Shown piece by piece: positions 1 through 64,000 of a DNA stretch of 64,000 bases. The notes below the pieces were generated by a model that had not been told where the DNA came from, did not search any database, and saw only the letters and a list, made by a program, of their open reading frames with translations. Every line of letters starts with the position of its first letter. The stretch's first letter is position 1. The DNA is from Peribacillus frigoritolerans. Its GTDB lineage: Bacteria > Bacillota > Bacilli > Bacillales > DSM-1321. The stretch covers positions 4,258,778 to 4,322,777 of the forward strand of contig NZ_KV440950.1 of the NCBI RefSeq assembly GCF_001636405.1. The letters are read 5' to 3'. The translations under genes and the position numbers were made by a program.

Positions 1-3
1 GAT

Positions 4-1698
4 TTATTTCCCACGAATAGTTTTGTACTCCGGCTTCCACATGGATTCTGTTATTGCTTTTTCAATATCTGTTATATCCGCTTTCGCAATGCCTTCTTCA
101 ATGGCTGTCTTTGCCACTTCAATGGCTACAGATTTGGAAACCTCCTGCAATTGTTTGATTGAAGGGAGTAAAGAAGCACCAGGCTTACTGCTATCCGATA
201 ATCTTGAAACAGCAGATGAGGCTGCTGCAAGCATTCCCTTAGAGACTTTTGTTGCTTCTGCGACAATTGCACCAAGTCCAAGTCCTGGGAAAATATATGC
301 ATTATTAGATTGTCCGATTGAATAAATCACATCATTATAGTCAACATCATCAAACGGGCTTCCTGTCGCTATTAAGGCTTTACCTTGAGTCCACTTTATA
401 AGGTCTTCAGGAACAGCTTCCGCTAAGGAAGTCGGATTTGACATCGGCATAATTATAGGATGTTCCACGTGCTTTGCCATTTCTTTTACAACTTCTTCTG
501 AGAAAGCCCCTGTTTGACCAGAAGTACCGATTAAGATGGTTGGTTTAACCTTTTTTATTACCTCTAATAATGGAATAATTCCGACTTCATTGCGCTCCCA
601 GTCCTCGACTTCCTCAGCTTTCCGGCAATACGACTTTTGGAATTTCAAAACATCTGGAATGTCATCTATCAACAATCCACGATAATCGACGGCCCAAAAG
701 TTACCATATGCCTCTTCTCTGGAAACGCCATCTAGGATCATGGCTTCAACCATTTGATCAGCATTACCAATTCCTGCTGCACCTGGACCAAAAACAACAA
801 CCCTTTGTTCCTTTAAAGGAACACCAGTTACTTGTAAGGCAGACATTACGGCGGCTAGTGTTACTGCACCTGTACCTTGTATATCATCATTAAAAGTGAG
901 AATTTTTTCGCCATAATTATCGATTATATTTCGTGCATTTATATTCCCCAAGTCTTCCCAGTGAAGTAATGCCCTTGGGAAGAAGGCTTGAGACATTTTA
1001 ACAAATAAATCAATGAATTCGGTGTATTCATCACCGCGAACACGCCCAAACCTGTTACCAATATACAGTGGATCACTAATCAGGCTTTCATTGTCTGTCC
1101 CAACATCCAGGACAATAGGTAGCACCCTGCTTGGATCAATTCCCGCAGCTGCTGTGTAGACTGCCAATTTGCCAATGGCTATGTTAATTCCACCAACTCC
1201 CTGATCTCCGATTCCAAGAATACTTTCAGAATCTGTAACAACTATTAAATCGATATCATCAGATGAAAGGTCCAGGTTTATAAATGCATCTTCCATTCCC
1301 TCCATATTATCAATAGATAGGTAAAGACCTCCTGGACGGTGATATTCCTGGGAGTACTGTTGAATAGCCTCCCCTACAGTAGGTGTGTAAATGATCGGCA
1401 GTATTTCACTTAGATGGTCTTTAAGTAGCCGGTAAAACAGGACCACATTCCTATTAAATAAATCATATAACATTCCATTCTTCCGAATATTGCTCGGTTG
1501 AGTGGAGAATTGTTCATAAGCTCTTTTTACTTGTTCCTCAAGAGTAAGCACCTGGGATGGTAGCAAGCCTACCAATCCTAGCTCCTTTCTTTCTTCCTTA
1601 GTGAAAGCGACCCCTTTATTAATAAATGGGTTTGACAGAACACCTTTTCCTCTTAAAGTTGTATCCAAACCCGTTTTTGTCTTTTCATAAGCTGTCAT
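4..1698 (-). CDS. maeA: NAD-type malic enzyme
   Basis: 564-residue malic enzyme, which oxidatively decarboxylates L-malate to pyruvate and CO2 in the cytosol. Visible signatures are the N-terminal [10 protein letters not shown] block near residue 102, the [11 protein letters not shown] block near 268, a Rossmann-type [11 protein letters not shown] nucleotide loop, and MSNPTSLAE towards the C terminus. The length fits the long NAD-dependent class (about 560-580 residues), not the 410-residue YtsJ type. The ATG follows GAAGAGGGA at good spacing. The next genes upstream on the same strand are a MalR/MalK-like pair; in B. subtilis MalKR activates maeA, so MaeA rather than MalS is the better name, by context only. 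It has its own promoter region after the malR terminator. Confidence 0.85.
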
Positions 1699-1754
1699 AG
1701 ACGTTCCCTCTTCCTAAAAATGTATATTTAAAAATGATCATTACCAGGCAATAG

Positions 1755-1776
1755 AGTATATTCTTCCCTGGGGAAG
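1755..1776 (-). promoter_or_regulatory. candidate malic enzyme promoter with palindrome
   Basis: On the minus strand a TATACT -10-like hexamer (1755-1760) lies about 60 bases before the malic enzyme start. Just upstream, at 1763-1776, is the palindrome CTTCCCTGGGGAAG with perfect 6-base arms. No convincing -35 hexamer is visible, which suits an activator-dependent promoter. Binding by MalR is inference. Confidence 0.35.
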
Positions 1777-1961
1777 TGTAATTACTAAAAGAAAACTGTA
1801 AAAAGGAAAATAAATATACAGTACAAAAATAATATTTCCTCATTACTGCTTATCTGTTCAATCTTGTGAAAAATTCATAAATAACTCAATCGCCAGTCTA
1901 TATCTTAGTAGTCATTTACGGAGGACACTAGCTTATTTAACTAATTTTAGTATTATGTAAT

Positions 1962-1993
1962 TAAAAAAAGTAAGCAGCACTTTGGCTGCTTAC
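1962..1993 (-). terminator. rho-independent terminator of malKR
   Basis: Perfect 9-bp stem GTAAGCAGC/GCTGCTTAC (1970-1978 with 1985-1993), followed on the minus strand by a T7 run. It overlaps the malR stop codon and separates the two-component operon from the malic enzyme gene. Confidence 0.85.
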
Positions 1994-2697
1994 AGATAAC
2001 GTTGAATAATATGGCTCTTTTCATCATTAAATTTGTGTTGGGAGACTGGTCGGCCTACAGTTCCATAGATTACCTTAACATCAAGGACACCGATATCCTT
2101 CATGAATTTTAAATATTTCCTTACTGATACCCTGGATATACCCGCCACATTTACGACTTCCTCTGTTGAAAAGGGAGAATTTTTAAATACCTGTATCACG
2201 TTCCATATAATCTTTAAGGTGTCTTGTGATAATCCTTTCGGTAATTCCTCTGGTAAATGAATTTCTTCTTGATGCAAAATTCGATAATCCAATTCTTCTT
2301 GATTTAGCATATTTTTATCTTGAATAAAATCTGATTTGTTCCGATATGCTGATAAGGCCGCGTTAAAACGGTCAAATTCAAACGGCTTAATTAAATAATC
2401 AACAGCACCTAGTCTTAATGCTTTCTGAATCCTCTCAATGTCCGACGCAGCAGAAATGACAATAACATCTATCTCTTTTTCACTTTCTCGAATTTGCGAG
2501 AGTAAATCGAGTCCATTTTTCCCAGGCATGAAAATGTCTAATAGAACTAACCCTATTCTTTGAACTTCCAATACATTCAGAGCTTGATCCACTGAGGAAC
2601 AGACAGCAGCTAATTCGTAGCCATCGACTTGATTCAAATAGCGCTTATTGAACTCTGCAACCATCGGGTCATCTTCTACGATCATTACCTTAATCAT
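1990..2697 (-). CDS. malR: response regulator, CitB/DcuR family (MalR-like)
   Basis: 235-residue transcriptional response regulator. The N-terminal receiver domain has the acidic pair E8/D9/D10, phospho-acceptor D54 in LVLLDIFMPG, and the conserved lysine in YLIKPF near 105. The C-terminal part carries a helix-turn-helix of the CitB/DcuR type (TEEVVNVAGISRVSVRKYLKFM). In B. subtilis the MalK/MalR pair senses extracellular malate and activates malate uptake and malic enzyme genes. The stop of the upstream kinase gene and the ATG here are one base apart, so the two are co-transcribed and probably translationally coupled. The malic enzyme gene next door supports the assignment. Confidence 0.85.
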   Translation of the reverse strand: MIKVMIVEDDPMVAEFNKRYLNQVDGYELAAVCSSVDQALNVLEVQRIGLVLLDIFMPGKNGLDLLSQIRESEKEIDVIVISAASDIERIQKALRLGAVDYLIKPFEFDRFNAALSAYRNKSDFIQDKNMLNQEELDYRILHQEEIHLPEELPKGLSQDTLKIIWNVIQVFKNSPFSTEEVVNVAGISRVSVRKYLKFMKDIGVLDVKVIYGTVGRPVSQHKFNDEKSHIIQRYL

Positions 2698-2698
2698 C

Positions 2699-4294
2699 CT
2701 ACATCATCCTTGCTTTGTATGGTATATAAACCACAAACGTTGTTTCTTGACCTTCTTTTGAACTAATATTGAGATCTCCTCCTAGCTTATCCAGGCTTGC
2801 CTTAACTAAATATAAACCAATCCCCCTGTCCTCTCCTTTTGTTGTATATCCTTTTTGAAGGATATGATTAAGATTGGCATCAGATATTCCCTGTCCAGTA
2901 TCATGAACTTCAATAGTTAAAATATCATCTGCATAATCAAACTTTAATTCAATTCGTTTAACGGGCCTTTTTTCTACTGCTTCTATAGCATTGTCAATCA
3001 AATTTCCTATTATCGTAATTAGCTCATGAGTAATAGCTGCATTTTCTGGTTCGGGCAATTGAAAGTCAGAGGATAATGCCAGCTTAGCACCTGCTTCCCT
3101 TGCATAACTTAGTTTTCCAATTAAAAAACCGGCTAGTACTGGATCTTTAACGGTTTTGGTAATAAAGCCAATCTCGTTTTCTCTGTGGTCAACAAGATCA
3201 CTAATATATGCTGCAAGCTGATCATAATAATGCATATGCACCATACCAAGTATTACATGAAGTTTGTTCATGAATTCGTGCGACTGGGCCCTTAACGATT
3301 CAGCATATAAGCGGACTCCAGTCAGCTGTTCCGCCAGCAGATGTATTTCTGTTTTATCACGAAATGTAGCCACGGCCCCTACGATTTCATCCTTCACAAA
3401 TACTGGGACCCTATTCACTAGTAAGACACTATCTTTTAAATCCTGCTCTTTATCTAATTCGACTTTTCCGGTCTCCAGGATTCTATCCAGGTTTGAGTCA
3501 GGCATATAACTAGTTACCTTTTTACCCGTTGGATTTTCATTAATGCCCGCTTTCTTAAATATCTTTAAAGCTGCTTTGTTTACGAGAGTAATGGTTGAAC
3601 TCTGATCTACCGCTATGATTCCCTCTCGAACTGATTGTAAAATGGCATTTCGCTCTTTTAAAACCTTCGCAATAGCAAAAGGTTCCAGCCCAAATAATAT
3701 TTTCTTAATATACCTTGCCAAAAGTATTGCGCCGGCAATTCCGGTTAATATTCCAAAAACGGTTCCTACATAAATATTAAAACGGCTTTTTAAAACAGCT
3801 TCATTAACTTTTTGAAGGGAAATACCGACCACCACGGCTCCAATTTGATTATCCTCTGAATTATAAACAGGGGTGAAAGAACGCAAAGACCTACCTAAAG
3901 TTCCTTTGGAAATAGAAATGTGCTCTCTACCTCTTAACACATCTTTCTCATCCCCTCCAACAAATTTTTTTCCTATTTTACTTGGATCGGGGTGAGTTTT
4001 CCGAATTCCATTATTATCGATTATTACTACAAATTCTACATCTGTCGATTTTTTTATCCTATTGGTAAATTGCTGAACTTCCTGATTGTTCTCACTTCCA
4101 CTTAACGTTTCGATTACAAGCGGGGTTTGTGCTGCCATGCGTGCTACGTTTACTGCTTTTTCAGTCTGGCTCTTTTCTATAGTATCTGCAACTGTTTGGC
4201 TAATGAGAATATCTGTAATGAATAATGAGAGGGCTACCACCCCACACACCAGTATCATAATAGTAAACTGTAGACTCCATTTACCTTTCTTCAC
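2699..4294 (-). CDS. malK: malate-type sensor histidine kinase (DcuS/CitA family, MalK-like)
   Basis: Membrane sensor kinase of about 531 residues. It has an N-terminal transmembrane helix (LQFTIMILVCGVVALSLFI), an extracytoplasmic PAS-like ligand domain with the FVVIIDNNGIRKTHPDP motif, a second membrane segment (FGILTGIAGAILLARY), a cytoplasmic PAS domain, a dimerisation histidine in SHEFMNKLHV and a C-terminal ATPase domain with N (NLIDNAIEAV) and G boxes (DTGQGIS, GIGLYLV). I place the start at GTG 4294, because AAAGAGGTG lies properly upstream and the protein then begins VKKGKWSLQF; this gives a length close to B. subtilis MalK. An in-frame ATG at 4381 would add 29 residues of unconvincing sequence. 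The ligand is inferred from the neighbouring malic enzyme gene. Confidence 0.82.
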   Translation of the reverse strand: MKKGKWSLQFTIMILVCGVVALSLFITDILISQTVADTIEKSQTEKAVNVARMAAQTPLVIETLSGSENNQEVQQFTNRIKKSTDVEFVVIIDNNGIRKTHPDPSKIGKKFVGGDEKDVLRGREHISISKGTLGRSLRSFTPVYNSEDNQIGAVVVGISLQKVNEAVLKSRFNIYVGTVFGILTGIAGAILLARYIKKILFGLEPFAIAKVLKERNAILQSVREGIIAVDQSSTITLVNKAALKIFKKAGINENPTGKKVTSYMPDSNLDRILETGKVELDKEQDLKDSVLLVNRVPVFVKDEIVGAVATFRDKTEIHLLAEQLTGVRLYAESLRAQSHEFMNKLHVILGMVHMHYYDQLAAYISDLVDHRENEIGFITKTVKDPVLAGFLIGKLSYAREAGAKLALSSDFQLPEPENAAITHELITIIGNLIDNAIEAVEKRPVKRIELKFDYADDILTIEVHDTGQGISDANLNHILQKGYTTKGEDRGIGLYLVKASLDKLGGDLNISSKEGQETTFVVYIPYKARMM

Positions 4295-5050
4295 TTCTAC
4301 ACACCTCTTTGGTCTAAAAACTCTATTAACTTTAAGGGATACTTTTATGTTAAGTATGTTCATTTTGCTTACATCAGACAATTATTCGGTACTGTATCAA
4401 GTTCAAAAAGGTAGCCAAGTGCTTTAAATCAATTAAGAGAAGATATATAACCTAACCATTTGCTAATGGTATCCTTAAAAAACACTGATTCAACCGCAAT
4501 ATTTTCCAAATAATAAAACAGACTATACCTTCGTAGGCTTGGATATAAATTAATTATTCCCCTTTAATGTCTTAACCCCAACTTACCTCGATAGTTCAAT
4601 ATAAGTAATATTTTTGCTATACTCCTCCTGCACCAAGGTTAAATCCACAAGTTTTCTATTAGTATTATGCAGTTCATAAGAAGTTTAGCGGAATATCCCA
4701 GCAATTCTTACAATGCTCGAAGTTACTATGATTTTCTTATTTAACCTTTCCAATTAGTTACTATTTAATTTTCAAAAATACAGCTGTCTACCATCTTTTA
4801 TCTCCATGTTTCCGTATATCTAAAATCGACATGTTTAAAACAGGAGGAATGATTAAAATACCGCATTTTCAACAGATTTCAAATAAACAAAGTAATAAAG
4901 AGAGTACTCAAGGTTCCCGATTGATTTTTTATCTTCTACCCTATCTAGACTTTTTGACCAAAAAGAGTCGTCATTTTCTTTAGTATGGAAACATGTTTAA
5001 GGTACTACCAAAAAACCCTTTCGATATTCAAACAATGCCCCAGATAAAGA
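4295..5050. other. AT-rich intergenic region, no supported gene
   Basis: About 750 bases between the malK start and the prfC terminator. It is AT-rich and should hold the malKR promoter. I see no convincing coding region, RNA gene or repeat. A 44-codon plus-strand frame at 4849-4983 starts directly against an AGGAGG and is not supported. Confidence 0.5.
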
Positions 5051-5080
5051 AAAAAAGCCCGTGTATATAACACGGGCTTT
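5051..5080 (-). terminator. terminator after prfC
   Basis: Hairpin AAAGCCCGTG...CACGGGCTTT with A/T-rich tails on both sides, directly after the prfC stop on the minus strand. Confidence 0.85.
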
Positions 5081-5085
5081 CTTCT

Positions 5086-6660
5086 TTATTTCAAATCCAT
5101 TGGATTATATAATTCCACGTCAGGATTTTTATCTTGGAACCAACGAAGTGCAAACTCATTTTCAAATAAGAATGCATATTTATCAAACCGGTCCTTAACA
5201 AGGATGCTTCTTGAGCTATGAAGATTTTCATCAAGTTTTTCATCTTCAGCCCAGCGTGTAATCTTGCTGCCCATGCGCTCCATCACGACTTCAACATTGT
5301 ACTCGTTCCTCATTCGATGCTCGAATACTTCAAATTGAAGCTGCCCAACCGCACCAAGCAGATATTCTTCCATCCTAACCGTTTTGAAGAGCTGAATTGC
5401 CCCTTCTTGTACAAGTTGGTTAATACCTTTATGGAAATGTTTCTGTTTCATGACGTTTTTAGCTGTTACCCTCATGAATAGTTCCGGCGTAAACTGAGGC
5501 AGCCTTTCAAACTGAAACATGTCTTTGCTTGTGGTAATCGTATCGCCAATTTGGTAATTACCAGTATCATATAAACCGATGATATCTCCGCTTACCGCTT
5601 CATTTACAGTGTTTCGATCATCAGCCATGAATTGGGTAGAGGAAGAAAGGTTGATCGGTTTCCCTGTCCTGCTCAAGTTGACGCTCATTCCACGCTCGAA
5701 TTTACCGGAGCAAATGCGAAGGAAGGCGATTCGGTCACGGTGTTTTGGGTTCATGTTCGCCTGGATTTTGAAAATGAAACCGGAAAAATCATTGCTGACA
5801 GGATCCATTTCACCTGATGTTGTCATCCGTGCTTGTGGAGCTGGTGCAAACTTCAGATAAGCATCCAAAAACGTCTGAACACCGAATGTCGTTAAAGCAC
5901 TTCCGAAAAATACAGGACTAAGTTTTCCATTCGCAATGTTTTCTTCAGAGAATTGGTTACCCGCTTCCGTCAACAGCATGATTTCTTCCAAAGTTTGCTC
6001 ATATAGCTGGGAATCCTTAAGTTTATGATCCACTTCGAGTTCTCCATCTTCATTCAACGGAAGGAAACGCTCTTCCCCTTCAGTTTTGAACTGTTCAATC
6101 CGATTGTTGAACCTGTCGTAAATGCCCACGAAGTCTTTTCCCATCCCGATTGGCCAGTTCATTGGATATGTTTCTATTCCTAATACCTCTTCAAGTTCGG
6201 CAAGCAATTCTAGCGGCGTTTTACCTTGTCGGTCCATTTTATTGATAAAAGTGAAAATCGGTATCCCCCTCATCCGGCATACTTTGAATAATTTAACCGT
6301 TTGATCCTCGATACCTTTTGCCGAGTCGATGATCATCACGGCGCTATCAACAGCCATCAGTGTACGATATGTGTCTTCACTGAAATCTTGGTGGCCCGGT
6401 GTATCGAGAATATTGACACGGAAGTCATCATAATCGAATTGCATGACTGAGGATGTAACGGAAATTCCCCGTTGCTTTTCAATTTCCATCCAGTCACTGG
6501 TTGCATACTTCCCTGTTTTTCTAGCTTTAACTGTTCCGGCATCGCGGATCGCACCGCCAAACAGCAATAATTTTTCTGTCAAAGTCGTTTTCCCGGCATC
6601 CGGGTGAGAGATGATTGCGAAGGTCCTTCGGGATTGAACCTCGTCTTTTAAATTAGTCAT
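5086..6660 (-). CDS. prfC: peptide chain release factor 3
   Basis: 524-residue translational GTPase RF3, which recycles RF1/RF2 from the ribosome after peptide release. The G domain shows the P-loop [13 protein letters not shown] (residues 18-30), the G2/G3 region [13 protein letters not shown] and [14 protein letters not shown], and G4 NKMDRQG. An elongation-factor domain II and RF3-specific C-terminal domain follow, ending near the residues [13 protein letters not shown]. Full length for the family. The ATG follows GAAAGGA. It is a single-gene unit with its own terminator. RF3 is absent from B. subtilis 168 but present in many other Bacillaceae. Confidence 0.95.
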
Positions 6661-6993
6661 AATATGTTCCTTTCATTATTGGAGTCATCAATAAAAAAAT
6701 TTATAGGAGGATTACTGTATTTTTCACATTGGAATGGCAACCTTTCTTTGTATGCAAAAATCCTGATCATACACAATATATGTAAGAAGAAATATATCAT
6801 AAGGCTTAAGCATTGGCTACTCAGCATTCATTTCAATCAACCTTTCTATTTTAACACGATATGAAGGAAAGATGTAGAGGTGAATGAAACACCCATTAGG
6901 GGATTTGTTCAGATGGCAAAACAAAGGACGCTTAATCAGCGCCCCTTATCTTGATCCATATGATTACCGTTCATTTATTCATGGTTTATTTAT
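6661..6993. other. prfC upstream region with minus-strand hairpin
   Basis: AT-rich stretch holding the prfC promoter region. At 6926-6946 a minus-strand hairpin (GGGCGCT...AGCGTCC followed by TTTGTTTT) looks like a terminator for the short gene starting at 7107. Nothing else is supported. Confidence 0.45.
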
Positions 6994-7107
6994 TTACCTT
7001 GCAGTTTTTAACGATTTTTGATTCCGCTTGTTCTTCCAGCGTTTTTTTACTTCCTTGAATATGATTGGAGCAGCAAAAATGAGAGCCCTTTTTAATAATT
7101 TCTTCAT
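6994..7107 (-). CDS. small basic hydrophobic protein, 37 residues
   Basis: Short frame encoding a peptide that starts MKKLLKRALIFAAPIIFKEV and continues with a strongly basic tail (KKRWKNKRNQKSLKTAR). It has an amphipathic or membrane-surface helix followed by a cationic tail, a common make-up for small Bacillus proteins. AAAGGA lies about 10 bases before the ATG, and a terminator-like hairpin follows 45 bases after the stop. An overlapping frame from ATG 7114 to 6986 (42 codons, with two Cys) uses the same ribosome binding site, but its composition looks less like a real protein. Function unknown. Confidence 0.4.
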   Translation of the reverse strand: MKKLLKRALIFAAPIIFKEVKKRWKNKRNQKSLKTAR

Positions 7108-7419
7108 TTTTCATCAGTCCTTTCTTTCTTATCCTATACCCGATTATTTTCTCAGAAAACTTTAATGCCAACTTGTTTTCCTGTTTTCAGCCATAAAGCC
7201 ATTCCATGATTGACATGGAATCCCCAGTCAAATTTCAATCAAGGAAAATCCCGCGCGACAATATCGTTATATTTCCCCATATAAAACCTGTCTAATATTA
7301 TTTTCCCCAAATGGGAATGTATAAATTACTTCCATTTGTTTTATCCTTTATAAAGGTGGGTATATACTAAAAAATTGGAAATTGCTTCAGAGGTTATTGT
7401 AGTAATTTTCCCTGTAGGC

Positions 7420-7489
7420 TTTCACATATTATCCAGCATCGTCGTATGATAATTTTAACTTGAATGAGGGTGCTGGATAATGTGTGAAA
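7420..7489. promoter_or_regulatory. cold-shock gene promoter inside a long inverted repeat
   Basis: Arms 7420-7438 and 7471-7489 are complementary over 19 positions with a single G-T pair, separated by 32 bases. TTCACA (7421-7426) and TATGAT (7445-7450), 18 bases apart, form a plausible sigma-A promoter inside this structure. The left arm therefore overlaps the -35 region and the right arm falls in the 5' leader of the cold-shock mRNA. Confidence 0.5.
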
Positions 7490-7556
7490 TTGATTTTTCC
7501 ATCTAGGTAAAATCATCACCATTAATATTTTTTAACTTTTTAGGAGGATTCATCGA

Positions 7557-7760
7557 ATGACAGTAACAGGTAAAGTGAAATGGTTCAATAGTGACAAAGG
7601 ATTTGGTTTTATCGAAGTACCAAACGGAGATGATGTTTTCGTACATTTTTCCGCCATTCAAGGAGAAGGTTACAAAAGCCTTGATGAAGGTCAAGTGGTT
7701 GAATTTGAGATCGAAGAAGGAAACCGCGGACCTCAAGCCAAAAACGTCGTAAAACTCTAA
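7557..7760 (+). CDS. cold-shock protein, CspB family
   Basis: 67-residue single-stranded nucleic-acid-binding cold-shock protein. RNP1 (KGFGFIEV) and RNP2 ([10 protein letters not shown]) are both present, and the length is normal for the family. It acts as an RNA chaperone on mRNA in the cytoplasm. The start follows TAGGAGGATTCATCGA. The 5' leader is about 100 bases, as is typical of cold-inducible csp mRNAs. A second csp gene is at 45638-45838. The paralogue (CspB, CspC or CspD) cannot be decided from sequence alone. Confidence 0.92.
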
Positions 7761-7796
7761 AGCATAGATACACAAACATAATTGATAGGCAATGCA

Positions 7797-7829
7797 AAAG
7801 GATGCCGCCCATATCGGGCGGCATCCTTT
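7797..7829. terminator. bidirectional terminator
   Basis: Perfect 14-bp stem AAAGGATGCCGCCC/GGGCGGCATCCTTT with a 5-base loop, between the convergent csp gene and the ABC permease gene. Confidence 0.9.
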
Positions 7830-7848
7830 CCTTTGCGAAATATTCACG

Positions 7849-9816
7849 TTATTTTTCATTAAAATGATCCAAAATGAAATCGGGAACATGTTCGCCAGAA
7901 AAACTCTTGATGTCCACATCCCTGCTTTCTTTATAATAAAAGGCAGCTGAATACTCCCCGCTCCAATCAATTTGGGCATTATCAATCGCTGTCTCGATTT
8001 CAGAAGCGGTCTTAATTTTCAAGCGATTTGGCTGTTGTTCAATCTGCTGTGCAAGTTCACTTTCAGAATTCGTATGATAAATTTTCGAATCGGACTTCGC
8101 AACCAGGATATAAGAAATATCATCAGCCATTAACCGCGCTTGTTCCGATTGTCCGGTACTCACCATCCATTCTGAAAACTGAGGATATGAAGAGTCCCAA
8201 TTCATATAAATGGTTTTGTTATTATTCAAAAGAATCTCTATGGAGGCATAATCTCCAAAAGAAGAAGTCATTTGTGCGAACGATTGATTATTCAGGTCCT
8301 CCGACAATGCCTTAACTGCAGCTTCCAGCTGTTGACGGTCCGTAATCGTTATGGATTTGTCCACTTGGCCGCTCGCCGTTATCTTGATTTTAGAAACGTC
8401 TTGAGCGGAAACATTCAATACCTGATTAACCATTTTTTTATATTCATTCGACTCATATATTTTCGCCAATAGTGGCATGTAGGAGTCGTAATTCTGCAAA
8501 TGATACTCTCTTGCTAACCGTTTTCCATTCTTGAGTTCATACATCAGAAATACGGATTGACCATCATTCCATTCACCAATTGAAACCTTTTTACCCTTAT
8601 CGATGATTTCCTGATGCAATAACCTGATCGCTTCAATATTTTCCTTCTCTTTAAGATAATTGGAAGCATTATTCGACGTGTCATCGCCTTCAAAAAATAT
8701 AGGAGAATCACCCATATAAATTTGGCTAATCATCTTTTCATCGGGAATCTTGGTCTTATACTGCAGGGGATCTATTTTTATAATGAGTGCCAGCACAATG
8801 ACAGCCGCTATAAACGCTACATAACCTTTCAGGTTGACCCGTATTCGCCAAGTCTTTTGCAGGACGATTTCCCCTAAATAATATCCAAGCAAAGAACCGA
8901 CGGCATATCCGAAAAAAATCCACCCAGGTTCGCCTGTCGTTTCGCTAAAATAAAGCCCTGCAAACAGCATCATGCATAATGTCAGGCCGAATTTAAACAC
9001 TGGCTTAATCTTCGGGTAAACAAATGCCTGCGACACATGCTCCAGCTTTCTCCTCTCATAGAGAAAAAGAGAGCTGATCAGAAATAGAAAGGTTAATATA
9101 CTATAAATTAATGTATTAATAGAGAAGAAAGTGATTTTTTCCATCTCCGTTGCTGCTAATAATGGGGAGATGCCATTCATATTGGCACTTAGATAATACT
9201 CTGCAGAAAATCCTGCTATCAAAAATTTCACATTAGCTGCAAACAATACAAAAAGCCCCACCGGCAAAGTAAGAAAAATATAGGTCAGCACTCCTTGAAA
9301 GGCTGATAATCCCGTAACCATTCCAAGTAAAACGGCAACGGAAAAGATCAAAGCTTCCAAAATAAATGTTGTCCCCATCCAAGACCATATATCCGTCATG
9401 GTATATAGCCGTTCTATATCAATTGCCGAGTGAAATAATATCAATATTGAACCTGTAAGTAAAATCGGCAAACCCATGAAGCCAATTCCCGTTCCAATCA
9501 TATGAGCGTAGATGCTGCGTCTCGTAATCGGTAAACTATGAATGAAGTCTGAGGCCTGTTTCATTTGTAAAAACCGAAAAAGGAAGATGGCAAGTAATAC
9601 TGGAATAACGATGACCAAAACAAACTGTATCATCTGCTGACAGGAAAAAAGGTTTTCGAATTCCACATATTCATTGTTCCCATTCAAGATAATCGCTAAC
9701 ATTTCCAGAGGCAGCGCAAATATGAGGCCTACAAGATATAGAAAACCAATCCAGCCAGTACTTCTGAAAATATAGATAATCAGTTCCCTATTAAACCAGG
9801 TTATTCTGGATGACAT
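7849..9816 (-). CDS. ABC transporter permease of a YtrB-like exporter
   Basis: Membrane protein of about 655 residues. An N-terminal block of roughly six hydrophobic segments (ABC-2 type, starting YIFRSTGWIGFLYLVGLIF) is followed by two to three further segments around 310-370. A large soluble C-terminal region of about 280 residues follows, with a repeated ITITDRQQLE/SKIYHTNSESEL-type fold. I choose ATG 9816 (MSSRITWFNREL) because GGGGGAT lies upstream; this overlaps the end of the ATPase gene by 26 bases, a sign of coupling. It is last in the operon GntR regulator-ATPase-permease. It resembles the ytr operon of B. subtilis, induced by cell-wall antibiotics, but has one long permease instead of YtrC plus YtrD. 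The substrate is unknown. Confidence 0.75.
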   Translation of the reverse strand: MSSRITWFNRELIIYIFRSTGWIGFLYLVGLIFALPLEMLAIILNGNNEYVEFENLFSCQQMIQFVLVIVIPVLLAIFLFRFLQMKQASDFIHSLPITRRSIYAHMIGTGIGFMGLPILLTGSILILFHSAIDIERLYTMTDIWSWMGTTFILEALIFSVAVLLGMVTGLSAFQGVLTYIFLTLPVGLFVLFAANVKFLIAGFSAEYYLSANMNGISPLLAATEMEKITFFSINTLIYSILTFLFLISSLFLYERRKLEHVSQAFVYPKIKPVFKFGLTLCMMLFAGLYFSETTGEPGWIFFGYAVGSLLGYYLGEIVLQKTWRIRVNLKGYVAFIAAVIVLALIIKIDPLQYKTKIPDEKMISQIYMGDSPIFFEGDDTSNNASNYLKEKENIEAIRLLHQEIIDKGKKVSIGEWNDGQSVFLMYELKNGKRLAREYHLQNYDSYMPLLAKIYESNEYKKMVNQVLNVSAQDVSKIKITASGQVDKSITITDRQQLEAAVKALSEDLNNQSFAQMTSSFGDYASIEILLNNNKTIYMNWDSSYPQFSEWMVSTGQSEQARLMADDISYILVAKSDSKIYHTNSESELAQQIEQQPNRLKIKTASEIETAIDNAQIDWSGEYSAAFYYKESRDVDIKSFSGEHVPDFILDHFNEK

Positions 9817-10690
9817 AACCGATATCCCCCATTTCATAAATGAATATCTCCTCAAGAGTAAGGGGGAGAATATCTAATATTTCTGGCTGAAACTGATTAA
9901 AATGCGATTTAATCATGGCTTCACAACCTTTAACGATACAAACGATCACGCTGCCGCGTCTTTCCTTGTTAAGGATTTGAATTCCGCGGTATAAACCATG
10001 GGGAATTTTATGTTTAAAGGCAATTTGCACTTTATGTACATCAGCTTTCAAGTCATTCAAAACCTTTTGGATAACAAGCTCACCCTTATGCAAAATCCCT
10101 ACATGATCGGCTAAATCTTCAATTTCCCGGAGATTATGGGACGATAGTAAAATCGTCATATCCCTTTCCGATACATCCTGAATCAACAACTGTCTCACAT
10201 TTTTTCGCATGACCGGATCTAATCCATCAAAAGGTTCATCCAATATTAGAACTTCCGGCATCGTCGAGAGTGCTAGCCAAAAAGCAACCTGTCTCTGCAT
10301 TCCCTTCGATAGTTTATGTATTTTATTTTGGACGGGTATCGGGAATACTTCCTGTAATTGATAGAAACGTTCATGATTCCACTCACTATAAATATGGCTA
10401 TAAAAACCTGCCATTTGCGTGATCGTATAGTTAGCCAGGAAATAAGGCGTATCAGGAAGGAAGAAACAACGATTTTTCACTTCACGGTTTTCAAACACAT
10501 ATGATCCATCAATAAGAACTTCACCTGCATCCTGTATCAGGTTGCCTGAAAGCATTTTTAATAGAGTCGTTTTCCCCGCCCCATTTGAACCTAATAACCC
10601 GAATATGGAGCCTTTTGGTATAACCAAGGTAACGTTTTTGATTGCTTCTTTTCCTTCATATAATTTACTCACCTTTTTTATTTCAATCAT
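9791..10690 (-). CDS. ABC transporter ATP-binding protein, YtrB-like
   Basis: 299-residue ABC ATPase. Walker A is GSNGAGKTT (residues 35-43), the signature LSKGMQRQ lies near 128 and Walker B VLILDEPFDGLDP near 155, followed by the H-loop SSHNLREIE. The signature motif is degenerate (LSKGM for LSGGQ), as in YtrB-type exporters. The C-terminal 80 residues form an accessory domain. Its ATG overlaps the stop of the GntR regulator by 4 bases (ATGA), and its 3' end overlaps the permease. It powers export or antibiotic-stress signalling through the neighbouring permease. Confidence 0.85.
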   Translation of the reverse strand: MIEIKKVSKLYEGKEAIKNVTLVIPKGSIFGLLGSNGAGKTTLLKMLSGNLIQDAGEVLIDGSYVFENREVKNRCFFLPDTPYFLANYTITQMAGFYSHIYSEWNHERFYQLQEVFPIPVQNKIHKLSKGMQRQVAFWLALSTMPEVLILDEPFDGLDPVMRKNVRQLLIQDVSERDMTILLSSHNLREIEDLADHVGILHKGELVIQKVLNDLKADVHKVQIAFKHKIPHGLYRGIQILNKERRGSVIVCIVKGCEAMIKSHFNQFQPEILDILPLTLEEIFIYEMGDIGYVIQNNLV

Positions 10691-11073
10691 GAATCCCCCC
10701 CCTTTGCCAATGGACTGATTTCCTTTATTATTCTATAAATTTCACGTTTATCGATTCCGATATACAGAGCTTCAGCGAGTACCTTTGAAAGCTCGTTTCT
10801 AATCTCTTCTTCTTTCAATGAATTTTTGAAGGATTTAGGAGGTGCCACGAAATTCCCTTTGCCTGGTAAGGTATATATAAACCCGTCAGACTCAAGCTGC
10901 TTGTACGCTTTCTGGATCGTATTTGGATTGATGGTCAACTCCTGAGCCAATATTCGTATGGATGGGAGCTGATTATGTTCCTGTAAAACTTCATTGATCA
11001 TTAATTCCTTTAACTTATCCATCAATTGCTCATATACCGGCTTTCCACTTTGAACATCCAACTCAATCATCAT
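10687..11073 (-). CDS. GntR-family regulator, YtrA subfamily
   Basis: About 129 residues: an N-terminal winged helix (PVYEQLMDKLKELMINEV...LAQELTINPNTIQKAYKQLESDGFIYTLPGKGNFV) with a short C-terminal dimerisation tail, the architecture of the YtrA subfamily. YtrA-type proteins repress their own ABC-transporter operon until cell-wall-targeting antibiotics induce it. The start is set at ATG 11073, right after AAGGAGG; a second ATG three bases on has better spacing and is equally possible. A perfect palindrome at 11093-11113 in its promoter is the likely autoregulatory site. Confidence 0.85.
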   Translation of the reverse strand: MMIELDVQSGKPVYEQLMDKLKELMINEVLQEHNQLPSIRILAQELTINPNTIQKAYKQLESDGFIYTLPGKGNFVAPPKSFKNSLKEEEIRNELSKVLAEALYIGIDKREIYRIIKEISPLAKGGDS

Positions 11074-11092
11074 GAACCCTCCTTGCAATGGG

Positions 11093-11123
11093 TGTATTAC
11101 ATCTCCTAATACAGTACATTATA
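11093..11123 (-). promoter_or_regulatory. promoter and palindromic operator of the ytr-like operon
   Basis: Perfect inverted repeat TGTATTA-N7-TAATACA (11093-11113), immediately downstream of a minus-strand TATAAT -10 box (rc at 11118-11123) and about 20 bases before the regulator start. The position fits steric repression by a GntR dimer. The -35 is poor. Confidence 0.6.
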
Positions 11124-11249
11124 AAACAATATCTTCCAATTTAAAACCAATTTAATACCATTTTCAAACAATACTCGCTTTCATTTTGTTTAACAAGACT
11201 TACAGCAGGGAAGTAATGATAGTAAGAATGAATAAAGGAGTTGTTTTCA

Positions 11250-11666
11250 TTGAAACCATTATATACAGCTACAGTTACCGTACACGGTGGTCGTGAAGGA
11301 CATATTAAATCAGAGGACGGGATTCTGGATTTCGATGTGAGGTCACCGAAGGAATTAGGTGGTTCCGGTGAGCGCGCCACAAACCCTGAACAGTTATTCG
11401 CAGCCGGTTACGCGGCATGTTTTGACAGTGCCTTGAATCTTGTACTGCAAAAAGAAAAGAAAAAGGTCGATACGTCCGTGACGGCAAATGTAACGATCGG
11501 TAAAGATGAGGAAGACGGCGGTTTTAAATTGGCTGTTAGGTTGGATGTTTCGATTCCCGACCTAAGCAGGGAAGAAGCCGAAGACTTCGCCAAAAAAGCA
11601 CACATGACCTGCCCCTATTCAAAAGCAACACGCGGAAACGTCGATGTCACCTTGATTTTGGTATAA
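11250..11666 (+). CDS. organic hydroperoxide resistance protein (Ohr)
   Basis: 138-residue OsmC/Ohr-family peroxidase that reduces organic hydroperoxides with lipoylated or thiol reductants. Both redox cysteines are present: C57 in GYAACFDSAL and C121 in HMTCPYSKATRGN. The conserved NPEQLFAAGYAAC segment is intact. The start is TTG 11250 (MKPLYTATV), nine bases after AAAGGAG; the in-frame TTG at 11241 touches the ribosome binding site. No ohrR regulator gene is adjacent and I see no clear OhrR operator, so OhrA versus OhrB cannot be settled. Confidence 0.92.
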   Translation: MKPLYTATVTVHGGREGHIKSEDGILDFDVRSPKELGGSGERATNPEQLFAAGYAACFDSALNLVLQKEKKKVDTSVTANVTIGKDEEDGGFKLAVRLDVSIPDLSREEAEDFAKKAHMTCPYSKATRGNVDVTLILV

Positions 11667-11675
11667 CGTTTAAGC

Positions 11676-11718
11676 AAGGGACTGGATACGGCATCAAGGC
11701 CGGCTCCAGTCCCTTTTT
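11676..11718. terminator. bidirectional terminator
   Basis: Stem AAGGGACTGGA/TCCAGTCCCTT with an 18-base loop and a T-run, between the convergent ohr and MFS genes. Confidence 0.8.
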
Positions 11719-11719
11719 C

Positions 11720-13036
11720 TTATTTCACTTCTTCCAATCCCTTCAGTTTCAAAAGAAAGCCAAGACCTATTATCGCCATGATGATCAATGACCCTAATGC
11801 CATCCGGCTCGCCAATGTACCGAGGTCATGGAATATCAACGTTATCGTTCCATATAATAGCGGACCGATTATTGAAGAGACTTTTCCAGAGAATGCAAAT
11901 AGTCCAAAAAATTGCCCCCTCTTCTCATCTGGAGTCAATTCAATGATATACGTCCGTGATGTCACCCACATCGAACCTAGCGAAATGCCGAACATACTCC
12001 CTGCAACCCAGAACCAAATGGCGGTTTGTGCGAAGACCGCTATAAATAATGCGACCAAGAGCAGAACCCCCACATACGTAACAGCCAGCCGCGGTCCCTT
12101 CGACTGCGTGACGTATCCAAACAGAAAAGATCCGGCAATGCTCGATACTGTCGATACCAGGTATAGCAAAATGAATCCACTGGAGGAAAATCCAACAACA
12201 GTCTTGGCATATACGGCCATCATGCCGATAGTGGTAGCAATTGCATCATTTAAAAAGAAATAAGCAATCATGAATGTAAAAACCGATCGATAGGAGCGCA
12301 TCTCTTTAAATGTTGTTTTAATTTCCTTATAACCTGATAAAAAAGGTTCTTTCGCTTTTTGCTGTTTTGGAGACTCTTTTAAAAAAAAGAATAAGGGAAG
12401 GGAAAAAACCAGAAATAAAATGGCCGTGGGTATGAAGGCTTCATGTGAACTCCCTTTACTTATGAATGGATAGATTGACAGTCCAACCAACGTTCCAAGG
12501 TAGCCTACCGCCACGCCAAATCCTGATATTAGCGGCAATTGCTGTTTCGTGCCTAAATCACTCATCATCGTATCATAGAAAACCAGACTCGAATGATAGA
12601 AAAACTTTGCTATCACAAATAAAAGAATGACGATCGCCAAGGAAACGGGAATGCCCAGAATCTTTCCATCCAACGGCGTCCCCCCGAATACCCCCATTAA
12701 AAATGTACATACAACGGAAATGAGTGTGAAAATCATAATGTATTTTTTCATTTTTCCCGTTCGATCGATCATGACACCGAACAGCGGGGAAAACAAAACG
12801 AGAAACAAACTGGCAATCGCATTAGCGTAGGAGATGAAGGTACTCGCAATCTGATCAAGAACGGCATTTTCCCCAATCTGTTCCTGGAGGAAGAATGGAA
12901 AGAAAATCGTATTGATATTAGAAGAAAAAATCGTATTGGCAAAATCGTAAAACGCCCAAGAGAGAATGGGAAGGGAAAAATATAAACCAAAATTCCCCTT
13001 CCATTTTTTAGACTTCGGTTTCACCTGCAATTCCAT
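11720..13036 (-). CDS. MFS transporter, UMF1 (Atg22-like) family
   Basis: 438-residue polytopic membrane protein with about 12 hydrophobic segments. The N-terminal signature SWAFYDFANTIFSSNINTIF is typical of the UMF1 family of the major facilitator superfamily (Atg22-like in fungi). The MFS loop motif GVMIDRTGKMKK lies between TM2 and TM3. Fungal relatives export amino acids from the vacuole; the substrate of bacterial members is not established. It stands as a single-gene unit with a convergent terminator. Confidence 0.82.
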   Translation of the reverse strand: MELQVKPKSKKWKGNFGLYFSLPILSWAFYDFANTIFSSNINTIFFPFFLQEQIGENAVLDQIASTFISYANAIASLFLVLFSPLFGVMIDRTGKMKKYIMIFTLISVVCTFLMGVFGGTPLDGKILGIPVSLAIVILLFVIAKFFYHSSLVFYDTMMSDLGTKQQLPLISGFGVAVGYLGTLVGLSIYPFISKGSSHEAFIPTAILFLVFSLPLFFFLKESPKQQKAKEPFLSGYKEIKTTFKEMRSYRSVFTFMIAYFFLNDAIATTIGMMAVYAKTVVGFSSSGFILLYLVSTVSSIAGSFLFGYVTQSKGPRLAVTYVGVLLLVALFIAVFAQTAIWFWVAGSMFGISLGSMWVTSRTYIIELTPDEKRGQFFGLFAFSGKVSSIIGPLLYGTITLIFHDLGTLASRMALGSLIIMAIIGLGFLLKLKGLEEVK

Positions 13037-13213
13037 CTGCTTTCCCTCCTTATTGGTACTTAAATTATATGTATTCCATACCTTTCCAATAAATCCTTTA
13101 AGTCGGATTATAACATTGTGTAAAACATGATTTTTTCCTGCCTAACATGTAATATTATGAAATGAGACTGTCCTGCTAACTTTTAATCATTGTGCCTGAT
13201 AGGAGTGTGAAAG

Positions 13214-14035
13214 ATGACCGTATTTTTTCTTATTATCGTGATAACCATGCTTGTCCTGTTCGCTCTCTACGATAAAAGATCAAAAAGAGATTTCCCTGAA
13301 AGCTTAATAAAGCAGCATTCCCCCCTTAAAATTGGACATCGAGGTGCATCTGGATATTGCCCCGAGAATACAATGGCATCTTATAAAAAAGCCATTGAAT
13401 TGGGTGCTGATTTCCTGGAAGTGGATATCCACCTCAGTAAAGATGATGTCCTTGTGGTTCATCATGATCCCACCTTGGATCGAACCACAAACGGCAAAGG
13501 GAACCTCCGTGATTACACGGCAGCCGAGTTAAAGGAACTGGATGCAGGAAGCTGGTATCATACTCGCTATAATAACGAAAGGATACCTTTACTAAGTGAG
13601 GTATTGGAGAATTTCGGGTCTGAGGTCGGAATTTTAGTCGAATTGAAACACCCCTCTGCTTATCCCGGGATAGAAGAGAAACTTGCCGAAGAATTAGGTG
13701 AATTCCAAGAATGTTCAACAAGTAAAAATAAGATAATGGTTCATTCGTTCGATATGGATTCCATGAAAAGGTTTCATCAATTAATGCCGGACATACAAGT
13801 GGGCGTTTTGATAAAACGGCGAATCAATGACCAAAAAATAAAAGAGATTGCCGAGTTTGCATCATTTTTGAATCCAAAACAAACGATTTTGAGTACGAAG
13901 CTGCAAAAGCGAATCCAAAAGCACGGGATGAAAGTATTTACATGGACCGTCAACAATAAAAAACAAATACACATGTTCAAAAGGATGCAGGTAGATGGGA
14001 TCATTTCCGATTTTCCGGATTATTTTTTGGATTGA
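13214..14035 (+). CDS. glycerophosphodiester phosphodiesterase, membrane-anchored
   Basis: 273-residue GDPD-family enzyme that hydrolyses glycerophosphodiesters to glycerol 3-phosphate and an alcohol. An N-terminal membrane anchor (VFFLIIVITMLVLFAL, residues 3-18) precedes a TIM-barrel with the catalytic block GHRGASGYCPENT near 42 and metal-binding VDIHLSKDD...HDPTLDRTTNGKG. WTVNNKKQIHMFKRMQVDGIISDFPD near the C terminus is also characteristic. The anchor suggests action at the outer face of the membrane, for example on lipid or teichoic acid turnover products. A terminator-like hairpin follows only after an inserted repeat at 14100-14349. Confidence 0.9.
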   Translation: MTVFFLIIVITMLVLFALYDKRSKRDFPESLIKQHSPLKIGHRGASGYCPENTMASYKKAIELGADFLEVDIHLSKDDVLVVHHDPTLDRTTNGKGNLRDYTAAELKELDAGSWYHTRYNNERIPLLSEVLENFGSEVGILVELKHPSAYPGIEEKLAEELGEFQECSTSKNKIMVHSFDMDSMKRFHQLMPDIQVGVLIKRRINDQKIKEIAEFASFLNPKQTILSTKLQKRIQKHGMKVFTWTVNNKKQIHMFKRMQVDGIISDFPDYFLD

Positions 14036-14097
14036 ATCTTTGAATGATAAGTGATAACTAGTTCTTTACACGGTTCAGGGTGAGACCATTCCGAATC

Positions 14098-14349
14098 CCT
14101 TTTAAAATTCCCTTTGAAATTTTGATTAAAGGTTAAGAACAAAAGACTGTAGGCAAAAACATAGTTGATTGGAGCGGGTGTTCGAGACTCCTGCGGGAAT
14201 AGCGGGTCCAAGGGAGACCCCACAGGCGCAAGTGCGCCGAGTCCGGACCGTCCGCGGAAAGCGAGTGCCCTACGTTCCAATCAACGTCCAAATTTGTATA
14301 AGCAAAAAAAATGTAGACAAACTCGATTTTCATCGAGTTTGTCTACATT
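14098..14349. repeat. GC-rich hairpin element, copy A (IS1182-derived, MITE-like)
   Basis: The left part (14098-14140, TTTTAAAATTCCCTTTGAAA and onwards) closely matches the left end of the IS1182-type remnant at 29058-29096. A GC-rich core follows (GAGACTCCTGCGGGAA near 14182, then AGACCCCACAGGCGC and CCGCGGAAAGCGAGTGCC), ending CAATCAACGTCCAAAT. The right end is the hairpin TAGACAAACTCGA...TCGAGTTTGTCTA. The same core recurs near 30200, 48130 and 48350. There is no coding content; short frames here are accidental. Confidence 0.75.
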
Positions 14350-14352
14350 CTG

Positions 14353-14391
14353 AACAATCCGCAAATGCGGATTGTTTTTTTTTTTTAATAA
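14353..14391 (+). terminator. terminator downstream of the phosphodiesterase gene
   Basis: Hairpin AACAATCCGC/GCGGATTGTT followed by a run of 12 or more T on the plus strand. The hairpin repeat sits between the gene and this terminator. Confidence 0.7.
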
Positions 14392-14843
14392 CAATGAAAG
14401 TATTGTATTTCATGCGCGTCCGTCCCATAATAGGCCCATCGCTGTTGACTTCGTCTCCAACGATAACCTGCCACTGAATTATATCCGACATATGTTGGGT
14501 AAAACCAAAATGAACGGCCATTCTTAAGCCAAATATACGTATGTTTGTATAAGCACCCTTTCATTGACCCAGTGTCCATTGCCTTATACATTCCTTCATG
14601 AAGTTGTGGAGTGAATAATGGCGGAGCTATATGAGGCGGTCCTCCTCCGTGCGGCGGCCGAGGCGGTGGCTGGCCCCCTCCGTAAGACGGACCAGGCGGG
14701 CCAGGAGGAGTCCTTACATCCATCATCTGATTCTCTAACGGATATGCTCCTGCCATGAAATGATTGCCCATATTTCGGAGATGTGCATTTCGTTCATTAC
14801 CGTTATGGTCGTTCTGTTGATTGAATGAATCGTATGGTTTCAT
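14385..14843 (-). CDS. hypothetical Pro/Gly-rich protein with aromatic C-terminal domain
   Basis: 152 residues, not recognised. Residues 1-42 are polar (QQNDHNGNERNAH), 43-75 form a Pro/Gly-rich stretch (PPGPPGP, GGGQPPPRPPHGGG), and 80-152 form a compact Tyr/Trp-rich domain (GCLYKHTYIWLKNGRSFWFY...RWAYYGTDAHEIQYFHCY) with two Cys. There is no signal peptide or membrane segment. The layout resembles small surface or spore-coat-associated proteins of bacilli, but that is inference. The start follows AGGTGAAAAGGT. The gene is alone on the minus strand, back to back with the mifM-like leader. Confidence 0.6.
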   Translation of the reverse strand: MKPYDSFNQQNDHNGNERNAHLRNMGNHFMAGAYPLENQMMDVRTPPGPPGPSYGGGQPPPRPPHGGGPPHIAPPLFTPQLHEGMYKAMDTGSMKGCLYKHTYIWLKNGRSFWFYPTYVGYNSVAGYRWRRSQQRWAYYGTDAHEIQYFHCY

Positions 14844-15136
14844 ACCTTTTCACCTCATAATTTGAACTTCCATTTATCCGTATGTAGACGAATGACCATT
14901 TGTGCAACCTTTGCTCTGAACAGTCTCGAATTTGATTTCAATTTGATCTATTTTTGAAATTGATGCATCAGAAAATATTCCCTGTTTATTTTTTGAAAAA
15001 ACCCCTATATTTTTTAGCTTTCTTGCCCTAGAATTGATATAGTGTTGGTAATGATTTAAATATGGTCAAAAGTCATTTCAGGCCCTAAATCATTTTTGGA
15101 CAAATTTTCTTATCTTGGAAAAAACGAGGGATTCCT

Positions 15137-15424
15137 ATGTGGGAATTATTATTAGAATTCGATTATCAAACCGTTCGCCATGCGGTATGGGCAGGTTACT
15201 TATTTACCTTTGTCTTTCCACTGGCCGCGTTTTACTTCTTAAATAAAAAGCAATCGCTCTTGAATGATAAATATCAAGCTTCCGTTCATACAGATAAAAG
15301 TAAATCCCCTGTTCATACAGGCAGCACCTTTGACTGGCGCGGTGCACAGCGCTTTTTCACCTTTATCAGGCAAAAAGATTCACCAGATGATTCCGATGAG
15401 CCAAGCCTCCTTCTAGTTGTTTAA
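15137..15424 (+). CDS. mifM: MifM-like membrane-insertion sensor / regulatory leader of yidC
   Basis: 95 residues. A short N terminus (17 residues) is followed by one transmembrane segment (about 16-35), KK at 37-38 (positive-inside, so C terminus in the cytosol), a polar linker, and a C-terminal tail QRFFTFIRQKDSPDDSDEP followed by SLLLVV. B. subtilis MifM is also 95 residues, has one N-terminal membrane segment, precedes yidC2, and stalls its own translation through a tail of the form RIxxWI...SP...DEED..SLLL unless it is inserted. The R-F-x-T-F-I-R, S-P, D-E and SLLL positions align by eye; the Trp and Met-Asn of the B. subtilis arrest motif are absent. The stop codon lies in the loop of a hairpin that masks the yidC ribosome binding site. 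Start: ATG after GAGGGATTCCT. Orthology is inferred from context and architecture as much as sequence. Confidence 0.75.
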   Translation: MWELLLEFDYQTVRHAVWAGYLFTFVFPLAAFYFLNKKQSLLNDKYQASVHTDKSKSPVHTGSTFDWRGAQRFFTFIRQKDSPDDSDEPSLLLVV

Positions 15425-15444
15425 ACATTAACAATTCGAGGAGG
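15406..15444 (+). promoter_or_regulatory. hairpin sequestering the yidC Shine-Dalgarno
   Basis: CCTCCTT (15406-15412, inside the last codons of the leader gene) pairs with GAGGAGG (15438-15444), the yidC ribosome binding site. The stem continues with AGTTGTT (15415-15421) against AACAATT (15430-15436), leaving an 8-base loop that contains the leader stop codon. It has 14 pairs, two of them G-U, with a 2x1 internal loop. A ribosome paused near codons 85-89 would cover the left strand and free the yidC start. Confidence 0.75.
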
Positions 15445-15452
15445 AAATTATA

Positions 15453-16238
15453 TTGAAGAAGAAAAACATGTTTTTAATTGCCGTCCTATTTTTGGCAACG
15501 ACCCTTTTGACTGGTTGCTCAGCAGCAACGAGCGGTCCATTTCATACTGCATTGGTTAACCCCATGACAAAAATGCTGGAATTCAATGCTGGTTTATTTA
15601 ATGGCAACTATGGTTTAAGCATCATCATGATGACATTTTTGATTCGCCTTGTTTTGCTACCACTGACTGCCAAACAATACAAGACACAGCTTAGCATGAA
15701 GACGAAGATGAATGGGCTGAAACCGGAAATGACAGCAATCCAGCAGAAAATCAAAGAGACGAAAGATCCTGCTAAACAAAAGGCCCTTCAGCAGGAAATG
15801 ATGCAGCTTTACCAAAAACATGGAGTCAATCCTTTAAACATGGGCTGCCTGCCGCTCTTAATTCAAATGCCGATCCTAATGGGCTTTTATTATGCGATTC
15901 AAGGTTCCCATGAAATTGCGACCCATAGTTTCCTTTGGTACAGCCTAGGTCAGCCGAATATTGCCATGGCGATAATCGCTGGTGTCATTTATTACTTCCA
16001 ATCGGTCATTTCCGTGAGACAAATGCCGGAAGAACAGCAGAAACAAATGAAGATGATGAGCTTGCTCTCACCAGCAATGATTTTATTCATTTCTTTCTCT
16101 GCTCCTGCTGCATTGCCACTATATTGGTCAATCGGTGGTATATTCATGATTGTTCAGTCAATCGTGCTTCAACGAATATATAAAAAAGACCATGCCGCTG
16201 TCCCGGCTGCAAATGAAACGGTCATGAAAAAAAGCTAA
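15453..16238 (+). CDS. yidC: membrane protein insertase YidC (YidC2/YqjG type)
   Basis: 261-residue YidC/Oxa1/SpoIIIJ-family insertase. The lipoprotein signal peptide MKKKNMFLIAVLFLATTLLTGC ends at lipobox cysteine C22. Membrane segments follow, with the hydrophilic-groove region SIIMMTFLIRLVLLPLT (conserved Arg), a cytoplasmic coiled hairpin (KMNGLKPEMTAIQQKIKETKD...) and NPLNMGCLPLLIQMPILMGFYYAI. It inserts membrane proteins alone or with Sec. The start codon is TTG, with a strong GAGGAGG that is buried in a hairpin formed with the end of the upstream leader. This and the lipoprotein form support the inducible second copy (YidC2) rather than the rnpA-linked housekeeping copy. Confidence 0.92.
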   Translation: MKKKNMFLIAVLFLATTLLTGCSAATSGPFHTALVNPMTKMLEFNAGLFNGNYGLSIIMMTFLIRLVLLPLTAKQYKTQLSMKTKMNGLKPEMTAIQQKIKETKDPAKQKALQQEMMQLYQKHGVNPLNMGCLPLLIQMPILMGFYYAIQGSHEIATHSFLWYSLGQPNIAMAIIAGVIYYFQSVISVRQMPEEQQKQMKMMSLLSPAMILFISFSAPAALPLYWSIGGIFMIVQSIVLQRIYKKDHAAVPAANETVMKKS

Positions 16239-16260
16239 TCCACTTGGATTAGCTTTTTTC
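16228..16260. terminator. bidirectional terminator
   Basis: Stem AAAAAGCTAATCC/GGATTAGCTTTTT directly after the yidC stop, between the convergent yidC and cphA genes. Confidence 0.9.
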
Positions 16261-16322
16261 GTACTTTCATTTTCCACTTACTCTGGAAAGCGATGGTATT
16301 TCCAGGGTGAGATCACTTTGTT

Positions 16323-18944
16323 TTATTTCTTCGGCAATGGATTTGTTGAAACCTTTTCGAAAAATTTCTCTACATATTCGAAATCCGTATAAAAGAACAA
16401 TAATAGGTCACCCGGTTGTGATTTCTCCCAAGCTTTTATGAATGCGTCCAATTCATTAAGTTCGATGAATGTCCGATCTTTTTGTAACCCAGCTTCTACC
16501 GCAGCATCCTGAAGCAGCCCGGCTACTTCTAACGGCTCCCTTCCCCGCAAATCATCGTCTTCTTTAATGATGAACAGATCGGAATTAATGGCCGCTACCT
16601 TGGAGAGTCTGATAAGTTCTTCATCAATACGGTCCCCCGGCCCTGCCAAAACAGTGATAAGATGATTTTTGTTATAGGCACTGACCGTTTCGAATATGGC
16701 CTTCAATCCCGCTTCATTATGAGCATAGTCGATGATGATCGTGCGCTCTTTAAACTTTTTCAAATTGAACCGTCCTTTGGACAAATTCGTATCAGGCATA
16801 AATGTGGCAGCCTTCCTTCTTAGTTCTTCCATGGAAATGCCTTGTGTTTCGGCTGCGGCTAACGCCTGAAGTAAATTGGCGATATTATGACGTGCCATGC
16901 CGGAGATCGTAATTGGAACCATGGTGCAATCCATAAATGGATGGATGACTCCATCAGCTGAATGACAAATGACACCTTTTTCATTGACGTACCAAACTTT
17001 ACATCCCTTATCTATCGCAGCTTTCACGTGAGGCTGGGTGGCATCTGTAGAGGTGTAAATGACCTCCCCATCTGTATAAGCGTTCATGGCAGCTACATTC
17101 GGATCATCTGCATTCAGTACACAATAGCCTGTTTTCATTACGACTTCAGCTACAAGCCTCTTTAATTTAATGAGATCATCCAATGTATCGATTCCATCAC
17201 GGCCGAGGTGATCCTCACTTACATTGGTGATGATCCCCACATCACATTTACGAAAAGCAAGACCTTCACGCAGAATCCCGCCCCGGGCCGTTTCCAATAC
17301 GGCAATATCGACTTCAGGATGGGACAATACCATTCTTGCACTGACGGGGCCACTGCAGTCACCGCGATCCAATACCTCATCGCCGATATATACTCCATCA
17401 GAATTTGTCATCCCAACTTTTGTTTTTTCATTAGTAAGAAAATAATGAATCAATCGGGTTGTTGTCGTCTTGCCATTTGTTCCGGTCACTGCAATGATCG
17501 GTATAGCCGCCTCTTCCCTGGTCGGAAATAAATAATCGACAATGGCTTTGCCTACATCCCTTTTTTTCCCTTCACTCGGATAATGATGCATTCGAATTCC
17601 CGGTGCAGCATTCACTTCAATAATTGCAGTCCTTGAATGTTCGATCGGTTTTGATATATCCTCACAAATAAAATCTATTCCGGCGATATCCAAACCGATC
17701 GCTTTCGCAGCTGCAACAGCCATATTCTTAATGGTCGGATGTACCTGATCCGTTACATCGATTGCCTTTCCGCCAGTCGAAAGATTTGCATTGCCGACAA
17801 CTTGAACCAATTCCCCTTGATTCGGAATCGTATCGAGCGTCCGATTCGATTTTTCCAAGTAACACGTCACGGTATGTGTAAGTGGGATTTTTGACATCGG
17901 CTTTTCATGACCTTCTCCCCGCCAATCATTACAATTTTCCTTTTCTATCAAACTGCGTATCGTTTCCTTGCCATTGCCAATAACATAGGGTGGAAGCCTC
18001 AAACTGGCGGCGATAAGTTCTCCATTAACTATCAGTAACCGATAATCATGTCCTTCAATATGCCGTTCGATAATATACTTCTCCACATGCAACTCCAAAC
18101 AATTGATTACATTGAATAGCTCATCCTTATTTTTGATATGGGTGATGACACCCTGACCCTGTCTCCCATTATACGGTTTTATGACCAGCGGAAAACCCAG
18201 CCTGTCCGCCGAGGCAAAGATATCTTCAATGGAATGGGCAACTTCCCCTTCAGGTACAGGGAGGCCACATCCTCTTAAAATGGATTTGGTCAATGCTTTG
18301 TCACATGAATTCTCAACCGCAATATTCGAAGTCTGGCTAGAGATTGTCGCCTGGACATACTTCTGCCTTGCACCTGTTCCTAAACGCAGTAAGCTTTCAT
18401 CACCCATTCGCTCGACAGGGATATCTTTTGCTTGCGCTGCCTTAAAAATGGCTTCGGTACTTGGCCCCAGTTTATTTTTATAATATAACTGCTCTATCTG
18501 TTTTACATAGGATTGTACATTTATAAGTTTTTCACCATTCAGGATGGCTTCCGCGATATCTTTTGCCGCTAAAAAAGCTTGAAGACCTGAGTGAGGCTCC
18601 TGATAGTCAAAGGTAACATAATAAAAACCCTTCTTTTCCATCATTATCGTTTTTCCCCGAATGGCTTCGATTCCAGCCAAGTTTTGAAGCTCAATCGTCA
18701 TATGCTCCAATATATGTCCCATCCATGTTCCTTTTCTCAGCCTTTCGGCGAATCCGCCTCGATACCCTTTTGAACATGTATGGCTTCCCAAGTTCGGGAG
18801 CACCTTTAACAATTTTTCATTGAATCCAGGTATTGAATCAGATGGTTTCTGTTCCAGTTCCCCTATATCCAATTCAATGCAAATCGTAGGTGTATAAGCA
18901 AAATAATTAGGTCCTTTTAAATAACGGACTCGATTGATCTTCAT
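16323..18944 (-). CDS. cphA: cyanophycin synthetase
   Basis: 873 residues, the full length of CphA, which polymerises Asp and Arg into the storage polymer multi-L-arginyl-poly-L-aspartate using ATP. The N-terminal domain (1-200) carries GTWMGHILEHMTIELQNLAG. An ATP-grasp domain (about 210-480) has VIKPYNGRQGQGVITHI and EVNAAPGIRMHHYPS. A Mur-ligase-like domain from about 485 begins with the P-loop AVTGTNGKTTTT, followed by NVSEDHLGRDG and DYAHNEAG. Both catalytic halves are intact. Its ATG overlaps the cyanophycinase stop by 4 bases, so the two genes form an operon for making and breaking down the polymer. Confidence 0.95.
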   Translation of the reverse strand: MKINRVRYLKGPNYFAYTPTICIELDIGELEQKPSDSIPGFNEKLLKVLPNLGSHTCSKGYRGGFAERLRKGTWMGHILEHMTIELQNLAGIEAIRGKTIMMEKKGFYYVTFDYQEPHSGLQAFLAAKDIAEAILNGEKLINVQSYVKQIEQLYYKNKLGPSTEAIFKAAQAKDIPVERMGDESLLRLGTGARQKYVQATISSQTSNIAVENSCDKALTKSILRGCGLPVPEGEVAHSIEDIFASADRLGFPLVIKPYNGRQGQGVITHIKNKDELFNVINCLELHVEKYIIERHIEGHDYRLLIVNGELIAASLRLPPYVIGNGKETIRSLIEKENCNDWRGEGHEKPMSKIPLTHTVTCYLEKSNRTLDTIPNQGELVQVVGNANLSTGGKAIDVTDQVHPTIKNMAVAAAKAIGLDIAGIDFICEDISKPIEHSRTAIIEVNAAPGIRMHHYPSEGKKRDVGKAIVDYLFPTREEAAIPIIAVTGTNGKTTTTRLIHYFLTNEKTKVGMTNSDGVYIGDEVLDRGDCSGPVSARMVLSHPEVDIAVLETARGGILREGLAFRKCDVGIITNVSEDHLGRDGIDTLDDLIKLKRLVAEVVMKTGYCVLNADDPNVAAMNAYTDGEVIYTSTDATQPHVKAAIDKGCKVWYVNEKGVICHSADGVIHPFMDCTMVPITISGMARHNIANLLQALAAAETQGISMEELRRKAATFMPDTNLSKGRFNLKKFKERTIIIDYAHNEAGLKAIFETVSAYNKNHLITVLAGPGDRIDEELIRLSKVAAINSDLFIIKEDDDLRGREPLEVAGLLQDAAVEAGLQKDRTFIELNELDAFIKAWEKSQPGDLLLFFYTDFEYVEKFFEKVSTNPLPKK

Positions 18945-19753
18945 TGTTGGATCCCCTTTTTCATCAACAATTTCCTTGTAAGCAGGTCAAAACGGTATCC
19001 CCTGGTTAGTGCATGAAGGTTGAATCCCGAAAGAGTCAACTCTTCACTGCCATTATCAGAAGATGTGATATTGATATAATCACTGGTGCTGCCATCAAGA
19101 ACCAATACTTGATGTTGGCCGACTACTTCAAAATGACCGTCTTTAACTAAAATTGCTGTATTTTCATCAATGCCAATACCCATAATTTCCTTTTTCCCTG
19201 CTATTGCACTTAACAGACGATCAAACCGGCCACGCTGGGAAAAGTGTTGATCGATTATCAGTCCGTCCAGGAAGCCGAAACCTACGCCAATTTCAACCTT
19301 TAACTTATCGTCATTCAGCATCGTGTCAGCAGCAACGATCATATACTTACCTAAAATCGAAGCACCAGCACTTGTCCCTGCTATCACCATTCCTTCATGC
19401 CAGGCTTTAGAAAGGGCATCGTGGAACTTTGTTTTCCCAATCAGTTCAGACAATCGGCTTTGGTTTCCCCCTGAAATGAAGATGGCGGAAAAAGATGCAA
19501 GCTGTTCACAAATTGCCGGATCGTCTGCATCCTGCCTTGAATCCAGCTTGATCACTTCCACCCTGTCCACACCTAAATCCCTGAAAATCTTGATATACTC
19601 TGTACTCACTTCCTCAGGAATTTCACTCGCTGTCGGCAATATTCCTATTCCGCCTTCGCTATGGGTTGCAAGTTCGACAAATTTATTTAATACTTCACCT
19701 TCAAGGCACTTATCCTCTGCCCCGCCAATGATAAGTAATTCACCACAATTCAT
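18941..19753 (-). CDS. cphB: cyanophycinase
   Basis: 270-residue peptidase of family S51, which cleaves cyanophycin to beta-Asp-Arg dipeptides. The catalytic serine is S128 in GTSAGAS (126-132). LIIGGAEDK at the N terminus, FISGGNQSRL near 93 and DQHFSQRGRFDRL are conserved family blocks. Start: ATG after AAAGGTGA. It is first in the cphB-cphA operon. No isoaspartyl dipeptidase gene, which would finish degradation, is in the window; an M42 aminopeptidase gene lies 0.9 kb further on the same strand but in a separate unit. Confidence 0.93.
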   Translation of the reverse strand: MNCGELLIIGGAEDKCLEGEVLNKFVELATHSEGGIGILPTASEIPEEVSTEYIKIFRDLGVDRVEVIKLDSRQDADDPAICEQLASFSAIFISGGNQSRLSELIGKTKFHDALSKAWHEGMVIAGTSAGASILGKYMIVAADTMLNDDKLKVEIGVGFGFLDGLIIDQHFSQRGRFDRLLSAIAGKKEIMGIGIDENTAILVKDGHFEVVGQHQVLVLDGSTSDYINITSSDNGSEELTLSGFNLHALTRGYRFDLLTRKLLMKKGIQQ

Positions 19754-19876
19754 TCATCATACTCACCTTTACAAATGGATTCACATCATGAAATTGCTCT
19801 AAACAGAACACATAATGACTAGTATGGCAACTTCTTTCAGTATTCATTCATAAAAATGGCAAACTGCATAATTTTG

Positions 19877-19902
19877 TTTAACTTAATGAAAAAAGAGGAA
19901 AA
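19877..19902 (+). promoter_or_regulatory. possible sigma-B promoter of the stress gene
   Basis: GTTTAA (19877-19882) matches the sigma-B -35 exactly. AGGAAA follows after 14 bases as a weak -10 (consensus GGGTAT). The downstream gene belongs to a family under sigma-B control in B. subtilis. Confidence 0.35.
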
Positions 19903-19936
19903 GTAATAGAGTAAAAAATAAAAGGAGTGTATAAAA

Positions 19937-20359
19937 ATGAGCCAAAACCAAATAAAAGAAAAAGTATTGAACATCATCCGTGATCATAAAATAGGAGTTT
20001 TATCTTCAGTTGAAAACAACAAACCACATTCACGCTATATGACATTTTTTAACGATGAATTAACTTTATACACACCAACGAGCGGAAAGACGGAAAAAAT
20101 CGATGAAATTGCAAAGAACCCTAATGTTCATATCCTGATCGGCTATGATAATGAAGGATTGGGCGATTCTTACCTGGAAATCTCAGGTACCTCGAAAATA
20201 AACGAATCACAGGAACTGAAAGATAAATTATGGAATGAATCCTTTGAAAAGTGGTTCGAAGGTCCGAAAGATCCAAATTATTTAATTCTGCAAATTAAGC
20301 CGGAAAGCATACGGTTGATGAACAACAATGGTGAACCTCCACAAGAATTATCATTATAA
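19937..20359 (+). CDS. general stress protein 26-like, PNPOx-fold protein
   Basis: 140 residues of the pyridoxamine 5'-phosphate oxidase-like split-barrel fold, close in length and pattern to B. subtilis YdaG (general stress protein 26). Recognisable parts are GVLSSVENNKPHSRYMTFF (residues 19-37), TSGKTEKIDEIAKNPNVHIL and YLEISGTSKI. Members bind flavin or a related cofactor; the exact role is not known. Start: ATG after AAAGGAGTG. A monocistronic unit followed by an unusual 21-nt repeat tract. Confidence 0.82.
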   Translation: MSQNQIKEKVLNIIRDHKIGVLSSVENNKPHSRYMTFFNDELTLYTPTSGKTEKIDEIAKNPNVHILIGYDNEGLGDSYLEISGTSKINESQELKDKLWNESFEKWFEGPKDPNYLILQIKPESIRLMNNNGEPPQELSL

Positions 20360-20386
20360 ATCTTTATTTTATGTACTTACGCCAAT

Positions 20387-20543
20387 TGACGAGTATTACG
20401 CTCAAACTCACGAGTAAATGGCCAAAATTCACGAGTAAAACACCTAAACTCACCAGTATTTGATCGAAATTCACGTGTATTACTCCAAATCACAAGTAAA
20501 TGACCAAAATTCACGTGTAAAACACCTAAACTCACGAGTATAA
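20387..20543. repeat. 21-nt degenerate tandem repeat tract
   Basis: Seven to eight units of about 21 nt, each built around CACGAGTA (variants CACGTGTA, CACCAGTA, CACAAGTA) followed by a variable 9-mer and an AAAATT or AAACT link. Variable parts recur in order (tattac..c.caaa, aaatgRccaaaa, aaaacacctaaa), so units 1-3 and 5-7 form a higher-order repeat of about 82 nt. One unit is 2 nt short. On the minus strand the frame reads as heptads such as FTREFWP, but there is no ribosome binding site or protein-like content. Confidence 0.8.
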
Positions 20544-20569
20544 TGAAAATATCGCTAAAAAACAAAGTA

Positions 20570-20604
20570 AAAGCCCGCACTACTATTATAGGAGTGCGGG
20601 CTTT
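20570..20604. terminator. bidirectional terminator
   Basis: Perfect 12-bp stem AAAGCCCGCACT/AGTGCGGGCTTT with T-rich flanks, after the repeat tract and directly before the M42 peptidase stop. Confidence 0.88.
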
Positions 20605-20612
20605 TCTCACGA

Positions 20613-21659
20613 TTATACTAACTCTGATTGGATATAATGCAAAATTAGATTGGCTGTATGCTTTAATGAAGAGACATGTGTCCGCTCGAAGGCATGTGAA
20701 GCATCGATTCCCGGTCCGATCAGGCCATGGACGACATCATATCCTGCCCGGATGGCAGCGGAAGCGTCCGATCCGTAATATGGATAAATATCGACGCAGT
20801 AGTCGACGGCATTTGCTTGGGCAAGTGAGACCAGATGCTGACGCAGTTTATAATGATAAGGACCCGAGGAGTCTTTTGCGCAAATGGAAACGCTGAATTC
20901 ATCCGTCGTTTGTCCATCACCGATCGCCCCCATATCGACAGCTAGATATTCGACTGTTTTCTCAGGGATATTGGAATTACCGCCATATCCGATTTCTTCA
21001 TTATTGGAAATCAGGAAATGGGTCGTATATGCCAATTTTATCTTTCCTATGGAAATGAGGTCAATGATATGAAGGAGGATACCCACGCTAGCTTTATCAT
21101 CCAAATGCCTTGATTTCAAAAAGCCTGTATCCGTCACTTCCACTCTCGGTTCAAAGGAGACAAAATCTCCAACAGAAATGCCAATGGCCTCGGTTTCCGC
21201 TTTGGTTTTCACGACAGCATCTATCCGGACCTCTATTGTCTCATCATCACGCTTCGCATCACCGGCATTTTTATATACGTGGACAGAGGTCTGATTGATT
21301 AAAATGGTCCCGGTGATGATGGCTCCGTCAGCTGTATGGATTTTACAATATTCCCCTTCCACTGAGTTCCAGCGGAAACCGCCGATCATCGTCAATTTAA
21401 GGCGGCCATTCGCCTTGATTTCCTTTACCATGGCTCCCAGGGTATCGACATGGGCAGTCAGCAAGCGTTGTTTGTCATCATCTTCGCCTTTTAATGTAGC
21501 AAGCAATGCCCCTTTATTCGTGATGTTATATGAAACCTTCCTCTGCTCCATGAAATCGGCAGCGTATTTAATGGCTTGTTCAGTATAGCCGGAGGGGCTG
21601 GGTATGGACACCAATTCTTTTATGTAAGATACGATTTCTTTTTCTTCGATCACGCTCAT
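20613..21659 (-). CDS. M42-family metallo-aminopeptidase
   Basis: 348-residue peptidase of the M42 (glutamyl aminopeptidase/FrvX/YtoP-like) family, which forms large cytosolic complexes that remove N-terminal residues from peptides. Metal ligands are visible in TAHVDTLGAMV (near residue 70), SRHLDDKASVGILLH (near 183), ISNNEEIGYGGNS (near 218) and VDMGAIGDG. A C-terminal histidine in HAFERTHVSSL completes the set. Start: ATG after AGGAGAGATATGC. Monocistronic. Confidence 0.88.
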   Translation of the reverse strand: MSVIEEKEIVSYIKELVSIPSPSGYTEQAIKYAADFMEQRKVSYNITNKGALLATLKGEDDDKQRLLTAHVDTLGAMVKEIKANGRLKLTMIGGFRWNSVEGEYCKIHTADGAIITGTILINQTSVHVYKNAGDAKRDDETIEVRIDAVVKTKAETEAIGISVGDFVSFEPRVEVTDTGFLKSRHLDDKASVGILLHIIDLISIGKIKLAYTTHFLISNNEEIGYGGNSNIPEKTVEYLAVDMGAIGDGQTTDEFSVSICAKDSSGPYHYKLRQHLVSLAQANAVDYCVDIYPYYGSDASAAIRAGYDVVHGLIGPGIDASHAFERTHVSSLKHTANLILHYIQSELV

Positions 21660-21718
21660 GCATATCTCTCCTTTCCTCTTTGTTCATTATATCTTTTCAT
21701 GGCAACTTTTAACATATT

Positions 21719-21744
21719 AAAGGACCGCCAAAAGGCGGCCCTTT
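21719..21744. terminator. terminator
   Basis: Stem AAAGGACCGCC/GGCGGCCCTTT with a 4-base AAAA loop, just after the stop of the 45-residue minus-strand gene. Confidence 0.8.
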
Positions 21745-21751
21745 AATAGAT

Positions 21752-21889
21752 TTAACTCATAAAAGCCATGACAGGCAAGATGGCCATAGCTAATGTTGCA
21801 ATTCCATATAACGCTAAATTCTCCATATTCACTCTTCTTTTCCACTTATCTCGCCATACCTTGTATCTGTCCATATCTTCGTTTCTCAT
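21752..21889 (-). CDS. small membrane protein, 45 residues
   Basis: Begins MRNEDMDRYKVWRDKWKRRV, followed by the single hydrophobic helix LALYGIATLAMAILPVMAFM at the C terminus. The charged N-terminal half suggests a cytosolic N terminus. GAAGGAGG lies 7 bases before the ATG, and a stable terminator directly follows the stop, so this is a convincing short gene. Not recognised. It is followed at 31 bases' distance, upstream on the same strand, by the 62-residue gene, and both may be co-transcribed. Confidence 0.65.
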   Translation of the reverse strand: MRNEDMDRYKVWRDKWKRRVNMENLALYGIATLAMAILPVMAFMS

Positions 21890-21920
21890 AAAAAAACCTC
21901 CTTCATGATGAAAGTTCAAC

Positions 21921-22109
21921 TTACTTCAATTGTCTTTGTTTGTTGGACATTTCCTTCATATATTCCAAGAAGGCAATTCTCTTTTCGTCTGGATAGGCTA
22001 CAATGTCTGCAATGATTTCCTCTTCGAGAGGTTTCAGTAAACGGCCAACCGATTCAGTAAACAATATTTCTAACTCTCTCTTTGTTTCATTAGGATTTCT
22101 CACTTCCAT
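21921..22109 (-). CDS. small hypothetical protein, 62 residues
   Basis: Charged, helical protein starting MEVRNPNETKRELEILF and ending EYMKEMSNKQRQLK, with no signal peptide or membrane segment. ATG 22109 is chosen because GGAAGGGTG lies at proper spacing; an in-frame GTG at 22118 falls inside that ribosome binding site. It lies 31 bases upstream of the 45-residue membrane protein gene on the same strand. Function unknown. Confidence 0.55.
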   Translation of the reverse strand: MEVRNPNETKRELEILFTESVGRLLKPLEEEIIADIVAYPDEKRIAFLEYMKEMSNKQRQLK

Positions 22110-22171
22110 CAATATCACCCTTCCAATTACTTACTATTATCTATATAACCTTTATCAACTCCATTGAAACG

Positions 22172-22203
22172 CAAAAAAATCGACCGCCATAAAGGCAGCC
22201 GAT
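22172..22203 (-). terminator. terminator of the oligopeptide ABC operon
   Basis: Minus-strand stem ATCGGCTGCC/GGCGGTCGAT with loop TTTAT and a T7 run, 13 bases after the substrate-binding protein stop. Confidence 0.85.
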
Positions 22204-22215
22204 AGTCAGCTAAAA

Positions 22216-23979
22216 TTATTTCGTTACCCCAACATTATGCCATTGATATTGACGGCCTGCGAGATAATCGTAACCTGTAACGCGTTCATTCACTCCAGCC
22301 AATTGATAACGGAATAATGTCGGAATGACCGGAACCTCTTCATGAATCAATTCTTGCCACTCATTATACGTATCGATTCGATATTGATCATCGAAGGCTT
22401 CCTCTGAAATCCCTTTAGCAAGAAGCTCATCATTTTTTTCACTCACCCAGCGGGTATAGTTAAATTCTGCAGACCTGGACCATATTCCTGATGGATCCGG
22501 ATCGGAAGCGACACCCCATGCAGCTTGATAAATATCAACTTTATCATTATCCTTTTTCAGCAGGTCGTAGAAAGAATTGAACTCATGCAGCCTTCCATCC
22601 TGCAATTCGACGTCCAACCCTACTTGTTCCCATTGCTGGATATAATATCTTGCCAGTGGCTCGGAAACATCGGAACCGCTCATGGAAGCAAAGTTGATTT
22701 TGAACTCTTTTCCATCAGCATCTTCACGAATGCCATCATTATTCGTATCTACAAATCCTGCTTCATCCAAAAGTTCCTTAGCTTTTTCAGGATTATATTC
22801 ATATGCTTTTAAATCTTTATTGTTATATTTAAAGTTCGGGGTAATGACAGAGTTGGCAGGGAAGCGAAGGCCCTTGAACATCTTTTCGCCAACTTCTTCA
22901 TTATTGATGGCATATGCCATCGCCTGACGAAGGCGTTTGTCTCCGAATTTAGGATTTTCATCCATAACATTTTCTTCTTTTTCCTTATCATAATGACCGA
23001 AGTTGAAACCAATATAGGTATAAGCCAATTCAACTTTCCCCAATAATTCGACATTATCCAATTCCTTGGCTTGCTCATATTGCTCCGCCAGGACCTCCGC
23101 TACATCGAGGTCACCATTTTCAAGTGACTTGACGACAACAGACGGATTCACGACTTTCAATGTGACACTGTCCAATTTAGGTTCACCGCGGTAATAATCT
23201 TTATTCGCTTCGAATTCGACCGCTTCCCCTTGAACGATTTTCTTCACTTTGAATGGTCCAAACCCAATCGGGTTTTTACGGATTTTATCCGATGATTCCA
23301 AATCTGCAATCGGAACATCTTTTAAGTATTCTTTATGAAGCGGGTATGTCCATAATCCGGTCGTGACGGACGGGTTCGCCTTTTTGAAAGTGAAAGTGAT
23401 TTTCTTGCCATCGACTTTAATGCCTGAAATCTTATCCGCTTTCCCTTCATGATACTCTTCCATACCCTCGATCAAAGCCATTTGCTCATCATAGCGGACA
23501 CCTTTGTAATCTTTGCTTCCCATGACAAGATATGCATATTCCAAATCGGCACCTGTCACAGGCTTTCCATCATGCCAATTTACATTATCCTTAATCGTCA
23601 GCGTGACCGTTTTATGATCGTCCGATATCTCATAGGAAGCAGCACCTTCATTCGTATATACATAGTTTTCGTCTGTATCCAATAAATCCTCATCAAAGAA
23701 TGTGATAACTTGGTTATCGGGTTCGCCTTGATAGAAAACCTTGTTTAATATCCCTTCAAACGGGGTATCTGATACCAAACCATATGTCAAATGGCCGCCT
23801 TCAATCGGCTCTCCTTGATTCGTCGTCTTTGTCGGGAATTTAGAGGTATCGACCTGTTCGACATCTTTCCCTTTTTTCTCTTTCGTTGACGATTTCTCCG
23901 TATCATTCGAACATGCAGCAAGCAGTAGAGACGAAATGGCCAATGCACTTAATACCTTACTGTAGCTTTTGATTTTCAT
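22216..23979 (-). CDS. appA: oligopeptide ABC transporter substrate-binding lipoprotein
   Basis: About 587-residue extracellular solute-binding protein of family 5. The start is ATG 23979 after GGGGAG. The signal peptide MKIKSYSKVLSALAISSLLL is followed by lipobox AAC, so the mature protein is membrane-anchored through its cysteine. Family marks are LTIKDNVNWHDGKPVTGADL near 140 and the repeated YNPEKAKELLDEAGF. It captures oligopeptides for the neighbouring permeases. It is last in the operon D-F-B-C-A, unlike B. subtilis app (D-F-A-B-C). The App versus Opp assignment is uncertain. Confidence 0.85.
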   Translation of the reverse strand: MKIKSYSKVLSALAISSLLLAACSNDTEKSSTKEKKGKDVEQVDTSKFPTKTTNQGEPIEGGHLTYGLVSDTPFEGILNKVFYQGEPDNQVITFFDEDLLDTDENYVYTNEGAASYEISDDHKTVTLTIKDNVNWHDGKPVTGADLEYAYLVMGSKDYKGVRYDEQMALIEGMEEYHEGKADKISGIKVDGKKITFTFKKANPSVTTGLWTYPLHKEYLKDVPIADLESSDKIRKNPIGFGPFKVKKIVQGEAVEFEANKDYYRGEPKLDSVTLKVVNPSVVVKSLENGDLDVAEVLAEQYEQAKELDNVELLGKVELAYTYIGFNFGHYDKEKEENVMDENPKFGDKRLRQAMAYAINNEEVGEKMFKGLRFPANSVITPNFKYNNKDLKAYEYNPEKAKELLDEAGFVDTNNDGIREDADGKEFKINFASMSGSDVSEPLARYYIQQWEQVGLDVELQDGRLHEFNSFYDLLKKDNDKVDIYQAAWGVASDPDPSGIWSRSAEFNYTRWVSEKNDELLAKGISEEAFDDQYRIDTYNEWQELIHEEVPVIPTLFRYQLAGVNERVTGYDYLAGRQYQWHNVGVTK

Positions 23980-23998
23980 ATCATACACTCCCCTTTTT

Positions 23999-24913
23999 TT
24001 ATCCTCTTCTTTGTCTTGCATCGGCTGCGCGTTTTAACGCTTGACCAACGAAATTTATACTCAGCATCAACACTAAAATCATGAGTGATGCGGGTACCCA
24101 TATCCACCACTTGTTTTCCAGAACATCTGGATTTCGAGCATAACTGATGAGCGTCCCTAAACTCGGGGTGCTCTCCGGAAGGCCGAACCCTAAGAAAGTC
24201 AAACTGGATTCTAAGCCAATATTGCCTGCAAGGTTCAAAATGAAGTTGACGATGATCAATGAACTGACATTGGGCAGAAGCTGAAACAGGATGATTTTCC
24301 AATGTGGAGTCCCGAGTGTCTGTGAGGCGTGGATATAATCCAGCTCACGCTCAGACAAAGCCTTTGAACGTATCAACCGGGCCTTTCCTGTCCATAAAAA
24401 CATCGTCATGATTAAAATGAAAACATATACATTGAAGATCGGTACAATCGTGACCACAACGATGATGAACATCAATTGCGGCAGGGCAATCACGAAATCG
24501 ATGACACGCATGATCACATTATCGGTTGCCCCGCCAAAGTAGCCCGCCAGAAGCCCTAATGATAAACCGATGATGGCCGTGAATAATGTAATGAATAAAC
24601 TGATCGTGAATGAATTTCTGGTACCGATTATCAGTTGGCCGAATACATCCCGGCCGCCATAATCGGTTCCAAGCCAATAGTCTGAGGATGGTTCCAAATA
24701 AATGGAGAGAAAATCGACCTTGGCTATTTCTTTGGCGTCCATGAAAAACGACGCACCGTAAACAAAAAGCAATATGGCTGCTAATATAATCAATGAGCCC
24801 ATGGCAAGCTTGTCTTTCTTGATTTCCTGCCAGATGATCTTGATACCTGAAGGGCTCACATCATTAACTTGTATGTTCTTACCGGTTTCCACTTTCATTT
24901 CCATACGACTCAC
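23999..24913 (-). CDS. appC: oligopeptide ABC transporter permease (OppC/AppC type)
   Basis: 304-residue inner-membrane permease with about six hydrophobic segments. An N-terminal extension carries the first helix (LAMGSLIILAAILLFVYGASFF). The dipeptide/oligopeptide-specific motif GTDYGGRDVFGQLIIGTRNS and the EAA coupling loop (ASQTLGTPHWKIILFQLLPN) are present. It pairs with AppB at 24921-25886, 7 bases upstream, to form the translocation channel. Confidence 0.9.
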   Translation of the reverse strand: MSRMEMKVETGKNIQVNDVSPSGIKIIWQEIKKDKLAMGSLIILAAILLFVYGASFFMDAKEIAKVDFLSIYLEPSSDYWLGTDYGGRDVFGQLIIGTRNSFTISLFITLFTAIIGLSLGLLAGYFGGATDNVIMRVIDFVIALPQLMFIIVVVTIVPIFNVYVFILIMTMFLWTGKARLIRSKALSERELDYIHASQTLGTPHWKIILFQLLPNVSSLIIVNFILNLAGNIGLESSLTFLGFGLPESTPSLGTLISYARNPDVLENKWWIWVPASLMILVLMLSINFVGQALKRAADARQRRG

Positions 24914-24920
24914 CCCGCTC

Positions 24921-25886
24921 CTATTCTATCCGTATGCGCGGATCGACCGCACTAAGTATGATGTCCGAAAGAAGAGTGCCCAGCAGAGTGGCAAATCCCG
25001 TCATCATGACGATGGCCGTGACAACACTGAAATCCCGAAGACTTACTGAACTAAGGAAAAGCTGCCCCAGGCCCGGATAACTGAAAATGGTCTCGATTAT
25101 GACCGCTCCGCCGATCAATCCAGTAATTTCATAACCTAAGAATGCTGCTATCGGTAAAAAGGAATTTCTCAGGATATGCCGTGAATACACTTTTGATTCG
25201 GGCACTCCCTTCGAACGCGCTGTCCTTACGAAATCCTTGATTTTATTATCGATGATTTCATTTCGCAAATATTGGATCGTACTTGTGGTTGCAATTAAAG
25301 CTGTACTTAAAGCTGGTAAAATCAAATGATTGATCTTGCTTACAACATAGGCGAATGTTCCTTCATCCACTTTTGAATCGACACTGCCTCCAGACGGGAA
25401 CCAATCAAGGGCAAATCCGAAAACGAATAACATGATTAAAGCAAAAATGAAAATTGGCGTGCCAAACCCTAAATAGCTATAACCCGTAACGGTTTTATCC
25501 ACCCAGGTATCGTTATACCTACCGCTAAGTATGCCTAATGGAATAGCAAGCATATATGTAAAGATCAGCGTGACCAACGCCAGGAACACCGTGTTCCAAA
25601 GCCTGTCTTCAATCACATCCATAACGGGCGTCTTATGTGTATAGGAAACACCGAAATCACCCTGTACTGCATTGGATGCCCACCTTATATATTGTTGGTA
25701 CCAAGGATCATTCAAACCCAGCTCTTCCCTGATCCTATCAAGCTCGGCTGGATTGGCCCTAGGGTTTATTTCCTGGCCGGACAGGGCATCTCCCGGCATT
25801 GCCTTTGCCATCATGAAAACGATGATGCTCAATAAAAAGAGCTGCGGGATCATTACTAGTAATCGTCTTAGGATAAATTTCCACAT
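24921..25886 (-). CDS. appB: oligopeptide ABC transporter permease (OppB/AppB type)
   Basis: 321-residue permease starting MWKFILRRLLVMIPQLFLLS, with about six membrane segments. The characteristic N-terminal motif MPGDALSG and the EAA loop (ARSKGVPESKVYSRHILRNSFLP) are visible, and the C terminus IILSAVDPRIRIE is the usual ending of OppB/DppB proteins. It forms the membrane channel with AppC. Start: ATG after AAGGAGGTGGAAGGAAT. Confidence 0.92.
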   Translation of the reverse strand: MWKFILRRLLVMIPQLFLLSIIVFMMAKAMPGDALSGQEINPRANPAELDRIREELGLNDPWYQQYIRWASNAVQGDFGVSYTHKTPVMDVIEDRLWNTVFLALVTLIFTYMLAIPLGILSGRYNDTWVDKTVTGYSYLGFGTPIFIFALIMLFVFGFALDWFPSGGSVDSKVDEGTFAYVVSKINHLILPALSTALIATTSTIQYLRNEIIDNKIKDFVRTARSKGVPESKVYSRHILRNSFLPIAAFLGYEITGLIGGAVIIETIFSYPGLGQLFLSSVSLRDFSVVTAIVMMTGFATLLGTLLSDIILSAVDPRIRIE

Positions 25887-25901
25887 ATTCCTTCCACCTC
25901 C

Positions 25902-26828
25902 TTATTGTAATGCGACTCTATGTGTCGATGAGATTGGCTTCAAATCGTAAGCACGTCCATTCTCATCGAAATATTTTGAGTAGGTAGACTCATATTCCGA
26001 GGTGAGTTTTTTTCTAAGCTGCACTTTATCTTCGCGAACTTCCGGCTCTAAATCAGGAATGGCGGCAATCAGGCGTTTCGTGTATATATGTTGGGGATTT
26101 TCATAGATTTCCTCGCTTTTGCCTTCCTCTACCAATCTACCGCGATACATAACACCCATCCGGTCACACATATGCCGGATTACACCTAAATCATGCCCGA
26201 CAAATAAATAAGTCAAATTGAACTCCTGTTGGAGATCCTGAAGAAAATTCAATACTTGTGCCTGAACGGAAACATCCAGTGCTGACACCGGTTCATCCGC
26301 AATGATCAGTTTAGGTTTCAATGTCAATGATCGGGCAATCCCGATTCGCTGGCGCTGCCCCCCGGAAAATTCATGAGGATACTTGTGAATCGATTCCGGA
26401 CTCAGTCCGACTTTGTCCAAGAAGTCCTGTACGATTTTCTTTTCCTCTGAAGGGGATAACCGTTCGAAGTTCCTAAGCGGTTCGGCAATTATGTCAAGTA
26501 CCCTCTTCTTGGGGTTCAATGATGAATACGGGTCCTGGAAAATCATTTGGATATCTTTTCTGAACGGTTTAATTTCTCTTCTACTTAAAGATGCTAAATC
26601 CCTGCCTTCAAACAGGATTTGTCCGGATGTCACCTCATTCAGTTTGACCACTGCCTTGCCTGTCGTGGACTTGCCGCTTCCGGATTCCCCGACCAAACCA
26701 TATGTTTCCCCTTGCTGCAACTCAAAGGAAACACCGTCGACGGCCTTTACGTGATCGACCACCCTTCGAAAAAAACCGCCCCTTATTGGAAAATGCACTT
26801 TTAGATTATCTAATTTTAGTAATGTCAT
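25902..26828 (-). CDS. appF: oligopeptide ABC transporter ATP-binding protein (OppF/AppF type)
   Basis: About 308-residue ATPase. Walker A GESGSGKSTTGK, signature FSGGQRQRIGIARSL, Walker B PKLIIADEPVSALDVS and the oligopeptide C-terminal domain (NPQHIYTKRLIAAIPDLEP) are intact. I take ATG 26828 (MTLLKLDNLKVHF) as start, since AAGGAG lies 12 bases before it; longer in-frame starts would run deep into the appD gene. Even so it overlaps the end of appD by 23 bases, consistent with translational coupling. Confidence 0.9.
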   Translation of the reverse strand: MTLLKLDNLKVHFPIRGGFFRRVVDHVKAVDGVSFELQQGETYGLVGESGSGKSTTGKAVVKLNEVTSGQILFEGRDLASLSRREIKPFRKDIQMIFQDPYSSLNPKKRVLDIIAEPLRNFERLSPSEEKKIVQDFLDKVGLSPESIHKYPHEFSGGQRQRIGIARSLTLKPKLIIADEPVSALDVSVQAQVLNFLQDLQQEFNLTYLFVGHDLGVIRHMCDRMGVMYRGRLVEEGKSEEIYENPQHIYTKRLIAAIPDLEPEVREDKVQLRKKLTSEYESTYSKYFDENGRAYDLKPISSTHRVALQ

Positions 26829-27831
26829 GAGCCGATGCATCTCCTTCAGCTTGAAAATAGAATGCTTTATAGCAGGTACAGCGGACAAAATGACCGTTGC
26901 CCACTTCGTGAAGCCGGGGTGTCTCTTCATGCGCATGTTTTGGTATCCAGGGAATCCTATCTTGGAAGCGGCATCCGATTCGATCCATTTTGGCTATCGA
27001 AGGAACGATTCCCTCGATAACATGCAAACGGTTTTTCTCGTTTGCGGCCGAAGGAATCGAATTCAATAATGACCTTGTATATGGATGCAGCGGATTGTTG
27101 AATATCTCTTTAACACTTCCCGTTTCCACTACCTGACCTGCATACATGACAACGATCCTGTCAGCGACCTCTGCTACGACGCTCAGATCATGTGTAATTA
27201 AGATGATCCCCATTTTTGTCCTGCTTTGGATATCCTTCAGCAGATCAAGTATTTGCGCTTGGATCGTAACATCCAATGCCGTCGTGGGTTCATCGGCGAT
27301 TACCAGTGCAGGGTTGCATGCAATGGCAATCGAGATCATTGCCCTTTGCCGCATTCCGCCCGAGAGCTCATGCGGATATTGCTTGTACGTCCGTTCAGGG
27401 TATGGAATTCCCACTTGTGTCAAAAGTTCGATCGTCCTGTTCTTTTTTTCAGCACTGGAGAGTTCAGTATGATAATCAAGATTCTCCTCGATCTGTTTTC
27501 CGATGGTCATGAGCGGGTTCAAAGCCGTTAAAGGTTCCTGGAATATCATACCCAATTCCTTACCACGGACTTTATTCATTTGCACATCATTCAACTTTAG
27601 TAGATTTTGGCCTTTATAATTGATGTTTCCTTCGGATTTCGTTCTTTGCTTATTATGTAATTGCATGATGGATAAGGCCAATGCACTCTTTCCACATCCT
27701 GATTCTCCAACAACTGCTACAATTTCATTTTCATTCACCGTAAACGAAACATCATCCACCGCTGCATGATATTTGTTACCGATTCGGAATGAGGTAGTTA
27801 GGTTTTCTATTTGCAAAATAGCTTTCTTCAT
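26806..27831 (-). CDS. appD: oligopeptide ABC transporter ATP-binding protein (OppD/AppD type)
   Basis: 341-residue ATPase, first gene of the operon. Walker A GESGCGKSALAL (near residue 40), signature LSGGMRQRAMISIAI, Walker B PALVIADEPTTALDVT, and the C-terminal iron-sulfur-like or zinc-like cysteine segment of OppD proteins (CRFQDRIP...GHFVRCTCYKA). The family extension contains NPLHPYTRSLLNSIP. The short leader upstream carries a CodY-like box. Confidence 0.92.
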   Translation of the reverse strand: MKKAILQIENLTTSFRIGNKYHAAVDDVSFTVNENEIVAVVGESGCGKSALALSIMQLHNKQRTKSEGNINYKGQNLLKLNDVQMNKVRGKELGMIFQEPLTALNPLMTIGKQIEENLDYHTELSSAEKKNRTIELLTQVGIPYPERTYKQYPHELSGGMRQRAMISIAIACNPALVIADEPTTALDVTIQAQILDLLKDIQSRTKMGIILITHDLSVVAEVADRIVVMYAGQVVETGSVKEIFNNPLHPYTRSLLNSIPSAANEKNRLHVIEGIVPSIAKMDRIGCRFQDRIPWIPKHAHEETPRLHEVGNGHFVRCTCYKAFYFQAEGDASAHDITKIR

Positions 27832-28324
27832 CCTTGCTCCCCCTAAACTATTTTATCGGGAAAATAATTAATCTTCTGATAATTATTTAAAATTTTAATC
27901 ATTTTTTTACAATTATACAATAGTTTTTATAGAAAATAATCACATTTTTTTCATATTTTATAACTTTAGGAATAATTTTCTGCAACATAAAAACGTTTCC
28001 TTTATAACTGTTATACAGTAAAGTTTTGAAGTCCGATTAAATATATAGAATCAATAATTTCAGATTTATTATTTCGAGATAGCTTTTTTTGGAGTTTATG
28101 TCTATTTATTGACCTTATCGCTTTACTTCCGCGGAATGGTTTCGTTTAGAGTATTTTAATATTTCAGAAAAATTAGTATATTTGTAAGAATATCATAGAA
28201 AAGGTAATTACTTCATATATATTTCAATACTTTTAAAAAAACACCAAATTTTCATTGTATGCAATGAAACCTTTTTAAAACAGATTCGTAGAAAACGGTA
28301 GAAAATAAATGATGGGGTGATTGA
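27832..28324. other. divergent AT-rich promoter region (appD / yetJ)
   Basis: About 490 bases, very AT-rich, between divergent genes. The appD-proximal part contains the CodY-like box at 27870-27884. I see no small gene or RNA in the rest, and no unambiguous promoter for yetJ. Confidence 0.5.
27870..27884. promoter_or_regulatory. CodY-like box upstream of appD
   Basis: AATCTTCTGATAATT matches the CodY consensus AATTTTCWGAAAATT at 13 of 15 positions, 39 bases before the appD start. CodY represses peptide and amino acid uptake in nutrient-rich cells. Confidence 0.55.
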
Positions 28325-28960
28325 ATGTATTCACAAACTGTACAAACATATATGCCGTCCGTCATGCGGACGTTCGCTTTATCTCTTGCCGTTTCCGTTT
28401 TAGGTATGGCTCTCGGCACTCTTGTTCCGCCATCCTTGTTTCTTCCCTTGGCGATACTTGAGATTGCCATGTTGATTGGAGCATTCATATTGCGAAGGAA
28501 AAAAGCCATCGGATACACATTTTTGTATATTTTCACGTTGATTTCCGGAATTACGACCTATCCGATCATTGCCTACTACCTAGCCGCAGCAGGGGCAAAT
28601 GTGGTGATCCTGGCAGGTGTTACGACGACAGTCGTATTTGGAGGACTGGCGGTTTATGCCACAACCACCAAAAGGGACCTTTCATTCTTGGGGGGAATGT
28701 TATTTGCGGCCTTGCTAGCTTTAGTCGTCATTAGCATTTTCAACATTTTCTTTCCATTAAGTTCTACAGCCATGCTGGTCTTTTCATTTATAGGGATATT
28801 AGTTTTCAGCGGTTATATTTTATATGATTTCAATCGAATGAAGCATTACGGGGTAACAGCCGAAGAAGTACCGCTCATGGCTTTGAATCTATATCTTGAT
28901 TTCATTAACCTATTCATTAACATCTTGCGCTTTTTTGGTATTTTAGCTAGCGATGACTAA
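28325..28960 (+). CDS. Bax inhibitor-1/YccA family protein (YetJ-like)
   Basis: 211-residue polytopic membrane protein with seven hydrophobic segments, the length and topology of B. subtilis YetJ, a pH-sensitive calcium leak channel of the TMBIM/BI-1 family. Conserved acidic positions are visible in ILYDFNRMKHYG and the C-terminal LNLYLDFINLFINILRFFG. Start: ATG in GATGGGGTGATTGAATG. It is a single-gene unit; its terminator (28985-29013) now borders an insertion. Confidence 0.9.
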   Translation: MYSQTVQTYMPSVMRTFALSLAVSVLGMALGTLVPPSLFLPLAILEIAMLIGAFILRRKKAIGYTFLYIFTLISGITTYPIIAYYLAAAGANVVILAGVTTTVVFGGLAVYATTTKRDLSFLGGMLFAALLALVVISIFNIFFPLSSTAMLVFSFIGILVFSGYILYDFNRMKHYGVTAEEVPLMALNLYLDFINLFINILRFFGILASDD

Positions 28961-28984
28961 AAGACCTGACAAGGTACCATAAAA

Positions 28985-29013
28985 AAGACGCTTGGAATTA
29001 TCCAAGCGTCTTT
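28985..29013 (+). terminator. yetJ terminator, left copy of a duplicated hairpin
   Basis: Hairpin GACGCTTGG/CCAAGCGTC followed by TTT. The 24 nt from 28990 to 29013 are repeated exactly at 30390-30413 on the other side of the IS1182-type insertion. Confidence 0.8.
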
Positions 29014-29122
29014 CAGTTTGTAGACAAAAGGGGTTCGGAATTAAAAAATTCTGAACCCCTTTTGAAATTCCCTTTGAATTTTCGCCTAAAGTTAAGAGAT
29101 TGCGGCTCTACAAGCCCACATG

Positions 29123-30121
29123 TTAGGCCATTTTTGGACCTCGCCAAGTCCAATTGGCCATCTTCTTTAAATTAATGGCAGCGAAAGTAAGCATCGCCTG
29201 CACCGAGGACGTGTATAAGTTTATAAGGTAAAGCCGGTATGATTTCTTTGTTAAATAGGTAGCTTGTAATCGCTGGTGTTTTATAAGATGAATCTGCGGC
29301 AACGGCTTCCTTCCAACTTTCTCAATCACTTGTTCAACTAGTGACTCTAAGATCTGACTGTCATGTGTATTTCCAGGTGTTCCAATCGTTCCCAATACAA
29401 AACCGTTGTGGTCTGCGGCCGCGTGGAATGAATAGGCAAACTGTTTTGTTCGTTCATCTTTCACATAGTAGCCACTCTCAGAATCCGTTATACTTTCTTT
29501 AATCTCTTTTGGTCTCTTCTTTATCAAATTTATCTGGTGGAAAAGGCTTTTTTCCATGGTTTTCACGATCTTGATTGATTTCTCCTTGAAGACGTCCTTG
29601 ATACGCTGTGTTTCTTTACGAACGATTTTTCTTTACAAATTTCCGTTTATTCGCACTGGCTTTCACATGTGTGGAATCCACGAAAACGTGTTCAGCACTT
29701 ATTAACTTTTTATTAGCAGCTGTCATTAAAATGCGATAGAAAATCTATTCAAACAGGTCTATTTCTATAAAGCGTCGCTCATAATTTTTCCCGAACGTGG
29801 AGTAGGAGGTACTTTATCATGGAAACCATAGCCTAAGAACCAACGGTAAGCCATATTGGTTTCAACTTCTTCAATCATTTTACGCATGGAACGAATACCG
29901 AAGGTATATTGAATGAAAGTCAGTTTAACTAAAATAACTGGATCAACACTTGGGCGTCCAAACTCTGAAAACATATCTTTCACCAAGTCATAAATGAAAG
30001 TGAAGTCAATGGCAGCCTCCATTTTACGAACCAAATGGTTCGGTGGCACCAGTTGATCTATAGTAATCATTTCAAGTTGATCTCGCTGAATAGAATCATG
30101 TTTAGAAAGCATCCTCATCAC
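29123..30121 (-). pseudogene. IS1182-family transposase, broken
   Basis: The N-terminal part (29765-30121) reads MMRMLSKHDSIQRDQLEMIT..., with the family block VDPVILVKLTFIQYTFGIRSMR. It is frameshifted after FHDKVPPT: the correct continuation is in another frame as STFGKNYERRFIEIDLFE, then a stop, then ISAEHVFVDSTHVKASANKRKF. The C-terminal part (29123-29566) keeps YVKDERTKQFAYSFHAAADHNGF and IGTPGNTHDSQILESL, but a large internal deletion joins it directly to VQAMLTFAAINLKKMANW. Intact members have about 450 or more residues. Not functional. Confidence 0.85.
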
Positions 30122-30176
30122 CTCAAGTTTTAATACTTCTATTTTAAAACAAAAATGACTCCAGGCAAAAGTGTTC

Positions 30177-30378
30177 TAACTAAAAGGTAAGACAAGTTAA
30201 TTGGAACGGAAGGTACGAGACTCCTGCGGGAAAAGCGCGTCTAGGGGAGACCCCGCAGGCGAAAGCCGAGGAGGCTCCCCGACCGCCCGCGGAAAGCGAG
30301 TGCCTGAGTGGAAATCAACGTCCAATTTGTACAAGCCATAAAAATAGACAAACTCGATTTTCGTCAAGTTTGTCTACA
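30177..30378. repeat. GC-rich hairpin element, copy B
   Basis: Core with GAGACTCCTGCGGGAA, AGACCCCGCAGGCG, GCCGAGGAGGCTCC and CCGCGGAAAGCGAGTGCC, bounded by AATTGGAACGG on the left and GGAAATCAACGTCCAA on the right, then the hairpin AGACAAACT...AGTTTGTCT. It lies within the IS1182-type element. Confidence 0.8.
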
Positions 30379-30387
30379 GTCTGCAAG

Positions 30388-30415
30388 ATGCTTGGAATTA
30401 TCCAAGCGTCTTTTC
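30388..30415. terminator. right copy of the duplicated yetJ terminator hairpin
   Basis: Same 24 nt as 28990-29013 (starts GCTTGGAATTATCC), followed by TTTT. It may now serve the thioesterase gene poorly, as the T-run is on the plus strand. Confidence 0.75.
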
Positions 30416-30471
30416 ACGTAATTTTTTTCATATGGTCTCGATCATCAATAAGAACGGCTGAAGTGCCTATC

Positions 30472-31014
30472 TTATTTATATAATCCTGGATTTGATTGAT
30501 CGGTCCATGGCAGTTTCACACCGAAAGTACTTGCAATGAACTGTGTATCTTCCCTTCTTTTTTTCCTTATTTGGGCCCGTTGTTTTGCTGATTCATTTAA
30601 ATTCATTTCCATCTCCGTTTCCGGAACCAAACGGGGAACAGGAATTGGTTTACCTTCTTCATTAATGGCAACAAATGTCAGGAAGGAAATAACGCATAAA
30701 TTTCGGGCTCCTGTAACTAAATCCTCTGCAATCACCTTTACGATGATTTCCATTGATGTTCTGCCCGTATAAGTCACGAAGCTTTCAAGGCAAACTGCAT
30801 TTCCTTCGTGAATAGGGTGCAGGAAATCGACGGAATCAGTTGATGCTGTAACGACGTTGCTTCGCGCATGACGCATGGCTGATATAGCCGCTACATCATC
30901 AATGTATGCCATTAATTTGCCTCCGAACATCGTACCAATATTATTTGTATCCGGCGGGAGGACCAGGCTTGTTTTTATGACCAAAGAGTCCCGGCAATTT
31001 TTTGTTTCTTCCAT
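30472..31014 (-). CDS. acyl-CoA thioesterase (YkhA-like, hotdog fold)
   Basis: 180-residue single-hotdog acyl-CoA thioesterase that hydrolyses acyl-CoA to free acid and CoA in the cytosol. Family features are LPPDTNNIGTMFGGKLMAYIDDVAAISAMRHAR (catalytic Asp/Asn region, quoted here only as a region of residues 19-51), DSVDFLHPI and VTYTGRTSMEI. The length matches B. subtilis YkhA. Start: ATG after AGGAGTGCAGTCACC. Monocistronic. Confidence 0.85.
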   Translation of the reverse strand: MEETKNCRDSLVIKTSLVLPPDTNNIGTMFGGKLMAYIDDVAAISAMRHARSNVVTASTDSVDFLHPIHEGNAVCLESFVTYTGRTSMEIIVKVIAEDLVTGARNLCVISFLTFVAINEEGKPIPVPRLVPETEMEMNLNESAKQRAQIRKKRREDTQFIASTFGVKLPWTDQSNPGLYK

Positions 31015-31145
31015 GGTGACTGCACTCCTTTATGTCTGATTTCTCACTAGTTCACTTTATCGAATTCTTACCTGTAAAGCAATTCACATGCTTATTTTCC
31101 TGCTATTAGTCAAAATTATGCGGTTTATAATGAAGCCAACCACTT

Positions 31146-31685
31146 TCACTGCCCTTTTGGCTGCTTGCCTTGCTGCAGCTCACGCAGGCTTAAGCCAAAT
31201 GTCATTTGTAAATGCGGATAATCCTTGAACCCTGCCCAATCCCCTCCCCAATCAAAGCCTAACCCTTTAGCGATTGTTACGACTTCCATCCAATCTGACT
31301 TTCCATTATCGTTACCGTCATAACTCATATCCCAAATGGCCTCTCCTTGTTTGTTAAGGAGGGCAAAATCTACCGCCAAACCGAAATTATGCAGCGACTC
31401 ACCACCTCTTGCATTCGTTACGATGTTGCCCGGGTCTGTTCGGCCCTTTTCATAGAGTTCATTTTGCTCGGCTAAAGACCGGAATCCGGCCGTAATGATT
31501 ACCGGGATGCCTTTGTCCTTAGCCAGTTGAATGAGCTCGTCTTTTTTTTCGGCGACGATCGGATTCAGCTCGTCAGTCAGTTCGATTTCGTCTAGATCAG
31601 GCGGAAGCATATACTTGAACAAGAGCCACAGCAGCAATCCGAAAAAGCCCAATACCAAACATGTCCTTATCCAAGTGGCTTTCAC
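31146..31685 (-). CDS. M15 peptidoglycan peptidase (CwlK-like)
   Basis: 179-residue exported or membrane-anchored peptidase of family M15C. An N-terminal helix (TCLVLGFFGLLLWLLFKYML) serves as signal anchor. Zinc ligands are in GGESLHNFGLAVDFAL (His and Asp) and the C-terminal DYPHLQMTF. ITAGFRSLAEQNELYEKGRT is the conserved substrate-groove block. B. subtilis CwlK cleaves the L-Ala-D-Glu bond of peptidoglycan stem peptides; specificity here is inferred. Confidence 0.85.
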   Translation of the reverse strand: MKATWIRTCLVLGFFGLLLWLLFKYMLPPDLDEIELTDELNPIVAEKKDELIQLAKDKGIPVIITAGFRSLAEQNELYEKGRTDPGNIVTNARGGESLHNFGLAVDFALLNKQGEAIWDMSYDGNDNGKSDWMEVVTIAKGLGFDWGGDWAGFKDYPHLQMTFGLSLRELQQGKQPKGQ

Positions 31686-31726
31686 TTAAAAAATCCTTCC
31701 TTTACGAAAATATCTATCTGAAAATG

Positions 31727-31754
31727 AAAAACTCAACCAGAGACGGATGAGTTT
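31727..31754 (-). terminator. terminator of the dinB-like locus
   Basis: Minus-strand hairpin AAAACTCA/TGAGTTTT with a T-run, just downstream of the dinB-like frame. Confidence 0.75.
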
Positions 31755-31762
31755 TAATTCTA

Positions 31763-32246
31763 TTATAACTTTGCTTTTAATTCTTCAATTTGCAATAAAT
31801 GCCGTTTTTCATGCAGTCCCACGAACGGAATCCATTGCTTCAGGCTTAAATCTTTGAACAAAGGATGCGGAAAAGACTTTTGTTCGAGATCAATTTCATT
31901 TGCATGGTCAACGACATGTACAAAAGCTTTTCGGGATTCGGACAACTTCTCCTTAACTTCACTCAAAGTTTGGTATGATTTTCGACGGAGTGACAAATGA
32001 CGGGGCCTCGACCTTCACTTCACGATTTAACGTAAGTTCTATCGGTTTATCCACTGCAGGAATGCTTTCATCGCTCTTCAATTTATCGGAAATGCTCTTT
32101 GTTATGGCCCTCTCCATTAAATATAAATGATCCAAAACCTGGATGATGCTCCATCTTCCTGTTTCAAGTTGGGCGTTCAGCTGTTCATCCGATAGTCCGT
32201 TGACCGCATTTAAAAGTTCTCCCCTGATTTTTTCATTTTCATTCAT
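31763..32246 (-). pseudogene. DinB-family protein, single frameshift
   Basis: The two halves together make a normal DinB/YfiT-like four-helix protein of about 160 residues. The first (from ATG 32246) has LETGRWSIIQVLDHLYLMERA, and the second ends PFVGLHEKRHLLQIEELK; these contain the expected metal-binding His residues (DHLY, HEKRH). The break is at about 31978-31982. VEAPSFVTPSK should continue as SYQTLSEVKEKL, but one extra A in an AAAA run pushes the frame to IIPNFE and a stop. The rest is undamaged, so this may be a very recent mutation or a sequencing error. Confidence 0.8.
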
Positions 32247-32429
32247 TTTAGCATCTCCTCTTATCAGCCTCGCTAATCTCCTTTAATTATTCCATGTCCT
32301 ATAGGAAAGTGTAAAATAATAATACTTTTTGACAAAACGAACCGATTAAAAGTTGTCTATTTTCCGAAAAGCTCTATGATAGTCATAAAGGCAAAAATCA
32401 TCTAGGACAGTAAAATAGGAGTGATCGTT

Positions 32430-34253
32430 ATGAGTGGGGGACATATTCCATTCAGCCACAAAGGGCGCAGTGCAATACATGCAATACCCTCAAAAGGAAG
32501 CATATGGTTGATGCTTAAACAAATGTTCAATCGGGTCCCATCGAAATGGAAGTTTTGCTCTTTGGTTTTATGTATCATGCTTTTCATTTCATTGCTTGAG
32601 TTCTCCATCCCCCAATTGACACAGTTTACTATTGATAAAATCATTCCCGAAAAAAGATATGACTCTTTGATCTGGATTGGTGCAGGAATTCTTTGTGCTG
32701 CAATCTTATTGGCTATACTGAACTACTTTAACAGCTATATCGTTTCCAAGGTCGGTCAAAAGGCCATCATGGATATACGTAATAGCATGTATGAACATAT
32801 TCAAACACTGGATATGAAATTCTTTGATAAAAACCGGACTGGTGACTTAATGTCGCGGTTGACCAATGATGTCAATTTACTGCAGCAGCTCATCTCTTCG
32901 AGCATGCTTCAAGTGTTGACTGACACGGTGACCTTCATTGCCATAGCGGTATATATGCTTTTCATTAACTGGAAGCTTACCATTGTCCTTCTTATTACAT
33001 TCCCTTTCATGTTCTATATCACAAGGGTATTCGGGAAACGCATCAGGATGTCATTTAGGTCTGTGCAAAGTTCCGCAGGAGATGTCAGCAACCAGTTACA
33101 GGATTCGATTACAGGAATGCGGCTCATTCAATCTTTTACAAATGAAGAATTCGAATCAAGGCGGTTTGCGAAGCGTAATCAGGAAAATATGACTGCAAAC
33201 CTTAAGTCCGTTCGGCTGCGTTCCATGTTCGGGCCGATTATTGATTTATTGAACAATATCGGTCTTGTAGCAGTCATTGTGTTCGGTGCTTGGCAAGTGA
33301 TGGAGGGTGAATTCACAATAGGATTAATCGTGGCCTTTCTAGCCTATTTGAGGTTGCTGCAGAGTCCCGTTCGCAATTTTAGCCGGGTAATCAGCATTGT
33401 CCAGCAATCAGCCGCCGCCTTTGAGCGGATAACTGAAATATTGGAAACCCAACCTGAAATAAGTGACAAGGGAAACGCCATTGAACTCCCTGCCATAAAA
33501 AAGAAAATTGAGTTTAAAAGTGTTGATTTTGCTTATGATGAGACTGTTCCTGTTCTCGGCAATCTAAACCTGACTATGAAAGCTGGTCAAGTAACCGCTT
33601 TGGTCGGCTCCTCCGGCGCAGGAAAATCGACCATCACGAGCCTACTGATCCGATTTTATGATCCGCAAAATGGAACGATTAAAATGGATGGACATAATAT
33701 TAAAGATGTGTCACTGAAATCATTACGGGGACAAATGGGAATTGTTTCTCAGGATATCATTCTATTCAATGGTTCCATCCGTGATAACATCGTGTATGGC
33801 AAACTTAATGCTACAGATGATGAAATCATCGAATCCGCCAAAGCGGCAAATGCGCATGACTTTATCAGTGCCTTTCCTGATGGTTATGATTCTCAGATCG
33901 GAGAGCGCGGAGTCAAGCTTTCAGGCGGACAAAAACAGCGCCTTGCCATTGCCAGGGCACTTTTGAAAAATCCGCAAATCATCATTCTCGATGAAGCAAC
34001 GGCGGCCTTGGATACAGAATCTGAACATTTGATCCAGCAAGCCTTGTCACGTTTAATGAAAAAACGGACTTCAATAGTCATTGCACATCGTTTATCGACC
34101 ATTCATGACGCCGATCAAATCATCGTTCTGGAAAAAGGGCAGGTTCTTGAAAAAGGAACACATGACCAGTTAATGCAAAACAACGGCCGATACAAGCAGC
34201 TCCATGACTTACAGTTCCCTCAGCTAAGCGATATCAAATACCTAGCAACTTAG
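32430..34253 (+). CDS. ABC exporter half-transporter (YfiB/BmrA/MsbA type)
   Basis: About 607 residues: a transmembrane domain of six helices (first: FCSLVLCIMLFISLLEFSI) fused to a C-terminal ATPase with Walker A GSSGAGKSTITS, signature KLSGGQKQRLAIARAL, Walker B IIILDEATAALDTES and H-loop VIAHRLSTI. Half-transporters of this type dimerise and export lipids, drugs or peptides; the substrate is unknown. ATG 32430 is chosen, placed after TAGGAG with 8-base spacing; GTG 32421 lies within the ribosome binding region. A single gene with no partner half-transporter, so a homodimer is likely. Confidence 0.88.
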   Translation: MSGGHIPFSHKGRSAIHAIPSKGSIWLMLKQMFNRVPSKWKFCSLVLCIMLFISLLEFSIPQLTQFTIDKIIPEKRYDSLIWIGAGILCAAILLAILNYFNSYIVSKVGQKAIMDIRNSMYEHIQTLDMKFFDKNRTGDLMSRLTNDVNLLQQLISSSMLQVLTDTVTFIAIAVYMLFINWKLTIVLLITFPFMFYITRVFGKRIRMSFRSVQSSAGDVSNQLQDSITGMRLIQSFTNEEFESRRFAKRNQENMTANLKSVRLRSMFGPIIDLLNNIGLVAVIVFGAWQVMEGEFTIGLIVAFLAYLRLLQSPVRNFSRVISIVQQSAAAFERITEILETQPEISDKGNAIELPAIKKKIEFKSVDFAYDETVPVLGNLNLTMKAGQVTALVGSSGAGKSTITSLLIRFYDPQNGTIKMDGHNIKDVSLKSLRGQMGIVSQDIILFNGSIRDNIVYGKLNATDDEIIESAKAANAHDFISAFPDGYDSQIGERGVKLSGGQKQRLAIARALLKNPQIIILDEATAALDTESEHLIQQALSRLMKKRTSIVIAHRLSTIHDADQIIVLEKGQVLEKGTHDQLMQNNGRYKQLHDLQFPQLSDIKYLAT

Positions 34254-34258
34254 CAGGC

Positions 34259-34291
34259 AAACATGCACAGAAAGCCTTTCTGTGCATGTTT
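34259..34291. terminator. bidirectional terminator
   Basis: Stem of 16 bp (AACATGCACAGAAAG/CTTTCTGTGCATGTT) between the convergent ABC exporter and SGNH hydrolase genes. Confidence 0.88.
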
Positions 34292-34295
34292 GGTT

Positions 34296-34997
34296 TCATT
34301 TGAAGTCATAACTTTCCAAAACCCGATTCGCAATGAGCTGATACCCTTTTTCATTCGGATGTAACTTATCACTGAAATACTTTGTTTTCTTTTCATCTTC
34401 AAAAAGATCATTTGTAGGAATGAATAACATCCTTTCACCTTTATCGGCTAATCCCTTTATTGACTCGTTATAATCGCGAATGTGCTTTTCAAGTTTTTGA
34501 TTGTCTTTAATTGGGTTATATAGTCCTACTACCAGAATATCCGCTTTATCGTTTGCCTCTATCAGTGTTGATGTAATCTTTTTCAGATGGTTGATATATT
34601 CCCGTTTACCCTCATTGATTTTTCGGTCACTTATTTTCTCCAAGTTCCCGCCATTACTATTGATCAAGTCATTCGTTCCAATAAAAACAATGAAAGTATC
34701 GGCTTCATCAAGTTTCGTTTTAATGCGGTAATCATCTAGCTGTTTCATCACCCCATCCGTTTCCTGGCCTTTAATACCGTAATTCCAAAAACTCACTTTT
34801 TGCTCCGATTGCGGATTATTCAATTCATCTTCAAGGCCTTCTATATATCCTTCCCCGTCCTTATCCCCTTTTCCATAGGTTAATGAATCTCCAAAAGCCA
34901 TGACCCTTTGCACATCTTCCGACTCCGAGGCCTGAAATTCATATGCAGCAAAACATATAACCAGTACGATAATTAATATACCTGCCAATTTTTTCAT
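34296..34997 (-). CDS. SGNH/GDSL-family esterase, exported
   Basis: 233 residues with an N-terminal signal peptide (MKKLAGILIIVLVICFAAYE). Block I is FGDSLTYGKG (catalytic Ser), block III GTNDLI, and block V DKLHPNEKGYQ (catalytic Asp and His). SGNH hydrolases act as lipases, acyl-esterases or O-acetyl esterases; this one probably acts outside the membrane. Start: ATG after AGAGGAGAACTAA. Substrate unknown. A 219-base divergent region separates it from the GNAT gene. Confidence 0.85.
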   Translation of the reverse strand: MKKLAGILIIVLVICFAAYEFQASESEDVQRVMAFGDSLTYGKGDKDGEGYIEGLEDELNNPQSEQKVSFWNYGIKGQETDGVMKQLDDYRIKTKLDEADTFIVFIGTNDLINSNGGNLEKISDRKINEGKREYINHLKKITSTLIEANDKADILVVGLYNPIKDNQKLEKHIRDYNESIKGLADKGERMLFIPTNDLFEDEKKTKYFSDKLHPNEKGYQLIANRVLESYDFK

Positions 34998-35216
34998 TTA
35001 GTTCTCCTCTTGTCTTTTTACTAGAAGTATTTAATCTTTTTCATACCCAAAAAATCTGCAGTACTAACATAAAAAAGAATTGTCAGATAAAGAATAAAGA
35101 GTGTATGATAATATAAAACTTTCAATGGATTGGGTTTCATTCAACGTCCCTAAAACCAAAAACGGGATCACCCTTCATTCTGGAGATTGAATAAATGATA
35201 GTTAGGAGTTTATATC

Positions 35217-35723
35217 ATGGAAGAACACATAGAGTTTAGAGAGGCAGAACTATCTGATCTACCCAGAATTGTTGAAATATATAATTCGACAATTGCTTCA
35301 AGGATGGTAACGGCAGATACGGAACCTGTATCCGTCCAATCGAGGGTTAAATGGTTTGAGGAACATCATTCAGAAAGTAGACCGCTATATATCATTACTA
35401 TAGAAGGGAAAACCGCTGGATGGATGAGCTTTCAATCCTTTTATGGCCGACCGGCATATAATTCCACTGCCGAAATCAGCATTTACATTGATGATTATTT
35501 CCGGGGAAAAGGAATTGGACAAATTTCGATTCGAAAGGCAATTGAATTGAGTCCAAAATTAGGTGTTAAGACTTTATTGGGTTTCATTTTCGCCCATAAT
35601 ACACCAAGCCTTAAGCTTTTTTCCAAATTCGGGTTTGAAGAATGGGCACATTTACCTCAAGTTGCCGAGATGGATGGCATTGAGCGGGATTTGATCATTC
35701 TAGGTAAACGTGTCGATATTTAA
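35217..35723 (+). CDS. GNAT-family N-acetyltransferase, phosphinothricin-acetyltransferase-like
   Basis: 168-residue acetyl-CoA-dependent transferase. Family blocks are FREAELSDLPRIVEIYNSTI at the N terminus, AEISIYIDDYFRGKGIG (acetyl-CoA pyrophosphate loop, R-x-x-G-x-G form) and GFIFAHNTPSLKLFSKFGFEEWAHLPQ. The last segment is typical of the PAT/YncA branch that acetylates small amino compounds. Start: ATG after TAGGAGTTTATATC. Monocistronic with its own terminator. Confidence 0.85.
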   Translation: MEEHIEFREAELSDLPRIVEIYNSTIASRMVTADTEPVSVQSRVKWFEEHHSESRPLYIITIEGKTAGWMSFQSFYGRPAYNSTAEISIYIDDYFRGKGIGQISIRKAIELSPKLGVKTLLGFIFAHNTPSLKLFSKFGFEEWAHLPQVAEMDGIERDLIILGKRVDI

Positions 35724-35738
35724 TATATAATTCTTTAG

Positions 35739-35766
35739 AGCTATTGCCTTGAGCAGTAGCTTTTTT
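35739..35766 (+). terminator. terminator of the GNAT gene
   Basis: Stem AGCTATTGC/GCAGTAGCT (one G-T) followed by T6, 15 bases after the stop. Confidence 0.8.
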
Positions 35767-35792
35767 AGATTAATACAGGTCGAATTGCTAAT

Positions 35793-35990
35793 TTAAAAAT
35801 ACCTATATGCTTCTTGAAGGGAAAAATATTCAGAATCTCTTTTACTTGCTAACGCATTCAATAGCGTATCCAATTCTTGGCTGGCTTGTACAGTCAGCAG
35901 ACTTGTTAAGCCGTAAATCGCTCCCAACCTTATCATTTCCTGTCTCTTCTCTTCTACTTTTTCTATAGTTACCTTATAGCAAGTCATCAT
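35793..35990 (-). CDS. Spo0E-family aspartyl-phosphate phosphatase
   Basis: 65 residues from ATG 35990, after GGGAGGTGGCT (an adjacent in-frame ATG follows). The two-helix hairpin and the family signature SQELDTLLN near residue 40 identify the Spo0E/YisI/YnzD family, which dephosphorylates Spo0A~P and thereby delays sporulation. KRQEMIRLGAIYGLTS forms the first helix. Monocistronic; it is unknown which Spo0E paralogue this is. Confidence 0.85.
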   Translation of the reverse strand: MMTCYKVTIEKVEEKRQEMIRLGAIYGLTSLLTVQASQELDTLLNALASKRDSEYFSLQEAYRYF

Positions 35991-36160
35991 AGCCACCTCC
36001 CATTTATTCAATATTTTTACACTTTCATCATAATGAAACCACTAGTTAAAATCAACTATTTTCCAGAAATTAAATGTGTTATTTTATAGGTCAAATGTGA
36101 CAAAACACCTATTTTGTTATTTAATTATGTATAATTTGTGTCGTTTTCTAATAAACGCAA

Positions 36161-36194
36161 AAAAAGCATCCACTAGTGTAGACTGCGAATGCTT
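36161..36194 (-). terminator. terminator after the FbpA-like gene
   Basis: Minus-strand hairpin with arms AAGCATTC/GGATGCTT (one wobble), followed by TTTTTTGCG, 46 bases after the stop. Confidence 0.6.
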
Positions 36195-36239
36195 ACATCA
36201 TATCCCTTATCCAAAAATCCAAATATTGTATTCCTATTA

Positions 36240-36428
36240 CTATGTCATCCATTCAGAAGGTGACTCGTTATTAGGTCTATTTATAACAATCTTATATTCA
36301 TCTTCAAGTACTTTTAATGGGGCATCATAAAGGTGCCTTTCATCAGAGGTTTTGTATACTCCATTGGCCAATAGCTCTTCAATGAGTTTTGCCTTCCTCT
36401 GTTCAATCCTCTTAAATAATTCTGCCAT
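36240..36428 (-). CDS. small FbpA-like basic protein, 62 residues
   Basis: Begins MAELFKRIEQRKAKLIEELL, with NGVYKTSDERHLYDAPLKVLEDEYK following. The pattern (LI..L...GVYK..D..HLY...L..LE.EYK) resembles the Fur-regulated basic protein A family of bacilli, small proteins linked to iron sparing. I see no clear Fur box, so the name is tentative. Start: ATG after AAAGGAGCCATTTAC. It has its own promoter-like sequence at 36501-36528, but it is also the first gene downstream of the SAM riboswitch at 36598-36703. Confidence 0.6.
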   Translation of the reverse strand: MAELFKRIEQRKAKLIEELLANGVYKTSDERHLYDAPLKVLEDEYKIVINRPNNESPSEWMT

Positions 36429-36500
36429 GTAAATGGCTCCTTTCCGTCCTAGTGCCTGCTTCTAGTTAGCTAAACTTTATCACTTGTTTGATTTCACCAA

Positions 36501-36528
36501 ATTATATATACCTTTTCTAGTATGTCAC
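36501..36528 (-). promoter_or_regulatory. sigma-A-like promoter of the FbpA-like gene
   Basis: Minus strand: GTGACA (rc at 36523-36528), 16-base spacer, TATAAT (rc at 36501-36506), about 70 bases before the start codon and downstream of the riboswitch terminator. Confidence 0.55.
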
Positions 36529-36548
36529 TAAACGTTATTTCCCAAAAA

Positions 36549-36578
36549 TAAAAGCCCCTTCTAATTTAAGAAGAGGCT
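36549..36578 (-). terminator. SAM riboswitch expression-platform terminator
   Basis: Minus-strand hairpin AGCCTCTTCT...AGAAGGGGCT followed by TTTTATTTTT, 20 bases after aptamer helix P1. Confidence 0.85.
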
Positions 36579-36597
36579 GACAGTGTCCGTACGGCTC

Positions 36598-36703
36598 TTC
36601 TTATCTTCCAAGCATATGCTTGTTGGATTTAGCACAGTTCCCTAAACGGGTCCGCTGCCGAGGTTTCTTAGGGCCAAGTCCCTCCACCTCTCTGGATAAG
36701 AAT
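36598..36703 (-). ncRNA. SAM-I (S-box) riboswitch
   Basis: The reverse strand reads CTTATCCAGAGAGGTGGAGG, GACTTGGCCC, GAAACCTCGGCAGC, ACTGTGCTAAATCC, then GCTTGGAAGATAAG. These are the conserved P1, kink-turn, P3, P4 and J4/1 elements of the S-box in order; P1 closes CTTATC with GATAAG. The promoter TTGACT-N17-TAGAAT (rc 36728-36756) lies upstream and an intrinsic terminator follows. No methionine or cysteine gene lies downstream on this strand: the next frames are the FbpA-like gene and spo0E. Confidence 0.93.
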
Positions 36704-36727
36704 TCAATATATAATGATGTAGAAATG

Positions 36728-36756
36728 ATTCTATCCTAATAATCTTCAAAAGTCAA
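36728..36756 (-). promoter_or_regulatory. promoter of the SAM riboswitch transcript
   Basis: TTGACT (rc at 36751-36756), spacer of 17, TAGAAT (rc at 36728-36733). Transcription would start about 20 bases before the aptamer. Confidence 0.75.
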
Positions 36757-36812
36757 TTACCTGGTTCTCCCTTTTTTCCTGGACATAAAGTGATTCCTCT
36801 TTCAAATACGGG

Positions 36813-36840
36813 TTGCATTTTCTTGTCTTTCTGATATGAT
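36813..36840 (+). promoter_or_regulatory. promoter of the thiamine operon
   Basis: TTGCAT (36813-36818), 16-base spacer, TATGAT (36835-36840), about 20 bases before the TPP aptamer. Confidence 0.65.
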
Positions 36841-36861
36841 GTCAGTAATTACATACAATTC

Positions 36862-36953
36862 ACACCACTAGGGGAGTCTTTTTTAAGACTGAGATGGAAT
36901 TAGTTCCGGACCCTTTGAACCTGAACCGGCTCATACCGGCGGAGGGAAGTGGA
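36862..36953 (+). ncRNA. TPP (THI-box) riboswitch
   Basis: Conserved blocks in order: ACTAGGGGAGTC, AAGACTGAGATGG, GGACCCTTTGAACCTGAACC, then CGGCGGAGGGAAGTGG. This is the thiamine pyrophosphate aptamer, placed before the thiamine salvage genes. A terminator hairpin (36988-37018) forms the expression platform. Confidence 0.95.
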
Positions 36954-36987
36954 TGATATCGTCCATTTTACAGACTATATCCATCTA

Positions 36988-37018
36988 CCCCGTTCCTTAT
37001 TCAGGAACGGGGTTTTTT
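36988..37018 (+). terminator. TPP riboswitch terminator
   Basis: Stem CCCCGTTCCT/AGGAACGGGG followed by T6, between the aptamer and tenA. Confidence 0.9.
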
Positions 37019-37055
37019 ATTTAACAAAGGGAGCCATTCTATAGGAGGATGAACA

Positions 37056-37745
37056 ATGGAGAATACAAAATTAGAAACATTCAGTGATAGACTGCATGCA
37101 CGGGCAAAAGAGATTTGGAAAAGGAACCATTCACATCCCTTTGTCCAGGCAATTGGAAACGGCACACTTCCTGAAAAGAAATTTGCCTATTACCTGAAGC
37201 AGGACTATGTCTATCTCATGGATTATTCCAAGCTCTTTGCTTTAGGTGTCATCAAAGCCCATAACATCGAAACCATGGCAAAATTTGCGACCATTTTAAA
37301 TGAAACCCTTCAAGTGGAAATGGATATTCATCGGCATTATGCTTCCGAATTCGGGATCAGCTCCAAGGAATTGGAAAATACAGAACCTACTCCAACCACT
37401 CTAGCCTATACAGGTTACATGCTAAATGCAGCTCAGCATGGGACATTGGCAGACTTGATCGCCTGTCTCCTGCCCTGCGCTTGGGATTATTATGAAATCG
37501 GTTTGCTATTAAAAGAACAAAATGGAGCAGCACTGGAAAACAATCGCTACGCAGATTGGATAAGGTCCTATTCATCTCCTGAATTCGGGGAAGCACACAA
37601 GTGGCTGATCGCTTTATTGGAAGAATTGACGGAAGGCATGCCTGAAAAGGAACTTCTTAGATTAGAAAAGCACTTTTTGGTTACTTCCCGATATGAATAT
37701 TTATTCTGGGACATGGTTCAAAATGAGCAGGATTGGCCTCTGTAG
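37056..37745 (+). CDS. tenA: aminopyrimidine aminohydrolase / thiaminase II (TenA)
   Basis: 229-residue all-helical TenA enzyme, which salvages base-degraded thiamine by converting aminomethyl-HMP to HMP. The catalytic cysteine is in LIACLLPCAWDYYEIG (near residue 136), with FAYYLKQDYVYLMDYSK and a C-terminal E-x-x-F-W-D region as active-site supports. Start: ATG after AGGAGGATGAACA. First gene of the operon tenA-thiW-thiD-thiM-thiE under the TPP riboswitch. Confidence 0.93.
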   Translation: MENTKLETFSDRLHARAKEIWKRNHSHPFVQAIGNGTLPEKKFAYYLKQDYVYLMDYSKLFALGVIKAHNIETMAKFATILNETLQVEMDIHRHYASEFGISSKELENTEPTPTTLAYTGYMLNAAQHGTLADLIACLLPCAWDYYEIGLLLKEQNGAALENNRYADWIRSYSSPEFGEAHKWLIALLEELTEGMPEKELLRLEKHFLVTSRYEYLFWDMVQNEQDWPL

Positions 37746-37754
37746 GTGGTTGAC

Positions 37755-38282
37755 ATGAGGATGAACCCTATCAAGAAACTGACATTGACTGCCATGATCA
37801 CGGCTTTAACGACGCTGACCAGTTCATTTATTTTCATCCCTGCAGGATTTGCAAAAATCTTTCCTATTCAACATCTGGCAAATGTCCTGACGGCGGTTTT
37901 ATTGGGGCCTGCATATGCGGTGACACAAGCTTTTTTAGTTTCCATCATTAGAAACATGACTGGTACCGGTTCAATTTTCGCCTTTCCCGGCAGCATGATT
38001 GGTGCACTTTTGGCCGCCATCCTTTACCGAAAAACACAAAGCTTAAAATTCGCCTGTTTAGGGGAAGTGATCGGGACCGGCTTTCTCGGTTCCCTGGTCT
38101 GTTATCCGCTTGCCACCCTCCTATTGGGAGAAAAAGCTGCTCTTTTTGGTTTTTTACCGGCTTTTATGTTCAGTTCATTCGCAGGGGCGATTTTAGCTTT
38201 CATATTACTTAAAATACTGCTAAAAAATAATTATATGAAGGGGTTTTTTTATGAAAACAGCATTAACGATCGCAGGCTCTGA
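37755..38282 (+). CDS. thiW: thiazole-type ECF transporter S component ThiW
   Basis: 175-residue membrane protein with about five hydrophobic segments. ThiW is the substrate-binding component of an energy-coupling-factor transporter, predicted to bring in the thiazole precursor of thiamine. The N-terminal segment [20 protein letters not shown] and [31 protein letters not shown] are typical of the family. The shared ECF energising module is not in the window. ATG 37755 (MRMNPIKK) follows AGGTGGTTGAC; it overlaps thiD by 32 bases. Confidence 0.88.
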
Positions 38283-39057
38283 TTCAGGGGGCGGTGCTGG
38301 AATACAAGCGGATTTAAAAACATTTTCTGCACATGGTGTGTTTGGAATGTCTGCCATCACAGCCGTAACTGCCCAAAACACAATGGAAGTCCGTTCTGTA
38401 CAGCCCATTGAAACAGCTATCATATCGGATCAAATTGCAGCTATCTTTGAAGATATTCCTGTCGATGCAGTAAAAATAGGCATGCTTGGATCAAAAGAAA
38501 TCGTGGAAACGGTCGCTGCGTCCCTTAAAACCTTCATGCCTGCCATCGTTATCCTTGACCCTGTCATGATTTCCAAAAGCGGCCATCATTTGCTCGACGA
38601 AAAGGCCATCTCTGCCTTAAAAATGGAATTGCTTCCGCTTGCAAATCTTGTAACACCCAATGTACCAGAAGCGGAAGTACTTACTGGCTTCCCGATTCGG
38701 ACGAAACAAGATTTCTACAGGGCATGCATTTCGATACAAGAAATGGGTTCCAAAGCCGTTTTACTTAAAGGCGGCCATGCGGCAGGAAATCCAAATGATC
38801 TTTTTTATGATGGGACTGACTTCCACTGGATCAAGGGAGAACGCATTCATACAAAAAACACTCATGGTACGGGCTGTACCCTATCATCCGCCATTACATC
38901 TAACCTGGCAAATGGACTGCCATTGCAAGTGTCGATCGAACATGCCAAGACCTATATTTCCGAAGCGATACGCAATAGCTTTTCAATCGGTAAAGGTCAT
39001 GGACCTGTCCATCATTTTCATTCATATACAAAAAAAGAACGGAGTGACTTGTTATGA
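38251..39057 (+). CDS. thiD: hydroxymethylpyrimidine/phosphomethylpyrimidine kinase
   Basis: 268-residue ribokinase-family enzyme, which phosphorylates HMP and then HMP-P to HMP-PP. The N terminus [20 protein letters not shown] and the C-terminal anion-hole block [12 protein letters not shown] (catalytic Cys in TGC) are intact. Start: ATG after AAGGGG; its 5' end overlaps thiW and its 3' end overlaps thiM by 4 bases (ATGA), so translation is probably coupled. Confidence 0.95.
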
Positions 39058-39869
39058 ATATTTCTTCAGCCGATTTATTTATGAAGGTAAGAGAAAGGAA
39101 ACCACTCGTTCACCAAATCACCAACTTTGTTACGGTCAATGACTGTGCAAATGCCACCCTTGCCATCGGAGGTTCACCAGTAATGACATCGAGCCCAAGT
39201 GAAGTGGCGGATATGGTCAAATTAGCAGATGCATTGGTCCTGAATTTCGGAACGATCGATGATAAAGCCTTGGAAGCAATGGAGATTGCCGGTAAAACGG
39301 CAAATGACCTGGACATCCCAGTCATTTTGGACCCGGTGGGAGTTGGTGCCACCTCCTATCGTACAGAGCAAGTCAAAGAACTCCTAAGTAAGGTTACTCT
39401 CCAAATCATTCGCGGAAATGCGAGTGAAATCCTGTCATTGATGGGTGGGGATACCGTTACACGCGGTGTGGATTCGGGGGAACTTGCGATTAGCAATGCA
39501 GAGCTGGCTGCACGAGCGGCAAATGAATTGAATTGCATCATCGTGGTCAGCGGAGCTAAGGATGCGGTCAGCGATGGAAAACATACGTCCATCATCGATA
39601 ACGGGGACCTCCTTTTAACTAATGTTACAGGTACCGGTTGCATGTCCACTGCTCTTATCGGAACTTTTTCCGGAGTCACCGATGATTTCTATTCTGCCGC
39701 AATTGCCGGTATCTCAACAATGAGCATTTCAGGGGAACTAGCAGCCGCAACCCTTCAAAAGGATGAAGGAACAGGTACTTTCCGTGTACGATTAATCGAT
39801 GCCATATCAAGAATGGATAAGGAAATCTGGATGCATGAGGTGAAAATAAGTGAAGAAGTCCCAAATTGA
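39054..39869 (+). CDS. thiM: hydroxyethylthiazole kinase
   Basis: 271-residue ThiM, which phosphorylates the thiazole moiety (HET) imported through ThiW. Characteristic blocks: HQITNFVTVNDCANATLAIG near residue 20, ILDPVGVGAT near 93, RGNASEILSLMG, and TGTGCMSTALIGTF with the catalytic Cys. The 3' end overlaps thiE by 20 bases. Together with ThiD it supplies the two substrates for ThiE. Confidence 0.96.
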   Translation: MNISSADLFMKVRERKPLVHQITNFVTVNDCANATLAIGGSPVMTSSPSEVADMVKLADALVLNFGTIDDKALEAMEIAGKTANDLDIPVILDPVGVGATSYRTEQVKELLSKVTLQIIRGNASEILSLMGGDTVTRGVDSGELAISNAELAARAANELNCIIVVSGAKDAVSDGKHTSIIDNGDLLLTNVTGTGCMSTALIGTFSGVTDDFYSAAIAGISTMSISGELAAATLQKDEGTGTFRVRLIDAISRMDKEIWMHEVKISEEVPN

Positions 39870-40482
39870 TTTAAGCCTGTATTTAGTTACGGAAGAGTCC
39901 ATAGCAATAGAAGAATTGACCAAAATCATTGCACAATCGGTTTCAGGAGGAGTCTCGATCGTACAACTTAGAGAGAAAAACAATTCCTCCCTCTCTTTTT
40001 ATGAAAAAGCATCTGCATTAAAACAGTTATTGAATGAGCTTTCCATTCCCCTTATCATCAATGACCGGGTGGATATAGCACTAGCGGTTGGAGCGGACGG
40101 AATTCATATTGGGCAGGATGACCTTCCACTGCCTGTCGTCAAAAAAATGGTTCCTGAAGATATGATTGTCGGTGTATCTGTCTCCACTCATGAAGAAGCT
40201 CTCGAAGCCGAACGAAATGGAGCGGATTATATCGGAGTCGGTTCCGTTTTCCCCACCAAGACCAAACAAGATGCTACCCTAATGGCACTTGAGGATCTGG
40301 GGGAAATTTGCCGCGGCGTATCCATTCCCGCAGTAGCCATCGGGGGTATCACTGCCGATAACATTTCCGCTCTTTCCGATAGCGGACTATCAGGTACCGC
40401 AGTCGTATCGGCCATCATGAATGCAGATAATCCGAAGACTGCCTCCGAATCCCTTTTACAAATAATAAAAGACTTTAAATAA
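39850..40482 (+). CDS. thiE: thiamine phosphate synthase
   Basis: 210-residue TIM-barrel enzyme that joins HMP-PP and thiazole phosphate to thiamine phosphate. Visible motifs: IVQLREKNNSS (PP-binding), INDRVDIALAVGADGIHIGQ, YIGVGSVFPTKTK and AIGGITADN. Final gene of the salvage operon; the set lacks thiC, thiG and thiS, so the operon salvages precursors and does not make them de novo. Confidence 0.96.
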   Translation: MKKSQIDLSLYLVTEESIAIEELTKIIAQSVSGGVSIVQLREKNNSSLSFYEKASALKQLLNELSIPLIINDRVDIALAVGADGIHIGQDDLPLPVVKKMVPEDMIVGVSVSTHEEALEAERNGADYIGVGSVFPTKTKQDATLMALEDLGEICRGVSIPAVAIGGITADNISALSDSGLSGTAVVSAIMNADNPKTASESLLQIIKDFK

Positions 40483-40520
40483 CAAAAGGATGGGGACTGA
40501 TGCAGTCCCCATCCTTTGTT
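40482..40520. terminator. bidirectional terminator
   Basis: Stem ACAAAGGATGGGGACT/AGTCCCCATCCTTTGT type, between the convergent thiE and MFS genes; it overlaps the thiE stop. Confidence 0.9.
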
Positions 40521-41725
40521 TATGTCAAAACGGTATTCTTTGTTTCCTTCCCAAAAGCCACTGCAACTGCCCCCACTAAAATAGCAATTGTAAAAATGGT
40601 GAAAATCGATGAAATCGGGGTGTCTGCGGCAACTAAATACCCTACAAGCAAAGGTCCCAGAACACCGCCAATCCTCCCGATCCCTGCAGCTAACCCAGCC
40701 CCTGTACCGCGAACTGATGTTGGATACTGCTCAGGTGTATACGCATAAAGTGCACCCCATGCCCCTAGGTTGAAGAAAGATAGGAACATCCCGGAAGCTA
40801 TCAGCAGTGCCAGCCCCTCTGCCGATCCAAAGAAAAAGGCACTGATGGCCGTTCCAATTAAGTATGTAATCAAAACGAATTTACGTCCCATCTTCTCTAT
40901 CAGCCATGCAGCTGAAAAATAGCCCGGAAGCTGTGCAATCGTCATGATCAAAACATATTCAAAGCTTTGAATCATGCTGAAGCCTTTTAGGACCATCACG
41001 CTTGGCAGCCATAAAAACATCCCATAATAGGAAAAGACCACGCAAAACCATAGAATCCACAATACAAGGGTCTGACGGGAGTATTCCTTTTTCCAGACAC
41101 TTTTCATATTGCTTAATACAGATGTTCTTTGCTTTTTTTCAAGTTCCGTATACTTTGGTGAATCCGGCAGTTTCAAGCGCAGATACAGCGCATATAAAGC
41201 TGGAACTGCGCTCAATAATAATGCAACCCGCCAACCATAAGCCGGTATGATGAAATAGGATATGAGTGCTGCCAAAATCCAGCCAACCGCCCAAAAGCTT
41301 TCAAGAAGGACGACGACCCTTCCCCTTTTACTCGCTTCAACACTTTCAGAGACCAATGTGGAGGCAACCGGGAGTTCTCCCCCAAGTCCCATTCCAATCA
41401 AAAAACGCAATATCAAGAACAGGCTGAGTGTACTGACTGCTGCAGACAGGCCACTTGCTATCGAAAACAATAATAAAGTAATGATAAAGACATTCTTTCG
41501 TCCGACCCTGTCGGCCATCGCACCAAAGAATACGGCGCCAACAGCCATCCCTATGGAGTTTATGCTCCCAATCCAGCCAACCTGCTCACTAGTTAAGTTC
41601 CAATCCTGTTTTAATGCAACAATGATGAAAGAAAGCATACCGACATCAAGTGCATCGAACATCCATCCAAGACCCGCAACACCAAGTAACTTACGCTGCG
41701 ATATCATTTTCGCATTATTTCCCAT
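40520..41725 (-). CDS. MFS transporter, NiaP-like (niacin or aromatic acid)
   Basis: About 401-residue 12-helix transporter of the sugar-porter-like branch. The motif GAMADRVGRKNVFI after TM2, R-x-G-x-G in LRFLIGMGLGGELP, and EQYPTSVRGTGAG near the C terminus all fit NiaP/YceI of B. subtilis (400 residues), a niacin importer. Related proteins carry aromatic acids, so the substrate stays open. ATG 41725 is chosen because AGGAGGAATAT precedes it; a longer frame begins at 41776. No NiaR site was recognised. Confidence 0.78.
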   Translation of the reverse strand: MGNNAKMISQRKLLGVAGLGWMFDALDVGMLSFIIVALKQDWNLTSEQVGWIGSINSIGMAVGAVFFGAMADRVGRKNVFIITLLLFSIASGLSAAVSTLSLFLILRFLIGMGLGGELPVASTLVSESVEASKRGRVVVLLESFWAVGWILAALISYFIIPAYGWRVALLLSAVPALYALYLRLKLPDSPKYTELEKKQRTSVLSNMKSVWKKEYSRQTLVLWILWFCVVFSYYGMFLWLPSVMVLKGFSMIQSFEYVLIMTIAQLPGYFSAAWLIEKMGRKFVLITYLIGTAISAFFFGSAEGLALLIASGMFLSFFNLGAWGALYAYTPEQYPTSVRGTGAGLAAGIGRIGGVLGPLLVGYLVAADTPISSIFTIFTIAILVGAVAVAFGKETKNTVLT

Positions 41726-41995
41726 ATATTCCTCCTGAAGAACTTTAGACCTTCTTGTTATTTTATCCTTTTTCATTTTAACTATTAACTTTCATTTTTG
41801 CTATAGTAATTACACATGTCATGACAAAATAATACTACATTTTTTTAATAGATGAAGAAATCTTGGATATTCTGTCGAATGTTATAGATTGAATATTCCC
41901 TTTTTTTCATTTATCATAAAAATTGGCAATCATAGCGTTAACAATAAGTCATCATGTTTTGCCCAAGATAAACATTTTATTCAGGAGGGTAATTA

Positions 41996-43483
41996 ATGAC
42001 AAATCTAACGTTAGAAGTAAGTGGAAAGCTGCAAAAATTTTTAACAGGACCAAAAAAGCTCTATATTAATGGTCAGTTTGTAGAAAGTGCTTCAAAAAAA
42101 ACCTTCTCCACTCCTAATCCTGCTACAGGACAAAAACTTGCCGATGTTTATGAAGCTGATAAAGAAGATATCGACTTAGCCGTCAAAGCTGCACGCAAAG
42201 CATTCGATGAAGGTCCTTGGTCAAGAATGAGCGCAGCTGCACGCAGTAGACTGATGTATAAACTAGCCGATTTAATGGAAGAAAATAAAACTGAACTTGC
42301 TCAATTGGAAACGTTGGATAATGGGAAACCAATCAGTGAAACTACAAATGCCGACATTCCTTTAGCAATTGAACATATGAGATATTTTGCTGGCTGGTCC
42401 ACCAAGATTGTTGGACAGACCATCCCGGTAAGCGGAAATTATTTTAACTACACGAAACACGAGGCTGTTGGTGTTGTCGGCCAAATCATCCCATGGAACT
42501 TTCCGCTTCTTATGGCGATGTGGAAACTGGGAGCGGCACTTGCTACAGGTTGTACGGTCATATTAAAACCAGCTGAGCAAACACCGCTTTCCGCTCTTTA
42601 CCTGGCTGAATTATTGGCTGAAGCCGGTTTCCCTGATGGGGTCGTCAATATCGTTCCCGGTTTTGGTGAAACGGCTGGACAAGCGCTTGTCGACCATCCC
42701 CAAGTAAATAAAATCGCATTTACCGGCTCGACCGAAGTTGGAAAATTGATCATGCGTTCCGCTTCATATTCATTGAAACGGGTCACATTGGAACTTGGAG
42801 GGAAATCGCCAAACATCATCCTGCCTGATGCAGATTTCTCGAAAGCCATCCCTGGAGCTTTGAATGGGGTCATGTTTAACCAAGGCCAGGTATGCTGTGC
42901 CGGTTCAAGGGTTTATATCCAAAAGAAACATTATGATAATGTTGTTGCCGATATGGCTAGCCATGCAAAAAACATCAAACAAGGGATAGGCCTAGATCCA
43001 AGTACCCAAATTGGGCCGCTTGTTTCCGAGGAGCAGCAAAATCGGGTAATGGGCTATATTGAAAAAGGGAAAAACGAGGGTGCGGAAGTTCTTGTCGGCG
43101 GAAATAAACCGGGTGAACAGGGCTACTTTGTTTCTCCAACTATATTCGCTGGTGTTGATGAGGATATGACGATTGCTAAAGAAGAGATTTTCGGACCGGT
43201 CATAGCGGCAATGCCATTCGAGGATTTAGATGAAGTCATTAACCGTGCAAATGCCAGTGAATATGGTTTGGCTGCCGGCTTATGGACAAGCGATATAGCC
43301 AATGCCCATTATGTTGCAGGAAAACTCCGTGCCGGTACCGTATGGGTGAACTGTTATAACGCGTTCGACGCAGCTTCCCCGTTCGGCGGCTACAAACAAT
43401 CCGGAATCGGACGTGAAATGGGATCTTATGCACTGGACAACTATTCTGAAGTGAAAAGTGTCTGGATTAATTTGGGTAAATGA
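41996..43483 (+). CDS. NAD(P)-dependent aldehyde dehydrogenase
   Basis: 495-residue ALDH superfamily enzyme. The general base Glu is in VTLELGGKSPNIIL (near 270) and the catalytic Cys in NQGQVCCAGSRV (near 303). Cofactor loop FTGSTEVGKLI is present, and SPFGGYKQSGIGREMG near the C terminus is typical of the broad-specificity DhaS/AldA/betaine-type group. Start: ATG after AGGAGGGTAATTA. Monocistronic; the physiological aldehyde is not indicated by context. Confidence 0.9.
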   Translation: MTNLTLEVSGKLQKFLTGPKKLYINGQFVESASKKTFSTPNPATGQKLADVYEADKEDIDLAVKAARKAFDEGPWSRMSAAARSRLMYKLADLMEENKTELAQLETLDNGKPISETTNADIPLAIEHMRYFAGWSTKIVGQTIPVSGNYFNYTKHEAVGVVGQIIPWNFPLLMAMWKLGAALATGCTVILKPAEQTPLSALYLAELLAEAGFPDGVVNIVPGFGETAGQALVDHPQVNKIAFTGSTEVGKLIMRSASYSLKRVTLELGGKSPNIILPDADFSKAIPGALNGVMFNQGQVCCAGSRVYIQKKHYDNVVADMASHAKNIKQGIGLDPSTQIGPLVSEEQQNRVMGYIEKGKNEGAEVLVGGNKPGEQGYFVSPTIFAGVDEDMTIAKEEIFGPVIAAMPFEDLDEVINRANASEYGLAAGLWTSDIANAHYVAGKLRAGTVWVNCYNAFDAASPFGGYKQSGIGREMGSYALDNYSEVKSVWINLGK

Positions 43484-43498
43484 TTTACTGACTATTAA

Positions 43499-43529
43499 GA
43501 AAGAGGGTCTCAAAGAGGCCCTCTTTCTT
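43499..43529 (+). terminator. terminator of the aldehyde dehydrogenase gene
   Basis: Stem AGAAAGAGGG/CCCTCTTTCT with a T-rich tail. Confidence 0.85.
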
Positions 43530-43774
43530 TCAGTCCATTGATTCACTGCACCAAATCATCAAATTATTCAACCCATTCAAACCTTTTCAATAGTCTTTCC
43601 TTCTTTAGTTTTGGTAAAATGCAAGATAGACAAAATAGCTGCTGGAGCAGCTCCCTGCCGGTTATAATGAACTCCTTCGTATACGAGTAGTTTCACAAAC
43701 GATGTAAAAAGTTTCTTTTTTATATGACAAAAAGTACAATTAAAAATGTAGAAAATGGAAAAGAGGAGTTTTAA

Positions 43775-45010
43775 ATGATGAGTGATTTTCAAACGAATTT
43801 AGAAAAATATGCAGAACTTGCCGTAAAAGTCGGCGTAAACATCCAACAAGATCAAACCTTGGTCGTAAATACAACATTAGAGGGTGCTGACCTTGTGCGT
43901 CTCATTGTAAAAAAGGCATATGAGAACGGTGCGCGCAATGTCATCGTTAATTGGAATGACGATATCGTTTCACGTACCAAATATGAATTGGCTCCGGATG
44001 AGGTGTTCCACGAATATCCAAAGTGGCGCGCAGAAGAAACGATCGAACTCGCAGAAAACGGAGCTGCTTATCTATCCGTCATCTCCTCCAGCCCTGACTT
44101 ATTAAAAGGTGTAAAGCCTGAAAGGATTGCCAACTACCAAAAAGCATCCGGGACAGCACTGAAGAAGTGGCGGCAGTATATGCAATCCGATAAAGTGAGC
44201 TGGTCCATAGTTGCCGTCCCTTCAAAGGCTTGGGCTGATAAAGTATTCCCTGAAGAAGCAGAAGGAAAACGTGTTGACCTCCTATGGGAAGCTATTTTCA
44301 AAGCAGTTCGTGTTGACGTGAAAGATCCTGTGGAAGCCTGGAAAAAACACGATGATACCCTGCATGAAAAGGTAGATTATTTAAATGATAAACATTACCA
44401 AAAATTGCATTATACGGCTCCCGGAACCGACCTGACAATCGAATTACCCGACAAACATCTTTGGGTAGGGGCAGGAAGCGTTAACGTACAGGGACATGAA
44501 TTCATGGCTAATATGCCAACCGAAGAAGTGTTTACAGTTCCATTGAAAACAGGCGTTAACGGTACGGTTTCCAGTACGAAACCACTTAGTTACGGCGGAA
44601 ACATCATCAATAATTTTTCCGTGACGTTTAAGGAAGGACGGATCATTGAAGTAAAAGCAGAAGAAGGGGAAGAAATCCTAAAGCAATTGGTTGAAACGGA
44701 TGAAGGTTCACACTACCTTGGTGAAGTCGCGCTTGTTCCATTCAACTCACCGATTTCCCAATCGAATGTTTTATTCTTCAACACATTATTTGATGAAAAT
44801 GCATCAAACCATCTTGCTATCGGCAGCTCCTATGCTTTCTGTATTGAAGGCGGAAAAAACATGAGTCCAGAAGAACTTGCAGAAAATGGACTGAATGAAA
44901 GCCTTACACATGTCGATTTCATGATTGGATCGGAGAAAATGAACATCGACGGCATCAAACAGGACGGCACTTCAGAACCTGTCTTCCGTAATGGTGACTG
45001 GGCGTTTTAA
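43775..45010 (+). CDS. M29-family aminopeptidase (AmpS-like)
   Basis: 411-residue metallo-aminopeptidase of family M29 (thermophilic aminopeptidase T/AmpS). Conserved positions: ELAVKVGVNIQQDQTLVVNT at the N terminus, then the C-terminal metal-site region NMPTEEVFTVP, EGSHYLGEVALVP and NLAIGSSY-like NHLAIGSSYAFCIEGG, plus THVDFMIGSEKMNIDG. Start: ATG 43775 after GAGGAGTTTTAA (or the next in-frame ATG). Monocistronic, followed by a long-loop terminator. Confidence 0.9.
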   Translation: MMSDFQTNLEKYAELAVKVGVNIQQDQTLVVNTTLEGADLVRLIVKKAYENGARNVIVNWNDDIVSRTKYELAPDEVFHEYPKWRAEETIELAENGAAYLSVISSSPDLLKGVKPERIANYQKASGTALKKWRQYMQSDKVSWSIVAVPSKAWADKVFPEEAEGKRVDLLWEAIFKAVRVDVKDPVEAWKKHDDTLHEKVDYLNDKHYQKLHYTAPGTDLTIELPDKHLWVGAGSVNVQGHEFMANMPTEEVFTVPLKTGVNGTVSSTKPLSYGGNIINNFSVTFKEGRIIEVKAEEGEEILKQLVETDEGSHYLGEVALVPFNSPISQSNVLFFNTLFDENASNHLAIGSSYAFCIEGGKNMSPEELAENGLNESLTHVDFMIGSEKMNIDGIKQDGTSEPVFRNGDWAF

Positions 45011-45049
45011 TTAACCGGCTTTAAGCCCCTTCCATCACTTGAAAACCTT

Positions 45050-45095
45050 CAGCCACGTGATTTCTGCAATACCTGGGAACATGTGGCTGTTTTTT
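45050..45095 (+). terminator. terminator of the aminopeptidase gene
   Basis: Stem CAGCCACGTG/CATGTGGCTG (one G-T) with a 20-base loop, followed by T6. Confidence 0.75.
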
Positions 45096-45344
45096 CATGC
45101 CCAAAAAGGGAGACAAGCCCGTAGTAATATCGACTCCTTGCTTTCGAGTAAGTTCATTCGCTATAACTTGGCCTGCCCCCGCTTAATCCCATATTGTGAC
45201 ATCCACTCCTTGTTCATATTCAAAATAATTAGGCTCATTGCCATATGCTTAGTCTGTTTTTTATACGCAATATATCATTGGAATATGTTGAACACATCTT
45301 TCATTGCCAAATATGTTATACTATTAGTAAAGAGGGTGGCTAAA

Positions 45345-45512
45345 TTGAAAAGCAATAAGTATAATACTGGTGAAACAGTAACCATTCAGGATACTAATGA
45401 ATCAGTAACCATTAATAAATGGGCATATGTAAAAAACATGAAGAGATATTCTTATACTGTTAAAGAACATCCGACTACTTTTTTCTTTGAAGAAGAATTT
45501 AAAAAAGCTTAA
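45345..45512 (+). CDS. small hypothetical protein, 55 residues
   Basis: Reads from TTG 45345 as (M)KSNKYNTGETVTIQDTNESV and onward to a C-terminal PTTFFFEEEFKKA. AAAGAGGGTGGC lies before the TTG, and an extended -10 promoter (TGTTATACT at 45315-45323) lies just upstream. Soluble, beta-rich in appearance; not recognised. In the same frame, coding potential further upstream to 45039 has no ribosome binding site and an unlikely composition, so I reject a longer start. The preceding stretch 45096-45314 holds nothing else I can support. Confidence 0.6.
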   Translation: MKSNKYNTGETVTIQDTNESVTINKWAYVKNMKRYSYTVKEHPTTFFFEEEFKKA

Positions 45513-45529
45513 TGACAAGTCACTAAAAA

Positions 45530-45558
45530 CCTACTCAGTCAGAGTGGGATTTTTTTTT
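45530..45558 (+). terminator. terminator after the 55-residue gene
   Basis: Short stem CCTACTC/GAGTGGG followed by nine T, 18 bases after the stop. Confidence 0.75.
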
Positions 45559-45582
45559 GCTTTCATTTTATAGCACAATAAA

Positions 45583-45610
45583 AAACAGACTCCCATCGAG
45601 GAAGTCTGTT
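45583..45610 (-). terminator. terminator of the second cold-shock gene
   Basis: Minus-strand stem AACAGAC/GTCTGTT extended by partly paired bases, followed by T-rich sequence, 28 bases after the csp stop. Confidence 0.7.
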
Positions 45611-45637
45611 CATATAGGTTACGATTTAATTTTAAAA

Positions 45638-45838
45638 TTAAGCTTTTTGAACGTTAGCAGCTTGAGCTCCACGTGCACCTTGCTCAACTTCGAAAGTTAC
45701 TTTTTGACCTTCGTCTAAAGATTTGAAGCCTTCGCTTTGGATAGCTGAGAAATGTACGAATACATCGTCTCCGTTTTCGCGTTCGATAAATCCAAAACCT
45801 TTTTCTGCATTAAACCATTTAACTGTACCTTGTTCCAT
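45638..45838 (-). CDS. cold-shock protein, CspB/CspD family
   Basis: 66-residue cold-shock domain protein with RNP1 KGFGFIER and RNP2 [10 protein letters not shown]. It differs from the paralogue at 7557-7760 mainly in the C-terminal half ([20 protein letters not shown]). Start: ATG after TAGGAGGCAACA. Acts as an RNA chaperone. The region 45839-46127 upstream should hold its promoter and a leader; I see no other gene there. Confidence 0.93.
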
Positions 45839-46127
45839 TGTTGTTGCCTCCTAGTGCATAACACACATTGTATTACTATTTTTAATCATTTGGAAAATAA
45901 CGAGTACTCTCTTCCACAACCAAAAACAATTCTTTATTAGATTAACATGAATTGATGCAGATAGCAAATTTTCCAGTGATAAATTAAAGATGGTCCACAT
46001 TCTTTTTGCCTTCTTATTTTCTTTATTTATCCAATTTAATGATTCAGATAGTAATTAATGGGTATATCAGAGTAATAAGAAACAGTACGATTTTCACTTA
46101 AAGTATTATCAACAAGGAGGTCACTCA

Positions 46128-46388
46128 ATGAAATATTACAAAGTTTCTAATAGCGGTTTTGACAGTAAGGTAATTGTAGCCTATAGCGGGTATGAGGCAC
46201 TTGGGTATTATTTAATGGAAATCGATGATCAACTTGGTTTTGTTGATGATGTAGATGTGGAAGAAGTGGATGCTGATGAACGAGTCGAGATTTCCTATAC
46301 CGGTTATCCCGTTTATAAGACACTTAAGGAGCTATATCAAGAGAAAGATTTTTGGCAAGTTCCTAATGTTGTCGTGGAAGTCGAATAA
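46128..46388 (+). CDS. hypothetical acidic protein, 86 residues
   Basis: Begins MKYYKVSNSGFDSKVIVAYS and has an acidic middle (DDVDVEEVDADERVEI) and a C-terminal VPNVVVEVE. No signal peptide or membrane segment. AAGGAGGTCACTCA before the ATG is a very strong ribosome binding site. Convergent with the DUF218 gene, with only 33 bases between. Not recognised. Confidence 0.65.
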   Translation: MKYYKVSNSGFDSKVIVAYSGYEALGYYLMEIDDQLGFVDDVDVEEVDADERVEISYTGYPVYKTLKELYQEKDFWQVPNVVVEVE

Positions 46389-46421
46389 TGAAAGCACCTC
46401 CACCTTTAGGAGAATTCGATG

Positions 46422-47045
46422 TTACCTCCCAATCAACCCGGTTAAATAGTATTTGGTAATTGCCAAATATTCACGGGTATATGATTTCAACAGTGACACT
46501 TTTGGTGTCTTTGCAGGCAATCCCTTCATGTCCAAGCCTTCTTTTTTTGCTATTTCGACTGCCCGGTAGATATGAAAGTCATTGCTAACGATCAACCCTG
46601 AAGCTGCTGTATCAGGAATGAGTTCTTTTGAGAAAACAATATTTTCGTGAGTTGTTGTAGATTTGTCTTCCATCACAATGCGTGCTTCTTCAATTCCTTG
46701 GGCGATTAGCCCCTGTTGCATTGCTTTTGCTTCCGATATATCTTCTCCCGGTCCTTTGCCGCCAGATACAATGACCACTGTATGTTTATTCGCCGATAAA
46801 TATTCTGCAGCTTTATCAATCCGGTATTGTAAGGATAATGATGGAACCGAACCTTTGACCCTTGCTCCAAGAATCATGAGGTAATCGGCATTTTCCGGAA
46901 TTTGCTGGTGAATGCTTTCCTGAATTTTCATGTGCAAAAATCCAAAATACCCAAGTACCGCAATGACACTTATTACACAAAAAAGTTTCATCGTCCTTTT
47001 CAAAATTTTTCCCCGCTTCATATTCTTATCATATATAACTTTCAT
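46422..47045 (-). CDS. DUF218/YdcF-family membrane protein
   Basis: 207 residues with an N-terminal membrane anchor (LFCVISVIAVLGYFGFLHM) and a C-terminal DUF218 (SanA/YdcF) domain. The family blocks YLMILGARVKGSVPSLSLQYRI, VIVSGGKGPGEDISEA and IVSNDFHIYRA are clear. Members are linked to envelope integrity and possibly handle nucleotide-like or lipid-like molecules; no reaction is established. ATG 47045 follows TAGGAGTTAGTGGAA; a GTG six bases earlier lies too close to the ribosome binding site. Confidence 0.82.
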   Translation of the reverse strand: MKVIYDKNMKRGKILKRTMKLFCVISVIAVLGYFGFLHMKIQESIHQQIPENADYLMILGARVKGSVPSLSLQYRIDKAAEYLSANKHTVVIVSGGKGPGEDISEAKAMQQGLIAQGIEEARIVMEDKSTTTHENIVFSKELIPDTAASGLIVSNDFHIYRAVEIAKKEGLDMKGLPAKTPKVSLLKSYTREYLAITKYYLTGLIGR

Positions 47046-47121
47046 TTCCACTAACTCCTATATAACTAAGACCGAAGAGCGGGAAATCATGAAAGACTTC
47101 CGCCCTTTTCAATCGGATAGT

Positions 47122-47907
47122 TTATTCTGCGACCATATCATCATATATCAATTTTCCAATTTTACTGATTATTTGACGGCTTTCTTCCTCTGATTTCATG
47201 TCTTCTGTAAGAACTGCAGCATAAACAGTTTGTGTTTCTGACCGAATGATTGCACAATCATGGGCAACTCCCCGAATTCCGCCCGTTTTGCTTGCGACCT
47301 TGACTTCTCTGCCCATCAGAGATGGAAGTTTATCCCTTAACTGTTGATTATCAAATACATGCAATATTTTTTCCCGGCTTTCTTTCGTTAAAAAGTTGCC
47401 TGTATGTATGGCTTTTAAGCAGGTAATCGTATCTTCTGCCGAAATGGTATTGTCGCGCCCTTCTTTTAATGCCTTAAAATCCTGCATTTTCCGTTCAAGG
47501 ACAGTATTTTTCAAACCAAGTTCCTTGATGCATTGATTGATTTCTTCAAAACCCAACAGGTTCATCATCATATTCGTGGATGTATTGTCGGAAACAGTTA
47601 TCATCAATGTCAGTAAATCCTCTACGGTCAAAAATACCTTATTCGATAAGACATGCAGGACCCCCGATCCCCCAGTCACTTCACTAGGCGGGATGGTCAC
47701 TGGTTGGTTCAAATAGATTTTCTTTTGTTCACTTTGACGATAACCTTCGATGATCATTGGTATTTTGATCAAACTCGCTGATTGAAAGGATTCATTCTCG
47801 TGATATCCAATCGTGTCCCCAAGACCATTTTCAATTTTATATGCGATTCTCCCATTAAATGTTTCAACTAATGCCAAGATATCATGTTCTATAGTTTGTA
47901 AGGTCAT
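47122..47907 (-). CDS. class A beta-lactamase-like serine hydrolase
   Basis: 261 residues of the Beta-lactamase2/class A fold. The three active-site elements are present: S45-L-I-K48, S106-D-N108 and K207-T-G209. The omega-loop ExxLN that carries the deacylating Glu166 in true class A beta-lactamases is not recognisable; the corresponding stretch reads FKALKEGRDNTISAED. There is also no signal peptide. It may be a cytosolic serine hydrolase or penicillin-binding relative and not a resistance enzyme. Start: ATG in GAGGAACAGGGAATAG context. Single gene. Confidence 0.8.
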   Translation of the reverse strand: MTLQTIEHDILALVETFNGRIAYKIENGLGDTIGYHENESFQSASLIKIPMIIEGYRQSEQKKIYLNQPVTIPPSEVTGGSGVLHVLSNKVFLTVEDLLTLMITVSDNTSTNMMMNLLGFEEINQCIKELGLKNTVLERKMQDFKALKEGRDNTISAEDTITCLKAIHTGNFLTKESREKILHVFDNQQLRDKLPSLMGREVKVASKTGGIRGVAHDCAIIRSETQTVYAAVLTEDMKSEEESRQIISKIGKLIYDDMVAE

Positions 47908-48042
47908 CTATTCCCTGTTCCTCCCTTTGATATCATTTAAACCCCTATAAAAAACTCCCTTATACCCTAACTTATTCTACCATGTTAAAAGCAGTACAAT
48001 CTTCTTATAAATTCCAAATTGATTAAATTTTCATATAATAAA

Positions 48043-48065
48043 AGAGCCTTCATACCGAAAGCTCC
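48043..48065. terminator. terminator-like hairpin, left flank of tandem elements
   Basis: Starts AGAGCCTTCATACCG; imperfect stem GAGC.TT/AA.GCTC. It is 19/23 identical to the perfect hairpin at 48501-48523 on the other side of the tandem elements. Confidence 0.6.
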
Positions 48066-48291
48066 GAGTTTGTAGACAAAAGGGTTCCCCATCTGAATTT
48101 TTAAACAAACTTGATTGGAACGGAGGGTACGAGACTCCTGCGGGAAAAGCACGTCCAAGGTAAGACCCCACAGGTACCACGAGCGCCGAGGAGGCTCCCG
48201 GACCGCCCGCGGAAAACGAGTGCCTGTAGTGGAAATCAACGTTCAAATTTTACACTCCCTCAAAGAATTGTAGGCAATCTTAATTAATATT
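48066..48291. repeat. GC-rich hairpin element, copy C
   Basis: Left end GAGTTTGTAGACAAAAGGGT then TCCCCATCTGAATTTTTAAA, then the core GAGACTCCTGCGGGAAAAGC ... GAGCGCCGAGGAGGCTCC ... CCGCGGAAAACGAGTGCC and GGAAATCAACGTTCAAAT. The canonical right end is missing and is replaced by about 40 unrelated bases. Confidence 0.8.
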
Positions 48292-48500
48292 GAGTTTGTA
48301 GACAAAAGGGTTCCCCATCTGAATTTTTAAACAAAGTTGATTGGAACGGAGGGTACGAGACTCCTGCGGGAAATGCGCGTCCAAGGGAGACCCCGCAGGC
48401 GCGACGAGCGCCGAGGAGGCTCCCTGACCGCCCGCGGAAAGCGAGTGCCTGTAGTGGAAATCAACGTTCAAATTGTACAAGCCATAAAAATAGACAAACT
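48292..48500. repeat. GC-rich hairpin element, copy D
   Basis: Directly follows copy C, with an identical left end, and keeps the right end CATAAAAATAGACAAACT. It is a MITE-sized unit (about 210 bp) with no coding capacity. Its left end matches that of the IS1182-type element at 29015. Confidence 0.8.
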
Positions 48501-48523
48501 GGAGCCTTCATATTGAAGGCTCC
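48501..48523. terminator. terminator of yezD, right flank of tandem elements
   Basis: Perfect 10-bp stem GGAGCCTTCA/TGAAGGCTCC with a 3-base loop, 15 bases after the yezD stop on the minus strand. Confidence 0.75.
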
Positions 48524-48538
48524 CTTAATACCTGTCAT

Positions 48539-48706
48539 TCATCTAGCTTTAACGGCACGGCCCTTCACTAAAGGGAATCGTTTCTTCTCGGTGGTATCCA
48601 CTTGTGTGATTTCACCATCATGTACGGTAATTAAAACCGATCCATATTGCAGATCTTCCAAGCTTGAAATGATATGCCTGATTTTCAATTCTTCTTTCTT
48701 TTCCAT
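48539..48706 (-). CDS. yezD: YezD-like small protein (DUF2292)
   Basis: 55 residues: MEKKEELKIRHIISSLEDLQ, then YGSVLITVHDGEITQVDTTE and a basic C-terminal KKRFPLVKGRAVKAR. The YGS-hxIxVHDGxIxQVDxTEKxR pattern is the DUF2292/YezD family, of unknown biochemical function. Start: ATG after GGGGAGATATT. It is downstream of a long leader with a strong promoter, a palindrome, an attenuator-like hairpin and two micro-ORFs, which suggests control by a nutrient signal; sulfur is my guess, because a related palindrome precedes the sulfate-uptake operon. Confidence 0.82.
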   Translation of the reverse strand: MEKKEELKIRHIISSLEDLQYGSVLITVHDGEITQVDTTEKKRFPLVKGRAVKAR

Positions 48707-48743
48707 AATATCTCCCCTTCACTACTGGTAATAAAGCTCGTTT

Positions 48744-48830
48744 TCACCTAATGTAAAAAAGGTTCGCACGACAAACACATGTGCGCTTCCCACTTTCAAT
48801 GTTTTCTTGGGAACTTGGTTTACCTATCAT
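48744..48830 (-). CDS. possible leader peptide, 28 residues, with CxC
   Basis: Micro-ORF upstream of yezD: begins MIGKPSSQENIESGKRTCVC and ends RANLFYIR. GAGGAT precedes the ATG closely. The RTCVCRA stretch with two near-adjacent Cys codons is what a cysteine-responsive leader peptide would look like, but this is speculative. Confidence 0.3.
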   Translation of the reverse strand: MIGKPSSQENIESGKRTCVCRANLFYIR

Positions 48831-48841
48831 ATCCTCATCAC

Positions 48842-48883
48842 TTAACTTTCCGTATAAGAATAACCAGTTAATAGGAACTCCAT
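48842..48883 (-). CDS. possible micro-ORF, 13 residues
   Basis: MEFLLTGYSYTES preceded by GGGAGGGAAT, 11 bases upstream of the 28-residue micro-ORF and downstream of the attenuator-like hairpin. The ribosome binding site is good; coding significance is unproven. Confidence 0.25.
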   Translation of the reverse strand: MEFLLTGYSYTES

Positions 48884-48903
48884 ATTCCCTCCCTTCCCTA
48901 TAA

Positions 48904-48951
48904 AAGATAAAAGGCACCCGCCATCTAACAGATTAGATGTAAGGTGCCTTT
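48904..48951 (-). terminator. attenuator-like terminator in the yezD leader
   Basis: Minus-strand hairpin AAGGCACC...GGTGCCTT, with the inner stem ATCTAA/TTAGAT, followed by TTATCTTTTAT. It lies about 100 bases after the predicted transcription start and 200 bases before yezD, so it would stop most transcripts before the gene. Confidence 0.7.
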
Positions 48952-49029
48952 AGTTGACTAATCGGCAATATTCGGGAATGGCAAATGTTATAGAAAAATA
49001 CGATTTAATGTGATAATCCACATTATTCT

Positions 49030-49081
49030 TACCAACTAACTTGGTATTTACTACTATAACCCAATTTTATCCTTTTGTCAA
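49030..49081 (-). promoter_or_regulatory. yezD-leader promoter with palindromic operator
   Basis: TTGACA (rc at 49076-49081), 17-base spacer, TATAGT (rc at 49053-49058): an almost perfect sigma-A promoter. The palindrome TACCAACTAACTTGGTA (49030-49046) covers the start-point region. The position fits a repressor; a CymR-type (Rrf2) regulator is one possibility. The rest of 48707-49226 contains no other supported gene. Confidence 0.65.
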
Positions 49082-49226
49082 TACTGTGTTTGAATTTTCT
49101 GATTAGTCCGCCTTTTACATTTTACTTATTTACCACTTTACCAAACTAAACTATTTGAGATATACTATTTTAGTATAAGTTGTCGGTATAAACACACACT
49201 TTGTATATAAGAAAGGTTCGATATAA

Positions 49227-50615
49227 ATGGTAAATAAAAAATGGGGTTTATTGATTTTGACCACTTTCGTAATTGGAAATATGGTCGGCGGCGGAATTTT
49301 CATGCTCCCTGCTCAATTAGCACAGGTATCCAGTCCGTTAGGGTCCACATTGGCATGGATCGTTACTGGACTAGGAGTTTTTCTAATAGCTTTGGTGTTT
49401 GGTAACCTGGCAGTACGGAAACCTGATTTGAAGGCTGGACCTCAAAGTTATGCTCAGTCATTATTTAAATCTCCTGTTAAAGGAAGGGTTTCAGGGTATA
49501 GCATGGCTTGGGGGTATTGGGCTGCGAATTGGGCTGCGACAGCTTCTGTCATCATTTCATTTGCTGGTTACCTTTCAACGTTTTTCCCTGTGATGCATAG
49601 TCCAAAAGTGATTTATACAGCGGGTTCGTTTCAACTTGAACTAGGTAAAGCATTAACGTTTGCGGTATGTTCCGTTGCCCTTTGGGGGATTCAGGCAATC
49701 TTGGTAAGAAGTTTTAACAGTGCCGGGAAAATGAATCTTTTTGCTACAGTTACCAAAGTGCTTGGATTCTTATTTTTCATTATTATCACGATATTCATCT
49801 TCGATACTTCCAATCTAGGAAACGGAGCTGAATTTTATGATAAGGCGGGAACTGCAATCTCCCTAGGTGATCAAGTGAACGCTGCTGCCATTTCAACATT
49901 ATGGGCCTTCATCGGTATCGAAGCTGCCGTCATGCTTTCAAACCGTGCCAAGTCACAAAATGATGTAAAGAAAGCGACGATTCTTGGTTTACTTATCGCT
50001 GTTGCCATTTATATCGGCATTACTTTATTGACGATGGGTGCCATATCACAAGACGAGTTGAAAATATCACAAAAACCGCTTGTTGACGCACTACAAGCAG
50101 TAGTTGGTTCAAGCGGCACGTATATAATGGCTGCTCTTGCTGTCATTTCCTTATTGGGATCGACGATCGGATGGATTGTCGTTGCCTCGGAAGTTCCTTA
50201 CCAGGCAGCGAAATCGGATTTGTTCCCGGCCTATTTTGCGAAAGCAAACAAAAATGGCACACCTGTCCGTTCTATGACAATAACAAATATCATGACACAG
50301 ATATTCTTATTCTCCACTATTTCAGGTACGATTTTGGAGGCTTATAAATTTTCGATGATCGTCGCTACACTCGCTTACTTGATCCCGTACCTTGCATCCG
50401 TTCTGTATCAATTGAAACTTGTGATGACCGGGGAAACCTATGACATCATGAAAGGCTCAAGGGTACGTGATGGCATTATTACAATCTTGGCGTTAATCTA
50501 CTCGATCTGGGTCATCAAGACAGGTACAGCCGATATGAATACATTCATACTAGGCATTGCCTTATATGTATTCGGAATCATCCTATACCCACTCTGGATG
50601 AGAAAAAAAGCATAA
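49227..50615 (+). CDS. basic amino acid/polyamine antiporter family permease (YvsH/ArcD-like)
   Basis: 462-residue APC-superfamily transporter with about 12-13 membrane segments. The first-helix motif IGNMVGGGIFMLPAQLA and the TM6 region WAFIGIEAAVMLSNRAKSQNDV are typical of the basic amino acid antiporter branch (ArcD, LysI, YvsH). It probably exchanges or imports arginine, ornithine or lysine; exact substrate unknown. Start: ATG after AAAGGTTCGATATAA. Single-gene unit. An arginine carrier would be relevant to cyanophycin metabolism at 16-20 kb, but that link is speculative. Confidence 0.85.
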   Translation: MVNKKWGLLILTTFVIGNMVGGGIFMLPAQLAQVSSPLGSTLAWIVTGLGVFLIALVFGNLAVRKPDLKAGPQSYAQSLFKSPVKGRVSGYSMAWGYWAANWAATASVIISFAGYLSTFFPVMHSPKVIYTAGSFQLELGKALTFAVCSVALWGIQAILVRSFNSAGKMNLFATVTKVLGFLFFIIITIFIFDTSNLGNGAEFYDKAGTAISLGDQVNAAAISTLWAFIGIEAAVMLSNRAKSQNDVKKATILGLLIAVAIYIGITLLTMGAISQDELKISQKPLVDALQAVVGSSGTYIMAALAVISLLGSTIGWIVVASEVPYQAAKSDLFPAYFAKANKNGTPVRSMTITNIMTQIFLFSTISGTILEAYKFSMIVATLAYLIPYLASVLYQLKLVMTGETYDIMKGSRVRDGIITILALIYSIWVIKTGTADMNTFILGIALYVFGIILYPLWMRKKA

Positions 50616-50621
50616 CCTTAA

Positions 50622-50656
50622 ACACCTAGGCATTTTTAAATGCCTAGGTGTTTTTT
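50622..50656. terminator. bidirectional terminator
   Basis: Stem AACACCTAGGCATTT/AAATGCCTAGGTGTT followed by T6, between convergent permease and epimerase genes. Confidence 0.9.
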
Positions 50657-51629
50657 ATATATCTTTCACAATCAATCTGGTTTTCAGCTGTACCGTTTCC
50701 CCTGAGCATAACTCCCTCAATCCAGTCAATTTTGCAGGCAAATCCAAATTAGGAGCATTCGTTACCCAAGTATATGGTTCAGGACAGACGAACCCCTCCT
50801 GATTGAACAATACCCAAAACTTAAAATGTTGATCGCCTTGATAGATGACTTGTATGCCAGCCTCTTGATCAGTGAGAATGCACTCGTTTTCCGGATTTCT
50901 TTCCTTATCATAGCCAAATAAGTCATCAAATTGCCGGCCGTCCAAGCTAATGCCGTTTTGGATTTTCAATGTATTGGCCGTTTCATGAATTGCACCTGTG
51001 GGCAATGATCTTTCATTCAACTCCCAATGCTTATTGACGGGAAGAGATATTCTGCAATCCTCCCATTTACTCACTGGTCCAAATGGAAAATTGAATACAG
51101 TATGATAACCTGCTCCCCACGGAAATGGTTCAATGCCCTTGTTGGTGATTTCCAATTGTATTTCCAATGTTTCAGCCCTTAAAGATAAAGACATATTCAC
51201 AGTGATATCTTGTGGAAAGCTACCTTTTAGATCAAAATCACTGCTTGAAAATTCGGTATTAATGACGATTTCTTTTCCGTTTACTTCCTTTTTGCGGACT
51301 TGCCACGGCATGTCATGCAAAAAACCATGAATATGATTGAATTTTTCCATTTCATTGATTGGAAACTTATACGAAGTCCCCTTATATGTAAATTGACCAT
51401 CTTCAATTCGATTAGGAGGAAACAGGATTGGCATTCCGTATAAAATGGAAGCTTTTTTATACTCCTCCACACTATCCGGAGTTCGCAGCAACTCAATATC
51501 CTTATGCTTGTATTTCAATGAAAGCAGATTGCTTCCTAAAGATGGTACAAGTATCGCTTCCACTTTTTCATTGCCGAACTTTATGGCCTTTTCATTTAAA
51601 AAAGTGATATCTTCTATATACCCTTTCAC
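50655..51629 (-). CDS. aldose 1-epimerase family protein
   Basis: About 324 residues of the galactose mutarotase-like superfamily, which interconverts alpha and beta anomers of sugars. Recognisable blocks: EAILVPSLGSNLLSLKYKHK, GMPILFPPNRIEDGQF, the catalytic HIHGFLHD (His) and GAGYHTVFNFPFG, and VTNAPNLDLPAKLTGL near the C terminus. I take GTG 51629 (VKGYIEDITFLNEKA) as start, because AAAGGAGGAGAAAAA precedes it; a longer frame from 51674 reads through that ribosome binding site. Single gene; sugar not indicated. Confidence 0.82.
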   Translation of the reverse strand: MKGYIEDITFLNEKAIKFGNEKVEAILVPSLGSNLLSLKYKHKDIELLRTPDSVEEYKKASILYGMPILFPPNRIEDGQFTYKGTSYKFPINEMEKFNHIHGFLHDMPWQVRKKEVNGKEIVINTEFSSSDFDLKGSFPQDITVNMSLSLRAETLEIQLEITNKGIEPFPWGAGYHTVFNFPFGPVSKWEDCRISLPVNKHWELNERSLPTGAIHETANTLKIQNGISLDGRQFDDLFGYDKERNPENECILTDQEAGIQVIYQGDQHFKFWVLFNQEGFVCPEPYTWVTNAPNLDLPAKLTGLRELCSGETVQLKTRLIVKDI

Positions 51630-51834
51630 TTTTTCTCCTCCTTTGACTTGAACATATATCCATCCTACTTCCACGGACCATTTATTGCAACAAATGGAAA
51701 ATATATTTCGTCCTTACTCTTTCTAAGTTTGAAATAGTATGTGTAATCGAGGATTTTGCTTCATTTACTTTGCTATTTTTCTATTTCTTTTTTCCTTTTC
51801 CTTCTCCCGGACGACTTGTAACTTTTTAAATAAA

Positions 51835-51862
51835 AAAAAGATGCCGTTACGGCATCCTTTTT
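51835..51862 (-). terminator. terminator after yxcD
   Basis: Stem AAAGGATGCCG/CGGCATCTTTT type, with T-runs on both sides, directly after the yxcD stop. No gene lies in 51675-51834. Confidence 0.8.
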
Positions 51863-51865
51863 TAC

Positions 51866-52165
51866 TTATCTATTACTTTCACTTACCAAAGCCACTATAC
51901 CTTCATCATCATCCAAAACAAGTTCAATACCTGAGTATGGATCTTTATTCATATATTCATCCAGCCATAAACGAAGCGCTTCTATCAAGTTGATGGTGAT
52001 TAACACTTGTTTCCGGCCATCGACAAACGCTTCCGCCGAAAAGCCATAATCATCATCATACATTAACTCCACTTCCACCTCATTAGGTTGTACCTGCTTT
52101 TTACGGGCAATGTAAACACAAACCGCATTGATGATATCTTGTTCGGAAATCTTTAGCCTCTCCAT
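51866..52165 (-). CDS. yxcD: YxcD-family protein (DUF2653)
   Basis: 99 residues, the same length as B. subtilis YxcD. Begins MERLKISEQDIINAVCVYIA; acidic in the middle (ELMYDDDYGFSAEA) and at the C terminus (ELVLDDDEGIVALV). The function of the family is unknown. Its start overlaps the end of the upstream membrane protein gene by 13 bases, so the pair is an operon. Confidence 0.82.
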   Translation of the reverse strand: MERLKISEQDIINAVCVYIARKKQVQPNEVEVELMYDDDYGFSAEAFVDGRKQVLITINLIEALRLWLDEYMNKDPYSGIELVLDDDEGIVALVSESNR

Positions 52166-52593
52166 GGGTTTGGATCTTCTTTCTTCTTCTTATCTTTGAA
52201 ATATGTGAATATTTTACGGATTACAACGATTAATACTACAACCGCCATCACGTTGATTAATAGACCAAGTATAGAACCCAGCATTCCCATATTGGCAAAT
52301 AGGCTACCAAAAAGTAAACCTGCCAATCCTCCTAGCATAAGTCCTTTCATTAAGCCGCCTTTTGCGAATGTGTTTCCACTCTTGGCTTTATTGGCAGTAG
52401 TGGCATCGGATTTCTTCGTTTCTTTATTTTGGAAATTCGAATTATTATTGTTATTGTTGTTGTTAAAGCTTCTTTTTCCGGACTTGTAACCCCTTGCATC
52501 GACTGACTCCGTATGATCCTGGAATACATAAGTGCCGACTGGCGAGAATGCTAGTGTAATTGTAAGTAATGCAGCCATAAATTTTTTCATCAT
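52153..52593 (-). CDS. secreted/membrane protein with Asn-repeat and glycine-zipper segment
   Basis: 146 residues. An N-terminal signal sequence (MKKFMAALLTITLAFSPVGTY), an Asn run (SFNNNNNNNNSNF, near residue 43), a Lys/Thr linker, a glycine-rich hydrophobic segment (GGLMKGLMLGGLAGLLFGSLF), a second membrane helix (LGLLINVMAVVVLIVVI) and a basic tail ending NPWRG. This layout resembles the N-terminal half of Tim44-like import proteins and other bacterial membrane proteins with a glycine zipper. Start: ATG after CGGAGGCAAAAAAAC. In an operon with yxcD. Confidence 0.7.
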   Translation of the reverse strand: MMKKFMAALLTITLAFSPVGTYVFQDHTESVDARGYKSGKRSFNNNNNNNNSNFQNKETKKSDATTANKAKSGNTFAKGGLMKGLMLGGLAGLLFGSLFANMGMLGSILGLLINVMAVVVLIVVIRKIFTYFKDKKKKEDPNPWRG

Positions 52594-52749
52594 GTTTTTT
52601 TGCCTCCGTTTAATAGTATGGAATGTTGTTTCATTATATCTTTTCCCAGATTAATTGAAAGTCCACATCACCTATCCTTGTTTTATCTTATAGTATTTAC
52701 GTTGAAATTCAAAATAAGTTTCATTTTTTTCGATTTTTTTTTTCAAAAA

Positions 52750-52781
52750 AATAAGCAGGGGCATTTTCTCCCCTGCTTATT
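52750..52781 (-). terminator. terminator of the cwlO-like gene
   Basis: Perfect stem AATAAGCAGGGG/CCCCTGCTTATT type, ten bases after the stop on the minus strand, followed by T-rich sequence. Confidence 0.88.
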
Positions 52782-52790
52782 ATTGAACTA

Positions 52791-54167
52791 TTAGTTTACA
52801 CGAACGACACGGCCGTTGTATACACCTGCCCAATATCCGCTATCCATATTGGCAATTGCAACACCTGTTGAACTTTGGGAACCGATAAATTTACCGCCGC
52901 CGACATAAATTCCGACATGCCCATCAGTTTTATAGGTATTGAAGAACACTAAATCTCCAGGCTGTTTTTGACTATCAGATACTTGACGTCCTGCACCTTT
53001 CAATGCATCCGTACTGGCTGGAAGGTTCACACCAGCTTGTTTATAAGCCCATGCAACGAACGCTGAACAATCGAATAGACCGTTAGCGATATCGGATGCC
53101 GTTCTTCCGCCACCAAATTTATAAGAGGAGTTACCGATATATTTATAACCTGCTGTAATCGCAGAGCCTGTATTTGCACTGCTTGGCTTACTTGATGTTT
53201 CAGTTTTACTTGCTGCAGGCTTAGCAGCAGAACTGTCTTTAGATGAATTTGAAGATGATTCAGCTTTAGAAGAACTTTTTGCCGAAGCCTCTCCTTTAGA
53301 CGAACTTGATGATTCTTCGCTAGAAGAACTTGCTGATCCTTCACTGGAAGCATTTGAAGAATTCACTTCTTCAGCAACACGGTCAAGATCTGCTTTTTCC
53401 GATGCTTTACGTTCTTCCTCTTTTTTGATATTTTCACGAATGGAAGCTATTTGTGCTTCTAGGCCAGCATCTTTATTCTCTAAAGATTGTTTAAGCGCTT
53501 CTGTTTCCGATTCTTTCTTTTCGATCTTAGCCTTCATATTGAAAGTTTCAGCTTTTTGATCTTCAATTTGCGATTGCATGCCTTTAAGCTCTACTTCCAT
53601 ATCCTTAAGGCTTTGCAATTTCTTCTCAACGGTCGCTTGTTTTTTCACTAAGTCAGCTTTATCCGCTTCCTGCTCGCTAAGAATCTGTTGGTCAGCTTCC
53701 ACGATAGTGGCTACCGCCCCAACACGATTAACGAATTCACCAAAGCTTTTAGAGCCTAAAACAACTTCCAGGTACTCAACGTCCCCGCCGCTCTCTTGGA
53801 AAGAAAGTGCGCGCTCTTTCAAGACTTCCTCGCGTTTTGCGATTCTTTCTTCCAACGCTTTAATTTCTTTCTTTAAAGATTCTATGTCTTTTTCAGTGTC
53901 TTTAATTTCTTGTTCAGTATCTTTGATTTTTTGGTCATTTTCTTTCATTGCCGATTCGATCTGGGCAATTTGGGCATTCATTTTCGATTGTTCTTTTTTC
54001 AATTGCTGAATAACTTGTTCTGCCTCTGAAATATCTGATTGTATTCCTGTACGTTGCGATTGAATATCCGTGATAGATTCAGCTTTTACAGACGGTATGG
54101 CAAAAGCGCTTCCTAATCCAAGCATAATTGTCGTGTTCAATACGATAAGTTTTTTCTTCAAACTCAT
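52791..54167 (-). CDS. cwlO: CwlO-like NlpC/P60 peptidoglycan hydrolase
   Basis: 458-residue exported D,L-endopeptidase. The signal peptide begins MSLKKKLIVLNTTIMLGLGS and ends at VKA-ES. A long coiled coil follows (about 25-265, rich in Glu/Lys heptads). A low-complexity Ser/Lys/Ala linker (about 270-330) leads to a C-terminal NlpC/P60 domain with the catalytic Cys in GLFDCSAFVAWAYKQAG and His in TDGHVGIYVGGGKF. B. subtilis CwlO, controlled by WalRK and activated by FtsEX, opens the wall for elongation. ATG 54167 follows GCAGGGGAA; an upstream in-frame start at 54206 is less likely. Confidence 0.9.
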   Translation of the reverse strand: MSLKKKLIVLNTTIMLGLGSAFAIPSVKAESITDIQSQRTGIQSDISEAEQVIQQLKKEQSKMNAQIAQIESAMKENDQKIKDTEQEIKDTEKDIESLKKEIKALEERIAKREEVLKERALSFQESGGDVEYLEVVLGSKSFGEFVNRVGAVATIVEADQQILSEQEADKADLVKKQATVEKKLQSLKDMEVELKGMQSQIEDQKAETFNMKAKIEKKESETEALKQSLENKDAGLEAQIASIRENIKKEEERKASEKADLDRVAEEVNSSNASSEGSASSSSEESSSSSKGEASAKSSSKAESSSNSSKDSSAAKPAASKTETSSKPSSANTGSAITAGYKYIGNSSYKFGGGRTASDIANGLFDCSAFVAWAYKQAGVNLPASTDALKGAGRQVSDSQKQPGDLVFFNTYKTDGHVGIYVGGGKFIGSQSSTGVAIANMDSGYWAGVYNGRVVRVN

Positions 54168-54633
54168 TTCCCCTGCTTTCCTCCCCTTGCATTTCCATCG
54201 ACCCACTTCTTTTTCTCTATGAAAAATGATTAGTCAAAATAAATTGCTGGGAACTCTTCTCTATTTTTTTTACTCTTTATGTAATCTTCTAAGGTTGAGA
54301 TAATATTAAATACATTGCTTAAACTCTACTATGTTTTCATCTAAGTCGTAGTATATCATCAGATTTTGTCAAATACGTAATAACAATATTACAATTATAT
54401 TTCAATTTTAACATTAAACATAAAGATTCGACTTTTTCATGTGATAAAACATCCAATATCTTACATAACCACCTTCACATTTTGATGCAAGACTTTCTAT
54501 CTAGTGTTTAGCACCAAGGGACCATGGACTATTGGCAGACAAAAACTCACCACCTGTGATTGCACAGTAGCCCTTTTGAAACAGATTACAGCTCATTTAC
54601 CAATCATAGAGGAAGGTTTACTGACAGCCTAAT
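54168..54633. other. long upstream region of the cwlO-like gene
   Basis: About 465 bases, AT-rich, expected to carry the cwlO promoter and a long mRNA leader. I found no convincing WalR box (two TGTWAH hexamers spaced by 5) and no gene. The start of the region next to the sulfate operon terminator also shows no feature. Confidence 0.45.
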
Positions 54634-54659
54634 AAAAAAACCGCTTTCAGCGGTTTTTT
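54634..54659 (-). terminator. terminator of the sulfate transport operon
   Basis: Stem AAAACCGCT/AGCGGTTTT with a 4-base loop (GAAA on the minus strand) and T-runs on both sides, 20 bases after cysA. Confidence 0.88.
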
Positions 54660-54679
54660 CGTCAAGATTCGACCCACTC

Positions 54680-55744
54680 TTAAATTCCAGCCATAAAGTC
54701 GACAAAAACTTTCAATTCTTTCGGTCGGACGAATACCCTTTCCTCTTTGCTTATTTCCAGATTCAAATATTGTTCCTTCGTCAGTTCGATTTCCAACGGT
54801 TCGTTTGTATCCTGACGAATGACTTCTATCCGGACGATGGGGCCAATTGTATGGATGTGGTCAACTATGGATGCTATCGAATCCTTTTCCGCTGGTTCTC
54901 TTTCTATGATAAAGTTATGGGCCCTTACATAACCAGTGCCCGCTCCATCTTCACTGCCCGGGGCATTCATTTCTACGTTGCCAGTAACCAATTTCCCTTT
55001 ATGCACGTTGCCCTTGAATAGATTGACACTGCCTAGAAAATCATAAACAAAGGGATTTTCAGGGTGATCATATACTTCTTCCGGGGTTCCAATCTGTTCA
55101 ATTTTCCCTTCATTCATGATTACGACCCGATCAGCAACATCCATCGCCTCTTCTTGATCATGAGTCACGAACACACTTGTAACATTGAATTCATCATGAA
55201 GTCTTCTTAGCCAACGACGAAGTTCTTTGCGCACCTTGGCATCCAATGCCCCGAATGGTTCATCAAGCAAGAGGACATTCGGTTCAACGGCAAGTGCCCT
55301 TGCCAATGCGACACGCTGGCGCTGGCCGCCTGATAATTGCGATGGATAACGATCTTTATATCCTTCCAGCTTGACGAGCTGAAGCAATTCGGTAACCTTT
55401 TCTTCGATAACTTCTTTACTGGGCCTTGTTTTTCTTGGGCGAACCTTTAATCCATAGGCGATATTATCAAAAATCGTCATATTACGAAAAAGGGCATAAT
55501 GCTGAAAGACGAAACCCACATTTCGATCTTTTACATGCTTATGCGTGTAATTCTCTTCATTAAAAAGGATTTTTCCGTTCTCAGCCTGCTCAAGGCCTGC
55601 GATGATACGCAGTAATGACGTTTTTCCCGATCCGGAAGGGCCAAGCAGGGCTACTAGTTCACCGCTCTTTATTTCCAGATCGATGTTCCGGAGTGCTTGA
55701 TAGGACCCGTAATATTTTGTTACATTTTCTATGATGATACTCAT
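54680..55744 (-). CDS. cysA: sulfate/thiosulfate ABC transporter ATP-binding protein
   Basis: 354-residue ATPase of the sulfate importer. Walker [13 protein letters not shown] (residues 35-46), signature [15 protein letters not shown], Walker [18 protein letters not shown]-loop [11 protein letters not shown] and a C-terminal TOBE-like regulatory domain from about 240. [14 protein letters not shown] marks the CysA branch. Last gene of sbp-cysT-cysW-cysA; 10 bases after cysW. Confidence 0.93.
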
Positions 55745-55754
55745 TTCTTTCCTC

Positions 55755-56642
55755 CTATCTCGCTTTGGTTGATTTAAAGTCCGTTTTCCACTCTATGAAG
55801 CTTTTAATGATCAACGTTATGATTGCAAAGATGGACATCAGGGATGCAACCGCAAAAGCGGCCGAAAATTGATATTCATTGTATAAGATTTCAATATGAA
55901 GCGGCATCGTATTGGTCATGCCCCGTATATGTCCCGATACGACCGATACAGCTCCAAACTCCCCAATTATTCTGGCATTGCAAAGGATGATTCCATATAG
56001 AAGTCCCCATTTTATATTGGGAAGCGTCACATACCAAAATGTCTTGAACCCTCCCGCACCCAGCGTGAGTGAGGCCTCTTCTTCAGACGTCCCCTGACTT
56101 TGCATGAGCGGGATCAATTCGCGTGCAATGAATGGGAAGGTAATGAAAATGGAGGCAATGACAATCCCTGGTATTGAAAAGATCACTTTAATGTCGAGTG
56201 ATTGCAGCAGTGGACCAAGTGTTCCATGTAAGCCGAACAGAAGGACAAAAATCAACCCGGCAATGACCGGTGATACGGAAAAAGGCAAATCTATCAATGT
56301 AATTAAGAAGTTTTTTCCCTTGAAATCATATTTTGTTATGGTCCAAGCGGCAACCACTCCAAATATGGCATTGAGCGGCAAGGTGATGAGGACAACGATC
56401 AATGTTAACTTAATCGCAGCCACGGCATCAGGATGGGCGATGGCCGCAAAATACGCTTCGGCACCTTTTTCAAAGGCTTTTACAAAGATTGCGATTAATG
56501 GGACTACTAAAAACAAAGTGAGAAATAGCAATACAATGGAAATGAGGATCCACTGTATGGATTTAGGCTCTTTAGTTGCGTTTCTCGTAATAATGACTGG
56601 GTGATTCGCTTTTGCAACCACTGAATTATCATGTTCCATCAT
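55755..56642 (-). CDS. cysW: sulfate ABC transporter permease CysW
   Basis: 295-residue permease with six membrane helices. The EAA loop reads [39 protein letters not shown] and [14 protein letters not shown] are specific for CysW-type proteins. It forms a heterodimeric channel with CysT, whose gene ends 7 bases upstream. Confidence 0.93.
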
Positions 56643-56649
56643 ATCCCCC

Positions 56650-57489
56650 CTACTTCCCTGAATATCTTTTGCCGGTCCACCATTGTAAGATATTGATGGT
56701 GAACAAAATTATAAATGTAATAATGAGCATGACGGCTGCAACAGCTGTTGCACCTTCATAATCATACTGTTCAAGCTTTGTCATGATGATCAGCGGGGAA
56801 ATTTCCGTTTTAAATGGCATATTTCCGGCAATGAAGACAACGGATCCATATTCTCCAAGTGCCCTCGCAAAAGAAAGGGCAAAACCCGTCAATATCGCTG
56901 GAATCAATTCCGGGAAGATGATTTTAATGAATGTCTGCATTCGATTCGCCCCTAAAGAGGCAGACGCTTCTTCCATCCCTTTTTCGATATTTTCAAGCAC
57001 CGGTTGAACCATCCGCACCACGAATGGCAGACCGATAAATATAAGGGCGATGATGATCCCTGCGGGAGTGAAAGCGACTTTAAAGCTGAAAAATTGCCCG
57101 ATCCATCCGTTAGGTGAATACAAGGTGGTCAACGTGATTCCTGCAACAGCAGTCGGGAGGGCAAAAGGCAAATCAACCAGTCCATCGATGATCCTTTTGC
57201 CGGGAAACTCATAACGAGTAAGCACCCAGGCAATCAATACACCAAAAACTGCGTTAACAAAGGACGCAGTTAACGCTGTCAAGAAACTCAATTTATAAGA
57301 AGCGAGAACCCTCGGTTCAGTTATGGTCGCCCAAAAATCCTGGAACCCCATTGAAAATGTGTTTAGAAAAACCATCGATAACGGGATCATAACGATGATG
57401 GTGAGATACAGCAGCGTAAAACCCATCGTCAATCCAAAACCGGGTATGGTCCTCTTTTTCGTCTGTTTACCTTCAGTCACTATATTCAT
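56650..57489 (-). CDS. cysT: sulfate ABC transporter permease CysT
   Basis: 279-residue permease. EAA loop MEEASASLGANRMQTFIKIIFPEL, plus DLPFALPTAVAGITLTTLY and GEYGSVVFIAGNMPF of the CysT branch. Start: ATG at 57489 in the context GAGGCGAAGCG. It lies 70 bases downstream of the sbp stop, the largest gap in the operon; no terminator is obvious there. Confidence 0.93.
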   Translation of the reverse strand: MNIVTEGKQTKKRTIPGFGLTMGFTLLYLTIIVMIPLSMVFLNTFSMGFQDFWATITEPRVLASYKLSFLTALTASFVNAVFGVLIAWVLTRYEFPGKRIIDGLVDLPFALPTAVAGITLTTLYSPNGWIGQFFSFKVAFTPAGIIIALIFIGLPFVVRMVQPVLENIEKGMEEASASLGANRMQTFIKIIFPELIPAILTGFALSFARALGEYGSVVFIAGNMPFKTEISPLIIMTKLEQYDYEGATAVAAVMLIITFIILFTINILQWWTGKRYSGK

Positions 57490-57558
57490 CGCTTCGCCTC
57501 AACCCTTTTTCTGATTTATGAAGGAGAAGATGTTAAAGCCACACCTTCTCCTTCATGC

Positions 57559-58590
57559 TTACTGCTGTTGGTAAATCTCGTCAAATGTGCCACCATCATT
57601 AAAATGTGTTTCCTGGGCTTTTTTCCAACCGCCAAATGTATCATCAACAGTCACCATATCGATATTGGCAAATTGGTCTCCATATTCAGCGAGAACCTTC
57701 TCATCCCTTGGACGATAGAAGTTTTTCGCGGCAATTTCCTGACCGGCATCCGTATACAGATATTTCAGGTAGGCTTCGGCCACTTCCTTTGTTCCTTTTT
57801 CCTCGACCACTTCATCGATAACAGCTACCGGTGGCTCTGCTAATATACTGATTGAAGGGTTGACGATTTCATATTTGTCATCACCGAATTCTTCCAGTGT
57901 TAAATAGGCTTCATTCTCCCAAGCGATCAGTACGTCACCGATTCCCCTTTCCACAAAAGTGGTCGTTGCACCGCGGGCCCCTGAATCCAGGACTTCAACA
58001 TTCTGATAAAGTTTTTTCATGAAATCCTTCACTTTTGTTTCGTCATTATCGAAATTTTTCTCCGCAAAAGCCCAGGCAGCCAGGTAATTCCACCTTGCCC
58101 CTCCGCTTGTCTTTGGGTTTGGCGTAATGACGGATACATCCTTTTTAGTCAGATCATCCCAATCTTTAATGCCTTTAGGGTTATCCTTTTTCACCAAAAA
58201 CACAATCGTTGATGTATATGGTGTCGAGTTCTCCGGTAAACGTTTTTGCCAATCCTTCGCTAATAGGTTACTAGCTTCATAAATGGCATCAATATCATAA
58301 GCCAATGCCAATGTAACGACATCCGCCTCCAATCCGTCAATGACAGCCCTGCCCTGTTTACCAGATCCGCCATGTGATTGTTGTATCGTTACATCCTGAC
58401 CTGATTCTTCTTTCCAGTGCTTCACGAACGCTTCATTGAATTCCTGGTACAATTCCCTTGTCGGATCATATGACACATTCAAAAGCTCTACTGACTTCGA
58501 TGTTCCGTCCCCTTTCGTTTTTTCCGAGTTGCATCCAGCAAGCACACCGAAGGCTAAAATCAAACTTGCCAATAACATCAACTTTTTCAT
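57559..58590 (-). CDS. sbp: sulfate-binding lipoprotein
   Basis: 343-residue periplasmic-type binding protein, here a lipoprotein: [20 protein letters not shown] ends at the lipobox Cys (C20). Sulfate-binding family blocks are [38 protein letters not shown] and [20 protein letters not shown]. It captures sulfate or thiosulfate outside the membrane for CysTWA. Start: ATG after AAAGGGGGAAGCTC. First gene of the operon, behind an attenuator-like hairpin and a palindromic promoter. Confidence 0.93.
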
Positions 58591-58613
58591 GAGCTTCCCC
58601 CTTTTTTTAAAGC

Positions 58614-58665
58614 AAAAAAGGCATTCTATTTCCCTTCAATTATTTTTCGGGAGATAGTATGCCTT
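58614..58665 (-). terminator. attenuator-like hairpin in the sbp leader
   Basis: Minus-strand arms AAGGCATACTATCTCCC / GGGAAATAGAATGCCTT pair with a few internal mismatches, followed by TTTTTTGC. It lies between the promoter and the sbp ribosome binding site, as a leader terminator would. Confidence 0.6.
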
Positions 58666-58706
58666 CAGTTCTCTGATCAGCAATTATTTTGATTTTGTAT
58701 ATCCTT

Positions 58707-58742
58707 ACCATAAAACAAAGTTCACCAAGTTGTCAACTAGGT
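58707..58742 (-). promoter_or_regulatory. sbp operon promoter with palindrome
   Basis: TTGACA (rc at 58731-58736), spacer of 18, TATGGT (rc at 58707-58712). The dyad ACCAAGTTGTCAACTAGGT (58724-58742) has 9-base arms with one mismatch and covers the -35. It shares the ACCAAGTT half-site with the palindrome at 49030-49046 before yezD. Confidence 0.55.
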
Positions 58743-58802
58743 ATTACATGTCCCTTTAATTAAATTCATTCACATTTGCAGGTTGAAAAATTCCCTAAAC
58801 GA

Positions 58803-58837
58803 AAAGGGCTCATCCACCGGGGAGATCGAGCCCTTTT
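58803..58837. terminator. terminator of the kynurenine operon
   Basis: Stem AAAGGGCTC/GAGCCCTTT with a 16-base loop and T-rich flanks, 17 bases after the NadD-like stop on the minus strand. Confidence 0.85.
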
Positions 58838-58854
58838 TAATACCTTGCCAACAA

Positions 58855-59511
58855 TTATGAATTTGATGATTTTTGATAAAGCTTATTTTCCAATATATAC
58901 TGATAACACTGATCGGGCAGTAAATATCGTGGTTCCCCGCCCATTGCAAATTCATCCCTTATATATGTAGAACTGATTTCCATGGAAAGGCCTTTATCAA
59001 TAAGGTGAAATGTATTGCCATCATCATAATTCCTTAGCAATGGACTTTTGGATATGATTTTCAGCATATCGATTCCATCCCGAGCCATGACAATGAATTT
59101 ATGATTGGCAATCAATTTTTCCCTGAATTTCCATCGTAAGTGTACCGGCAGCTCCTGATTATCAATATCTTCAAGTAAATCTGCACCCATTATGAAGTAA
59201 ACTTCGTCTTTTGGAAATCGAGATTTAAAATATTCCATCGTATACCAAGTATATTGTTTACTCGTTCCGGCACGTTCATTAATTTCATAATCACTGACTT
59301 CGAATATCGGGTTGCCCCCTATTGCCAGCTTGAGCATTTGCCAACGGTGTTCATTGCTTGTTTTCATCTGTTTATCGATACGGCCATTTGCGCAAGGTAA
59401 AAAAATCACCTTGTCCAGCTTAGCACGATGCGCAATGGTGGATGCTGTCCATAAATGCACATTCGTGACCGGATCGAAGGAAGATCCGTAAATCCCAATT
59501 TTACCCATCAT
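58855..59511 (-). CDS. nicotinate-nucleotide adenylyltransferase-like protein
   Basis: 218-residue nucleotidyltransferase of the NadD family. The ATP-binding block GIYGSSFDPVTNVHL (HxxH-type, residues 5-19) and C-terminal ISSTYIRDEF are intact; FIMGADLLEDI near 110 is also typical. It is longer than the usual 190-residue NadD and lies at the end of the tryptophan/kynurenine cluster, 13 bases after kynB, so it is probably a second, specialised copy. NadD makes NaAD from nicotinate mononucleotide and ATP. How it connects to kynurenine breakdown here is not clear, because no quinolinate-forming genes are present in the window. Confidence 0.8.
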   Translation of the reverse strand: MMGKIGIYGSSFDPVTNVHLWTASTIAHRAKLDKVIFLPCANGRIDKQMKTSNEHRWQMLKLAIGGNPIFEVSDYEINERAGTSKQYTWYTMEYFKSRFPKDEVYFIMGADLLEDIDNQELPVHLRWKFREKLIANHKFIVMARDGIDMLKIISKSPLLRNYDDGNTFHLIDKGLSMEISSTYIRDEFAMGGEPRYLLPDQCYQYILENKLYQKSSNS

Positions 59512-59524
59512 CTTATCCCCCTCA

Positions 59525-60150
59525 TCAGCCTTTCTTCTTCACCACGGCCCTGACCGGGCTCCCGTCCCCTGCTTCCAATGCCAGCGGCAATGCAGCCAAA
59601 TCGTACAGCCCAGGCTCCAGTCCATCAAGGACCAGCCCTTCGAGTATATGAATTCCACAGCCTGACAGTTTATTGTGGGCAGGTAATTCTTTGCTGTCGA
59701 GACAGTCGACTGAAGGTAAATCAAGCCCAAGGAGCCTAACCCCTTTATTTGCAAGGAAGGGAACTAAATCTGGATCAACCGGTGGAATCCATTCCGGAAA
59801 ACGGCTAAGGTCCTTCCATTGACCTGTTGCCACCAACAACCGCCGGACCCCTGTCAATTCGATGCCTTCAAAAGCTTTAATGCCAATGCTTTCAGCTGCA
59901 TCCACCTTTACTACGGTAGCAGTGCCAATATATAAATCAAGATCGAGTTCGATGATTTTTTTCCATTCTCATCAAAATGAGAGGGAGCATCAATATGAGT
60001 TCCTAAATGTGTACTCATCCGGATTTCCCCTATATTGACGGAAGACCCTTCAGCCATTGATGAATTCAGCCGATATGAATATTGCGTATCTCCTGGCCAA
60101 TATGGCGTATTTTCATTGAGGCGCTGAGAAATATCTAACCATTGATTCAT
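59525..60150 (-). pseudogene. kynB: kynurenine formamidase KynB, single frameshift
   Basis: A cyclase-family formamidase of about 208 residues that hydrolyses N-formylkynurenine. The metal-binding HLGTHIDAPSHFDENG motif is intact. After GKK the frame runs into SSNSILIYILALLP and a stop, whereas the +1 frame continues correctly as IIELDLDLYIGTATVVKVD and on through GVRRLLVATGQW and LAALPLALEAGDGSPVRAVV. The cause is one missing A in a run of seven A at about 59957-59963. All else looks intact, so a sequencing error or a slippery tract is possible. Start: ATG 60150 after AAGGAGGGGTGAACAT. Confidence 0.85.
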
Positions 60151-60164
60151 ATGTTCACCCCTCC

Positions 60165-61010
60165 TTACAGTTTGGTCCTTAATGTCCATAGCTCAGGAAA
60201 AAATGGCTGTTCGACCACTTTTTTCAGATAACTTACACCGGACGATCCGCCAGTTCCCTTTTTATTGCCGATGATACGTTCTACGGTGCTCATATGATTG
60301 AATCTCCAGAATTGTTGTTGACCTCCAATATCAACGAGTTTTTCGGCCAGCTCATACAAATCCCAGTAGTTATGCACATCACGGTAAACGGTCAGCCACG
60401 CGCTTTCAACACTTGCATTTTCCTGATAAATGACAGACCAATCCCTGTTCAATACCGATTGATCAATGGGAAGTCCCCTTGCAGCCAAAGCCCCTATAGC
60501 CGCATCATAAATACTAGGTTTATTCAAGGCTGCCATCATCGACTCATAAAGCTCGGGCTGATGACCGAAAACGGCCAATATTTTCGAATTCTTTTGACCC
60601 ATCGCAAATTCTATCAACCTGTTCTGAAATGATTGAAACCCTGAAGAGTTTCCTAGTTTCTCCCGGAATTCCATATAATCGGATGGCGTCAATGTCGAAA
60701 GCACATTCCAGGATTGAACAAGTTGCTGTTGGATTCTGGCCACTCTGGATAGCATCTTAAAGGAAGGCTCCAAATGTCCTGCCACAATATGATCAGTTGC
60801 TGCAGTCAATTCATGGAGGATCAATTTCATCCATAATTCACTTGTTTGGTGAATGATAATGAACAGCATTTCATCGTGATGGCCGGAAAGCCGATGCTGA
60901 CTTGATAATATTTGATTTAAATGCAGGTAGTCCCCATAGGACATATCTTTTTCAAAATCAGTTACCATACTTTCTTCCAAACGATGTTCATCCCTTGGAC
61001 CCTTATCCAT
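60165..61010 (-). CDS. kynA: tryptophan 2,3-dioxygenase
   Basis: 281-residue heme enzyme that opens the indole ring of L-tryptophan to give N-formylkynurenine. Typical blocks: [40 protein letters not shown]-like [21 protein letters not shown] and the C-terminal [24 protein letters not shown] with the heme/substrate region. ATG 61010 gives the usual family length; it follows AAAGAGGGATGGT. The APC transporter gene ends 17 bases upstream. Confidence 0.95.
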
Positions 61011-61027
61011 ACCATCCCTCTTTCCCT

Positions 61028-62377
61028 TTACTTTCTTTTGAATTTCGACATCAATAAATAAACGATGCAAAGAAAGATCAGCCATGGAACCCCGAACTGG
61101 AGCACGATTTTAAATGGGCCAGTGAACCAGGTGGATACCGTCAAAGCAAACAAAAGAAATGCACCCAGAATCGTTAGATATGGAAATCCATACATTTTAA
61201 CCGGTAATTTGCGGCCCCCTGATTTCTCCCACCTCTTCCTGAAATATAAATGGGAAATGAACACCATGAACCAGGTTAGAATGGCTCCGAACATCGATAT
61301 CCCCATCATGAATGCATATGAAGTATCCGGAAGCAGGACTTTTACTCCTGCAGCAAGAAATATTCCTAAAGTGGATATGAGAAGGGCCCTTAGCGGGACA
61401 CCTTTCCTGCTCACTTTTTGAAATAGGGCTGGAGCCTGATGTTGCTCGGATAATGAAAATATCATTCTGGTGGAGGCATATAATTGACTATTCATTGCAG
61501 ATAAAGCCGCGGTTAAAATAATGAAATTCATTATCCCAGATGCCCCGGGAACATTCAGGATTTCCATTACCTTGACAAATGGGCTCTTATCAATACCGGC
61601 AGCTTGCCAGGGAACAATCATTAACATGATCCCGATAGTCAGTACATAAAAAGTGGCAAGCCTGAAGACAGTTGCCTTCAAAGCTTTAGGTACGGCTATA
61701 TCCGGATCCTTTGCTTCCCCCGCCGTCACCGCAATCAGCTCAGTTCCTAAAAAGCTGAAAAGCGAAATGAATATAGCGACCCAAAGCCCCCAAAATCCGA
61801 AAGGCATAAAACCTCCATCACTGGCATAGTTCTCTACACCGATCCCGCTTGAAGGCTCGGCGCCAATCACCACATAGGCCCCCAGTAGAATGAATATGAC
61901 AATGGCGCTTATCTTGATCATTGAAAATACATACTCAAAATTGCCGAATGTATTGACACTCGTCGCATTTACATAGATTAGCAGTGCAGCAAAAAGGACA
62001 ATCCAAATGCTCCCAGGCACAGCCGGAAACCAATATTTCATATAAACAGCGATGGCACTCACTTCGACACCAATGGCAAGAACATTCGCTATCCAATAGG
62101 AATACCTCACAACAAAACCCGCAAATGGACTTATATATTTTTCCGCAATGGTTCCAAAGGATCCCGATGTTGGATGGGCTACAGTCATTTCCGCCAAACA
62201 TCCCATCAGCAGAAGGACAATGAATGCACCTATTGCATAGCTGATAAGTACACTTGGACCAGCCGTGGAAATCGCAAGGCCGCTGCCCAAAAATAACCCG
62301 GTGCCAATTGCACACCCCATGGCTATCATAGTGATTTGATTCGATGATAATTCACGTTGAAGCTTATTTTTCTCCAT
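61028..62377 (-). CDS. amino acid permease (AAT family), candidate tryptophan/kynurenine uptake
   Basis: 449-residue APC-superfamily permease with 12 membrane segments. [20 protein letters not shown] (first helix) and [18 protein letters not shown] (TM6 region) are typical of the AAT family (GabP, AnsP, YbxG types). It lies between kynU and kynA in one run of genes, so tryptophan or kynurenine is the likely substrate by context. Start: ATG after GGGAGCAACAT. Confidence 0.85.
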
Positions 62378-62391
62378 ATGTTGCTCCCATT

Positions 62392-63559
62392 CTAGGCAAT
62401 GATTCCCCTTTTATTTTCATAGTTTTCATATAATCTGCCGTCCGTGACCTTGTTTAGTACCTGTACAGTTTCGTAGACTTCCTGAAAAGAGGTATAAAGA
62501 GCGACAATTCGGTTCACGATAATCGGGATTGATGGCCTCTTGTTTCAATGCTTTACATATTCTCGCAGCTTCTGGATGTTCAAGGATGATATGACCGCCC
62601 ATTTTTGATTCATGCCTTGGGCTCTCAATTCCAAATCCATATCCCGTTTATTCCGATTGTATTAAATCCATAAGATATTGAGTCAGCCTCAAGGATTTCT
62701 TCCGAACTTGTTCTAACCCCGCTTCCGCAAACATTTCAAGCGAGCCTAAAAGGGGAGCCATGCTTAATAAATGGGGAGTTCCAATTTGAAAGGCACCTGC
62801 CGAATTGGCCTGGGTAAAGGTATGTTCCATAGCGAACTGCTTATCTTTCCGCGAGCCAAACCATCCAGTCAACCCAGGCTTCCTTGCGAAATGCTTCCGA
62901 TTCACATATAACCCCACTACACATCCTGGTCCGCCTCAAATGCTTATGCGGGATGGCACCCACAGAATGACAGGCATCGAATCCGATCATGATTCCACGC
63001 GCATGCGCTTCCTTCGTTAACCTTTCCATATCAAGGATCTGACCGCTTCGATATAAAACCGTCGGAAGTACAATCAACGCTATTTCCTCGTTCATCTCGG
63101 CTTTTCACCTGAACCAAGTGTGCCGAGGGGTCATGCCCATGTAATCGCAGCTGGCTTTGAAGTGCATAGATATCACTTGGAAAGGTTAGTTCATCCGCCA
63201 AAATCTTATTCCTGCCAGCTCTCGGTTTTAAAAAAAGTGGCTGCAAGCTGATGCAGATTAGCCGTAGTCGACCCTCCCATTATCACTTCATCCTCTAAAG
63301 CTCCTACCAACGGGGCACTCAATTCACCCAATCTCTCAGAAAAGTAAAACCAGGGCTCAGCGCCCTCCGTCCAGCCATTGATCCCATACTTTTTCCAATC
63401 TTACAATTACTCCATTAAACTTTTCTAAGCCCGCTTCGATAAAAGTCCCAATGAGTTGCCATCCATATAAATCATCCCGGGGTTTAAATAGAACTCCTCT
63501 CTGTAAGAAACTAATGGGCCTTCCTGATCCATCGTTTTCGCATACTCTTTCGTTGACAT
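62392..63559 (-). pseudogene. kynU: kynureninase KynU, heavily degraded
   Basis: PLP-dependent kynureninase (about 428 residues when intact), here in at least four broken pieces. The N-terminal [20 protein letters not shown] is in frame from 63559. A one-base slip follows in a T7 run near 63233, and a deletion joins VKSRDE to [11 protein letters not shown]. Another deletion after HSVGAIPHK removes the PLP-lysine region, jumping to [15 protein letters not shown]. The C-terminal piece is frameshifted, ending [12 protein letters not shown] at 62392. Net loss is about 120 bases. It cannot be functional. Confidence 0.88.
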
Positions 63560-63608
63560 GAAATTATGATATCCATGTTCTCCCCGCTTCCTTCCAATCC
63601 ACTTTTTT

Positions 63609-64000
63609 TCACTTGTAAATCCCTACCCCTTCCCATGCCAACCTTATCATTCTGTCAGGATCTTTTTCAATATAATCCTTTTTATCAAAAATCATTGTGT
63701 AGTGGTTGGTTTCATCATATTTCGGCCAAATTTCACCTTCCGGGGGGTTGGGGTTTCCATATTTCGCAAAGTTGACCCAATGGCCCTGCATTCTATGGGA
63801 AACCTTTAGGGCAGCTGACCTTGAACCATATGAAACAATCCGTTTCCCGAATGCCGAATCGAAAGTCTGGAAAGCAAAAGGGATTTCCATACCATGCGTC
63901 GCCCCTAATTTACTTATGCGCATGGCCGCCGTTTTATAATCAAAACGATACATCCATGTTTTTTCAAAGCGGCTGTATGCCTCCGCATACCAAACCGAGG
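63609..64000 (-). CDS. type B carboxylesterase, C-terminal part (cut by window end)
   Basis: The last 130 residues of a carboxylesterase/para-nitrobenzyl esterase. [20 protein letters not shown] runs in from the window edge, then [16 protein letters not shown] carries the catalytic-His neighbourhood, and [18 protein letters not shown] and [17 protein letters not shown] are standard C-terminal blocks. The reading frame is open at position 64000, so the N terminus and the active-site Ser lie outside. Same strand as the kyn genes, about 50 bases upstream of the kynU relic. Confidence 0.85.

Follow-up and report, generated by a model that had tools for sequence, protein, structure and literature searches.

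The window analysed in this study, a 64,000-nt stretch of the genome of Peribacillus frigoritolerans, carries a 95-codon leader ORF placed directly before yidC2, and it is quite probable that the encoded peptide is a YidC monitoring substrate, which works like MifM of Bacillus subtilis and gates the expression of yidC2. A MifM-type YidC monitor is the best reading of the locus by its position, its anatomy, the selection acting on the peptide and the register of the mRNA gate. The computations show the anatomy, its conservation, the hiding of the Shine-Dalgarno sequence of yidC2 and a stall register compatible with gating; stalling, its release by membrane insertion and the induction of YidC2 are what we infer from MifM. 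According to the proposed mechanism, an mRNA hairpin would hide the Shine-Dalgarno (SD) sequence of yidC2. A ribosome translating the leader would stall once approximately codon 87-90 has reached the P site, just past the acidic cluster, as a result of contacts of the peptide tail with the exit tunnel and the peptidyl transferase centre; by covering the anti-SD arm it would free the SD, so that YidC2 could be made. Insertion of the transmembrane (TM) segment of the leader by SpoIIIJ or YidC2 would exert a pull that releases the stall, whereupon the hairpin would reform and YidC2 synthesis would be switched off.

Organization of the leader-yidC2 locus

The following features were distinguished (window coordinates, strand):

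15038..15043, +, TATAGT, probable -10 element for transcription of leader and yidC2 (found no more than 140 nt upstream at 27 of the 29 genus loci examined)
15126..15130, +, GAGGG, SD of the leader (just 5' of the start in 28 of the 29 genus loci examined)
15137..15424, +, probable MifM-type leader of 95 codons (ORF; 30 of the 36 genus genomes have a homologue)
15185..15244, +, TM segment, approximately residues 17-36 (KD19 maximum of 1.74 at residues 17-35)
15338..15406, +, putative arrest tail, residues 68-90, RGAQRFFTFIRQKDSPDDSDEPS (low dN/dS; relatives)
15386..15400, +, acidic cluster D84-D85-S86-D87-E88, with the predicted stall window from codon 87-88 (opening codon 87, last acidic residue 88)
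15406..15412, +, CCTCCTT, anti-SD arm, codons 90-92 (fold, synonymous shuffles, genus alignment)
15415..15421, +, 5' arm of the inner stem of seven pairs (partner 15430-15436)
15438..15444, +, GAGGAGG, SD of yidC2, predicted to be sequestered (fold; invariant in 29 aligned genus loci)
15453..16238, +, yidC2, TTG start, secondary membrane insertase (PF02096, E 1e-45; TIGR03592; YidC2 clade)
16228..16259, +, hairpin resembling an intrinsic terminator and spanning the yidC2 stop (recognised in the sequence)

The leader, which starts with ATG at 15137, ends with TAA at 15422-15424 and has a tail reading QRFFTFIRQKDSPDDSDEPSLLLVV, is a small uORF on the same strand as yidC2, directly upstream of it and separated by a gap of 28 nt. 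A leader of 95 codons with a single TM segment (15137-15424) in front of a YidC2-type gene (15453-16238) is thus present as the preliminary description of this DNA had reported. The TM segment was called by hydropathy only (KD19); as judged from the flanking charges alone (a more acidic N-terminal flank, followed by K37 and K38), its topology is probably N-out/C-in. The leader and yidC2 are likely to form one transcription unit with TATAGT as its -10 element, although this motif is absent from the promoter scan list and has no clear -35 partner. Likewise, the hairpin over the yidC2 stop is not in the terminator scan list. Comparison of the leader with PDB, Pfam and NCBIfam revealed no match above chance or cut-off.

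The genome (5.46 Mb) contains two YidC genes, i.e. a SpoIIIJ-type gene at G000:C1:252649-253206 and the yidC2 of the window. The latter is faced by genes of a cyanophycin synthetase and a cyanophycinase (window 16323-19753, minus strand). Elsewhere in the window, SAM and TPP riboswitches lie back to back on opposite strands (36598-36702, minus; 36860-36964, plus).

Comparison with known YidC-monitoring leaders

The Peribacillus leader shares with MifM of B. subtilis (i) the location directly upstream of a YidC2-clade gene, (ii) a single N-terminal TM segment and a length of 95 codons, (iii) an acidic cluster near the end, (iv) an SD-sequestering hairpin, (v) the presence of SpoIIIJ in the same genome and (vi) Ser-Pro at positions 82-83 (S82 of MifM is taken from PMC4423224, and the Pro from leaders L145 and L158, which were called B. 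subtilis-type by comparing their RITTWI...RMNSP tails with the published motif). Unlike MifM, it lacks R69-I70, W73-I74 and M80-N81 in the ungapped register, its acidic residues start two positions earlier, are split by a Ser (DDSDE versus DEED) and are followed by Pro89, ribosomal protein uL22 has Gln90 in place of Met90, and there is no detectable overall similarity between the leaders.

CliM of Clostridia (PMC13183943) is also a YidC-monitoring leader with an N-terminal TM segment and an mRNA structure repressing the downstream yidC. It differs in its K-Y-x-I-W motif (PMC10987492), which is absent from the Peribacillus leader, and has been set apart from MifM as not resting on an acidic cluster (PMC13183943). 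The actinobacterial ApcA (PMC7897499) is likewise a TM leader before a presumably secondary yidC, but its R-A-P-G-like end (PMC10987492) is absent from the Peribacillus leader, and no SD-hiding hairpin was predicted for it (PMC7897499).

MifM-type leaders were counted in 592 Firmicutes genomes by Fujiwara et al. 2024 (PMC10987492), who used clustering, negative charge and the presence of a localisation signal as selection criteria. The name Peribacillus does not occur in the main text of that article. A search by titles and abstract openings found no publication on the Peribacillus leader; the match combining Peribacillus with YidC concerned family demarcation.

Distribution of the leader and of YidC2

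In a quick YidC tree of 146 proteins (136 YidC2 and 10 SpoIIIJ; 15 near-copies were left out) the YidC2 of the window is placed inside the YidC2 clade, separate from SpoIIIJ (100* SH-aLRT). The analysis of 36 genus genomes revealed the leader in 30 (E 1.9e-16 or better), and YidC2 of the window type (67-100% identity) in exactly the same 30, the two never occurring apart. Four of the 36 have a single SpoIIIJ-like YidC match and neither the leader nor the window-type YidC2. The other two, G035 and G027, encode another YidC2 (38-53% identity in the matching pieces). G035 has its own leader of 96 codons (L033), ending in TADDDDAYFPPIYMN, and its YidC2 groups with the B. subtilis-type YidC2 on a long branch (94, not starred). 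The leader of G027 (L034), 96% identical to that of G035, precedes a yidC2 with a frame change in the match; judging by the sequence, this yidC2 appears to be broken, although the leader ORF is intact. Both leaders carry DDDD near the end.

A leader profile search matched three further genomes of the family (G040-G042, E about 1e-12). Close copies of the leader (87-98% identity) were found in 11 named records of Peribacillus and of strains named Bacillus sp., the species including Peribacillus frigoritolerans, P. simplex, P. muralis and P. butanolivorans.

At the level of the order, YidC2 was detected at E 1e-58 or better in 142 of 299 genomes. Seven of these belong to the genus, and 117 of the other 135 were taken; the 18 left out were the lowest scoring, except for two low scorers that were included. 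Together with G040-G042 this gave an order set of 120 loci, of which 110 have a leader (L098, L102, L131 and L146 were placed by hand) and ten have none that was found. Nine of the ten leaderless loci, all with YidC2 of the same clade, belong to family f40 (L113, L114, L116, L118, L122, L124, L125, L130 and L137; the tenth is L055). The f40 proteins cluster together in the YidC tree, and the absence of the leader therefore looks like one loss.

Predicted sequestration of the yidC2 Shine-Dalgarno sequence

In the MFE structure, CCUCCUU pairs with the SD of yidC2, seven inner pairs, one of them G-U, extend the stem (15415-15421 with 15430-15436), and the stop codon of the leader sits in the loop. 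The preliminary description had proposed each of these elements from the letters alone, and the pairing of CCTCCTT with GAGGAGG is now also borne out by the synonymous-codon shuffles presented below. The description had further asked for conservation among close relatives; both the tail and the anti-SD arm are kept in the genus.

Compared with plain dinucleotide shuffles the fold does not stand out (z -1.43; 17 of 200 equally good), and no covariation was detected in the stem: none of the 14 pairs has changed on both sides, and the score equals that of shuffles (29 of the 30 genus leaders aligned). Both results speak against the MifM-like reading. Because the SD arm is invariant, a synonymous-codon test was used instead, in which the last 14 codons were shuffled 150 times with the peptide unchanged. 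The SD of the window had an unpaired probability of about 0.00, versus 0.33 in the shuffles (rank 0.007). All 29 window-type genus leaders lie at or below the shuffle median, 23 of them at rank <=0.05; L032, which overlaps yidC2, was left out of this count, and L033, of the other leader type, has rank 0.087. Among the order leaders 79 of 91 are at or below the median and only 34 reach rank <=0.05, the SD chosen by the script being doubtful at a few loci (e.g. L040, L103). When the pairings were slid, the value dropped from 86% to 40-72% of cells, which says only that pairing is kept.

The hairpin alone would also explain simple translational coupling, in which there is no stall, any ribosome that finishes the leader melts the hairpin, and the tail is not an arrest sequence. 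The lack of the B. subtilis arrest residues fits such coupling, stalling of this leader being an extrapolation from MifM. The selection and register data described in the next two sections bear on this alternative.

A different layout was observed in 20 of the 141 leaders (L032, L064, L120, L126, L127, L129, L131, L133-L135, L139-L141, L143, L146, L148-L151, L159), whose reading frames extend across hairpin, SD and yidC2 start and terminate, out of frame with yidC2, 7-131 nt into that gene. Finishing such a leader means crossing the yidC2 start. These leaders were tested separately, and in many of them the SD still appears to be sequestered (rank <=0.05 in 12 of the 20; synonymous shuffles).

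Selection on the leader peptide

Simple pairwise counts over 20 close relatives gave an overall dN/dS of 0.146 for the leader, distributed very unevenly: 0.054 in codons 1-36, 0.24 in the linker (codons 37-66), 0.049 in codons 67-90 and 0.37 in codons 91-95 (yidC2 codons 31-240: 0.041). The low values in codons 1-36 and 67-90 indicate that selection maintains the amino-acid sequence of the N-terminal/TM part and of the tail. At the peptide level the weakest constraint is seen in the final five codons, in which six of the seven anti-SD bases are located.

Purifying selection on the tail (dN/dS 0.049) upstream of the pairing codons is not what coupling alone would lead one to expect, nor are the conserved distance between TM segment and tail and a hairpin register that shifts with the acidic residues in the order; we consider translational coupling without a stall unlikely. 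The constraint on the N-terminal/TM region (0.054), together with the co-occurrence of the leader with the window type of YidC2 in the genus, could instead reflect a small membrane protein that acts itself, e.g. as a partner of YidC2, the hairpin only setting the ratio of the two. Such a protein is very improbable: the linker is variable, length, spacing and acidic tail are kept across the order but few TM residues are, and an acidic tail locked to an mRNA hairpin is of no clear use to a mature protein.

Register between the hairpin and the acidic cluster

A MifM-like monitor is favoured by the point at which the ribosome would open the hairpin. On the assumption that the first base left free lies 16 nt from the P-site codon, the yidC2 SD in the window was computed to be closed for P-site codons 78-86 and open from 87-88, at the end of the acidic cluster. 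Across the order group the position of the opening codon varies with that of the last acidic residue: an opening step is seen at 84 of 111 loci, and in 70 of the 84 it falls within 4 codons of that residue (opening codon minus last acidic residue: median +1, quartiles 0 and 2). The standard deviation of this register is 3.68, versus 5.93 in shuffled data, and none of 2000 shuffles was as low (kinship was ignored). Within the genus the hairpin-acid register is indistinguishable from shuffles (943 of 2000), as there is too little variation there, and 27 of all 141 leaders lack the opening step.

The distance from the end of the TM segment to the end of the acidic cluster is 53 residues in the window, with a median of 53 over the 141 leaders; the published median spacer of MifM is 54 (PMC10987492), measured by a different method. 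The best KD19 value is below 1.6 in 30 of the 141. The five-residue local charge reaches -0.8 in residues 70-100 (by a simple count, not by the published R package), the cut given for MifM being a local charge below -0.3 (PMC10987492).

Putative arrest tail and its relation to the B. subtilis motif

MifM of B. subtilis stalls at codons 89-92, and its arrest needs R69, I70, W73, I74, M80 and N81 as well as the acidic DEED at 86-89 (PMC4423224; PMC6037786). In the ungapped register, all six of the individual residues are absent from the tail of the window, which has G69, A70, F73, F74, K80, D81, S86, D87, E88 and P89; S82-P83 is kept, and acidic residues are located at 84, 85, 87 and 88. Among 25 distinct genus leaders P83 and D84 are each present in 24, and D85 and D87 in all 25.

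The analysis of the order leaders revealed that the B. subtilis residues are themselves scarce, MNxP being present in 2 of 110 and RIxxWI in 5, whereas 104 of the 110 have at least three acidic residues within six. The commonest pattern in the order, (K/R)-R-K-(E/D)-x-P-x-D-D, runs from basic RRK through an acidic residue and Pro to D/E-rich positions. The Peribacillus tail is close to it; its divergence is thus one from B. subtilis and not one from the family. A Trp in the aligned column was observed in 67 of 108 distinct order leaders. There is no Trp in residues 68-82 of the Peribacillus tail, nor does one occur in that region in the 21 leaders associated with YidC2 proteins of the same 99* clade (Peribacillus, f24 and genus g4); 22 of the 30 genus leaders have a Trp at residue 67. 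The tail had been described as diverged, which holds with respect to the missing B. subtilis residues and not with respect to the family, in which these residues are rare, or to the genus, in which the tail is nearly fixed. It is the Met-Asn of B. subtilis, not the Peribacillus tail, that is the family rarity. Our verdict is that this tail would represent a clade-specific variant of an arrest code that is less strict in the family than one would conclude from the B. subtilis motif, and we infer an altered arrest chemistry in the Peribacillus leader.

Profile comparison of 16 of the 30 genus leaders with three B. subtilis-type leaders found no homology (hhalign probability 1.8%). One weak BLASTP stretch was obtained (E 0.008, 28 columns), with RFFTFIR opposite RITTWIR. 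The partner of R72 varies with the alignment, being the Trp column in the MAFFT family alignment and T72 in ungapped numbering. The earlier designation of the leader as an ortholog of MifM can therefore be retained in a qualified sense, by position and by the shared YidC2 clade, and not by any detectable similarity to the B. subtilis-type leaders.

Residue 90 of ribosomal protein uL22

In B. subtilis, Met90 of uL22 strongly influences MifM stalling, lineages with R, Q, K or H at this position are considered unlikely to support it, and with the MifM substitution T72R induction is regained on M90K ribosomes, to as much as about 60% (PMC4423224). The uL22 of the window genome has Gln90, not Met90. 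Among 43 genomes of the family Gln90 is present in 24 and Met90 in 19; each of the 24 belongs to the set of 30 genus genomes that carry the window-type leader, and the remaining six of this set combine Met90 with the same kind of tail. The retention of window-type leaders in Gln90 genomes indicates that such leaders persist on Gln90 ribosomes. In the order (299 genomes, states tallied by pattern) the Met pattern was found in 206 and the Gln pattern in 86, mixed within several families; one genome fits neither and six lack the flanking pattern. Altogether, 22 of the 110 order leaders sit with Gln90.

The combinations of leader residue 72 and uL22 residue 90, counted for 28 of the 30 genus leaders, were R72-Gln90 (21), R72-Met90 (3), G72-Gln90 (2) and Q72-Met90 (2). 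L023 (a two-residue insertion downstream; QRFF, Gln90) and L032 (KRFY, Met90) were kept out of this count, and a QRFF leader also occurs with Met90 in G141. No convincing co-variation of the leader with uL22 residue 90 was detected over the order (49 genus-state groups, 112 tests, best uncorrected p 0.036). Co-evolution of the two residues was thus rejected as a claim and kept as a lead, since R72 occurs with Met90 as well and there is no convincing order-wide association.

A sub-case of the MifM-like reading, which we regard as possible and rather doubtful, is that the Peribacillus leader stalls uL22-Gln90 ribosomes by a separate chemistry, in which E88 would occupy the P site and Pro-tRNA (P89) the A site, and without the contacts made by the Trp, Met-Asn and DEED of B. 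subtilis. DEP is present in 25 of the 30 genus leaders, versus DEP or EEP in 7 of the 110 order leaders, P83-D84-D85 is nearly fixed, the hairpin opens at codon 87, and Gln90 accompanies the leader in 24 of 30 genus genomes. The same kind of tail in the six Met90 genomes argues against this sub-case, as do the lack of a convincing leader-uL22 association in the 49 groups and the uncertain alignment register. It is a speculative and rather unlikely extension that the arrest chemistry has been swapped at the MifM position, E88 facing Pro-tRNA89 on Gln90 ribosomes; Arg72 may then act like T72R, and family-wide nothing would be locked but the acidic cluster, the spacing of the TM segment and the register of the hairpin, with the rest of the arrest code drifting with the ribosome.

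Significance of the Peribacillus leader

A second way of controlling yidC2 is suggested by the leaders that overlap this gene in other families of the order. Through the coupling of the hairpin to the last acidic residue, it becomes possible to predict from sequence at which codon other leaders would stall. If the Peribacillus leader stalls, it would serve as a natural test of the requirements for MifM-type arrest, because most of the residues considered essential in B. subtilis are missing from it and its ribosome is without the uL22 residue that determined species specificity there.
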